A stretch of DNA of 40,697 bases from Chthonomonas calidirosea (GTDB lineage Bacteria; Armatimonadota; Chthonomonadetes; Chthonomonadales; Chthonomonadaceae), in the NCBI GenBank assembly GCA_945878775.1, contig CAMCUQ010000010.1:1-40697 (forward strand), in the 5' to 3' direction. The position numbers and the translations under genes are program-made. Below, one piece after another: positions 1 through 40,697 of the stretch (its first letter is position 1; every line of letters begins with the position of its first letter). The notes beneath the pieces are model-generated. The model saw only the letters and a program-made list of their open reading frames with translations, was not told where the DNA came from and did no database searches.

Positions 1-810
1 ACTCCCCCTGTCATACCACCCCCCATACCGCCCCCGCCTGCTTGTCCCCCTCCCCCGCCCCCCTGACCTACTGCACCATTTGCAAACACCATCACGCTAC
101 ACACGCAGAGCAAAAAAGCCCTCACTACTCGGCTTGCCACCAGTTTCATATGCTTCATCTCTTAGATTATCCTCTCCCCTATAAATGTTTGGCGTTACCA
201 CTTGCACCTCGTTCCCCTGTTTGGGCAGAGCGATAACTATGAGTACACTCTTTTTGACGTGTTCAAGCCCAAACAAGTTACGCTACCTCAAAATAGGCTC
301 GTGAGAAGCTTCGAGATTAGCTACCACGGAGAAAAGCCGTGTAAGAGTTCACAGTCGTGGTTTTAACCCCATCCCAATCCTTCCTCTTCGCTAAGGGAGG
401 GGCGAATGCACAATACCAAAAAGCCTACAGCCCTCTCAAAGTGAGCAGAGTACGGAAGCACTTTTCAGTTTGTGCGAAAGTCTCCCCGTAGCGAAGGGAG
501 ATTTAGAGGGGGTTAATAGAATTCCCACAATCCTGAACAGATCAAAGCCGTTAATGCTCTTGACGAACTGACCTTTTTTGAGGTATAAACCTTCTCCCCG
601 CAAGACACAAAGACGTGTGATGGGGTTTGTGGAACGCCCTAAGAGCGTGTCGTGTGTGGCTCCTCTATTTTTGTTTTCCTCGGTATAGGGTCTCCATAAA
701 GTATTCTATGTGAACACCACATTGGGGTGGTTCGATACCCCTTGTTTGATAGCATGAGAGGTGCACTCAAGAGGTTGCTCAACCTACTGAGATAGTGCGC
801 CCGGAAAGAA
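1..810. other. Gene-free leader upstream of gltB
   Basis: I find no supportable gene here. The only ORF of note (42-236, 64 codons) lies in a C-rich tract, has no ribosome binding site and a composition unlike a protein. The stretch holds several short imperfect hairpins built from pyrimidine-rich and matching purine-rich blocks, for example around 380-405 and 484-505 (tctcccc, short loop, agggaga). These resemble the intergenic hairpin at 25764-25784. The last 200 bases probably contain the gltB promoter and untranslated leader, but I cannot point to convincing -35/-10 boxes. Confidence 0.6.
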
Positions 811-817
811 AAAGGTG
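811..817 (+). promoter_or_regulatory. gltB ribosome binding site
   Basis: AAAGGTG sits five bases before the GTG at 823. It decides the GTG start, because the next in-frame candidates lie inside the conserved glutamine amidotransferase domain. Confidence 0.6.
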
Positions 818-822
818 CCTTC

Positions 823-3800
823 GTGAACGAACAGAACGCTTCCCATCCACATCCACAGGGTCTCTATGACCCACAATTTGAGCACGACGCCTGTGGCGTT
901 GGCTTCGTGGCGCATATCAAAGGCAAACGCTCTCACTCCATCATAAAAAATGCCCTCATTGTTCTGGAGAAACTAGAGCACCGTGGAGCCTGTGGCTGTG
1001 ACGATGAGACGGGCGATGGCGCGGGTATTCTGTTTCAGATTCCACACAAGTTTTATGCCAAAGAGCTAGCGAAACAAGGCATAACCCTACCGAATGAAGG
1101 CGCGTATGGCGTCGGTATGATCTTCTTGCCCAAAGATGCGGAGGTACAGACACTCTATCGCGCTGTCTTCAACGATGCTATTCGTGAGGAAGGGCAAAAA
1201 GTTATTGCTTGGCGCAAAGTTCCTGTAGATAGCGACCAATTGGGCTGGCTGGCGCGTTCCGTGGAGCCGGGTATCGAGCAGGTTTTCATCCAAGCAGCGG
1301 AGGGAGCCGATACTGAGACGTTTGAGCGAATCCTATTCCTCATTCGACGGCGTGCCCAAAACCGCATTGTCGAACTCAAGCTTCCCAATGAAGAGCAGTG
1401 TTATGTCTGTAGCCTCTCTTCAAAAACAATCGTCTACAAAGGGCTGATGCTTGCCGATAGAATTGAGCCGTACTACCTCGATCTCTCCGATCCCGATGCA
1501 GAATCGGCGTTGGCAATCGTTCACCAACGCTTCTCAACAAATACCTTCCCAACGTGGGATTTGGCGCATCCTTACCGCTATATCGCGCATAATGGGGAGA
1601 TAAACACCCTGCGCGGGAACCGCAACTGGATGCGAGCCAGAGAGAAGGGCTTAAAATCGGACGTCTTTGGCGATGACCTGCCGAAGTTGTTCCCCCTCGT
1701 CAACAAATCGGGGAGCGACTCGGCAACGTTGGATAACGCCGTCGAACTGCTGACCCTAGGCGGGCGTTCCCTAATGCACGTCATGTTGATGCTCATCCCA
1801 GAGGCGTGGCAGAACGATAAGTTGATGTCCCCTGCCAAACGCGCCTTTTACGAATTCCATGCCTGCAAGATGGAGCCATGGGATGGACCCGCCGCAGTCG
1901 CTTTTACCGACGGAGTACGAATAGGAGCTGTTCTGGATCGCAATGGACTGCGCCCTGCCCGCTACATGGTTACCGCAGACGACATTGTGGTGATGGCTTC
2001 CGAAACGGGTGTCTATGACACCGATCCGGCGAATGTCGTTCATAAGGGGCGATTGCAACCCGGCAAAGTATTCTTGATCGATACTGAGCAAGGGCGCATT
2101 GTTAGCGATGAGGAACTCAAAGCCGAACTCTGTAGTGCCAATGAGTATGAAAAATGGCTCGATGAGAACCTGATCCTTTTGGACAATCTACCGAAGTCTG
2201 CTCTCCCAGAAGTGTCTCCGACCGAATCGCTTCTCACGCGTCAGCAGATGTTTGGCTATACCCTCGAAGACCTAAAAATCATACTCGCACCAATGGGAAA
2301 GAACGGAGAGCAACCCCTCGGCTCTATGGGAACCGATACGCCCCTCGCCGTTCTCTCAAATCGCCCACAGCTACTCTACAACTATTTCAAGCAGCTTTTT
2401 GCCCAAGTGACCAACCCCCCTATCGATCCTATTCGAGAAGAGTTGGTTATGTCTCTTATCGACTACATCGGTCGTGAGGGGAATCTGTTTGATACGGCTC
2501 CCGTGGACGCACGACAACTAAAGCTCGAATCGCCGATCCTCAGCAATCGGGACTTGGCAGTTATTCGTAACCTGCCGGCACAGTATGGCTTGACCTCTCG
2601 CACACTTGCCACGACATTCCCTGCCAACACTAGCCCGAATAGCCTAGAGCAGGCGGTGGACGCCCTCTGCTTGGAGGCAGAGCGGGCAGTAAACGCGGGA
2701 GATACTTTCTTGATCCTCTCAGACCGCGCGGCGGATCGCGAAAACGCGCCTATTCCCGCACTCCTCGCACTCTCAGCGGTTCACCACCATCTGACTCGTG
2801 CAGGCAACCGCACTCTCGCCAGCCTGATAGTGGAGACAGGTGAGGCTCGTGAAGTGATGCACTTCGCCTTGCTCATTGGGTATGGATCCAGTGCCATCAA
2901 CCCCTATCTTGCCCTCGAATCGCTTGCCGATCTCTGTGAGCAGGGCTATCTCCCCGAAATCACGCCAGACGAAGCAGAAAAGCACTTCTTCAAAGCAGTG
3001 AGTAAGGGGCTTCTCAAAACTTTTGCGAAGATGGGAATCTCTACTCTACAGTCTTACCGAGGCGCACAAATCTTCGAAGCCGTTGGACTCAATACTGCAA
3101 TGGTGGATCACTACTTTACGGGAACCCCTTCGCGCCTAAGCGGTATCAACCTCGATATCATTCAAAAAGAGGCTCTCTCTCGTCATGCCTTTGCCTATCC
3201 TAGCATCGAACTAGAAGACAACCTCGATCTCGAAACAGGCGGTCAGTACCAATGGCGACGAAGCGGTGAATACCATATGTATAACCCCGAGTCGGTGGCA
3301 AAACTACAACACGCCACCTCACAGAAGAGTTATGCAACCTTCAAAGAGTTCTCGAAAGCGATGAATGACACCAGCAAGAATCTCGCCACATTGCGCGGAC
3401 TGTTGAAGTTCAAGCCCGGTACTCCAATTCCATTGGAGGAGGTAGAGCCTACAAAAAATATTGTAAAGCGGTTCGTTACGGGCGCAATGTCTCTTGGCTC
3501 TATAAGCCGCGAAGCACACGAAACGCTCGCGATAGCCATGAACCGTTTGGGCGGAAAATCCAATACAGGTGAGGGAGGCGAAGACCCCGTCCGCTATACC
3601 CCCGATGCCAATGGAGATAGCCGTAGAAGCGCGATCAAGCAGGTTGCTTCTGGAAGGTTTGGAGTGACGGCACACTATCTCGTAAATGCCGATGAGCTTC
3701 AGATCAAAATGGCGCAAGGAGCAAAGCCCGGTGAAGGTGGCGAACTGCCCGGACACAAGGTAGACCGCTATATCGCCAAGGTACGCCATACGACGCCGGG

Positions 3801-5361
3801 AGTAACCCTCGTCTCTCCCCCACCTCACCACGACATCTATTCCATAGAGGACCTCGCGCAGTTGATCTTCGATTTGAAGAATATCAACCACCATGCGCGT
3901 ATCTCGGTCAAATTGGTCTCGGAGGTTGGTGTTGGAACCGTTGCGGCGGGCGTCTCGAAGGCACACGCGGATCATGTTCTCATTAGCGGACACGATGGCG
4001 GCACAGGAGCCTCCCCAATCTCCAGTATAAAGCACGCAGGGCTTCCGTGGGAGATGGGCTTGGCGGAGACCCAACAGGTTCTCGTCAAGAACGATCTGCG
4101 GGGACGCATCTATGTGCAGACAGATGGACAATTGAAGACAGGGCGCGATGTCGCGGTTGCAGCTCTGCTTGGAGCGGAGGAGTTTGGCTTCAGCACCGCC
4201 CCACTCGTCACCATGGGCTGTATTATGATGCGCGTCTGCCATTTGGGAACCTGTCCTGTAGGGATTGCAACCCAGGACGCAGTGCTACGTGAAAGGTTCT
4301 CAGGTCAGCCAGAAAACGTGATCAACTTCTTCTTCTTTGTTGCGGAAGAGTTGAGAGAGATCATGGCAGAACTCGGCTTCCACACGGTGGAAGAGATGGT
4401 TGGACGCATGGATCGACTCGATATAGCAGACGCGGTGGATCATTGGAAGACGCACGGCATAGACCTACGCCCGCTATTAACAGTGCCGGATGTCCCTCCC
4501 ACCGTTCCGCATCGCCGTGTTATCAGCCAAGATCATGGGCTTGAGGCGATCATGGATCAGAAGTTGATCGAACTCTGTCGCCCTGCATTAGATGAGCGCG
4601 AACCTATCTCTCTGGACCTCCCTATCATTAACCGAGATCGCACCACAGCAACCATGCTTAGTGGAGAGATCGCACGAAAGTATGGCGAAGAGGGCTTGCC
4701 AGAGGGAACGATACAGATCAAGTTCACGGGTTCCGCCGGACAGTCCTTGGGAGCCTTCCTTGCCCCCGGTATCTCACTCACATTGGAAGGAGATGCAAAC
4801 GACTATCTCGGCAAGGGAATGTCGGGAGGGCGCATCGTGGTCTATCCTCCACGCTCTGCCCCTTTCGATCCCACCGAGAATATCGTCGCAGGAAACACCA
4901 TACTCTACGGAGCTACCGCCGGAGAAGTCTATCTGCGGGGCGTCGTGGGTGAAAGGTTTGCGGTACGGAATTCTGGTGCGACGGCGGTAGTGGAAGGGAC
5001 AGGCGATCACTGTTGTGAGTACATGACGGGTGGTGTGGTAGTGGTTCTTGGCAAAACGGGACGTAACTTCGCGGCGGGTATGAGCGGAGGCGTCGCCTAT
5101 GTGTGGGACCCAGACGAAACCTTTAAGGACTACCTGAACGATAACCACGGGATCATCAATCTCGACCCCGTCAGTGACGAGCGCGACCGTGAACAGCTTC
5201 ATTCGCTCATCACGCGCCACCTAGAACTAACGCGCAGTGACCGCGCGGCAGTGCTACTCCAAAGTTGGGAGAGATCGGTTTCACAGTTCAAGAAGGTGAT
5301 CTCGAAAGAGTTCATTCGCGCACAGATGGAATTAGAGGCAGAGACTTCTGGCGTGAATTGA
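823..5361 (+). CDS. gltB: Glutamate synthase large (alpha) subunit
   Basis: This cytoplasmic flavoenzyme makes two glutamates from glutamine and 2-oxoglutarate, the second step of GS-GOGAT ammonia assimilation. The 1512 residues match the family's full length. The class II amidotransferase domain begins at Cys24 in HDACGVGF, so a short propeptide is expected to be cleaved to expose the catalytic Cys. A central linker domain follows. The FMN/synthase domain (about 860-1240) carries the [3Fe-4S] cysteines Cys1133, Cys1139 and Cys1144 (C-x5-C-x4-C). The GXGXG beta-helix (about 1250-1480) follows with repeated G-rich motifs. It starts at GTG with a good ribosome binding site. No gltD (NADPH-oxidising beta subunit) lies in the window, while a ferredoxin gene is convergent just downstream, so a ferredoxin-dependent enzyme is possible. 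I cannot separate the two forms without an alignment of the ferredoxin-loop region. Confidence 0.97.
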   Translation: MNEQNASHPHPQGLYDPQFEHDACGVGFVAHIKGKRSHSIIKNALIVLEKLEHRGACGCDDETGDGAGILFQIPHKFYAKELAKQGITLPNEGAYGVGMIFLPKDAEVQTLYRAVFNDAIREEGQKVIAWRKVPVDSDQLGWLARSVEPGIEQVFIQAAEGADTETFERILFLIRRRAQNRIVELKLPNEEQCYVCSLSSKTIVYKGLMLADRIEPYYLDLSDPDAESALAIVHQRFSTNTFPTWDLAHPYRYIAHNGEINTLRGNRNWMRAREKGLKSDVFGDDLPKLFPLVNKSGSDSATLDNAVELLTLGGRSLMHVMLMLIPEAWQNDKLMSPAKRAFYEFHACKMEPWDGPAAVAFTDGVRIGAVLDRNGLRPARYMVTADDIVVMASETGVYDTDPANVVHKGRLQPGKVFLIDTEQGRIVSDEELKAELCSANEYEKWLDENLILLDNLPKSALPEVSPTESLLTRQQMFGYTLEDLKIILAPMGKNGEQPLGSMGTDTPLAVLSNRPQLLYNYFKQLFAQVTNPPIDPIREELVMSLIDYIGREGNLFDTAPVDARQLKLESPILSNRDLAVIRNLPAQYGLTSRTLATTFPANTSPNSLEQAVDALCLEAERAVNAGDTFLILSDRAADRENAPIPALLALSAVHHHLTRAGNRTLASLIVETGEAREVMHFALLIGYGSSAINPYLALESLADLCEQGYLPEITPDEAEKHFFKAVSKGLLKTFAKMGISTLQSYRGAQIFEAVGLNTAMVDHYFTGTPSRLSGINLDIIQKEALSRHAFAYPSIELEDNLDLETGGQYQWRRSGEYHMYNPESVAKLQHATSQKSYATFKEFSKAMNDTSKNLATLRGLLKFKPGTPIPLEEVEPTKNIVKRFVTGAMSLGSISREAHETLAIAMNRLGGKSNTGEGGEDPVRYTPDANGDSRRSAIKQVASGRFGVTAHYLVNADELQIKMAQGAKPGEGGELPGHKVDRYIAKVRHTTPGVTLVSPPPHHDIYSIEDLAQLIFDLKNINHHARISVKLVSEVGVGTVAAGVSKAHADHVLISGHDGGTGASPISSIKHAGLPWEMGLAETQQVLVKNDLRGRIYVQTDGQLKTGRDVAVAALLGAEEFGFSTAPLVTMGCIMMRVCHLGTCPVGIATQDAVLRERFSGQPENVINFFFFVAEELREIMAELGFHTVEEMVGRMDRLDIADAVDHWKTHGIDLRPLLTVPDVPPTVPHRRVISQDHGLEAIMDQKLIELCRPALDEREPISLDLPIINRDRTTATMLSGEIARKYGEEGLPEGTIQIKFTGSAGQSLGAFLAPGISLTLEGDANDYLGKGMSGGRIVVYPPRSAPFDPTENIVAGNTILYGATAGEVYLRGVVGERFAVRNSGATAVVEGTGDHCCEYMTGGVVVVLGKTGRNFAAGMSGGVAYVWDPDETFKDYLNDNHGIINLDPVSDERDREQLHSLITRHLELTRSDRAAVLLQSWERSVSQFKKVISKEFIRAQMELEAETSGVN

Positions 5362-5462
5362 ACTAGTCTTCCCCCACACCTAGTATGACTGTCAAAGAAG
5401 GTGTCGCTTGTGCCACCATTCTGATTTCACTCGAATGAGTTAAGGCTGCTTTGTAACTACTC

Positions 5463-5499
5463 AGCCCTCACCCCGTCCTCATCGGGCAGGGTGAGGGCT
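5463..5499 (+). terminator. Hairpin downstream of gltB
   Basis: An 11-bp perfect stem (5463-5473 with 5489-5499, agccctcaccc/gggtgagggct) encloses a 15-base loop about 100 bases after the gltB stop. No clean T-tract follows, so it is either a weak terminator or a dispersed palindromic element. Confidence 0.4.
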
Positions 5500-5584
5500 A
5501 GGTGGTTACATACAAGATTATCTTTTGATGAAGGGTCGAAACAGTAGAGTACACCTTGGACCGGCTTCTTGAAAACTGTATTCA

Positions 5585-5631
5585 CACGTCCACGCCCTTA
5601 GGTGCACTTTGCACCTAAGGGCGTGGACGTG
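5585..5631. repeat. 22-bp perfect inverted repeat overlapping the ferredoxin stop
   Basis: Positions 5585-5606 and 5610-5631 are exact reverse complements with a 3-base loop. The right arm covers the stop codon and last codons of the ferredoxin gene, encoding the Pro/Arg-rich tail. The stem is long enough to be a strong transcript-ending or 3'-protecting structure for the minus-strand gene, but no T-run follows on either strand. Confidence 0.75.
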
Positions 5632-5944
5632 GTCCCGGTCCCATCCCCTCCACATGAGAGCGAAATGCCACTCGTACTGTGAGATCACTCTCTACCCGTA
5701 TTTGACACGCAAGGCGGTATTGTTGCGATAAATCTTCATCGGGGTCTTTGGTCAAGACCTTGCGCTCGATCTCGGACAGGGGAGAAACCTCGCCGTTCAC
5801 GACCTCCACTCGGCATGTCGTACAACGTGCAATGCCCCCGCAACGGTGTAGGACATCGATCCCATTGTCTTCCAGACACAGAACCAATTTTGTCCCTGCC
5901 TCCACCTCAAACGTCTTCTCTCCTTCAACGGTCACATTTGGCAT
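5615..5944 (-). CDS. [2Fe-2S] ferredoxin
   Basis: This small soluble electron carrier has 109 residues, the usual length for the family. The iron-sulfur ligands are Cys35, Cys41, Cys44 and Cys80 (C-x5-C-x2-C then a distal C), the plant/adrenodoxin-fold pattern, in a beta-grasp domain starting near residue 3. The ATG is preceded by a textbook AGGAGG, giving one clear start. The last residues (GPGPRPRP) are unusual, being encoded by the right arm of a perfect inverted repeat. The gene is convergent with gltB. Feeding electrons to glutamate synthase is an attractive inference from proximity only. Other electron-transfer partners, such as an oxygenase, remain possible. Confidence 0.92.
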   Translation of the reverse strand: MPNVTVEGEKTFEVEAGTKLVLCLEDNGIDVLHRCGGIARCTTCRVEVVNGEVSPLSEIERKVLTKDPDEDLSQQYRLACQIRVESDLTVRVAFRSHVEGMGPGPRPRP

Positions 5945-6028
5945 TTCTCTCCTCCTTCTATTCTACAAATCTAATCTAGGCAGAAGATTATGCCTCATTA
6001 CAAGAGGTTATTGCAAGAGAGCGCGAGG

Positions 6029-8077
6029 TTAATCCTCTTCCTGATCGCTTTCTCCACTGTGCGTCAATATCCAATGCAGATCGTGTTGTGCCGCCTCATG
6101 GATACCGCGTGTCGATTCGGCATCCAGTCGTAGCGTGTCGTTTAGTAGCACCAGGTAGCCCAAAAAGAGACAGGCGATAATGGGAATAGTGAGCCGTGAT
6201 ATGGCGATTAGCATCCCTGCAAAAGGGGATTCACGCCGCCAAAATGCCCAAATCCCGCCAAACGCAAGCAAAGCAAGTGGAAGCCCATAGGAGAGCATGG
6301 CAAGCACTAAGCTCTGGGTTACGCTAACCCCACGTGCATATTCCACCACACTTGCCACACTTGTTAAGATAACCACAACAGGATGTCGGTAGCTCAACAT
6401 GGGTCGTGCCAAAAACAGCATCACCCCCAACAGAAGCATCGCCACCAAGAGGCTCTGCCAAAAAGTCCCCCTATTCCAGATCGCTGTCACCCCTTCCCAT
6501 TGCCATGAGAAGAGCATGATAGAACGCTTTTGGCGTCGTCGGTAGAGTGTTTGGAGGAGTATCCCAAGCAAGATGAGGAGACTTAGTAACCAGAGCGCCC
6601 CCGTCTGCGCTGTTGGTTGCGCCCCCCAAAAAAGGAGGGTCGTCCAGACAGCAAAAACGGGAGGGAAAGCCAGAGAGAAGACCCGCAAATACCGTTTGGG
6701 AACCCCCTCCCCCTTCCGAAAGTGAGTGCGCCACCACCATGCACAAAGAGAAACAAGCCCCATTGCCAACCCTTGTTGAAGGAGACAGACGCCCGCCATC
6801 CAGTTCCCAAAAAGCTCTTTGAGGGGGACCCCCGGAGGCATGCCAGGGTAGGACGTGTCCTCGCGTGCCAGTTCTATACGGTCTCGCAGTTGGCATGCAT
6901 TCTCAGCATGGGTGCGATAGAAACTCCAGTCACTACGCCGCTTCATCCTAAAGAGGAGGTCGCGAAAACCTTTGCTCTGCTCCTCCCAATGGGCAATACT
7001 CCGAATGCTGCTCGTCTTGCCGGGTGCGTCGGTATCTGTTGTCGCCATAAAAAAGAGATCGGTTCCGTAGAGAGCCTCATATGCCCATTGAGAAGTCTCG
7101 CGCATCGTGATACCTAAGCGTGCAAGCCACCTCCGTATACGAATACCTCGCCCTGCATCACCGTTTGACGTAGCACGGTGTGCGTACCAGAATGCCATTC
7201 TTCCCATCTGTCGAATCTCTTGTAGATGTGGAAACGCAATGAGAGAGAGGGGAGCCACCTGCTGTGCCGCCCCGTTGTCCCCATAGGCTTCAGAATAGAG
7301 CCTCCATTGCCCCAGTACCTCCTCATAGATATATGCATCCCAGTGGTTCATACGAGAGGCTTTTTCTAATGCCTGCAAAGCCTGTTCATCTTTGCCATAG
7401 GCGAAGCAAGCGACTGCCAGAAGGGTTTGCCAGAGTGCATTCTCTTTGTCGCAGACCTCTCCCGATTTCAAAGCCCACTCGATCATACGAAAGTCCTGAG
7501 CACGAATCGTATCGCTTCGGCTTCCGATACTTGGCTGAATCTCGAACCTCTGAATGCTCACGCGTCGCCCCATCATGTAACGCGCTAGATGCGCGTATGC
7601 TCCCGGATTGATGGGGAAATCGCGTGCCATTTTGCCAAGGCGGAACAGAGTGCGGTCATCATTAGGATCGGGAGTAAGGGGTTGCTCAGTAGCCTTGCGA
7701 GAGGTATGCATTCCCACATCCGCTAGGGCAATGGCACGCCCCACCTGAATGAGGTAGTCCTCTGGGAGCCGTGTTGCGGCCGTATCTAGCCGTTGTATCT
7801 CGCGCAATTGTTGACGCGAATCGAGCGCACGCATCCAAGGTATATTATCGACGATGAGGGCAAACTGAAGTTGAGAAAGGAGGGTGTTGCGCACCGCAGG
7901 AAACGCTCCAAAGCCGATCAGTATTCCGATGAGAATCCCTAGCATCCACCCTCCAGTAGGAGCGTGTGGACTCTGGGGAAGAGGATGTGAGGGAGGCTGA
8001 AGAAGATTGATAAGAACCGACTGCTCGAAAGAATCGCCTTCCGAATCGGGACTTTCTGGTTCAGGGGTCTCAGGCAT
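6029..8077 (-). CDS. Large multi-pass membrane protein of the sigma/anti-sigma operon
   Basis: I do not recognise a named family. The 682-residue protein has an acidic, Pro-rich cytosolic N-terminus (about 1-42) and one membrane segment at about 43-62. A long soluble helical region (about 80-400) follows; its alternating small/aromatic pattern suggests TPR-like helical pairs and it would sit outside the membrane. About seven hydrophobic segments fill the C-terminal 280 residues. It ends in an acidic tail (GESDQEED). It lies 23 bases after the zinc-finger anti-sigma gene and is almost certainly co-transcribed with it. Its role may be to sense envelope state or act in the response controlled by the sigma factor, but nothing in the sequence shows which. 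Confidence 0.8.
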   Translation of the reverse strand: MPETPEPESPDSEGDSFEQSVLINLLQPPSHPLPQSPHAPTGGWMLGILIGILIGFGAFPAVRNTLLSQLQFALIVDNIPWMRALDSRQQLREIQRLDTAATRLPEDYLIQVGRAIALADVGMHTSRKATEQPLTPDPNDDRTLFRLGKMARDFPINPGAYAHLARYMMGRRVSIQRFEIQPSIGSRSDTIRAQDFRMIEWALKSGEVCDKENALWQTLLAVACFAYGKDEQALQALEKASRMNHWDAYIYEEVLGQWRLYSEAYGDNGAAQQVAPLSLIAFPHLQEIRQMGRMAFWYAHRATSNGDAGRGIRIRRWLARLGITMRETSQWAYEALYGTDLFFMATTDTDAPGKTSSIRSIAHWEEQSKGFRDLLFRMKRRSDWSFYRTHAENACQLRDRIELAREDTSYPGMPPGVPLKELFGNWMAGVCLLQQGLAMGLVSLCAWWWRTHFRKGEGVPKRYLRVFSLAFPPVFAVWTTLLFWGAQPTAQTGALWLLSLLILLGILLQTLYRRRQKRSIMLFSWQWEGVTAIWNRGTFWQSLLVAMLLLGVMLFLARPMLSYRHPVVVILTSVASVVEYARGVSVTQSLVLAMLSYGLPLALLAFGGIWAFWRRESPFAGMLIAISRLTIPIIACLFLGYLVLLNDTLRLDAESTRGIHEAAQHDLHWILTHSGESDQEED

Positions 8078-8100
8078 AGGGGCGAGCCTGCCGATCTGGA

Positions 8101-8706
8101 CTAGGAAATAATATGCTGTCTATCGTGATTTGCACCAGAACGGACAGGAGGCTTTCGCTTCGCTTTGCGCTGTTCTTCGGCTTTCCGTTGCTCACTCTCC
8201 ACACGTGTGGGAGGTGTCCAGAGCATTGCGGCTCTCGGCGTTGGGCTTTGCAACAGCGTCGAGAGTGGAAGTGGAGGCTCATGATGTACCGATTGAGACA
8301 TCAGAGGTGTCTCTGAGAGGCGTGTCTTTGTCCGTTGTGGGGGCGCATGCAGGGTCACAAAAAAGCAGAAGCCCGTGAGTGCTGCCGCTATAATCGCTCC
8401 GCTCAAGAGTTGTTGCACATATTGGGCACTAGACCGTATTCGATTTAGAAAGCGTGTGATGGCAGGCAAAGGTGCGCTGAGCCGTTCTAATACACTGCGC
8501 TCAAACTCGGATGTACCGCCGGAAGCACCTCCAAAATGGCTTTTGCTGTGGAAATCACGCAGAGCCTCATCCGCCTCCATCGCCTTCTGACATTGAGAAC
8601 AATGGGCAAGGTGCAACAAGAGCCTTGGTTGATGGTTTAGGGGCAAGGAACCCTCTGAGTAGAGGGTGAGTCGTTTGCGCCACGTGCGACACGTCTCAAA
8701 CATCAT
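8101..8706 (-). CDS. Zinc-finger anti-sigma factor, single-pass
   Basis: This is a membrane-anchored inhibitor of the ECF sigma factor encoded immediately upstream. The 201-residue protein has the ZAS (anti-sigma zinc) motif His32-x3-Cys36-x2-Cys39 with a further Cys6 near the N-terminus. One membrane helix follows at about 100-119, then a Pro/Arg-rich extracytoplasmic tail. This is the usual architecture for RseA/RsiW-like regulators. Its start codon overlaps the sigma gene's 3' end by 11 bases, implying translational coupling and balanced synthesis of the pair. The extracytoplasmic tail has no recognisable ligand-binding domain, so the inducing signal is unknown. Confidence 0.9.
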   Translation of the reverse strand: MMFETCRTWRKRLTLYSEGSLPLNHQPRLLLHLAHCSQCQKAMEADEALRDFHSKSHFGGASGGTSEFERSVLERLSAPLPAITRFLNRIRSSAQYVQQLLSGAIIAAALTGFCFFVTLHAPPQRTKTRLSETPLMSQSVHHEPPLPLSTLLQSPTPRAAMLWTPPTRVESEQRKAEEQRKAKRKPPVRSGANHDRQHIIS

Positions 8707-9313
8707 CTGCCTCTCTCTCTGCCGCCGTCCACCGTTTTCGGAACTGCTCTCGTGCCGTGTTCAGGCGTGAACGCACCGTTCCGAGTGGTATCTCCAGCAC
8801 TATGGCGATCTCGTTGTAGTCCAATCCCTCCACCTCTCGTAGCACCAAAGCGGCACGCATAGGCGGAGAGAGGGTGTCTAAAATCTGCTCCACGGCAAGT
8901 CGCTTATCTAAATCAAGTGGTGGCGAAAAGAGAGTGGGCAGTATCGTTGCATCCAGTGACATCTCAGCAGTGGAGTATTTGCGGCGCATTCTATCCAAGC
9001 AGAGATTGATCACGATTCGATACAGCCACGCATAAAAACCCGATTCACCACGAAACTGGGCGATCTGCCGAAAGGCTTTCACAAAAGTCTCTTGTGCGAC
9101 ATCTTCTGCATCCCGTGGATTATGCAGAACATGAGAGGCGAGGCGAACCACCCGCTCGCGATACTTTCGCATCACCCAACGGATAGCTTTTTCATCTCCC
9201 AAGGCACAGCGGTCTAAATAAGCGCGTTCTTCCAGTCGATCCTGGATATCGACTGCCTCCATCGCCTTTGGCGAGAGAGAATTATCCCCAAGCGTCATTG
9301 TATTAGTCGTCAT
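8696..9313 (-). CDS. ECF RNA polymerase sigma factor (SigW/RpoE type)
   Basis: This 205-residue protein redirects RNA polymerase to a stress or envelope regulon. Region 2 (about 45-112) has the DAEDVAQETF and FYAWLYRIVINLCLD core-binding/-10 motifs. Region 4 (about 139-192) has the helix-turn-helix YNEIAIVLEIPLGTVRSRL that reads the -35 element. The N-terminus is about 25 residues longer than a minimal ECF factor. An internal Met6 is an alternative start, but GAGGG upstream supports the first ATG. It is the first gene of a three-gene operon with its anti-sigma factor and a large membrane protein. Autoregulation is expected for the family, but I saw no convincing ECF promoter in the 234-base upstream gap. 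Confidence 0.95.
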   Translation of the reverse strand: MTTNTMTLGDNSLSPKAMEAVDIQDRLEERAYLDRCALGDEKAIRWVMRKYRERVVRLASHVLHNPRDAEDVAQETFVKAFRQIAQFRGESGFYAWLYRIVINLCLDRMRRKYSTAEMSLDATILPTLFSPPLDLDKRLAVEQILDTLSPPMRAALVLREVEGLDYNEIAIVLEIPLGTVRSRLNTAREQFRKRWTAAEREADDV

Positions 9314-9547
9314 CTTGTTTGTCCCTCAATACTTTCGACGTACCTACCACGCGCATTTGTTCGTTACCACTTTCGATGATCCTTCAAAGCGAAAACAATA
9401 GAGCACGGTTGCTTTAGGCTACAATGCCGAAGAATATCGTTATACCGATATTGTATCTGGGTTGCGCTCACGAAACACAGCGCAAACGCACTTAAGGAAC
9501 TTCCTGTGCAGGTGTTTTTAACAATGAGCATGCACGGGCACAGAAGA

Positions 9548-10405
9548 CTACTCGTCACTCAATTCGTAGAAAGCGTGTGCATTATCATAGAAGAGCCGCT
9601 TTTGATCTGCCTCACTCCATGAGTGTACCACATCTTTCAAGGCTCCTACCCACTGCTTTAGCGGTGCGCCCAAAGTACAAACGGGCCAGTCGCTTGCAAA
9701 GATAATCCGCTCCTTCCCAAAGACCTCAGCGCAGTGGAGAATGATGGGGGCGAGATCGTCTGCTGACCAGTTATTGGGGTCTGCCGAGGCGATAATTCCT
9801 GAAATCTTGCAGATCACATTATCATGTTTTGCCACCTCCGCTATATCGCGCTTCCATTGCTCACGCTCTTTCACTTGCACATTTGCGTTGCCACAATGAT
9901 CCAGCACCATGCGGGTATCGGGGCAGAGTTCGGCAAGTTTCGCGCCGTCTAGCAGGTTGGTTGAGGGCACGCATATGTCAAATCGAAGCCCCTGTTCGCC
10001 CAGCAACTGCACTCCACGCACAAACTCAGATTGAAGGCTATACCCTTCTGGTGTATCGCTCACGTGGAGAACCTGCCGAACGCCTTTGATATAGGGGCTT
10101 TGAGCAAAACGCTTCACATACGCAGGAAAGTCTGGTGAATTGGGACGTCCTCCGATTACGGCTCCCACCATTGGATTATCGTCTTGCCCGCACAGGTCGA
10201 TCACATACTCCGCCTCTTGGCTAATCTGATCGTCGGCGACTGCCACTTCCATATAGATTGTTTTTACGACATTCAAGCCCTCCGTTGCCTCAAAATAGTC
10301 TTGCATCACATGGTTTTTCTTGATGCTACTGGCTCCTTCTAGCCACGGCAAACGAAAAAGACTCAAGTCCCAAAGGTGTTGGTGGGTATCGAGAATCGGG
10401 ATCAT
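9548..10405 (-). CDS. Amidohydrolase family 2 protein, fuconolactonase-like
   Basis: A TIM-barrel metal-dependent hydrolase of 285 residues, the normal length. The metal ligands are in place: Asp6-x-His8-x-His10 (DTHQHLW), His170 in VLDHCGN and Asp239 in FASDWP. The DTHQHLWD opening and the SDWPV motif are typical of the sugar-lactone (L-fuconolactone/galactonolactone) branch of Amidohydro_2, so hydrolysis of a sugar lactone is the best guess. The exact substrate cannot be read from sequence. It precedes a prepilin-like gene and lies near a secreted Gfo/Idh/MocA oxidoreductase on the same strand. That setting is common for small carbohydrate-use clusters. AAGGA upstream supports the ATG. Confidence 0.9.
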   Translation of the reverse strand: MIPILDTHQHLWDLSLFRLPWLEGASSIKKNHVMQDYFEATEGLNVVKTIYMEVAVADDQISQEAEYVIDLCGQDDNPMVGAVIGGRPNSPDFPAYVKRFAQSPYIKGVRQVLHVSDTPEGYSLQSEFVRGVQLLGEQGLRFDICVPSTNLLDGAKLAELCPDTRMVLDHCGNANVQVKEREQWKRDIAEVAKHDNVICKISGIIASADPNNWSADDLAPIILHCAEVFGKERIIFASDWPVCTLGAPLKQWVGALKDVVHSWSEADQKRLFYDNAHAFYELSDE

Positions 10406-10460
10406 ATTGGGTTTCCTTTTTGGAACAGTTTGTTATGTGCAGAAGTGTTGGTTCTGGTGT

Positions 10461-11156
10461 CTAGTTGGTGCGAATATCGCGCAAGTATTTCACATGGGCG
10501 TCCAGAAAGAGGCGGTTGCGCCCGCCACGGTGCACCGAACGCCCCTTTAGTCCGGCAGGGACTGAGGGAATAGTTCGAGGGAAATAGGGGTCTACAGCAA
10601 GCTCCGCTTCGGAGACGCTTTGGGGTTTTCCTGCCTGTGGGTTATTGGCAACCTGAAGATCGCTGATAGCACCTTCAACCGATTTTCCCCAAAAGCCATC
10701 TAATGCAACGGGGTCGTCCGTGCGATCAAAACGCCAGAACCAGTAGCGTGCCTTTGGCGCATTCGGATCGTCGCGAAACTGCTGAGCAACCTGTGGTATA
10801 TCGCCCATTAGTCCTGCCACACTGGGACAAGACCAGATATGATCGTTTTTGGTATAAGGGTCAAGAACAATACTTGCCCATCCACTGCGGGGATCGGAGG
10901 GGGGCCAACCTGCCCACGGGTGGAAACCTCCGGGCAGACTGATTTTAAGATCGCGTCTATCAGGCATTCTTTCATCATAATCCTGCAAATACATCGTGAA
11001 CGCCATCCCGATCTGACGTAGATTCGAGGCACAACTGGTTTGTCGTGCCGATTCCCGCACTTGGGCAAAGACAGGGAACAGTATCGCGGCGAGTATCGCG
11101 ATTATGGCTATGACGACGAGCAATTCTATCAGGGTAAAGCCACGATGAGTCCTCAT
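10461..11156 (-). CDS. Prepilin-like secreted protein, DUF1559 type
   Basis: The 231-residue protein starts with the type III signal sequence [11 protein letters not shown] (cleavage after Gly6, Glu at +5), which prepilin peptidase processes and methylates. A hydrophobic helix runs to about residue 28. The next block ([14 protein letters not shown]) and the C-terminal [16 protein letters not shown], a variant of the H-x9-DG tail, are hallmarks of the large paralogous pseudopilin families found in Planctomycetota and Armatimonadota. It is probably displayed at the cell surface through a type II secretion or type IV pilus-like system. The first ATG has little Shine-Dalgarno, but the signal sequence fixes the start. 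No function is known for individual members. Confidence 0.93.
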
Positions 11157-11315
11157 TTATCTGTTTTCTTTCTCTAGATCAGGGTCTGCTATTGATGCGC
11201 ATACTATAACAATGGAGAGATTTCGAGATCGATCCCTCTGATTCCTCTTGACTCCCTTGTGTGTATAATAGTTCCTGCCAATAATGCTCCTCCCCTGAAT
11301 CTAATAACTCTCTCT

Positions 11316-11360
11316 AGGTGAATAGGAGGCTGACCAAATAGATCAGCCCCCCATTCACCT
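11316..11360. terminator. 18-bp hairpin downstream of the oxidoreductase gene
   Basis: Arms 11316-11333 and 11343-11360 pair over 18 positions with two G-U-type mismatches around a 9-base loop. It lies 40 bases beyond the stop of the minus-strand oxidoreductase. It is likely the transcript end for that gene, although no T-tract is present. Confidence 0.55.
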
Positions 11361-11399
11361 GTTCATGTTCCATTGTGAAGCACTCGCTTGAAGACGAGA

Positions 11400-12929
11400 T
11401 TACTTGAGGCTCCATCCTTTACGGTATTCTCTGGTAAGGAAAGGGCTTTCTTCAGGAAGATTGGTAACTCTTCCTGTCTCCCCATCAAAATGGATACGTT
11501 TGCCTTGCCCAGTGCGCAATGCAGCGACGCCCAGTAGCATGGTCTCAACAAGCGGTCCCGCATATTCAAAGGGGCAAGTCGCTTTTGCTTTTCCAATGAT
11601 CGCGTTTGCCCAGTTAATCCGGTGTTTTGAGCCGCCTTGAGCCTCATTGTCTACAGCAGGGCGTGGGTGCGTCTTTGGAACCTTTTGCGCCTCTTCACGA
11701 AGCCCTATAGGAAATAGTAGCGGGTTTGCCCCATACGTTCCATGCATCAGGACGCCTTTTTCGCCAACCATAAGCACTCCACCACCACGATCAAGAGGTA
11801 TGTTTTCCGGCAACATGTCGGGGCGTGCAGGCATCATGCCACCATCATACCAGTGCATCGTTACGGGAGGCTGATCACCTCTAGCCGGGAAACGGTAGAC
11901 CGCCTGCATTGCCATGGGATAGCTCGCAGGCTCGTTCTTGCTGTCCATGCCAAAGGGTGTGGAGGTCGCCTCAATACTCGTCGGGTACTTTAGCCCCAAG
12001 GCACTATAGGGGTGGTCTATCAGATGAGCACCCATATCCCCCAATGCGCCCGTTCCCCAATCTACCCACCCGCGCCAGTTGAATGGATGATAGATGGGGT
12101 GGTATGGAACCTCTGGAGAAGGTCCCAAAAAGAGATCCCAATTCAGCGTCATCGGGGGCTTTTGCCCTCCGTCCAAGGCTTCGGCAAGCGTAGCGTTGAG
12201 CTTATTGGAAGTCCAATCGTTACCAAAATTGAAGGTTCTACCTGTCGGAGGCGGTGTCTTTCCTGGACGAGAAATGCCTTGGGGCCAGATGGGGCGATTC
12301 GTCCAAACATGGACTTCACGCACAGCACCTATGACTCCTGCCTGAATCCATTCATCAATGAGAGCCGCACCCTCGCTAGAGTGCCCTTGGTTTCCCATTT
12401 GCGTCACGACTTTGGTGCGCTGTGCTGTCTCCCGTAACACGCGTGCCTCTTGCACGCACCAAGCCATCGGCTTTTCGACGTAGACGTGTTTTCCCATCTC
12501 CATCGCCATCTTAGCAATGATCGCGTGGGTGTGATCAGGGGTCGCAATGAGCACCGCATCAATGTCTTTTTGTTGTTCTAATAGTTTGCGGAAGTCCTCA
12601 TAACGCTTCGCCTTTCCATAGGCATCTTGAATGACCTTCGCTCGTGGGTTCGGGCTGCCATCAAACCGTCGTGCCTGTCGTTTTAGAGACGATTCCACAT
12701 ATCCAAAATCAACATCTGCCATAGCAACGAGGTTATGCCCACCAGCAACTAACTCGGTTGCATCCGCCATACCTTGTCCACCACAGCCTACCAACGCAAA
12801 GTTCACGGTTGCACTCGGTGGCTGATAGCGTGGACCACCCAAAACATGGCGTGGAATTATCATTGCACTGAGAGCGGTACCAGATGCTCCAGCCATAAGG
12901 CTGCGTCTGCTCAGTTGTTTGTCTGACAT
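11400..12929 (-). CDS. Gfo/Idh/MocA family oxidoreductase with Tat signal
   Basis: A 509-residue NAD(P)-dependent sugar or cyclitol dehydrogenase-like protein. The N-terminus [17 protein letters not shown] is a twin-arginine signal, so the folded enzyme with its nucleotide is exported. The Rossmann fold follows, with the GCGGQGMAD dinucleotide loop (about residues 48-56), the ATPDHTHA motif and the catalytic-lysine motif EKPMAW. The C-terminal half is the alpha/beta substrate domain, with the [21 protein letters not shown] signature of the secreted bacterial subfamily. Substrates of this subfamily, expanded in Planctomycetota, Armatimonadota and Bacteroidota, include modified glycans. The gene stands alone at 38 bases from its upstream neighbour and is followed by a hairpin. 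Confidence 0.95.
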
Positions 12930-12968
12930 GAGTTGCCCCCTTTGAGAGTAACTGTTTCGACTACTTTG

Positions 12969-13379
12969 CTATTTGCCATTCACTTTGTCCGCGCCGATGT
13001 TTGAAAGAGCGTCAGCGCGTGTGTTCAAATGCCTTCGGATATGCTGCACCTGCACGAATTCAAACTGACTGATGAGAGCCTTCACACGCAAAAAATAGGG
13101 TACAAGGTGGGGAGCCTTAACCGCATAACGCCCATTGATCTGGTGCGCCATAAGCTCACTGTCCGTATAGACTTCGAGACGGTCACACCCCAATCCCCTC
13201 GCCTCTTCCAAAGCGCGTACCATCGAAGAGTACTCGGCGATATTATTTGTAGTTATGCCGAGAGGATCACCGATCTCCTTCATCACTTCATCCTCTGCAT
13301 TGAGGATCAGAACTCCGATACCTGCTACTCCGGGGTTACCGCGTGACGCGCCATCAACGTATGCTTTCCAGTTCTCCAT
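12969..13379 (-). CDS. RNase HI family protein
   Basis: A ribonuclease that cuts the RNA strand of RNA-DNA hybrids. The 136 residues correspond to the short form lacking the basic-handle extension of E. coli RnhA. All four acidic catalytic residues are visible: Asp9 (YVDGASRGNPG), Glu49 (IAEYSSM), Asp73 (YTDSELM) and Asp123 (NTRADALSN). The gene begins five bases after the stop of the zinc-ribbon coiled-coil gene and must be translated from the same mRNA. This pairing of an RNase H-like gene with a CT398/DUF164-like zinc-ribbon protein recurs in several phyla. Confidence 0.92.
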   Translation of the reverse strand: MENWKAYVDGASRGNPGVAGIGVLILNAEDEVMKEIGDPLGITTNNIAEYSSMVRALEEARGLGCDRLEVYTDSELMAHQINGRYAVKAPHLVPYFLRVKALISQFEFVQVQHIRRHLNTRADALSNIGADKVNGK

Positions 13380-13384
13380 ACACC

Positions 13385-14098
13385 CTATGCCTTGTAATAG
13401 ACCAGAATACGCCGACAGTTATCGCAGTGAAGAAGCCTTGATGTCTCCTTGAGCTGCGTAATGAGCGCACCCGGTATCTTCATTCTACAGCCATCGCAAA
13501 TAGTACCATCGATGATGAAAGCAACGGCTATGCCTCCGTTCGCAGAGCGTAGTTTCTCATATTGCTGGAGCAGGTCGGGTGGTATTGGAGATTGTGCCTG
13601 TTTCCGTTGGGCAAAAAGTTCACGCCCTTGTTGGGTAAGCACCTCTCCATTTTGTTTGTACTCTTCTTGCTTCGCTTTGAGAGCAATAGCGGTCGCTTTA
13701 TGCGCGTGACGTGTCTCGGCTTCTGCCTGTTTAGCCCCTGCAAGTGCTTCCATGTGCTCCAGAAGCTTTTCGTCCAGAGTGGCACGTTGTCGTGCCAGCA
13801 TCTCGACCTCTTGTTGCAAAGACTGTAGCTCCTTGGGGCTCCTAACGGTTCCACCATAGAGTAGCTTCTCTTCGTTAGCGCGTTTCGTCTCTACAGACTT
13901 CTGTTCGAGTTCGGTGTCACGAATATTCGCCTGCACAGAGTGGAGGTGTTGCTCTGCAACGGTGTGTGCCTGTTTCGCGACATCATAGGCAACACGTTCC
14001 CGTTTACCGGGGTCCATGGTGGCCATAGTGCGTTTTATGGTGTCCAGTGCGGTGTCTAACTGCTGGAGGCTATAGAGGGCAGCCAGTGTTTCTTTCAA
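13385..14098 (-). CDS. Coiled-coil zinc-ribbon protein (DUF164/CT398 family)
   Basis: This 237-residue protein has two long antiparallel coiled-coil stretches (about 10-175, rich in Lys, Glu, Gln and Arg) followed by a C4 zinc ribbon. The zinc Cys pairs are CDGC (near 203) and CDNC (near 226). That is the standard architecture of the CT398-like family, sometimes annotated as a putative nucleic acid-binding zinc-ribbon protein. The molecular role is unclear; members have been linked to RNA/DNA handling and to flagellar or secretion partners. Translation starts at TTG, preceded by AGGAG with seven-base spacing. It is the first gene of a two-gene operon with the RNase HI protein. Confidence 0.9.
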   Translation of the reverse strand: MKETLAALYSLQQLDTALDTIKRTMATMDPGKRERVAYDVAKQAHTVAEQHLHSVQANIRDTELEQKSVETKRANEEKLLYGGTVRSPKELQSLQQEVEMLARQRATLDEKLLEHMEALAGAKQAEAETRHAHKATAIALKAKQEEYKQNGEVLTQQGRELFAQRKQAQSPIPPDLLQQYEKLRSANGGIAVAFIIDGTICDGCRMKIPGALITQLKETSRLLHCDNCRRILVYYKA

Positions 14099-14261
14099 TC
14101 GGTTGCTCCTGTTCGGTTATGTGGATACCTTTTATATTCACCGTAGATACCATAAAGCCCTGCCCCATTCGTATATTTCTACGAGGAAGGCAGGAAACTA
14201 ATCACTTTGTGATGTATACTGCATGCGATTCTCTCCAAAATTCCTCGCTTGGAGGCTCTTT

Positions 14262-15494
14262 ATGAAGCTTCAGTTTCCATTTTATCACGTATTGTCGTTT
14301 ACATTACTCATTTCGGCACTCTTAGCAAACCGCGTAGAGGCACAGATCGGTGGAGCCAATATCAGCCCAAAGATCGGTCTCCATAGACTTGCGGATGAGT
14401 ATGTGATAGAGCAAACCATGCCGCAATATAGGAGTTTGATCGATTCGGCAGGCGAGATCACTCCCTTACCAGATACCGCCATGAGTGTAAAAACAAAGCT
14501 AGAGATGGCGATGGGACAAAGCATCGATCTCCACATTGTTAAGCCCTCCCGTTTTATCGTGCGTACCTTTCCGAATGGAGCGGTAGTACTCTCCGAATCT
14601 GTGGTGACGAGTCTCGCAAGGGACGAAGCAGCTCTCGCATGGTTGATCGCACGGGAGGCAAGCCACTTCCGCCACGAACACTTATTCCGTGGATTTCGGA
14701 GGCGCGTCGTTCTTGATACCACATTGCAAGTTGCCTTAGAAAAAAAGAGGCTCGACAGTCCACTTTTGCAATTAGCGTATGATTCTGTTAAGGATAAGTA
14801 CTCACCAGATGAGGACGCGGTAGCAGATATGTATGGCTTCCTCCACGCGGTGAAGGCGGGATACGACCAGCGCAAGATTATAGAGTCCCCAGCCGTGATA
14901 GAGAAAGCAATTCTTGGTTATCCTCTGTCGCCAGAGAACACAAATCGCCTTCAAGAGTATCAAAAGGCGTTACGCAATGGAGTTCCACCAGAGTGGATAG
15001 TACAGGGTCGCATGACGAAAGAGGTAAAGGACGAACGGGGCACACGTCCAGAATTTCTGGCGGCACGCACAACGCTAATGGACATCTTCTTGAACCGCTC
15101 CCCCGCGCTTTATCAGAGGAACGATCACCGCCGTATCGGGGTGGAGGCAAAAGTAGATGGCTATCTCACGATTCTGTACAGTACTCCCTCTGGCGAGGTA
15201 CGATCCATCTTGCCGAATGAGTACGACAAGAAGGGTGAGATTCGAGCAGATACCCTGCTTCTAGTTCCCTCAGCAGCGTACCTGAAAAACAAAAACCAAC
15301 CCATCCAATACAAGTGGGAAGGTGGAGGGGATTTCTATCTGTGCTTTGTGTTGACACACTCCCCTTGGAGTACGAGAACAATACAGAACAAGATCGTTCC
15401 AGAAGACCTTGCTCGCATAGTTCTTCGCGAGATCGAGGCGACAAAAGTGGATGTCATAGACCTTTACGCACTCCAGGTGAGCATCAAAAAATAA
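14262..15494 (+). CDS. M48-like pseudopeptidase with C-terminal DUF4384-like domain
   Basis: The start is the ATG at 14262, preceded by GGAGG; an ATG 13 codons upstream has no ribosome binding site. The 410-residue protein begins with a Sec signal peptide (cleaved near ANRVEA). Its middle aligns by eye with M48 peptidases: a GAVVLSESVV strand, then the helix that should hold HExxH and a following ExxxAD-like motif. Here HExxH reads RExxH (Arg131-Glu132-Ala-Ser-His135), and the third-ligand region reads DEDAVAD, with Asp at the usual Glu position. Two of three zinc ligands are therefore altered and peptidase activity is doubtful. The C-terminal 120 residues (DGYLTILYSTPSGEV, LPNEY) resemble DUF4384. 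It is probably a periplasmic or surface binding protein. Confidence 0.75.
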   Translation: MKLQFPFYHVLSFTLLISALLANRVEAQIGGANISPKIGLHRLADEYVIEQTMPQYRSLIDSAGEITPLPDTAMSVKTKLEMAMGQSIDLHIVKPSRFIVRTFPNGAVVLSESVVTSLARDEAALAWLIAREASHFRHEHLFRGFRRRVVLDTTLQVALEKKRLDSPLLQLAYDSVKDKYSPDEDAVADMYGFLHAVKAGYDQRKIIESPAVIEKAILGYPLSPENTNRLQEYQKALRNGVPPEWIVQGRMTKEVKDERGTRPEFLAARTTLMDIFLNRSPALYQRNDHRRIGVEAKVDGYLTILYSTPSGEVRSILPNEYDKKGEIRADTLLLVPSAAYLKNKNQPIQYKWEGGGDFYLCFVLTHSPWSTRTIQNKIVPEDLARIVLREIEATKVDVIDLYALQVSIKK

Positions 15495-15537
15495 GATGTA
15501 CCGCCTCGAAGGGGCTTTGAGTCTGTGGCAAAAAACT

Positions 15538-15571
15538 AGGGAGGGCGGGAGTGAAAACTCCCGCCCTCCCT
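15538..15571. terminator. Bidirectional terminator, 15-bp perfect stem
   Basis: Arms 15538-15552 and 15557-15571 (agggagggcgggagt and its complement) flank a GAAA loop. On the minus strand the stem is followed by a TTTTTT run, and on the plus strand by a weaker T-rich stretch. It separates two convergent genes. Confidence 0.9.
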
Positions 15572-15576
15572 CTCTG

Positions 15577-15975
15577 CTAGGCTTCTTTTTGTGAAGGGGG
15601 TTCGCTTGGGTGGAGACGATCCAGAGGAAATGCGGGTTGAGAGAGCGGTCTTAAAGCGAAGGATAGCAAGAGAATTTCGTTATCATCTCCCGCGATCCGA
15701 TTCGAGTGAAGCACCCCACAACGTTTACAACGGTGGACAATCGCCCACTCTCCTCCTTGCCGTACCCAAACGGCGATAGGCTCCATCCCCCCGCCACAAT
15801 CTGCGGCACGATCCCCCGGTTCGTCGTCCAAATGACGGCTCCAAAGGCACCACGGGCAGTGGTTACGGTGTTCTGTTCCATAGGTTTCAGGAACTACAGG
15901 CTGTCCGCAATGGGTGCATTGAAACCATTCTGGCGCACTACCCCGGCGGACACGATGCTCTTTCTTGTTGTACAA
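15577..15975 (-). CDS. RNHCP domain protein
   Basis: A small zinc-binding protein named for its RNHCPWCLWSRHLD signature. The 132-residue form shows an N-terminal CTHCG pair, the RNHCPWC pair, PGDRAADCGGGMEPI and a later CKRCG pair, so at least six paired Cys suit two zinc sites. The biochemical function is unknown. I chose TTG at 15975 because AAGGAG stands six bases before it and the domain begins soon after. The same frame stays open to a GTG at 16077 with no ribosome binding site of its own. The strongest site nearby belongs to an ATG at 16096 in another frame. The 3' end abuts a strong terminator. Confidence 0.8.
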   Translation of the reverse strand: MYNKKEHRVRRGSAPEWFQCTHCGQPVVPETYGTEHRNHCPWCLWSRHLDDEPGDRAADCGGGMEPIAVWVRQGGEWAIVHRCKRCGVLHSNRIAGDDNEILLLSFALRPLSQPAFPLDRLHPSEPPSQKEA

Positions 15976-16096
15976 ACGGGTCTCCTTTGTCAATAACAGG
16001 CGCGAAATCGCTTGAATAGAGGGTTCGCAAAGCGCGAAGCGGCTGCCCGGCACGGGCAACCGAATCAAGGGATGCACCTTTGTTGGTTTTAGACAT
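15938..16096 (-). CDS. Possible 52-aa small protein overlapping the RNHCP start
   Basis: An ATG at 16096 sits six bases after a perfect AGGAGG, the best translation start in this neighbourhood. It opens a 52-codon frame beginning MSKTNKGASLDSV and ending ASCPPG. It overlaps the RNHCP gene's TTG start in a different frame. It could be a real small protein, a leader peptide whose translation controls RNHCP, or the 5' end of one longer gene broken by a frameshift. I do not recognise the peptide; it is basic and has no signal or membrane segment. Confidence 0.4.
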   Translation of the reverse strand: MSKTNKGASLDSVARAGQPLRALRTLYSSDFAPVIDKGDPFVQQERASCPPG

Positions 16097-16237
16097 GAAG
16101 CACCTCCTACAAAATTCGTTTTGTGGGTAAAATGTGAGAGCCTACAGTTTGGCTCCTATGACTCTTTCGTGGAGAGTAGGTATCTTGGTAAGGATACAAA
16201 GAGCAAATTCTGCAAAATAGGGAGAGGAGAGGGTTCT

Positions 16238-16585
16238 ATGCCATCATTTGAGATATTGTATGATGCAAATGAGGATGTACTAGAGGTTTCGTTTGCGGTT
16301 TACGAGGAGGCATTTTCGCGGACGGTCCCACTCCATGACCAGATCGTTTTGTATACCGACTTGCAACTTGCACACGGTTGGGGGCTAGCAATATATGGCT
16401 ACGCCGAACTGATAGAAGAAGGCACAGTCACACTGGACGGTCTACGCGGTTTTTCGGAAGAACATCAAGCACAGCTCTTGGACGTAATTCGAGACCTGCC
16501 AATTCGGCTCTTTGTGGAAGTTAAAGACCCCAAAACACTGTTGGCAGTGGTTCATGCTCCTAGCTTAGATGCTATTATTGGCTGA
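16238..16585 (+). CDS. Small DUF2283-like protein
   Basis: The 115-residue product starts at ATG 16238 after a purine-rich GGAGAGGAG site. An upstream in-frame start at 16121 has no comparable site. The first 60 residues (FEILYDANEDVLEVSF then a hydrophobic IYGYAEL strand) resemble the DUF2283 fold, a small beta-rich domain of unknown role. The second half is predicted helical and ends in a beta strand (TLLAVVHAP). It is transcribed away from the RNHCP gene and faces recO. I cannot assign a function, and similarity to DUF2283 is judged by eye. Confidence 0.7.
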   Translation: MPSFEILYDANEDVLEVSFAVYEEAFSRTVPLHDQIVLYTDLQLAHGWGLAIYGYAELIEEGTVTLDGLRGFSEEHQAQLLDVIRDLPIRLFVEVKDPKTLLAVVHAPSLDAIIG

Positions 16586-16623
16586 CGTTGTGCCAAATCT
16601 TCTCAAAAAAACCTATATCCGTA

Positions 16624-17385
16624 TTAGCGGTTCGCACGGAGCTGATCGAGGAAATCCGCGCTTTTCAGCTCTCTATCCGCACGAGTACGAATATACCACC
16701 GCAAAGCACGCGCTATCTCATTTGCAACTTTGTAGGTTGGCTTGAGGGCTAACCACTCGTCTGTACCGGCTTCTGCAAGAGTTTGTAGTATTACCACGGC
16801 ATCGGCGGAGAGGCTGACTGCATCCTCTGCACGATAACGGTCTTGGGCACAAAGGGTTCCCCCTAAAGACGGGCTAAATCCGGCTTGTCCGCGCACTAAT
16901 TCGTTCCCACAGCGAACACAATGGTTCAGTACAGGCGCGTAACCTTGGGCAGAAAGCAATCGGAGTTCGTAGGCGTGGGTGACAATGTCGGGGTCTGCTT
17001 CTTGGCTCTGGAGCAGGGAGAGGGCGGCAGTAGTGAGTTCAAACAGCTCTTCGGCGTTAAATGGATCACGCTCAAGGGTCAGCCTGTCAAGCAGTTCACA
17101 GAAGTAGGTGGCGCGTGCAAGACGATCCAGATCGAAACGGAGATGGGTAAACGTGTTGAGTATCTCGCTCTGGTTGAGAATATCGAGCGATTTACCTGTC
17201 GCGAGGAGTTGTCGGGAGAGTGTGAAGAGTTCGGAGGCTCCACAGAACCTACTCGTCGGTTTGCGTGCCCCTTTGGCAACAACAGAGAGTTTGCCCTCCT
17301 CTTTTGTAAAGAGAGTGAGAATGAGGTCACTTTCACCAAGAACCGTTTTATGTATGACAAGTGCGGTAACAGAGTAGTTGGGCAT
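16624..17385 (-). CDS. recO: DNA repair protein RecO
   Basis: RecO helps load RecA onto SSB-coated single-stranded DNA in the RecFOR pathway. The 253 residues are of normal length. The N-terminal OB fold (about 1-80) starts with YSVTALVIHKTVLGESDLILTLFT and includes KGARKPTSRF. A helical domain follows. The zinc-binding part has Cys156-x2-Cys159 (CVRCG) and Cys179 after a GG, but the usual fourth Cys is replaced (CAQD), so zinc binding may be incomplete or use another residue. AAGGG before the ATG supports the start. It lies 65 bases after a DUF4177-like gene on the same strand. Confidence 0.95.
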   Translation of the reverse strand: MPNYSVTALVIHKTVLGESDLILTLFTKEEGKLSVVAKGARKPTSRFCGASELFTLSRQLLATGKSLDILNQSEILNTFTHLRFDLDRLARATYFCELLDRLTLERDPFNAEELFELTTAALSLLQSQEADPDIVTHAYELRLLSAQGYAPVLNHCVRCGNELVRGQAGFSPSLGGTLCAQDRYRAEDAVSLSADAVVILQTLAEAGTDEWLALKPTYKVANEIARALRWYIRTRADRELKSADFLDQLRANR

Positions 17386-17450
17386 AATACCCTTTTTGGA
17401 GGGAAAGGAGAGCCGCTTAGCGCGGGTTTCCCCTCCCCTCTTTTGTAGAA

Positions 17451-17663
17451 TTAGTGATGCATGCTCGGTTCAGGCATATGGCTCGGTTCTGCCACCACGG
17501 GCGGCTCACCTTCATAGCCCATCTTGAAAAAGGCACGTGCCGTGTGCCCATCGTGACTGATCATGGAGACCAGTTCCCATCCCCGTTCGCCTTCCGCATT
17601 GAGCTTTGAATCGCTCAGTGCCAAGTCTCGAATTGTTAGCATTTTGTAGTGCCATTTCTGCAT
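17451..17663 (-). CDS. DUF4177-like small protein
   Basis: This 70-residue protein begins MQKWHYKMLTI and contains GERGWELVSM followed by a short beta strand with FFKMGY. This W-x-Y-K ... GWELV ... FK pattern is typical of DUF4177, a small beta-sheet protein of unknown function. The C-terminal tail is Pro/His-rich (ending EPSMHH). GGAAGGAGT precedes the ATG. It probably shares a transcript with recO, although no functional link is known. Confidence 0.75.
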   Translation of the reverse strand: MQKWHYKMLTIRDLALSDSKLNAEGERGWELVSMISHDGHTARAFFKMGYEGEPPVVAEPSHMPEPSMHH

Positions 17664-17869
17664 TGGTAGGTACTCCTTCCAGCCCCAAACTGGTACTCAA
17701 TAGTTACCATTTGGGTCGCCCCATTGGGAACAGAAAACAGCGACGAATAGTTCTCCGAAGACGTCGCGTGCGCTTTCGGAGAGAGCAGCATCACTGCTGC
17801 GGTTGGTGGAGGTAGTGCCGATCCTGTCGGCTGTTTGAGGGCGCATAGTTGCCCATTATAGGTTCGCTC

Positions 17870-19273
17870 CTAGTTTTCGAACACAGCAAAATAGCGAAAC
17901 AGGCTCTGCTCAAGTCTCAAAAGCGCAAAACGGGTTGTACTCTGCACCATATCTCGCTCAGTGAGTCTTCGGGTAGTGCGTATCTGGTCCGCGTGGAGTG
18001 CAAACCGGGATTCGCCGTTATCTTGCCATAGTACTGCGCCATCTTTGACGCGCACAAGCAAGCCCCTCGCTTCGGCATTGACCTGAAAGACGATCTCCTT
18101 GGCGGCTTCTCCTTGTTGAAGTGCCACAGGTATCGCGTTTGTGTCTTTGGGCAGACTGCCCGCAACTTCAAGGTGGGTGATGCGTGCTAATAGCATATAA
18201 TCCACTTTCAGCCCTTTGCCAATCTCTTGTACGACTTTTATAGGCAAACCTCCTGCTTGGTTCCAAAGATTCTCTAGTGCCATATTCGCAGAGTTCAGCC
18301 TCCGCTGTACCACTCCGGCGTTTAGAGTGGAAGCGGAAGTGAGCGGCAGGAGATTCGGATGAAAAAGTAAGGAGACATCGGCAGGAAGTCCTTGTAGCGA
18401 TTTTGGTCGCAGTATTCTGCCTTCGGTGCTAAAGAGGAGCCTATCTGCCGTCGTGGGGGCAAGGATAGGGAAAAGTGCAATCTTGGTCTCTGGTTCCAAG
18501 AGAGGCATCACCTCTCCCACCCGAAGCGTGTGCTCCAAACGATTGGCAGATTGGGCTACTGCATTTGTAAGCAGGGCAAGTGGGCTGCGATTAAAAACAC
18601 CAGAGAGGACACTCCGTCCGGCTATTCCAACCCCACAAAGTGGGCTAAATCCCTCCGTAAAGTGTGCCTCTCCCTGCTCCATTCCGTCAAAACTCAACTC
18701 ACGCAGTTCGGCACGAAAGGTGAGGACACGGTCTGTGCCATCTTTAATCGTATATTTGGCATTATTAACAAGGAGTATCTGTGCAAAACCCAGCTCTTTG
18801 GAGATCAGCTTTGCTCCCTTGACCGTAAAGCACTGCTCACGCGTAAGTTTCAAGCGATGAATTGCCGCCAGAAGCAAGTCTGTCGAGACAATACTCCCAC
18901 TCCTGTTCACTTTGAGACGCGATTCAAGCACGCGTGGAAAAATGCGGTAGGCAAACTGGAGCAAAAACGCGTCGGAAGAAGGTGGTTCTCGGTCTATAGG
19001 TTCGCGCTTTCCCTGTTGTAGTCTGTCAAATTTCTGCTTCCGATTTGGCTCCTTATCCGTCGGTTTACGCCTCTTCTCTTTTTGAAAGTTTTCTAACCAT
19101 TCGGTGACCTGTTTTGGAGCGACTTCGAAGAGAGCAGGCGTAACAACTGCCATCCTGCTCTCTGAAGTTTGGCGCGGGTTTGGGGTGCCGTCTCCCTGCG
19201 TCTGCGAGGGTTCAGCGCGTAATGTCACCCCAATAATCAAAAAAAGAGTAAAAACCAGTAGATTCTGCTTCAT
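17870..19273 (-). CDS. Secreted two-lobed protein of unknown function
   Basis: The 467-residue product begins with a Sec signal peptide (MKQNLLVFTLFLIIGVTLRA). A charged linker follows (about 75-105, rich in Lys/Arg/Glu). Two regions look alike in plan: residues 125-215 and 330-455 each have a helix ending in a K-x-L block, then hydrophobic strands (AQILLVNNAKY; DYMLLARITHLEV) and a final strand. This recalls the TolB-N/CsgG-like fold of outer-membrane-associated proteins, in which a 'D/Y-x-LL-x-G' strand is typical. That comparison is an inference from pattern only. It reads divergently from the HTH/ABC permease operon across a 165-base promoter region. Confidence 0.75.
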   Translation of the reverse strand: MKQNLLVFTLFLIIGVTLRAEPSQTQGDGTPNPRQTSESRMAVVTPALFEVAPKQVTEWLENFQKEKRRKPTDKEPNRKQKFDRLQQGKREPIDREPPSSDAFLLQFAYRIFPRVLESRLKVNRSGSIVSTDLLLAAIHRLKLTREQCFTVKGAKLISKELGFAQILLVNNAKYTIKDGTDRVLTFRAELRELSFDGMEQGEAHFTEGFSPLCGVGIAGRSVLSGVFNRSPLALLTNAVAQSANRLEHTLRVGEVMPLLEPETKIALFPILAPTTADRLLFSTEGRILRPKSLQGLPADVSLLFHPNLLPLTSASTLNAGVVQRRLNSANMALENLWNQAGGLPIKVVQEIGKGLKVDYMLLARITHLEVAGSLPKDTNAIPVALQQGEAAKEIVFQVNAEARGLLVRVKDGAVLWQDNGESRFALHADQIRTTRRLTERDMVQSTTRFALLRLEQSLFRYFAVFEN

Positions 19274-19300
19274 AACCTAATCAAAACATCCTGAAAGATA

Positions 19301-19330
19301 TTGACACTACCTGCCGTCATTTTGTATACT
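19301..19330 (+). promoter_or_regulatory. Sigma-70-type promoter for the HTH/permease operon
   Basis: TTGACA (19301-19306) and TATACT (19325-19330) are separated by 18 bases, close to the housekeeping consensus. The expected leader of about 100 bases ends at an AGAGGG site before ATG 19439. Confidence 0.7.
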
Positions 19331-19438
19331 CTACCGTATTTGCGAGTCATTCGCGCTCTTTGCGGTTGCAACATCGCCATTTTTGCTTGTGGCGCAGGAT
19401 GTTGACCACCAAATACCTATCGAAAAGAGGGTTTTTGA

Positions 19439-19663
19439 ATGGAGTTTGAATCCAGAGACCTACTCACCGTGGAACAAGCGGCAGAGTATTTGCAGGTAAG
19501 TCAGTCGAGTATCCGTTCCTATATTCGACAAGGTCGCCTTCCAGCATTTCGTATCGCTGGTAAGCGCAAAGTGCTTATTGCACGCGCCGCACTTCTAGAC
19601 CTCCTTGAGCCCGCCCGTCCAGAAGATACCGAATCGCACACTTCTGGGAACAAAGAAGAATAA
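19439..19663 (+). CDS. Excisionase-type HTH DNA-binding protein
   Basis: A 74-residue winged-helix protein of the MerR/excisionase (HTH_17, BldC-like) class. The motif LTVEQAAEYLQVSQSSIRSYIRQGRLPAFRIAGKR has the classic helix, turn and recognition helix followed by the G-R-L-P-A-x-x-I wing. The remaining 25 residues are acidic and probably disordered. It is the first gene of an operon, 19 bases ahead of an ABC export permease. There is no integrase or phage gene nearby, so a host regulator rather than a true excisionase is more likely. It may control export of the polymer handled by the permease. Confidence 0.88.
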   Translation: MEFESRDLLTVEQAAEYLQVSQSSIRSYIRQGRLPAFRIAGKRKVLIARAALLDLLEPARPEDTESHTSGNKEE

Positions 19664-19682
19664 CGGTTCCGTATACCACCCC

Positions 19683-20537
19683 ATGTATGCACAATTCGTT
19701 GAACTTTGGCGGTTTCGGGATCTCCTTTGGCAACTAGTAGCGCGAGAACTCAAAGTCCGCTATAAAGGCTCTGCCTTTGGCTTTCTCTGGTCCATCGTCC
19801 CCGTTTGCCTTCAAGTCTTGGTATTTACCTTCTTCATCAAGAATGCGGCAAACCTCCCTGCGGAAAACTACTCGGCTTACCTGCTCTGTGGGCTGATTCC
19901 GTGGACTTACTTCAACACCGCATTACTCGATTCGGGGCAGACATTACGCGTCAACTATCCGATACTCAAAAAGGTCTATCTGCCTCGCGAAGTGTTTCCA
20001 TTATGCAGTGCCTTCAGCACTTTTGTCCACCTTCTCTTGGGCTGGGCAGTCTATTTTATTGTCTTTTTTGGGTTGATGCGCTTTATTGGGTTTGGCTCTC
20101 CCTTCCTGCCTACCTTGCTGATGTTTCCCGTCATAACATTGGTATTGGTACTCTTGGTATCTGGGCTTTGCCTCTGGGTTTCTATCCTTAGCCTCTTCTA
20201 TGAGGATGTCCGATTCATTGTCCAGACTCTGATGAATCTGCTCATGTTTGTGCTCCCCGTGCTGATTCCTGCCGATGTGATACGATACTCCACCCAATTC
20301 AAGAATCGTGCATGGTTGTTCGATATTTATATGATGAACCCGATCTCCGCGATCATTGATGCCTATCGGAAGACCATGTTAGAAGCACTACCGCGTGGCT
20401 CCTTTCATATGGTTGGAGAACCCCTTCAGATGAACTGGATTCATTTTGGCGGTGCTACCGTGATATCCCTGCTCATCTTTCTCTCTGGTTATGCCTATTT
20501 CAATGCGCGTAAGTGGGAGATTGTGGAACGTTGGTAG
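19683..20537 (+). CDS. ABC-2 polysaccharide/teichoic acid export permease (Wzm/TagG-like)
   Basis: The 284-residue inner-membrane permease moves lipid-linked polysaccharide across the membrane. It has the conserved cytosolic start RDLLWQLVARELKVRYKGS, the FGFLWSIVPV coupling region, six hydrophobic segments, and late motifs FYEDVRFIVQTLMN and NPISAIIDAYRKTMLE that are diagnostic of ABC2_membrane exporters. I use the ATG at 19683 because the conserved N-terminus begins right after it; a TTG 26 codons upstream overlaps the HTH gene. No Wzt-type ATPase follows: the operon ends at a strong terminator 22 bases downstream. The ATPase must be encoded elsewhere. Confidence 0.92.
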   Translation: MYAQFVELWRFRDLLWQLVARELKVRYKGSAFGFLWSIVPVCLQVLVFTFFIKNAANLPAENYSAYLLCGLIPWTYFNTALLDSGQTLRVNYPILKKVYLPREVFPLCSAFSTFVHLLLGWAVYFIVFFGLMRFIGFGSPFLPTLLMFPVITLVLVLLVSGLCLWVSILSLFYEDVRFIVQTLMNLLMFVLPVLIPADVIRYSTQFKNRAWLFDIYMMNPISAIIDAYRKTMLEALPRGSFHMVGEPLQMNWIHFGGATVISLLIFLSGYAYFNARKWEIVERW

Positions 20538-20559
20538 TAGGCTGACAAGGAGTATTCAT

Positions 20560-20593
20560 AGCAAAAAGCCCCGCGTTTGCGGGGCTTTTTGCT
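20560..20593. terminator. Bidirectional rho-independent terminator
   Basis: A perfect 15-bp stem (20560-20574 with 20579-20593) has a 4-base loop, with AAAAA and TTTTT at the stem bases. It serves both the permease operon and the convergent PilZ gene. Confidence 0.92.
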
Positions 20594-20611
20594 ACTTGAA
20601 ATGGAAAAGGA

Positions 20612-21304
20612 CTACTCTCCAAAGATGTCGTTAAGTATGCGTGCCATGCGTATCTTTTCCTCAGGAGCCATTGCGACAAACTGAATGCCGAGACGATTCT
20701 TCCCATTTTCCGTTTTACGCTCATGGCACACCTTTCCCTGAAAACGAAAAGGCTTCATCTCCTCACTCAAGTCCATCTCTTTGAGGTTTCGATTTGTGAG
20801 GTCTCTTTGCCATATGGTCTGCATCCACATATCGGTGAGGTTAAAGGCAACCTCAAGCCGAAAAGGAGTGTCCATGTGCAAGGGCAGATCGAAGCAGAGT
20901 CCGCCCAAGCTTAAGTCTATCATCTCCGCTTTGTGCCAGATAGGCGCATAACTATTACCTCTTGAAGCACGAAATTCGAGACCGGACTTCACAGGATACC
21001 TCTCATCTTTGCGAATATGAAGCTGGCGCACAGGTTCACAAATAGTCAGTTTTGCTACCTGCCCCTGTATCGTTTGGAGCTGAGTGCCAAGCACACGAAG
21101 TATGCCCTGAACCATGAAGTAGACATCTACCCGTGTTGGTATCTTCATGCGCTCGCCAATAGTGGGTGCGCTAGAGAAGCAAACGGTCAATTGCTTCATG
21201 TCCATTTGCGCGATTTTTCCCGTTATCTCAAAACCGCATTCGGGAAAGCGGAATTCGGCGACGTGGCTTTGTTGCACAACAATCCTCTCTTTCGGGCTAA
21301 GCAA
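20612..21304 (-). CDS. PilZ domain protein (second of a tandem pair)
   Basis: This YcgR-like protein of up to 230 residues has an N-terminal beta-rich flagellar-brake-like domain (about 1-95). A PilZ domain follows, with the c-di-GMP-binding motifs R-x3-R (RKDERYPV, near 97) and (D/N)-x-S-x2-G (IDLSLGGLCF, near 129). Both motifs are intact, so c-di-GMP binding is expected. The TTG at 21304 overlaps the upstream gene by eight bases. A GTG at 21277 has a better-placed GAGAGG site and may be the true start, giving 221 residues. Together with its upstream paralogue it probably tunes motility, secretion or polysaccharide output. Confidence 0.88.
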   Translation of the reverse strand: MLSPKERIVVQQSHVAEFRFPECGFEITGKIAQMDMKQLTVCFSSAPTIGERMKIPTRVDVYFMVQGILRVLGTQLQTIQGQVAKLTICEPVRQLHIRKDERYPVKSGLEFRASRGNSYAPIWHKAEMIDLSLGGLCFDLPLHMDTPFRLEVAFNLTDMWMQTIWQRDLTNRNLKEMDLSEEMKPFRFQGKVCHERKTENGKNRLGIQFVAMAPEEKIRMARILNDIFGE

Positions 21305-21986
21305 CCCTCTCGTTTGCTTCTATCTCCTCTGTGCGGTCAGCAAGAAACCGGAGCAGACGAAGCTTATCTAGATCGGCGATTCTGGTAAAGAATATACCCA
21401 AGCCCACTTTTCCGAATGGAAGGGGCTTGGCATGTTTGACTCTTCCACGCACACGAATTTCTTGAAACTCTGGCAGGGTGGCACGAGGCTTGCCAGGGTC
21501 TAGCACACGGTCGCCAGGAAGCGAATAGACATCCATACTTAGGTTTAACAGGGCTTCTATCTGATACGGCACATCGCTTGGCTGAGGGACATTCAAGAGC
21601 ATTCCCGTAACGCTCAAGTCTTCTGTGACACCATCGAACCATGCGGAGTGAATATTATTGCTGTGTGTAACGCGCCAAGAGGTGCGAACGGTGATAGGCA
21701 CGCGTCTCGCCTTTCTCTGCTGGAAGCCATACTCCAGAAAAGAGAGCACACAGTTGACGACTTCGTCATCGAAACATACAAATTGCGCATGGACAACGTG
21801 CAAAAACCCCTTTACAGAAAAGGAGATGTTGCCCTCCTCACCCTTCGCAGTATTGCTTAGGATACTGGGTGCATCCACCACTCGAACCGAAATGGTGGAC
21901 GAATCCAGATAGACAATGTAGCCCGCGCATCGCACCAAACTTGCCGGAAAGACAACTTCAGCGATAATCGGTTTTGCCACTCCCAT
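21297..21986 (-). CDS. PilZ domain protein (first of a tandem pair)
   Basis: The 229-residue paralogue of the next gene has the same plan: an N-terminal beta-rich domain, then PilZ with R-x3-R (RKARRVPI, near 92) and D-x-S-x2-G (EDLSVTGML, near 123). The two proteins are clearly divergent in sequence, so this is an old duplication or the pairing of two distinct subfamilies. AGGA precedes the ATG. It is the first gene of a two-gene operon, with the GH-like gene upstream on the same strand but 161 bases away. Confidence 0.87.
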   Translation of the reverse strand: MGVAKPIIAEVVFPASLVRCAGYIVYLDSSTISVRVVDAPSILSNTAKGEEGNISFSVKGFLHVVHAQFVCFDDEVVNCVLSFLEYGFQQRKARRVPITVRTSWRVTHSNNIHSAWFDGVTEDLSVTGMLLNVPQPSDVPYQIEALLNLSMDVYSLPGDRVLDPGKPRATLPEFQEIRVRGRVKHAKPLPFGKVGLGIFFTRIADLDKLRLLRFLADRTEEIEANERVA

Positions 21987-22147
21987 TTTGCGGTACGTCC
22001 TTAAAATAAAATGCCACTCTCGATCACAATGCGTGCGTGAAATAGATACTCTATTATGGCGACCACCAGTATTATCTCTAGTAGGAGGCTACGCAAAACT
22101 TAACAATAAAACACGATATGACTAACCTGTCCAGAAGCTCGCCGACC

Positions 22148-23557
22148 TCACCTCTTGGAAAACTCGAAGGCAAACAGGTGAGCATTTGTGAGCGTAAACT
22201 GCAAGCGAACAGGTTTCCCGTCCAGAGATACTCCTGCCTTCTTCCAGCGAACAGAATGACGAACCGAGTCTCCTCTGATGGGAACGCAGTCCTTGCTCTC
22301 ATAGCCAGGAAGTGTGCCTCCCTCGGCATCAAGAACGGCGATCTGAAGCGCACCAGTCACATTTGCGTTGACCATAAGGTGCTTGCCTGCAAAACGAAGT
22401 GGATGGGTCAGCAGCGTACCTGTCTCTTTACCTGCGCTCTGTGCTACGTAACGGTCTATTGGGGTACGCGCCAGCCCGATCTGCCGCTCTGTGAAACGCT
22501 CGACTTTATGTCCGCGTTTGTATCCCCCATAGTAGAGATAGAGTTCGTCACCTACAGGCAGTTGGCAATCGACCCAAGACATGGCACGATCCCATGTGCC
22601 CGGTAGCACATTCCTATCAATAAAAGGGGTTTTGTCCCGTGTCCAGTTCTCTCCATCATGGCTCCAGGTCAACGTGGTATAGCCCAATCCTGCGATTTGC
22701 CCTCCTGGTTCGGCGGGCAAATCATCACGCAGCACCCGCGCCATGCCGATAAGTAGCTCACCCCTTGCCAATACGCCCCCCATGCAGTAGAACTGAGTTT
22801 CTCCTTCGTCCTGCCCGTCTGGCGCAACGATACGATGCGGGGTAGACCAGTGCAAAAGGTCCGAGCTTTCACTCTGATAGGTCACTCTCCGTTGCCCGCT
22901 CCATGCCTTGTCTGCCAAGTACATTGAGACATTAGCGACATAACGCTTGCGGATCGGATCATAGTAGAGGTTATTAATGTCGTGATTATGCTTCAAAACG
23001 GGATCTGTTGCGAGTTTCGTCCAGCTTAGCCCATCGGGAGAGACGGCAATTTGCAATCCGCCATTGTGCCACCATGCGTATTTGTATCGTTGTTCTGGAT
23101 GCGGGTATTTTGCCCCTTCATCAAGGATGCTAGCCCCGAACTGTATCGCACTGGGGTCTTTCAAAATGCGATGGGGACGCTCCCAGTGGATCCCATCCGA
23201 TGATTCCATTGTTGCGAGGTGGCTCTGGCTTGCATTTTCAGGAACGCCGTACCAGATCCGAAAGCGTTTCGCATGTGCATCCTGAATGACTGTAACATAC
23301 GGCTGAAAGCACTTATCCTCTAGTCCCGTGATAACGGGCAGTGGCAGGCGTTTCGGGAGGACAAGCTCTCTCTGAAGGTGACTCTGCTCTGCGATCAAGT
23401 AGGAATCCAGAAAAAGGTGCGGTCCAGTGCCGAGAGTGCGTAACTTTACGGCAGTTTGTGGCATCGCGATCTCTCCATTCCCACCACTCCAGAGGAAGCA
23501 GGAGCTAGCGAATTGTTTTAAGAACGTGCGTCGCGCATTTTCGTGAGTGTGAGGCAT
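22148..23557 (-). CDS. Tat-exported beta-propeller protein, glycosidase-like
   Basis: The start is ATG 23557, preceded by GGAGGG; an in-frame start 27 codons upstream has no such site. The N-terminus ENARRTFLKQFASS is a twin-arginine signal. The 469-residue body has repeated W/Y-rich blades, such as RFRIWYGVPENASQSHLATMESSDGIHWERP, SPDGLSWTKL, YQSESSDLLHWSTP and WSHDGENWTRD. This is the '(S)(D/S)DG-x-x-W' pattern of five-bladed propellers in the GH32/GH43/GH130-like superfamily. Several acidic residues could serve catalysis, but I cannot name the triad. A beta-sandwich-like C-terminal part follows (about 390-469). It probably acts on, or binds, an extracellular glycan. Confidence 0.8.
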   Translation of the reverse strand: MPHTHENARRTFLKQFASSCFLWSGGNGEIAMPQTAVKLRTLGTGPHLFLDSYLIAEQSHLQRELVLPKRLPLPVITGLEDKCFQPYVTVIQDAHAKRFRIWYGVPENASQSHLATMESSDGIHWERPHRILKDPSAIQFGASILDEGAKYPHPEQRYKYAWWHNGGLQIAVSPDGLSWTKLATDPVLKHNHDINNLYYDPIRKRYVANVSMYLADKAWSGQRRVTYQSESSDLLHWSTPHRIVAPDGQDEGETQFYCMGGVLARGELLIGMARVLRDDLPAEPGGQIAGLGYTTLTWSHDGENWTRDKTPFIDRNVLPGTWDRAMSWVDCQLPVGDELYLYYGGYKRGHKVERFTERQIGLARTPIDRYVAQSAGKETGTLLTHPLRFAGKHLMVNANVTGALQIAVLDAEGGTLPGYESKDCVPIRGDSVRHSVRWKKAGVSLDGKPVRLQFTLTNAHLFAFEFSKR

Positions 23558-23885
23558 ATGAATTCCCTCCTCTAGAGAACCTTGTGTTTGAAAGCGTATT
23601 CCGTATTCAGCAAGCGAACTCCTGCGGAAAACATTCAATTATCCGATTGCATTCACTCGACTATCGAGCGAGCACCTTTCTCATTTGAGGTAGCCCAATT
23701 TCACATCAGTAAGTGCCACGCATTGCGATTAGGCTCTGCAAACGAGAGCCGTAATGCCTTTTTTGAGGGCAAAGCCAAACGTTTCATCGCCTCCAACGGA
23801 TCAAGTTTTCAGGAACGGTTTCAATTCTTCCTCTTTTCGAGTATAATAGCAGGGTTATTTTTAGGAATCTATTAGGAGGAGTAGT
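23558..23885. other. Divergent intergenic region
   Basis: The 328 bases between the propeller gene (minus) and the winged-helix-repeat gene (plus) contain no supportable gene. They hold the ribosome binding site of the former (23565-23570, minus strand). A small hairpin at 23732-23750 (ggctct/agagcc) is followed eight bases later by TTTTTT, a weak terminator or attenuator candidate. The promoter and leader of the latter are also here. Confidence 0.55.
23842..23879 (+). promoter_or_regulatory. -10 box and ribosome binding site of the winged-helix-repeat gene
   Basis: A perfect TATAAT lies at 23842-23847, with no clear -35 box 17 bases upstream. It is followed by AGGAGG at 23874-23879, six bases before the GTG start. 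The inferred leader would be very short, about 30 bases. Confidence 0.55.
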
Positions 23886-25721
23886 GTGACACCTACAACC
23901 CTTTCGCCATCCGAAACGCTTACCCAAAAAGAGATCGCGACCCTCTACGCTGAGACTTTGGTCTACAAAGCCCTTATCGAGGCGGAGGAGCCCTTAAAAG
24001 CCTCCGAAGTCGCACGCGCCATCGCACACACAGAATTTGACGTTCGATTGGCACGGGTTATTCTCGTCACCTCGTCCCAATTCACTGCCCTTGATCGCAA
24101 GTGGACACTCTGGACACGCTATCTCGACACGACCAACACTTTCGACAATATTGTACGACGAACCCTGAATGCCTTCGGGCAACCCATGAGCAGCAGACAC
24201 CTTGCTAGCGAGTTGGAAGCCGTCTACACGCGCCCACGCTTCGTCTATGAGGACATGCTCAACCGCCTTACAGAACAAGACAAGAGCTATTTTATCGTCA
24301 CCGATGATCTCGTAGCACCCGTCAGTTGGCTTCTGATCACCGATCTTCAAATACCCTACTCTGGCGAGGATGAGGTTCTTTTTGAGAACTTCCTCGATGA
24401 TGACAGTGTCTACCCCTACGTGGACGCCGCTAACGAAGTCCGCCTCGGCGCAGACTCCTTGGAAAGCATCAATGCCCTACTCGACACCGTAGGAAAGCCA
24501 CTCAGCGCAAAGGTGATCCAATTCCTTGCCTACAAGCGTAACCCCGACGCATTTGACGGACGTGCGTTTTTTCAAGCACTGGTCAATAGTGGCGCAGTTC
24601 CTCTCCTAGATGGAACTTGGATTAGCCCCACGCAAGCCGAAAACCTCCTCACCTACTTTGCCGAGATCGCAGAGCAAGAGGTGAGCGATTCTCTTGAGGC
24701 AGAGGCACAAGAGTCTGCTCAGCCACTTGTGATTAGTGAAGAGGACCTAGAACAGCTTGTCGAAACGATTCAAGAGAACGACGGCACGACCTTGGCACAT
24801 CGGCTCTTGGAAGACACCTTCGAGATTCTTCCTGACTACGTGACGTATGCCAGCGACCTTGAGATCGTGGTTGAGACCCTATCCAATGACGACCGTCTGG
24901 TCTATCTTGGTGGGGATCGCTTCCGTCCGCAAGGAACCCTGCCTGCCTATATCTTTAGCGTTCCAGGGCTGTTCCAATTCCCTGAAACGAACTACACCGA
25001 CCTTGAGGGTAACCCGCTTGACTTGCTCCTAGAGACCGAAGGGTTTGATGGAGGCTTGGAGCGAGAGATACTGAACCCCTTGGCGCAAGATGTCTGGGAT
25101 GACGAAGAGAGTTCGGACGCGGCTGTCAACCCTCCCGCAAATGCACGCACCATCATCAAGTATCACCACAAACAGATCGGAACCCTACCTCTTTGCCAGT
25201 TCCCGAACGGCTTCTTCCCCACGGAACCAGGGATTCTTGAAGTAGAGTTTATTCTGCCCTCTTCACAGCGAATAGGTGTGTGGGTGAACAATGAGACACG
25301 CCTACTCTATGGCTTGTACGACTGGTTCCAAGCGATTCCCATCGATTCTGGAGCCGTGTTTACTCTTGAAAGACAGGCATCAGATCGCTATATCGTCAGC
25401 TACAACGACGAGAGCGAAGCCACAATGTTTGTCAGCCGAAACCGAATCAATGAGCTTCTTGCCTTGAGCCAACGCGCCGAAGATGAGCAGATCGCCACAT
25501 TCGAGATCGTGCGTGAGATCATGGAGCATTCGCGCAAAGGACTTGAGTTCCTCACCCTTCTCACCGAAGTGAACATCGTGAGACGCACCCGCAGACATCT
25601 GTTGGCATCCATACTCTCTGCATACCACTGCTTCTTCCAGCGGGGTGGAGCATGGGTCTACGACTCGAAGAAACTCTCGCAAGGCTTCGATAAGAGCAAG
25701 CGAAAGTATCTTAACCGCTAA
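23886..25721 (+). CDS. Protein with tandem winged-helix-like repeats, unknown function
   Basis: I do not recognise a named family for this 611-residue soluble protein. Its first 60% looks like four diverged copies of an about 75-residue unit. Each starts with a helix, continues with a '(P)LxAxxVA'-like helix-turn-helix, and ends in a short wing 'L-x-G-x-W/F-x-x-P'. The ends fall near residues 75 (ALDRKWTLW), 145 (LVAPVSW), 247 (LLDGTWISP) and 355 (YLGGDRFRP). This resembles the HARE-HTH/RpoE-delta winged helix. An acidic spacer (about 265-285) and a beta-rich C-terminal half (about 420-530) follow, with a basic helical tail. GTG start with a perfect ribosome binding site. Nucleic acid or protein interaction is likely, but unproven. 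Confidence 0.75.
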   Translation: MTPTTLSPSETLTQKEIATLYAETLVYKALIEAEEPLKASEVARAIAHTEFDVRLARVILVTSSQFTALDRKWTLWTRYLDTTNTFDNIVRRTLNAFGQPMSSRHLASELEAVYTRPRFVYEDMLNRLTEQDKSYFIVTDDLVAPVSWLLITDLQIPYSGEDEVLFENFLDDDSVYPYVDAANEVRLGADSLESINALLDTVGKPLSAKVIQFLAYKRNPDAFDGRAFFQALVNSGAVPLLDGTWISPTQAENLLTYFAEIAEQEVSDSLEAEAQESAQPLVISEEDLEQLVETIQENDGTTLAHRLLEDTFEILPDYVTYASDLEIVVETLSNDDRLVYLGGDRFRPQGTLPAYIFSVPGLFQFPETNYTDLEGNPLDLLLETEGFDGGLEREILNPLAQDVWDDEESSDAAVNPPANARTIIKYHHKQIGTLPLCQFPNGFFPTEPGILEVEFILPSSQRIGVWVNNETRLLYGLYDWFQAIPIDSGAVFTLERQASDRYIVSYNDESEATMFVSRNRINELLALSQRAEDEQIATFEIVREIMEHSRKGLEFLTLLTEVNIVRRTRRHLLASILSAYHCFFQRGGAWVYDSKKLSQGFDKSKRKYLNR

Positions 25722-25763
25722 ATCAGAGACGCACGATCCTCCGTGTTTGTTTTTTGAAACCCT

Positions 25764-25784
25764 TCTCCCGCGATTTGCGGGAGA
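25764..25784. repeat. Short intergenic hairpin before gltX
   Basis: TCTCCCGC and GCGGGAGA (8 bp) pair around a 5-base loop, extended by further C/G blocks with one bulge. It may terminate the preceding gene, since a GTTTTTTG run lies just before it. It may also belong to a family of small dispersed hairpins similar to those in the first 600 bases of the window. Confidence 0.45.
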
Positions 25785-25835
25785 GGGGATTCTCTCACTA
25801 GGGGGTCGTTCATGAAAGAGATCAGGAGCCAGAAA

Positions 25836-27335
25836 ATGGTTGTCAAAGTGCGCTACGCGCCTAGCCCCACCGGTTCTCCCCATGTTGGAAACCTGCGTAC
25901 CGCTATCTACGATTGGTTGCTTGCAAAGCGCGAAGGAGGGTCTTTCCTTGTTCGCCTAGAGGATACGGATCGTAGCCCCGAACGATATGCCCCCGAAAGT
26001 ATCGCAGACATAGAAGAGAGTATGCGTTACCTTGGCATTTTGCCCGATGCGTGGTGGGTGACGGGCGGAAGCGATGCCCCCTATGTTCAGAGCCAAAGAC
26101 TTCCAAAATACCATTTGGTGATAGACCGACTGCTTGATTCCGGTCACGCTTACAAGTGCTTCTGCACGAAAGAGCGGCTGGAGAAAATGCGTCAAGAACA
26201 ACAGGAGCGCGGCGTCCCTTCCGGCTATGACCGCCGTTGTCGCAACCTTCCCCCTTCAGATATGGAACGCTACACAGCGGAAGGTCTCCCGTTTGTCGTT
26301 CGCCTAAAAATGCCTCTTGAGGGCACATGCCACCTAAACGATCCCATTCGAGGCGACATTACCAACGAGTACCGGCTACAAGACGATCAGGTACTGCTGA
26401 AGAGCGACGGTTTTCCCACCTATTTCCTTGCCGCCACTGTAGACGATCACCTCATGGGTGTCACTCATGTACTGCGCGGTGAGGAGTGGCTTGGCAGTGC
26501 GCCAAAGATGATCCATCTCTATGAAGTCTTGGGCTGGGAAGTTCCCGTTATCGCACACCTTCCGGTTATTTTGGGATCGGATCGCAAAAAGCTCTCAAAA
26601 CGACATGGTGCAACCAATTTTCGTTGGTTTATAGAGCAAGGCTATCTGCCAGAGGCTCTCGTCAATTTTCTTGTGCTTCTCGGTTGGTCTACAGGCGAGG
26701 AAAACCGCGAAATCCTCTCGGTAAATGAGATTATTGACCGTTTTTCTCTAGACGGTATCACCGAACATCCTGCTATATTCGACTACGAAAAACTGAAATG
26801 GATGAACGGCTACTATATTCGCCAGAGTGAGCCAGGACGCATTATCGGGTTGTGCATTCCCTACCTCATTCGCGCAGGTCTCCTATCAAATCCGCCCACT
26901 ACGGAGGAGATCGGCTACGCACGTCGAATTATTCCCCTAGAGCAGGAGCGGATGAAGACTCTCTCAGAAGTAGTCGATCTCGTCGGCTTCTTCTTCGAAG
27001 AGTTGAATTTCCCTCAAGGCTACGATGAGAAGGCGGTCTCTAAGTGGCTGACAGTTTCGCACATTCAGGCACTTTTAGAGCAGGAAATCGTAGCTTTTGA
27101 TGCACTTCCCGTATGGAATAGTGCTTCACTGGAGCAGGCGACCCGCGCCGTTACCGAGACATTGGGGGTGAAGTTCGCAGAGGTCGTCCATCCTACTCGT
27201 GTGGCGACCACAGGGCGCACGGTGGGACCCGGTCTTTTCGAGACGCTAGAGGCACTCGGTAAGGATCGCACTCTCGACCGGCTTCGCACCGTCTCTAAGC
27301 GTATAGAACAGAGTTCAACCGCTGTTTCCCTATAA
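25836..27335 (+). CDS. gltX: Glutamyl-tRNA synthetase
   Basis: This class I enzyme charges tRNA-Glu (and possibly tRNA-Gln) with glutamate in the cytosol. The 499-residue form starts at ATG 25836 after AGGAG; an ATG eight codons earlier also has a G-rich site and cannot be excluded. The Rossmann catalytic core carries YAPSPTGSPHVGN (the HIGH motif as HVGN at 16-19), then DWLLAKREGG and the LEDTDRSPERY motif. The KMSKS loop is K251-K-L-S-K-R. The anticodon-binding helical domain fills about 320-499. If no glutaminyl-tRNA synthetase exists in the genome, it would be non-discriminating and need GatCAB. The two genes that follow are close enough to be co-transcribed. Confidence 0.97.
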   Translation: MVVKVRYAPSPTGSPHVGNLRTAIYDWLLAKREGGSFLVRLEDTDRSPERYAPESIADIEESMRYLGILPDAWWVTGGSDAPYVQSQRLPKYHLVIDRLLDSGHAYKCFCTKERLEKMRQEQQERGVPSGYDRRCRNLPPSDMERYTAEGLPFVVRLKMPLEGTCHLNDPIRGDITNEYRLQDDQVLLKSDGFPTYFLAATVDDHLMGVTHVLRGEEWLGSAPKMIHLYEVLGWEVPVIAHLPVILGSDRKKLSKRHGATNFRWFIEQGYLPEALVNFLVLLGWSTGEENREILSVNEIIDRFSLDGITEHPAIFDYEKLKWMNGYYIRQSEPGRIIGLCIPYLIRAGLLSNPPTTEEIGYARRIIPLEQERMKTLSEVVDLVGFFFEELNFPQGYDEKAVSKWLTVSHIQALLEQEIVAFDALPVWNSASLEQATRAVTETLGVKFAEVVHPTRVATTGRTVGPGLFETLEALGKDRTLDRLRTVSKRIEQSSTAVSL

Positions 27336-27417
27336 CAAGTAACGCCTCCCCAATTGGTAGAAGGTTTTCACCTCCATGCCAAGCACCCACTATTTTGGTT
27401 TTGGGGAGGGTCTTTTT

Positions 27418-28155
27418 ATGAAAGAGGTTTTTATGGAAGATATTCTCGATATCAATACCCTCTTTGGTCCTTACCCGTTGGCAAACGCCGATCTCGGTAT
27501 CGACACACTCCTCTTCGCGATGAGAACAAACAAAGTTCAAACCGCATGTACCTATTCGACACTAGGACTGTTTCTCGATCCGCTCATTGGCAACGCAGCG
27601 ACCCGCGCGGCGTGTAGTGACCATTCAGAACTGATACCAGTTGGTGTGCTTAACCCAACTCTCTATCTTGGCAACAAAGAGTATCTGAGCGGGCTGAAGT
27701 CAGAGGGGTTTCGTCTTATTCGCCTCTTCCCCACCGCGCATCAGTATTCTGCCGACTTTGCACCCTTTCGGACATTGGTAAATGACCTCAGTGGTCTGGC
27801 TTTGCCGTTGATGCTTCAAGTTGTTGAGCGTGGAGAGATTTCGACGTTTGCAAATGCACTTGCCAACTACACAGCTCCCATTGTCTTGACAAATGTGGGC
27901 ACAAAACATATTGCAGAGCTGGTAGCCGTGCTGAAATCCCGCTCAAATCTGTATGTGGAGACGAGCCAACTGAACGGGATTGGAGCCATTAAGGCAGTAG
28001 TGGATGCTATTGGTGCGGAAAGAGTGCTTCTTGGAACAGGTATCCCCTATCAACCCACCACCACGGCGGTAAAGATGCTAGAGTTTTCAGGGATAACTCC
28101 CGAAGCTCGCAAACAGGTTTTGGGCGCGAATGCCCGGCGTATCCTTGCCCAATAG
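27418..28155 (+). CDS. Amidohydrolase-fold protein lacking metal ligands (first of pair)
   Basis: A 245-residue Amidohydro_2-like TIM barrel, started at ATG 27418 after GGGGAGGG. The fold is recognisable from the C-terminal block (AERVLLGTGIPYQ ... ITPEARKQVLGANARRILA), which matches the family's end 'R-x-L-x-G-S-D-x-P ... NARRL'. The metal ligands are missing: the DxHxH motif is DINTL (Asp11, Asn13, Leu15), the strand-4 His is Gln134, the later His is Asn159, and the catalytic Asp is Gly208 (GTG). It is therefore probably not a metallohydrolase. It lies 82 bases after gltX and 24 bases before a related gene, so a complex of two non-catalytic or re-purposed barrels is plausible. Confidence 0.78.
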   Translation: MKEVFMEDILDINTLFGPYPLANADLGIDTLLFAMRTNKVQTACTYSTLGLFLDPLIGNAATRAACSDHSELIPVGVLNPTLYLGNKEYLSGLKSEGFRLIRLFPTAHQYSADFAPFRTLVNDLSGLALPLMLQVVERGEISTFANALANYTAPIVLTNVGTKHIAELVAVLKSRSNLYVETSQLNGIGAIKAVVDAIGAERVLLGTGIPYQPTTTAVKMLEFSGITPEARKQVLGANARRILAQ

Positions 28156-28179
28156 AATCAGGGAGGTTTTGTAAAAGCT

Positions 28180-28911
28180 ATGCCTATTTTCGATACTCAC
28201 GCCTACCTAGAAGGCTACTCCATTCCGGGCATTAATCAGACGGCAGACCAGATTTGGCAGGCACTTCAACCACGTGGCATCACCAGAGCGGTGCTCTTCT
28301 CGACTCGGGCAGGGCGTGTCGATCCGCTTTCTGGCAACCGCGTTCTGAAGACCATGATCGAATCGCAACCCACTCTGTATGCAGGCATCACAGCCCATAC
28401 AGGTCGAGTCGATTCCTCGGTTCAAGCGATTAAGGAGCTGCTTGGCAATAGTAAGTTTGTGGGTACGCTTGTCGTGGGAAGTGATCCAGAGGCTCCACTT
28501 CACCCCTTGATAGCAGATGATATTCTGAACGCATGCCGACGTTACCAAAAGCCTATCTTTATTTATACCCCCAATGCGGCGTGTGTAGAGGTCGCTCACA
28601 CTCTCGCGAAGCAGTATAGTATGCACCGTTTTGTGTTTTTGGGTATGGGGGGCAAGGATTGGCAGAACGCCGTTGCAGCCGCGCATCAGGCAACGAATGT
28701 GATGCTTGAGGTCTCTGGCGAGCTAGACAACGCCAAGATTCCGAGCGCAGTCAACACACTCGGCGCACACCGTATCTTGTTTGGTAGCGGTGCACCTCAT
28801 CAAGACCCCGTCGCAACTATGGGGCTTTTAGCTGAAGCGGGGCTTTCGAATACCAATCTCCAACGAATTCTCATTGAAAACGCCAACAAGCTCTTTGCTA
28901 TCACTGAATAG
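28180..28911 (+). CDS. Amidohydrolase-fold protein lacking metal ligands (second of pair)
   Basis: A 243-residue paralogue of the preceding gene, 24 bases downstream and surely in the same operon; GGGAGG stands before the ATG. The DxHxH motif is half kept as DTHAY (Asp5, His7, Tyr9). The strand His (KPIFIYT) is Tyr129, the later His is replaced in FLGMGG, and the catalytic Asp is Gly204 in GSGAPHQD. It ends with ILIENANKLF, the NARRL-like close of the family. Loss of nearly all ligands in both neighbours, with the fold preserved, suggests selection for a non-hydrolytic function such as binding, or a changed chemistry. A terminator follows. Confidence 0.78.
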   Translation: MPIFDTHAYLEGYSIPGINQTADQIWQALQPRGITRAVLFSTRAGRVDPLSGNRVLKTMIESQPTLYAGITAHTGRVDSSVQAIKELLGNSKFVGTLVVGSDPEAPLHPLIADDILNACRRYQKPIFIYTPNAACVEVAHTLAKQYSMHRFVFLGMGGKDWQNAVAAAHQATNVMLEVSGELDNAKIPSAVNTLGAHRILFGSGAPHQDPVATMGLLAEAGLSNTNLQRILIENANKLFAITE

Positions 28912-28977
28912 TAGACGTGAGGATGTACGCAACTACTTGCATGGGCTTGTAGTCAAGCCATACCACACTATCAAAGC

Positions 28978-29013
28978 AAACCTCCCCACATCGCATTCGG
29001 TGTGGGGAGGTTT
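28978..29013. terminator. Bidirectional terminator, 13-bp stem
   Basis: AAACCTCCCCACA (28978-28990) pairs perfectly with TGTGGGGAGGTTT (29001-29013) around a 10-base loop. It lies between convergent genes and has T-ends on both strands. Confidence 0.88.
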
Positions 29014-29043
29014 GTGTATTTTCGTTCTAATAGCAAGCAGTGA

Positions 29044-29691
29044 TTAAGAGCTTTGCACCTTGAGATAGGCACGTAGGCGATCCAGCTCAAAAGCTATCAT
29101 TACCACAGGCATATCAGCACTCAAGGAGATGCGCTCAAGGACACGGGAGAGGCTTCTCTCGGTGGCATCATCGGGAGTATCTGGGTAGAGCGTTCCCATG
29201 GCTTGTGCGAGGGCATAGAGAGCCTCACTGGCGAAGCGTGCCTTGCCTTGGGGCAGGTTACGGTTAGGCGTCTGCTGGAAGATCGTGGTGATATTCTCAT
29301 AAATACCCTCCCAATCCGCCGAATAGGTAGTCGTTTCAGGGCGAACAGCTTGGGGCTGCGCGGCGGCAGTAGCACGACGCTCCGCAAGTTTTGTATCGCG
29401 ATCCTTTGCAGTTTTCCAGTCAGCCAGCGTAATGCCTTCAATGACTCGTAGCGTAAACTCGCGCCCAAAAACCTCACGAATGGTTATGCCAATCGTATGT
29501 TGGTATGCGCCTTGATTTATTACGCCAATGTAGTTAACTTTTTCAAGTTCCAAGCCGATAATCAAATTGTCGCCATCCACCGCGACCGCCTTGGTGGCTT
29601 CGATGGCTTCCCAAAAGGAGCGGCTATTGATCTTATCCTTCAGGCGGTTCACACATTTATCCCACACGGCGTGTAGGGAGACAGTACCCAT
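29044..29691 (-). CDS. Stand-alone DnaA N-terminal-domain-like protein
   Basis: The first 85 of 215 residues resemble DnaA domain I. They contain WDKCVNRLKDKINSRSFWEAIEATKAV, then GDNLIIGLELEKVNYI, then a helix TIGITIREVFGREFTLRVIEG. These match 'W-x-x-(A/L)-L-x-x-(I/L)-S-x-x-x-F-x-x-W', 'L-x-I-x-V-P-N-x-F' and the closing strand. An Ala/Gln/Arg linker follows (about 98-125), then a helical domain (about 126-215) with no Walker A, Walker B or DnaA box-binding motif. It is therefore not a DnaA. Domain I binds DnaB, DiaA or DnaA partners in known systems, so a regulator of initiation or helicase loading is a reasonable hypothesis. Similarity is judged by eye. Confidence 0.72.
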   Translation of the reverse strand: MGTVSLHAVWDKCVNRLKDKINSRSFWEAIEATKAVAVDGDNLIIGLELEKVNYIGVINQGAYQHTIGITIREVFGREFTLRVIEGITLADWKTAKDRDTKLAERRATAAAQPQAVRPETTTYSADWEGIYENITTIFQQTPNRNLPQGKARFASEALYALAQAMGTLYPDTPDDATERSLSRVLERISLSADMPVVMIAFELDRLRAYLKVQSS

Positions 29692-29928
29692 CGTTTCAAA
29701 ATTCTCCTAGATGATAAGGACGGAGGAGAGGCGGATTCGGATTCTCCCCACCGATTTTGCCCCACATTCGAAATGAGAAGTAGGACGTTGTGAACGATTA
29801 TACAGAAATAGCCTCCATTCGTCAAGCGAAACTGGTACGAAAACGGGGCGTTAAGTGTGATACAATAAAATATAGTTTGAGTCTTGGAACGCAGTTGCCC
29901 CGCGCAAGAACAAAGGAGCAGAAATAGT

Positions 29929-31302
29929 ATGGATAGATGGAGCGCATTCGCTCGCCCAGACGCAACACGAGTGTGGCGCCTCTTGGTAATCGGTGCTACA
30001 CTTCTCGGAAGTCTCACCCCTGTCTACTCCCAAGAGCCACCAAAACGGGAGGAGACACGCCCCACCACGCCTGAGCGCACGGGTCCCCTTTCTTTGGGTG
30101 ATAATGTCATCGAACAGAACCAGCCTTTCAAGGTGGGCTTCCAAATTCAGGTGAGTGTGGCAGGAGAGACGGAACCGAGCGACACCTATATAGTCGATCA
30201 GGGCGGCAATATCGTGATCTCGTATCAGGGAATCAAGGTTCCTGTCCTAGTACGCGGTCTGACGCCACGCATGGCAGCAGATGAGATCGCCAAAGCTCTC
30301 AAGCCCTACATCAAAAACCCACAGGTAACGACAAGCATTCGTGCCGTGCCACGTCCCACAATCTTCATCAGTGCACCCGCAAACGCACTCCGCACCATTG
30401 GTCCCGTGATCATCAATAACGACACCTCTCTTCTTGATGCTCTTTCGGCAGCACAATGGACAGAGCTTGCCGATCTCTCTCGCGTTTTGCTCACACGCAA
30501 GGACAAAGAGGGCAAGAGAACGACTAAAACGGTCAACCTCGCTGAATACCTAAAGGCACGAACGGATACACCGGCAGATGATGCACTGAATCCTCCCCTT
30601 CAGGATGGGGATAGGATTTATGTCCCAGTCATACGCTCTGGAGAGCAATCTGGCAATATCGTAGTGGTAAGCGGAGAGGTCTTGCGCCCGCAAGAGAAGC
30701 TTCACTATCGCACGACGCCAAGAATGACCATTGTTGAAGCGATTAGCCAAGCGGGCGGAACCACACCCAGTGCAGACCGAAAGCGCGTTCAAATTCGGCG
30801 TATAGGTGGAAAGCCTCTGCTCATAGACCTCGATTCTATTGATGGTGGCGATGGAACAAACAATGTAGAGATCGAGCCGAACGATGTCATTATCGTGGGA
30901 CGCTTCTCTCCCCTCACCTACTACTTTGTGAGTGGTGGCATTGCGAAAACGGGACGCTTTCCCTACGAAAGACCCATCACCCTAACACAAGCGTTAATGG
31001 AGAACGGCGGTCCCATTCCCTATGCCAAAATGAAAGAGGGAGTTGTCTTCCGACACATGGCAGAGGATGGTGATCCCAGCAAAACCAAGATCATCAAGTT
31101 CAACTTCGAGCAGATTCAGAGAGGCAAGAAGACAGACATCGCGATATTGCCTGGAGATAGTATCTGGATACAGCCCGGCACGCCCCCCTCTTCTGCACCT
31201 TGGGACATCTTCCGTGTGCTGAACCTCGTGTCGCAAGGCGCGTTTCTGTACAACCAAGTTTTGGGTAGAGGCTCTGGGTTTGGAAGCGGTGGAGGCTTCT
31301 AG
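29929..31302 (+). CDS. Polysaccharide export protein with SLBB domains (Wza-like)
   Basis: The 457-residue product starts at ATG 29929, preceded by AAAGGAG. It has a signal peptide (about 1-35, ending PVYSQ) and no lipobox Cys, unlike classical Wza. A Poly_export domain (about 60-140) includes SDTYIVDQGGNIVISYQGIKVPV and the helix MAADEIAKALKPYIKNPQV. SLBB/beta-grasp units follow near 140-230, 240-320 and 325-415, each closing with a 'V/I-x-P-x-D-x-I-x-V/I' strand (EPNDVIIVG, LPGDSIWIQP). The protein ends in a Gly-rich tail. It should form part of an envelope channel for exopolysaccharide. No Wzc kinase or glycosyltransferases adjoin, but an orphan ABC permease lies 9 kb away. Confidence 0.92.
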   Translation: MDRWSAFARPDATRVWRLLVIGATLLGSLTPVYSQEPPKREETRPTTPERTGPLSLGDNVIEQNQPFKVGFQIQVSVAGETEPSDTYIVDQGGNIVISYQGIKVPVLVRGLTPRMAADEIAKALKPYIKNPQVTTSIRAVPRPTIFISAPANALRTIGPVIINNDTSLLDALSAAQWTELADLSRVLLTRKDKEGKRTTKTVNLAEYLKARTDTPADDALNPPLQDGDRIYVPVIRSGEQSGNIVVVSGEVLRPQEKLHYRTTPRMTIVEAISQAGGTTPSADRKRVQIRRIGGKPLLIDLDSIDGGDGTNNVEIEPNDVIIVGRFSPLTYYFVSGGIAKTGRFPYERPITLTQALMENGGPIPYAKMKEGVVFRHMAEDGDPSKTKIIKFNFEQIQRGKKTDIAILPGDSIWIQPGTPPSSAPWDIFRVLNLVSQGAFLYNQVLGRGSGFGSGGGF

Positions 31303-31333
31303 TCTTCACTCCTAGCTTGCCAAGAAACAACGT

Positions 31334-31368
31334 AAAGGGGCAGGGAGCTTGTTGCTCTCTGCCCCTTT
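31334..31368. terminator. Bidirectional terminator, 15-bp stem
   Basis: AAAGGGGCAGGGAGC (31334-31348) pairs with 31354-31368 with one G-U position and a 5-base loop. TTTTT follows on the plus strand. It separates the SLBB gene from the convergent hydrolase gene. Confidence 0.9.
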
Positions 31369-31378
31369 TTGGGCGCGA

Positions 31379-32200
31379 TTAAACTCCATTACTCTGCGGG
31401 GCAAAATACCCCACAAGCGACACAGGAAAGTGATCCGAAGGATAGAACTCATCAAAGCAAGTGCGAATGATAGACGACTCCACGATTTCAAAATTGGGGG
31501 CAGCGAAGATGTAATCGATCTTATCGCCTTCAAGCACACCCGTGTAGCCATGAAATGTAGCAACCGCCTCAGCGTCTGGATTCATCACACGGAAGGTATC
31601 CCGCAAGGGTACATCATTTTGAGATTGAATGAGAAGGACTGCGGGATTCTGTTCTTCGGCGTTAAAGTCGCCCATCACGAACACAGGGTCTTTCGTCCCG
31701 CGCCGACCAATTTGCTCTAGCAAACACAAAATGCTCTTTTCACGCGAGGGCTGTGATTCGTGGTCGATGTGCAGATTATAGAGAAAGAAGGAAATCTGTG
31801 TCGCAATATCGCGAAAATGCGCCCAAGTGCAGATGCGAGTAAGGCGGTTACCGAAGTGCTTCGAAGCGATAGTGTCGGGTGTATCAGAAAACCAGAAAGT
31901 GCTGTTCGTAATCACCTCAAAGCGTGATTTTCTATAAAAGATGGAACAGTGCTCTCCTAGTGAGTCTCCATCATCGCGCCCCACCCCAAGCCTACCATAT
32001 TCAGAGAAAGCCTCCCCCAAATCTCGGTTCTGTTCGTCCAGAGCCTCCTGAACGCCAAAAATGTCGGGATTGAAAGCACGAATCACCTTGTAGGTTCGCT
32101 CCTTACGGTGCTCCCAGTAATTCACTCCATCATGGGGGTTTGCATATCGAATATTGAAGGTGAGCAAGCGCAGTTGCTCTTGAGCAGATAATGTAGACAA
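31379..32200 (-). CDS. Endonuclease/exonuclease/phosphatase family protein
   Basis: A 273-residue Mg-dependent phosphodiesterase/phosphatase of the DNase I/EEP fold. The motifs run in order: LLTFNIRYANPHD, FGVQEAL (Glu ligand), YNLHIDH (catalytic His/Asp), VMGDFNAEEQ, KIDYIF and SDHFPV (final Asp-His pair). All catalytic residues are present. The TTG at 32200 has AAAGGA nine bases upstream and lies close to the conserved fold, so I prefer it to a start 22 codons earlier. No signal peptide is seen with this start. Substrate could be a nucleic acid, phospholipid or other phosphodiester; sequence alone does not decide. Confidence 0.9.
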   Translation of the reverse strand: MSTLSAQEQLRLLTFNIRYANPHDGVNYWEHRKERTYKVIRAFNPDIFGVQEALDEQNRDLGEAFSEYGRLGVGRDDGDSLGEHCSIFYRKSRFEVITNSTFWFSDTPDTIASKHFGNRLTRICTWAHFRDIATQISFFLYNLHIDHESQPSREKSILCLLEQIGRRGTKDPVFVMGDFNAEEQNPAVLLIQSQNDVPLRDTFRVMNPDAEAVATFHGYTGVLEGDKIDYIFAAPNFEIVESSIIRTCFDEFYPSDHFPVSLVGYFAPQSNGV

Positions 32201-32386
32201 AACAGCGATTCCTTTCTCAAAGTTCCTCCCTATGGTAGCGCATTCTGCCCAGAATTGCAACGCCAAGCCTCCACACAGAACTCGCCTTTTACCCTCTAGT
32301 ATTTGTGTGACGATTCGTGATACAATGAAGTTACTGTAACCTGTACTTTTGAGAGCCTACCTATATCCCTTTTTGGAGGAGAGAGT

Positions 32387-33070
32387 ATGAACCACGGTAT
32401 TTCGCATACACAACATCAAACTTTTGTAGCGCAAGCGAACCCCTTTGTACGCGCAGCCTTCATTCGCCAAGTGTACGGGCTGCTATTTGGGTCACTCGTG
32501 CTCACCGTCTTTTCGGGGTTCTTCTGCACACAGGAGACGATGCTCCCACTGATCGTCGATATGTATCCGATGCTGATCATTGGTGAGATTGTTTGCATGC
32601 TCATCTTGAGCTTCACGCGCCGAACCACGGGCATAAACCTGTTCATATTTGCCATTTTCGCGGCACTTTTGGGGGCGGTATTGGGTCCACGCCTGCTCAT
32701 GCTCAGCAGAAGCGCGCCCGGTCTTCCTATGACGGCGGCGGCGATCACGCTAGGCGTTTTTGGTTTCCTCACCCTCTACGTCTTCATCTCACGCAAAGAC
32801 TTTAGCTTTATGGGTGGAGTGCTATTCGTAGGGCTGATCGGACTCCTGATATCCGGTATTATGCTCGCCTTCTTCCCTGTGTCGGGGCTATCGGTCCTCT
32901 ACAGTCTATGTGGGGTAATGATCTTTAGTGGCTATGTCCTCTATGACACCTCCATGATCATGAATCGACTCCAGCCGGGGCAAGCTATCGTTGGAGCCAT
33001 TGAACTGTATCTTGATCTAGTCAACCTATTTCTGTTCATCCTACGCTTGTTGAGTGGTCGTCGTGACTAA
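32387..33070 (+). CDS. Bax inhibitor-1 family membrane protein (YccA/YbhL-like)
   Basis: A 227-residue protein with seven hydrophobic segments. The family signature is clear: FVRAAFIRQVYGLLFGSLVLT at the first membrane helix, SGYVLYDTSMIM with the conserved aspartate, and the closing AIELYLDLVNLFLFILRLL. Bacterial members form pH-sensitive ion (calcium) leak channels or interact with FtsH. GGAGGAG before the ATG defines the start. The following DUF1501 gene begins 19 bases later, so the two share a transcript although no functional link is known. Confidence 0.95.
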   Translation: MNHGISHTQHQTFVAQANPFVRAAFIRQVYGLLFGSLVLTVFSGFFCTQETMLPLIVDMYPMLIIGEIVCMLILSFTRRTTGINLFIFAIFAALLGAVLGPRLLMLSRSAPGLPMTAAAITLGVFGFLTLYVFISRKDFSFMGGVLFVGLIGLLISGIMLAFFPVSGLSVLYSLCGVMIFSGYVLYDTSMIMNRLQPGQAIVGAIELYLDLVNLFLFILRLLSGRRD

Positions 33071-33089
33071 GCCGGAGGGTCGATACGCA

Positions 33090-34508
33090 ATGAAACAGGG
33101 TCAACCTCATATTCCTGTGAACCTCTCCCGTCGTGAAGTGATCTGTCGTGCCGGGGGAGGTTTTGGAGCGTTAGCACTCTCCGCGCTTCTCGCGGAGGAT
33201 GAGGCACGTTCCGATAGTTCTACAAAGCAACACGGAACCCACTTTCCCGCAAAAGCGAAATCTGTTATCTGGCTCTTCATGGAGGGTGGTCCCAGTCATA
33301 TAGACCTCTTTGACCCCAAGCCTGCCTTGCAACGGCTCGCCGGAAAACCGCTTCCTGCCTCCTTCGGTCGCCCTATAACCGCCATGGGAACTGCGGAAAA
33401 CGCTCTTCTCCCCTCCAAGCGCATCTTCAAACAGCACGGACAGAGCGGTCTTTGGGTCTCCGATTGGTATCCTGAAATCGCAAAACATGTGGATGATCTC
33501 ACTGTTATTCGCTCCTGTTGGGCAGATGGACTCAACCACGTTGGTGGTGTCGGACAAATGAACACTGGTGCGGTTCTCAGCGGGCGTCCGTCGTTGGGCG
33601 CATGGGTGCAGTATGGTTTGGGCAGTGCCTCCCGTGACCTTCCCACCTTTGTGGTTCTCCTGGATGATCGAGAGCCTATTGGTGGCGCGAAGAACTGGTC
33701 TAGTGGATTTCTGCCCGCCGCCTTTCAGGGAACCCAGTTTCGCCCCGATGGAAACCCCATTCTTGCCCTCAAGCCACCTGCCACGATTGGCGACGAACAA
33801 CAGAAGAATAAGCTCGACTACATCACCACGTTGAACCGGCACTTTGGGGAAACCCGACAGGACGATTCGGAACTGGAGGCGCGGATCAAAGCCTACGAAC
33901 TGGCGTTCCGTATGCAGTCTGCGGCTCCAGAAGCCATAGACCTCTCCAAAGAATCGGCTGCCACAAAACAACTCTATGGCTTGGATAACAAGCGAACCGC
34001 AACTTTTGGCGCAAACTGCCTCATGGCGCGTCGGCTTGTGGAGCGTGGAGTACGATTTGTGCAACTCTATTGTGGGACAGGTAGCCAGTGGGATGCTCAC
34101 TCCGATCTCGAAGGCAACCATTCGCGCCTCTGCGCCGTCTCAGACAAGCCCGTCGCAGGGCTTCTTGCCGATCTAAAAGCACGCGGAATGCTGGATGACA
34201 CCCTTGTGATATGGGGCGGAGAGTTTGGCAGAACCCCAATGACGGAGGGAACTACAGGGCGCGATCACAATCCTTGGGGCTTCTCGGTCTTCATGGCAGG
34301 CGGGGGCGTGAAAGGCGGACAGGTGATCGGCTCAACAGACGAGGTGGGTCTCCGCGCTGCCGAAAACCCCGTTCATGTCCATGACCTCCACGCCACGATT
34401 CTTCACCTCATGGGCTTTAATCACCGTCAACTCACCTATCGACATGATGGACGTGAAGAACGGGCTACAGTAAACGGCGGAAATGTCGTCAAGTCTGTCT
34501 TTACGTAG
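33090..34508 (+). CDS. DUF1501 protein (sulfatase/phosphatase-like fold), exported
   Basis: The 472-residue product starts at ATG 33090 after CGGAGGG. A twin-arginine-like leader (SRREVICRAGGGFGALALSALLA) is nearly the standard Planctomycete form. The domain has WLFMEGGPSHIDLFDPKP near the N-terminus, HVGGVGQMNTGAVLSGRPSLGAW, the C-terminal EFGRTP and GRDHNPWGFSVFMAGGG, and a final VHVHDLHATILHLMG. This is the alkaline phosphatase/sulfatase superfamily pattern, with His/Asp metal ligands apparently intact. DUF1501 genes usually sit beside DUF1549/DUF1553 cytochrome-like partners; none is here. The substrate is unknown. The gene is followed within 42 bases by an IS3 remnant. Confidence 0.93.
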   Translation: MKQGQPHIPVNLSRREVICRAGGGFGALALSALLAEDEARSDSSTKQHGTHFPAKAKSVIWLFMEGGPSHIDLFDPKPALQRLAGKPLPASFGRPITAMGTAENALLPSKRIFKQHGQSGLWVSDWYPEIAKHVDDLTVIRSCWADGLNHVGGVGQMNTGAVLSGRPSLGAWVQYGLGSASRDLPTFVVLLDDREPIGGAKNWSSGFLPAAFQGTQFRPDGNPILALKPPATIGDEQQKNKLDYITTLNRHFGETRQDDSELEARIKAYELAFRMQSAAPEAIDLSKESAATKQLYGLDNKRTATFGANCLMARRLVERGVRFVQLYCGTGSQWDAHSDLEGNHSRLCAVSDKPVAGLLADLKARGMLDDTLVIWGGEFGRTPMTEGTTGRDHNPWGFSVFMAGGGVKGGQVIGSTDEVGLRAAENPVHVHDLHATILHLMGFNHRQLTYRHDGREERATVNGGNVVKSVFT

Positions 34509-34563
34509 CACTACTAGCACTGCAAACGAATACTGGACTTCCTCTGGTTTGGTGGACACCAGG

Positions 34564-34772
34564 TTAAGCAACCATCTGTTGTTGATATTTTAGCTCAAAA
34601 GCATCGGGACTAAGATATCCCAACGACAAATGCCTTCGCTTCCTGTTGTACCAAACCTCTATCCAACGAAACAGAGCCGTGCGCGCCAACCGCTTCGAGA
34701 GACTTGAAGCGCCCTGCAGAGCGCGGCGAGAGAGTAGTCGTCGCGATGTTTGTGAAGGAACGGGTATCTCAA
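34564..34772 (-). pseudogene. IS3 orfB transposase, middle deleted
   Basis: The first piece opens at TTG 34772, overlapping the orfA stop in the -1 style normal for IS3. It reads LRYPFLHKHRDDYSLAALCR then ALQVSRSGW, the N-terminal HTH of orfB. In another frame the C-terminus appears: FRWIEVWYNRKRRHLSLGY then LSPDAFELKYQQQMVA and a stop at 34564. The join falls at about 34675-34695. The DDE catalytic core (roughly 170-200 residues) is absent and the frames no longer match, so the gene is dead. Confidence 0.85.
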
Positions 34773-35053
34773 CGCGGGCGAGAGCTGAAGATACCCACGG
34801 CTTTTTTTAGGATTTCCACCTCTTCACGGAGCCGGGTCACTTCACGTTCGAGTTGCGCTCGTTCGGGGTCGTGGGAGTTCCCCTGTCCGGGAAAGGGATT
34901 GCCAGACGTTTCCGTCAGAGCCTTCTTCCAGCGTTGCAGGACGGTAGCGCAGGCATCAAGTTTGTGCGCAGTTGCGACCAGATTGCCGCGCTCTATGGCG
35001 AGGCGAACCGCCTCCCGTTTGAACTCTTCCGTATAGATTTTTCGTTCCGGCAG
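34769..35053 (-). pseudogene. IS3 orfA, start codon lost
   Basis: The 94-codon frame reads PERKIYTEEFKREAVRLA, a helix-turn-helix with LQRWKKAL, then NPFPGQGN and the leucine zipper LEREVTRLREEVEILKKA, and stops at 34769. This is a nearly complete IS3 orfA (helix-turn-helix plus leucine zipper, TEEFKREAV start). The codon before the first conserved residue is CTG and no ATG, GTG or TTG precedes it in frame. An ATG one base out of frame suggests a small indel destroyed the start. Confidence 0.8.
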
Positions 35054-35138
35054 AACATTCCTCGCTTTCCTAGAGTGGATTACCCCATACGCGATGAATG
35101 CTTAACTGATTGTACACTGTTTCTGGGGAAGTCCACCA

Positions 35139-35506
35139 CCATTACGTGCAAGGTCAATAAAGAGAGGTCTCTTCGTCACAAATACACCGTTAATACCCAT
35201 AGGTGCGAGATTAAAATTCAAGAAAAAACAAAGTGCATATCTTACAGTGGGGCTCCCGACAACCCTTTCCCTACATACTTTTGCTATAAGGAGATAACTG
35301 AAGTTGGAACATGGGGTAAAGCAACCAAACACATCTGTGATAGTGTTCTCTTGGTATATCGTGTTGAATGTCCAGCAAGCCCCATTTCTTCATCTTTCAC
35401 GAAAGTAGAAAAGATAACAATGGAATACCCCAAATCATGCAACCCTGGTTTAAGTGGATGCTCATTCGAACAAATCTTTCCTCTCTATGGTAGATACAAC
35501 AAGTAG
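35139..35506 (+). pseudogene. C-terminal remnant of a Cys-rich protein cut by the IS element
   Basis: Directly beyond the IS right end a frame of about 120 codons stays open to TAG at 35506. It contains many Cys (ITCKVNKE, HRCEIKIQ, TKCISYSG, TYFCYKEI, KHICDSV, RVECPAS, KSCNPGLSGC). The even spacing looks like an extracellular disulfide-bonded domain. It has no start codon of its own close to the junction except through the IS sequence, so it is most likely the end of a gene whose 5' part was lost by the insertion or an earlier rearrangement. It is AT-rich like the next genes, and its stop lies seven bases before their first start, so it was probably the first member of that operon. Confidence 0.5.
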
Positions 35507-35513
35507 CGAGACT

Positions 35514-36524
35514 ATGCTGATTTCACGAAGAAATTTTAATCGAGCGATAGTGTACACATTTTGTAGTGTATCCCTCGTAAGTGTCTTCTTTGCCTTATGG
35601 AGGAGCAAGCCCTCCATAAGGGGGTATCCATTGCACCATAATTATTTGAGAGCTGGCAGTGAATATTGGTATTCCAACCATGAGATAGTGTATTGGAATT
35701 GGGATCAAACCCCGCCCCAACTCACCCTTCAGGATATAACCACTTGGAAAAGCACAACTTTTACGCCTGTGTCGAAGGCAATGGAGTACGATGCCCGTGC
35801 ATTTTACATTTCGCCAAATAGGAGGCAAATTCTCTCTCGTAAATTGGATACTAGTCTAACCTCCATGGTGATTGATTGGCAGGGAACTCATAAGGAGGTT
35901 TGGAGTAATCTTGATAATAACAGGGTAGGAATGTTTTGGGCATTGGATAGCCAGAGTTGGGTTGAGGTTATCCCTGTATCTAGTTCAACGGACGAGACAC
36001 AACGTCACCCAAAAGTATATGATGTCGTTGCACATGACCTCGGTACGAAGGCAGTTCAAAAGACGCGCATTTACCTTGAACAGAAAAATCAATACTCCTG
36101 GATGCAGATACCGAGTTTCCACTCACTCGTTTTCGTCCAAGAGGTTGCGCTCTATAACACGCGTACAGAACCTCTTGAACTATATATCCTCACCTTCCAA
36201 AAACATACCCATTCACTACAGAAGCAGAAGTTTATTATCCCCAATGAGTTAAATGTCTTGAGCCTTCATGTGTCCCCAAATGGGAAGTCTATCTTATGGG
36301 TTTTAAGTCCTTATCCTGCAATCACGGGATTACGTAATCCGCAAATGACTTTATGGATAGGCAACCTAAAAAGCGAAGAATTACACTTCGTTACTACGTT
36401 ACCAGATCAGGAGTATGATGCTACACAAAGGAACTGGAATACCGCATGGCTACCAGATGGACATCATATTAGCTTTACAAATAATAACACCTTGTATGTT
36501 ATGAGTTCACGTTACGCAAAGTGA
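35514..36524 (+). CDS. Membrane-anchored beta-propeller-like protein, unknown function
   Basis: I do not recognise a named family. From ATG 35514 the 336-residue product begins MLISRRNFNRA followed by a hydrophobic stretch to about 27, an SRR-type export signal or anchor. In-frame starts at 35454 (GTG) and 35487 (ATG) are possible; none has a good ribosome binding site. The body has repeated short strands with turns such as ISPNRRQILSRK and VSPNGKSILWVLSPY and a final WLPDGHHISFTNNNTLYVMS. This 'SPDG-x-x-(I/L)' pattern fits TolB/WD40-type propellers. The stop TGA overlaps the ATG of a 51-codon gene (TGATG). Base composition is visibly AT-rich (21 G/C of 60 at 35641-35700), unlike the flanking genes, suggesting transfer. 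Confidence 0.7.
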   Translation: MLISRRNFNRAIVYTFCSVSLVSVFFALWRSKPSIRGYPLHHNYLRAGSEYWYSNHEIVYWNWDQTPPQLTLQDITTWKSTTFTPVSKAMEYDARAFYISPNRRQILSRKLDTSLTSMVIDWQGTHKEVWSNLDNNRVGMFWALDSQSWVEVIPVSSSTDETQRHPKVYDVVAHDLGTKAVQKTRIYLEQKNQYSWMQIPSFHSLVFVQEVALYNTRTEPLELYILTFQKHTHSLQKQKFIIPNELNVLSLHVSPNGKSILWVLSPYPAITGLRNPQMTLWIGNLKSEELHFVTTLPDQEYDATQRNWNTAWLPDGHHISFTNNNTLYVMSSRYAK

Positions 36525-36679
36525 TGCGGTTTTTGCTTTACAGTCGGTACGATGTACTCATGGACAAACAGCACTTGGGAAACACCATCCCTGTTGGAGA
36601 GAGCAGTCAAACCACAGACAACGGAATGCTCATCGGAAGGTCGGTTATTCAATGGATAATAGGGAATATTCTAAGATGA
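36524..36679 (+). CDS. 51-aa small protein in a coupled operon
   Basis: This frame begins at the ATG that shares its first base with the upstream stop (TGATG, 36522-36526). It ends with a TGA that overlaps the next gene's ATG (ATGA, 36676-36679). Both junctions are classic translation-coupling overlaps, and their coincidence is the main argument that the gene is real. The product starts MRFLLYSRYDVLMDKQ, has a polar Ser/Thr/Gly-rich centre (GESSQTTDNG) and ends with a hydrophobic helix (VIQWIIGNILR). There is no recognisable domain. It could be a small partner of the flanking exported proteins. Confidence 0.55.
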   Translation: MRFLLYSRYDVLMDKQHLGNTIPVGESSQTTDNGMLIGRSVIQWIIGNILR

Positions 36680-37602
36680 TTAGCCGCAGAGCATTTTTGT
36701 CCTCGTTGATTACAACAACATCTATTGTAGTTCATGAAGAGCCTATATTTGCCCTGAACACCTCTTTATATAAAGCCTCTCTTCAAACACATGTGGCTCG
36801 AATACACACCCGTGTTCCTCACGCCTCAACTCTAGCTTTCGCGTTGGTTGACTGGTCACATGAACCAGTAATTTTTTCTTTAAATTTACTGTCGGACACA
36901 ATATTGTTTGTGCGTAGACCGATCCATTCAGAGCCTTTACGACGCCTTAATTCTGTTCTCTTATCTCGTATCAATGAGCAGGTAAGGATAAGCACCAAAG
37001 GCGGTTCTATAAAAAAGGGGAGAAGTGATTTGGCGGAACACCTACAAAGCCTTACTTCTATTACATGGGAATGGAACGCTTCATGTGCGTCTAAAGGTGT
37101 GACAGTTGCTGTAGACTTGAAATATCTGTTAAAGCAGCACAACGCAGTATCAGCCCGAGCATGGCTCACTACTGTTACAAAAGCGCGGCTAGATACAGCT
37201 CAGTGGTGGGAAGAGTTCGCGAAACGTTCTTTAGAGAGTTGGTTATCTGGCTTTAGTTCACTCATTGCTTTAGTCATTCGGATGCAATGGGATAAAGACG
37301 GTGCGAGTTTGTTGACACAGGCACGTCATTTGGAGAAGTCATTGAGTGAAAATTTACCCTTGCAGATAATGGCAGGATGGTATGCTTGCCTGCTTGATTT
37401 GGACAGTAGGGAATCTGACGACATTCTGCCGCTCAAGGATTTTCTGGCTCATTATAAAGCTTCCGGGGACTGGCGTGTTGTTGAGGTAGCAAAGGATATG
37501 ATTGCAAGCATCAAATACAGGCAACGTGTTCTTGACGGTTGGTTTTGGTCACCTATTCGACGCCCACAGCATTGGAATACGTTCATATCCACTCTACACT
37601 AA
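36676..37602 (+). CDS. Exported protein with twin-arginine-like leader, unknown function
   Basis: The 308-residue product starts at ATG 36676, four bases overlapping the 51-aa gene; a start eight codons earlier (36652) is possible. The leader MISRRAFLSSLITTTSIVV resembles a Tat signal and matches the N-terminal style of the gene two places upstream (MLISRRNF). The mature part begins with beta-strand-like segments (LAFALVDWSHEPVIFSLNLLS). It is mainly helical from about 120 on, with WW and WLSGFSSLIALVIRMQW helices and a Trp-rich end (GWFWSPIRRPQHW). No enzyme motif is visible. AT-rich like its partners. No terminator follows at once. Confidence 0.7.
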   Translation: MISRRAFLSSLITTTSIVVHEEPIFALNTSLYKASLQTHVARIHTRVPHASTLAFALVDWSHEPVIFSLNLLSDTILFVRRPIHSEPLRRLNSVLLSRINEQVRISTKGGSIKKGRSDLAEHLQSLTSITWEWNASCASKGVTVAVDLKYLLKQHNAVSARAWLTTVTKARLDTAQWWEEFAKRSLESWLSGFSSLIALVIRMQWDKDGASLLTQARHLEKSLSENLPLQIMAGWYACLLDLDSRESDDILPLKDFLAHYKASGDWRVVEVAKDMIASIKYRQRVLDGWFWSPIRRPQHWNTFISTLH

Positions 37603-37856
37603 TTATCCTAATGGTGGTTTTACTCACGACATTGCTTAGGTGACGCTTCCTTCTGGTGGTAATTTGCAGTATTGGGCTTCCCCCGAATCTGGGCTCTCCC
37701 TCGCTTTGGGTGCATATGACATACCCACCAGCGTCTATGAAGGGGATCGCTAACCAAATAAACCGCATGCAAGGTGATCAAGACAGTAACGGAACATTTA
37801 GGGCTTCCTACCTTCACCGAATATGAGGGAGAGCCGAATAGAGGTAAACAAGGGCA
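37603..37856. other. Intergenic stretch with decayed-looking coding fragments
   Basis: No gene can be supported in these 254 bases. The plus strand has two short open fragments in different frames: GTG 37641 (37 codons, reading VTLPSGGNLQYWASPESG) and ATG 37738 (29 codons, reading MKGIANQINRMQGDQDSNG). Neither has a ribosome binding site. They may be remains of a degraded gene. The promoter of the downstream dioxygenase should also lie here, but I cannot name it. Confidence 0.45.
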
Positions 37857-38684
37857 ATGAGTACTTTCGCTATCAGTCCAGAGCAGGTCAGCGAATACGA
37901 CCGGAACGGTTTTCTCCTCTTTAAGGGGTTTTTCGATCCTGCGGAGGTCGCAGAGCTACGCAACGCCTTTATGCAACAAGCGGAGCATGGTCCTGTTCCC
38001 AATCTCTCGGACACTATCCCAAACCTCTCTCCTGATGACCCCCTCTCCCGTTATCCAAGAATGTTGCACCCCCATCGTCATCATGAGCTTCCGGTTGGCG
38101 CACTCTCTTTGCGTTATCTCTTAGATACTCGCCTAGAGACGATACTTCGCGCACTTTTTGAGGATGATCCTATTGCCGCACAAACGATGTTCTATTTTAA
38201 GCCCCCCGGAGCGCGGGGGCAAGCCCTGCACCAAGACAACTTTTATTTGCGGGTGAAGCCCGGAACCTGCATCGGAGCGTGGCTTGCCATTGACGACGCA
38301 ACACCCGAAAACGGAGGCTTAGTAATCGTTCCACAGTCACACCGCCTCGAAATCCTCTGCCCGACTTCCGCCGACATTACTCGCTCTTTCGTAACCGATC
38401 AAGTTCTTGTGCCGGAAGAGTTCACAGAGCTTCCCCTCCACTTGAACGCGGGTGATATGCTCTTTTTTCATGGCAACCTAATACACGGTTCGTACCCTAA
38501 TGAGAGCCAAACAAAGTTTCGTCGCGCTTTCATCTGCCACTATATCCCGCGCCAAAGCCTGGAAGCCTCCCACTGGTTCGACCCTTTCTTCACATTTCAA
38601 GGCACTCAGATTTCTGTACATGAAGCGGAGGGTGGAGGACCTTGTGGGACGGTACAAACTCGTAATGAGGCTTGGAAGGGATAG
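37857..38684 (+). CDS. Phytanoyl-CoA dioxygenase family protein
   Basis: A 275-residue Fe(II)/2-oxoglutarate-dependent oxygenase of the PhyH family. The metal triad is visible as His125-x-Asp127 (ALHQDNFYL) and distal His210 (LIHGSYPN). Arg222/223 (KFRRAF) is placed to bind 2-oxoglutarate. The start is ATG 37857 after AAGGG, and the length is normal. Substrates across bacterial PhyH proteins range from alkyl chains to antibiotics and osmolytes such as ectoine, so none can be named here. The gene is followed six bases later by a four-helix membrane protein and then a methyltransferase-like gene, suggesting one operon, perhaps for lipid or terpenoid modification. Confidence 0.93.
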   Translation: MSTFAISPEQVSEYDRNGFLLFKGFFDPAEVAELRNAFMQQAEHGPVPNLSDTIPNLSPDDPLSRYPRMLHPHRHHELPVGALSLRYLLDTRLETILRALFEDDPIAAQTMFYFKPPGARGQALHQDNFYLRVKPGTCIGAWLAIDDATPENGGLVIVPQSHRLEILCPTSADITRSFVTDQVLVPEEFTELPLHLNAGDMLFFHGNLIHGSYPNESQTKFRRAFICHYIPRQSLEASHWFDPFFTFQGTQISVHEAEGGGPCGTVQTRNEAWKG

Positions 38685-38689
38685 GCATC

Positions 38690-39100
38690 ATGCTAAATAA
38701 AGAGGGTTTGACCTTACTTCGAGGCGTCACTATCGCCTTACTCATAATCCAAAGCATCGGTGCCGGAATTTGGTGGGGGATACTCTGGCGTGTCCCAGAG
38801 ATGCGTCGGCTATTTTTAGCTCCCGAAGCTCCCATTTCGACCCTGTTTAGCTTCTCACTACCAGACGCAATACTTATTCTGATGGGTGGTCTCGTGAGTG
38901 CATGGGGGATAGCGCAACGTAAGACTTGGGCAGGAGTCGCGCTGTCGCTCCATACGGGAGCCATAGTCTACGCAGGTTTATATGCGCTTGCGCTGCCTCT
39001 CTTTTCCGGTGGGGCTTGGCTAGGTTGCGTCTTGATGCTTCCCTCCATGATTTGCCTGCCGTTATTACTGTGGAAATTATACACGGAGAAGGCGTTGTGA
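38690..39100 (+). CDS. Four-helix membrane protein, unknown function
   Basis: The 136-residue product from ATG 38690 (GGGATAGG upstream) has four hydrophobic helices at about 8-30, 49-66, 72-94 and 99-122. A conserved-looking W-x-x-LWR turn follows the first. No domain is recognised. Its stop TGA overlaps the GTG start of the next gene (GTGA at 39097-39100), so the two are translated together. Its position between a PhyH dioxygenase and a membrane methyltransferase suggests a helper role in the same pathway, which is inference only. Confidence 0.75.
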   Translation: MLNKEGLTLLRGVTIALLIIQSIGAGIWWGILWRVPEMRRLFLAPEAPISTLFSFSLPDAILILMGGLVSAWGIAQRKTWAGVALSLHTGAIVYAGLYALALPLFSGGAWLGCVLMLPSMICLPLLLWKLYTEKAL

Positions 39101-39666
39101 GAGCCACACTTCGCACAAAACAGTGGCATGGACGTGAAGCTCCGGAGGCGAGTTGGGCATGGAATCTCACCAAATCGCTCATTCAGACCAGTCTCTTCTG
39201 GACAGTGTTCCTAATTCTCATTCCCGCAGGGATTCGAGTATTAGAGCGCGCTTGTGGGTGGCATCACTTACCGTTACTCTCTCACAATCTCCAGCTCATC
39301 GTGGGGACACTCCTCCTGTTTTTCAGTGCGTTAGGGCTATCCAGCTGTTATTCTATGGCGGTATGGGGGCATGGAACACCACTTCCTGCGGACTGCACCC
39401 GTCAACTCGTCACTATCGGTCCCTACCGATATGTACGTAATCCAATGGCAATCGCCGGTCCTATGCAGGCTGTTATGATTGGACTGCTTATCGGCTCACT
39501 GTTTACCGTTTTTTATGCCATAACAGGGATGCTTCTCTGGAACCTCTGGATGCGCCCATGGGAAGAGGACGATCTTGAAAACCGATTTGGAGCCGCCTAT
39601 GTCCATTATCGCACTCATGTACGTTGTTGGATTCCGCGTTTAGTGGGTTACCGTGCCTCTGAATAG
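39097..39666 (+). CDS. Membrane methyltransferase, ICMT/phospholipid methyltransferase-like
   Basis: The 189-residue protein starts at GTG 39097, inside the GTGA overlap with the preceding gene, with GGAG upstream. A start 57 codons earlier lies wholly within the previous gene and is unlikely. Four or five membrane segments are followed by the diagnostic SAM-binding block: GPYRYVRNPMAIAGPMQ, then EEDDLENRFGAAYVHYRTHVRCWIPR. This matches the isoprenylcysteine carboxyl methyltransferase/PEMT superfamily ('G-P-Y-x-x-V-R-H-P' and 'E-x-x-L-x-x-x-F-G-x-x-Y-x-x-Y'). The usual His is Asn in VRNP, common in bacterial forms. The substrate, a lipid or small hydrophobic acid, is unknown. Confidence 0.88.
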   Translation: MRATLRTKQWHGREAPEASWAWNLTKSLIQTSLFWTVFLILIPAGIRVLERACGWHHLPLLSHNLQLIVGTLLLFFSALGLSSCYSMAVWGHGTPLPADCTRQLVTIGPYRYVRNPMAIAGPMQAVMIGLLIGSLFTVFYAITGMLLWNLWMRPWEEDDLENRFGAAYVHYRTHVRCWIPRLVGYRASE

Positions 39667-39794
39667 AGACCGCGAAATAGTGCCTCATAACGAATCTCTA
39701 CAAATGCTTGAAACCCTCTCTCTGTTCACAGTGTATTATTCGTAGCAAACACTACGTTTCTGTACAATTCGTGTACTTCGACAGAGAGGTCTCT

Positions 39795-40694
39795 ATGAAC
39801 GACACTTCGGAGCCTTCCTTACAGGAGGAAGTACTCTTTCAGATTAAATCGAATCTGTTGAGGTTGCGCCGTCTCGTCCAGGATTGGCGCAATCGCCCCT
39901 CGCGTTACGCTTCGGGCAATAGAACTCTTTATCCGCACCTCCTTGCCGAATCAAGAACTCCCCTCTGGGTCGAGAATACTCTCTCCGAACGCAGTCTCCA
40001 ACTCGGCAAGGCACAAAACCTCCGCCGAGCCATCCGACACCTTCAACATATCGAGATTCCAAAGCACGAGACGTTCAGCTTTTGGAAACAACTTGGACGC
40101 ACCACGCGCAGGCAAGGCTATGTCCCCGGCAGGCAGATTTCTGAGGGTTGCCTCGTCCCAGCTATCGGAGGGGGGATTTGCCAACTCTCCAACGCCCTCT
40201 ATGATGTGGCACTGAAGATCGGGGCAGAGATTGTTGAGCGACACCCCCATTCCCGGATAGTTCCCGGTTCCAGTGCCGAACAAGGGCGTGATGCCACGGT
40301 TTATTGGAACTATATCGACCTCCGTTTTCGCCCTAATATCCCCATTCTACTCCATGCCGAACTGACGCAGGACACGCTTGTGCTTCGTGTCTACGGTCAA
40401 GAGCCTCTTCCTGTCACGCCGATCTCACGCTCATCTCTCACCATTGCGCTGAAGCCACGTCAAACGATCAATGTTGCGGAGCATAGTTGTCAGAGTTGCG
40501 GACGAACCTCGTGCTTTCGCCACAAGGTTACACTACCCAGTACGCCGTATAGTAACGAGCATGAGATGGGACAAACCGCCTACCTGCTTGATGAACATTG
40601 GAAGGAGTTTGAACAGTATGTTCAAGGTAAATATCGCGCACAAGACACTCTCCACATCCCATTAGATGGTGTGCGTTGGAAGCGTGCGGGGTAA
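39795..40694 (+). CDS. VanW family protein
   Basis: The 299-residue product starts at ATG 39795 (GAGAGG upstream); an in-frame start 29 codons earlier adds an unlikely Cys/His-rich leader. The VanW core is plain: AQNLRRAIRHLQHIEIPKHETFSFWKQLG, GYVPGRQIS, the GGGICQLSNALYDVALKIG signature with its invariant Cys, RHPHSRIV, and GRDATVYWNYIDLRFRP. There is no signal peptide. The C-terminal part carries CQSCGRTSCFRHK, a possible metal-binding cluster not general to the family. VanW occurs in some vancomycin-resistance clusters, but its role is unknown and no other van gene is present here. The stop lies three bases from the window's end. Confidence 0.93.
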   Translation: MNDTSEPSLQEEVLFQIKSNLLRLRRLVQDWRNRPSRYASGNRTLYPHLLAESRTPLWVENTLSERSLQLGKAQNLRRAIRHLQHIEIPKHETFSFWKQLGRTTRRQGYVPGRQISEGCLVPAIGGGICQLSNALYDVALKIGAEIVERHPHSRIVPGSSAEQGRDATVYWNYIDLRFRPNIPILLHAELTQDTLVLRVYGQEPLPVTPISRSSLTIALKPRQTINVAEHSCQSCGRTSCFRHKVTLPSTPYSNEHEMGQTAYLLDEHWKEFEQYVQGKYRAQDTLHIPLDGVRWKRAG

Positions 40695-40697
40695 TAG

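Follow-up and report, generated by a model that had tools for sequence, protein, structure and literature searches.

The AT-rich block at positions 35138–37602 of the window (the whole stretch of 40,697 nt of Chthonomonas calidirosea contig CAMCUQ010000010.1 analyzed here) is best explained, with a probability of about 55%, as what is left of the 3' end of a polymorphic-toxin array of the Rhs (YD-repeat) type, that is, an orphan Rhs-CT module that was beheaded by an insertion sequence (IS) and retains genes for exported partner proteins. Under this scenario, the Rhs protein would have borne a disulfide-rich C-terminal tip, and an IS3-type element together with an associated deletion would have taken the Rhs head, leaving only 122 codons from the 3' end of the tip. 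ORF1, a predicted membrane-anchored propeller, and ORF3, a predicted exported helical protein, would be the genes of exported partners belonging to the tip. The most likely role of these partners would be that of immunity proteins, neutralizing the tip as it arrives at the outer face of the cytoplasmic membrane. What appeared to be a mystery operon would thus become a readable relic of interbacterial conflict. The features of the locus are the following:

34553–35135, minus strand: IS3-type element, internally deleted (translations, ends, Pfam)
35138–35506, plus strand: 5'-truncated Cys-rich frame, candidate Rhs C-terminal tail remnant (openness and Cys statistics)
35514–36524, plus strand: ORF1, transmembrane helix and TolB-like beta-propeller, proposed exported partner/immunity protein (AlphaFold, Foldseek, family in 14 of 17 genomes)
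36524–36679, plus strand: open frame of 51 codons, unlikely to be a gene, ORF1–ORF3 spacer (P of being open by chance 0.22, no Shine-Dalgarno sequence, no relatives)
36652–37602, plus strand: ORF3, Tat-like leader and helical protein, proposed exported partner/immunity protein (five-member family; homologue behind an Rhs tail cassette)
37671–37838, plus strand: dispersed MITE-like repeat of ~165 bp (copies in C91 and C33; fragments in C2 and G002)

An IS remnant truncates a Cys-rich frame upstream of ORF1

A prior sequence-only reading described this region as a cassette of three overlapping frames, and that layout holds. ORF1 (336 aa, starting MLISRRNF) overlaps the 51-aa frame by TGATG, and this frame overlaps ORF3 (36676–37602, 308 aa, starting MISRRAFL) by ATGA. 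The AT-rich composition (GC 0.43 over 35138–37602 versus 0.516 in the remainder of the window and 0.516 ± 0.022 for its 26 background ORFs) and the adjoining upstream IS remnant were also correctly recognized. None of the three frames had been assigned to a family, and Pfam, NCBIfam and PADLOC scans were indeed empty for all of them; an Rfam scan of 34000–38500 gave no match either. The inventory was nonetheless incomplete, as the Cys-rich fourth part at 35138–35506 had been overlooked, and so had the dispersed repeat of ~165 bp downstream of ORF3.

The IS3-type element retains a near-complete OrfA (HTH_Tnp_1, E = 7e-8 in Pfam) and, of OrfB, no more than the C-terminal 41 aa of the integrase (rve_3, E = 9e-5). 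Its ends read TGGACACC and TGGACTTCC, and no matching direct repeat indicative of a target-site duplication was found at them. The end of the element abuts the Cys-rich frame and cuts its 5' side. This frame encodes 122 aa with 8 Cys (6.6%), has a GC content of 0.40, and ends 7 nt before the start of ORF1 on the same strand, so that a putative partner gene, followed by ORF3, lies directly downstream. Its openness is unlikely to be accidental (P ~4e-4 per frame), and at least 8 Cys would be expected with P ~1.6e-4 at the mean (background) Cys rate of the window. The fragment has no credible homologue in 291 genomes of the phylum; weak matches among these were judged to be due to chance, many crossing stop codons and none lying near an Rhs core.

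No Rhs core or repeat was matched anywhere in the window, and the position 5' of the fragment, where the Rhs core and the DPxGL boundary motif would be sought, is occupied by the IS end. Because the Rhs head is absent at the locus, we infer its membership in an orphan Rhs-CT module; the identity of 35138–35506 as an Rhs tip and its putative toxicity are proposed on the same footing.

ORF1 is a predicted membrane-anchored propeller, and ORF3 belongs to a small, genus-restricted family

The AlphaFold model of ORF1, built from an alignment of 21 relatives (pLDDT 78.2, pTM 0.76), consists of an N-terminal helix (2–29) and a beta-propeller. A Foldseek search with this model gave 382 PDB matches at E<=1e-3 and recovered the propeller fold, the best match being oligogalacturonate lyase 3c5m (E = 4e-10), with TolB 7mx5 at E = 3e-7; a sequence search of the PDB returned nothing. 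As modelled, ORF1 is an N-terminally membrane-anchored TolB-like beta-propeller. It has the fold of the TolB/WD40-like (PD40) periplasmic propellers, with TolB structures among the top PDB matches, but differs from them in its N-terminal membrane anchor and an identity of only 8–14%, and it is not TolB proper, having no significant Pfam match and no tol-pal genes among the neighbouring ORFs. The ORF1 family comprises some 40 or more members, scattered and often in tandem, in 14 of the 17 Chthonomonadaceae genomes. Tandem pairs of these propellers (L072 549–2652 and L073 687–2865 in G012; L071 1516–4355 in G015) suggest continuing duplication of the family.

The five members of the ORF3 family all fall within one genus, where 3 of the 4 genomes have them; the remaining genomes among the 291 of the phylum have none. 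The other four are found in C22 and C55 of the same genome, in G003:C621 and in G001:C10; a scan of genome contigs with ORF3 yielded no relative, and an ORF3 profile search of the PDB found nothing. The AlphaFold model, based on a 4-row alignment, reached a pLDDT of 41.5 and was readable only as 'mostly helical'; it was left out of the fold search. The two paralogues in C22 and C55 have no Rhs gene nearby, and the G003 homologue sits at a contig end.

An XRE-TPR regulator is paired with a GGGVPIGKA lipoprotein in similar fashion at L006 10947–13509 (G000:C55) and L024 5090–7647 (G001:C156); an ORF3 paralogue flanks the pair on one side in G000 and an ORF1 relative flanks it on the other side in G001, which may reflect a shared insertion spot or coincidence.

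Homologues of ORF3 and ORF1 directly follow Rhs tails in related genomes

Relatives of both candidate partners are found immediately behind intact Rhs tails, a clear homologue in the case of ORF3 and a distant one in that of ORF1. In the congener G001:C10, an ORF3 homologue with a lipoprotein-like leader (L065 2852–3745) starts 13 nt past the stop of an Rhs tail cassette, which consists of a TIGR03696 core (E = 6.5e-14), ...NLYRYVNNRFVVAIDPSGL and then a 257-aa Cys-containing tail; a new Rhs-repeat gene begins 89 nt after the stop of the homologue. A weak point is that a single ORF3 homologue would be expected next to an Rhs gene by chance with P ~0.03. In a related genus (G004:C127), a Cys-rich Rhs tail is followed 37 nt downstream by the start of a propeller gene whose relation to ORF1 is weak and distant (E = 9e-5 to the 21-member profile), and an Rhs locus in G015:C506 holds two ORF1 relatives. 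Overall, loci of the ORF1 family are not enriched near Rhs genes (1 locus of the profile-selected set, no more than expected by chance), so the argument is built on ORF3 and on the individual cases of direct adjacency.

Rhs cores are present in 16 of the 17 genomes of the family, with up to 44 per genome. In this genus, the Rhs tails have an AT-rich composition and, in many cases, a high Cys content (up to 14%), in which the window fragment resembles them, and the next gene lies close behind, frequently encoding a hydrophobic leader. The AT-rich layout of a tail plus an exported partner also recurs in the same genome as the window, in an Rhs array (C23; L116 1500–7029) with three Rhs cores, several Cys-rich tails and exported partners. 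There, Rhs repeats are followed by a broken repeat frame and then by a headless Cys-rich tail whose stop overlaps a gene for an exported FGE-sulfatase-domain protein by 4 nt; the GC content of the array is 0.453, compared with 0.534 next to it. Both in C23 and in G001:C10, an Rhs core precedes the C-terminal fragment. Inspection by eye further identified ankyrin-type partners behind Rhs tails in G015:C506 and G001:C375. Separately, one Rhs tail (L118 207–1970, G002:C94) contains WCGPG...DAACQKHDQCYKD, which resembles the secreted phospholipase A2 motif, and a gene for an exported 774-aa protein lies 30 nt after it.

Cys-rich Rhs tails may be followed more often by exported-looking proteins

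The comparison covered 75 Rhs tails for which the next gene lies on the same strand (loci L065, L071 and L116–L184); these next genes were called automatically, a few of them doubtfully. A gene was counted as exported-looking if a 13-residue Kyte-Doolittle mean of at least 2.0 occurred in the first 55 aa, a cut first used for background. By this measure, the next gene was exported-looking for 20 of 35 Cys-rich tails versus 11 of 40 others (Fisher p = 0.011; within-genome permutation p = 0.013), at a cut of at least 3% Cys that was one of four tried, the other cut-offs giving p values from 0.001 to 0.10. The rank correlation between Cys content and export was not significant (Spearman p = 0.10). 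Cys-rich Rhs tails go with exported partners more often, which is suggestive and amounts to a testable rule for a poorly studied phylum, in which toxin and immunity protein might act on the envelope side of the membrane.

Alternative explanations

The sequence-only reading took the block for an uncharacterized envelope or conflict system, which would make it a genuine three-gene operon with an essential 51-aa protein, as the TGATG and ATGA junctions, the AT-rich composition and the predicted export of both large proteins would suggest. This explanation is largely refuted and, in our assessment, highly improbable. For the 51-aa frame, a search of 31 genomes from the order turned up no relatives, the best match (E 0.11) falling within a long frame that is unrelated; inspection revealed no Shine-Dalgarno-like sequence before it, and it stayed open in 22% of shuffles of the 125 nt between ORF1 and ORF3 with dinucleotides preserved; its codon statistics (LLR 0.026 per codon) do not separate coding from non-coding. 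Moreover, a second in-frame start for ORF3 lies further upstream at 36652, preceded by GGAAGG; its use would lengthen the protein to 316 aa and turn the 51-aa frame into an ordinary 127-nt spacer. The frame is probably a chance open frame and not a gene, a reminder that TGATG and ATGA junctions can lend chance frames the look of coupled genes. The proposed unit of a small gene plus two exported proteins fares similarly: no other genome searched has ORF1 and ORF3 together, neither an ORF1-like gene nor the small frame adjoins any of the remaining four ORF3 homologues, and homologues of the large genes are found apart and without that frame, the very outcome that the sequence-only reading had named as evidence against it. 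The SRR leader that was thought to tie ORF1 to ORF3 is a Tat-type motif also present in unrelated genes of the window, namely LSRRSLMAG (11400–12929), LSRREVICRAG (33054–34508) and ARRTFLKQF (22148–23638), and therefore does not link the two. What survives of the suggested conflict system is an origin in conflict for these AT-rich exported genes, transferred or shuffled, with a probable Rhs-tail remnant taking the place of a new three-gene system.

At the other extreme, the region could be functionless and decaying, an IS-bounded deletion scar from which gene fragments are being lost. A truncated Cys-rich frame, a deleted IS and a repeat fragment do surround the genes, but both large genes are of full length and carry export leaders, AlphaFold confidently models ORF1 as a complete propeller, and orphan immunity genes are known to be functional without the toxin (PMC3150448). 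We regard decay as highly improbable. A more serious competitor, less likely than the Rhs reading but given about one third of our belief, is that ORF1 and ORF3 represent two lineage-specific exported orphan families without any Rhs tie, whose adjacency in this AT-rich, IS-prone patch is accidental, the Cys-rich frame being a third, unrelated secreted orphan. Such independence would fit the ORF1 relatives, which are mostly far from Rhs genes, the two ORF3 paralogues that stand alone and the homologue-less Cys-rich fragment. It would, however, leave to coincidence the location of an ORF3 homologue between two Rhs genes, right behind the tail of one of them, that of an ORF1-like propeller right behind a Cys-rich Rhs tail, and the truncation of the Cys-rich frame by the IS just 5' of ORF1.

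Relation to known systems

The closest counterparts of the IS-beheaded Rhs-CT module proposed here are the orphan rhs-CT/rhsI modules, in which headless C-terminal toxin fragments are followed by immunity genes, and which are sometimes disrupted by IS elements; their immunity genes can stay functional without the toxin (Poole et al. 2011, PMC3150448; Koskiniemi et al. 2014, PMC3967940). The shared features are a headless tail with an immediate partner, organization in arrays, AT-richness relative to the host in this clade and occasional disruption by IS elements. The locus differs in that no Rhs core or PxxxxDPxGL motif survives in the window, that the tail is Cys-rich in a disulfide-type manner, and that the putative partners are large exported proteins, a propeller and a helical protein, rather than the small ORFs of PMC3150448 and PMC3967940. 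The assignment of ORF1 and ORF3 as immunity proteins, and of two partners rather than one to the tip, is a proposal made by analogy.

Immunity proteins built on repeat scaffolds (Imm-ank, HEAT, LRR) are encoded directly downstream of polymorphic toxins (Zhang et al. 2012, PMC3482391). The arrangement in Chthonomonadaceae appears similar in placing scaffold folds, including the ankyrin-type partners noted above, right behind toxins. In contrast, an exported TolB-like propeller immunity family was not found in the passages of PMC3482391 consulted, and neither ORF1 nor ORF3 falls into a Pfam or NCBIfam family.

Tentatively, the Rhs arrays of Chthonomonadaceae might hold numerous disulfide-rich tips whose site of action is outside the cytoplasm, with immunity proteins exported to match, the present locus being an IS-beheaded relic of such an array. 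The matched immunity proteins could, with equal reserve, include TolB-like propellers, helical proteins, leader-bearing ankyrin proteins and FGE-domain proteins. If true, this would define a branch of Rhs toxin/immunity pairs that has not been described before and in which the two members are matched by compartment.

A dispersed repeat downstream of ORF3 and other features of the window

The repeat at 37671–37838 is bounded by imperfect terminal inverted repeats (GGCTCTCCCTC...GAGGGAGAGCC) and has copies in C91 (L025 10677–10844, 92%) and C33 (L026 257–421, 88%) of the same genome, as well as fragments in C2 and G002. It has a stable predicted fold (z -2.15), a low copy number and no Rfam match, and it is a MITE-like dispersed element. 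A protein-like stretch after ORF3 (NYPNGGFTHDIA, a stop, then VTLPSGG...) was considered as a pseudogene remnant and rejected, as it is partly the start of this dispersed DNA repeat. Elsewhere in the window, self-comparison revealed near-perfect palindromes of 34–47 bp at 5585–5631, 15538–15571, 20559–20594 and 28977–29014, which are probably transcription terminators.
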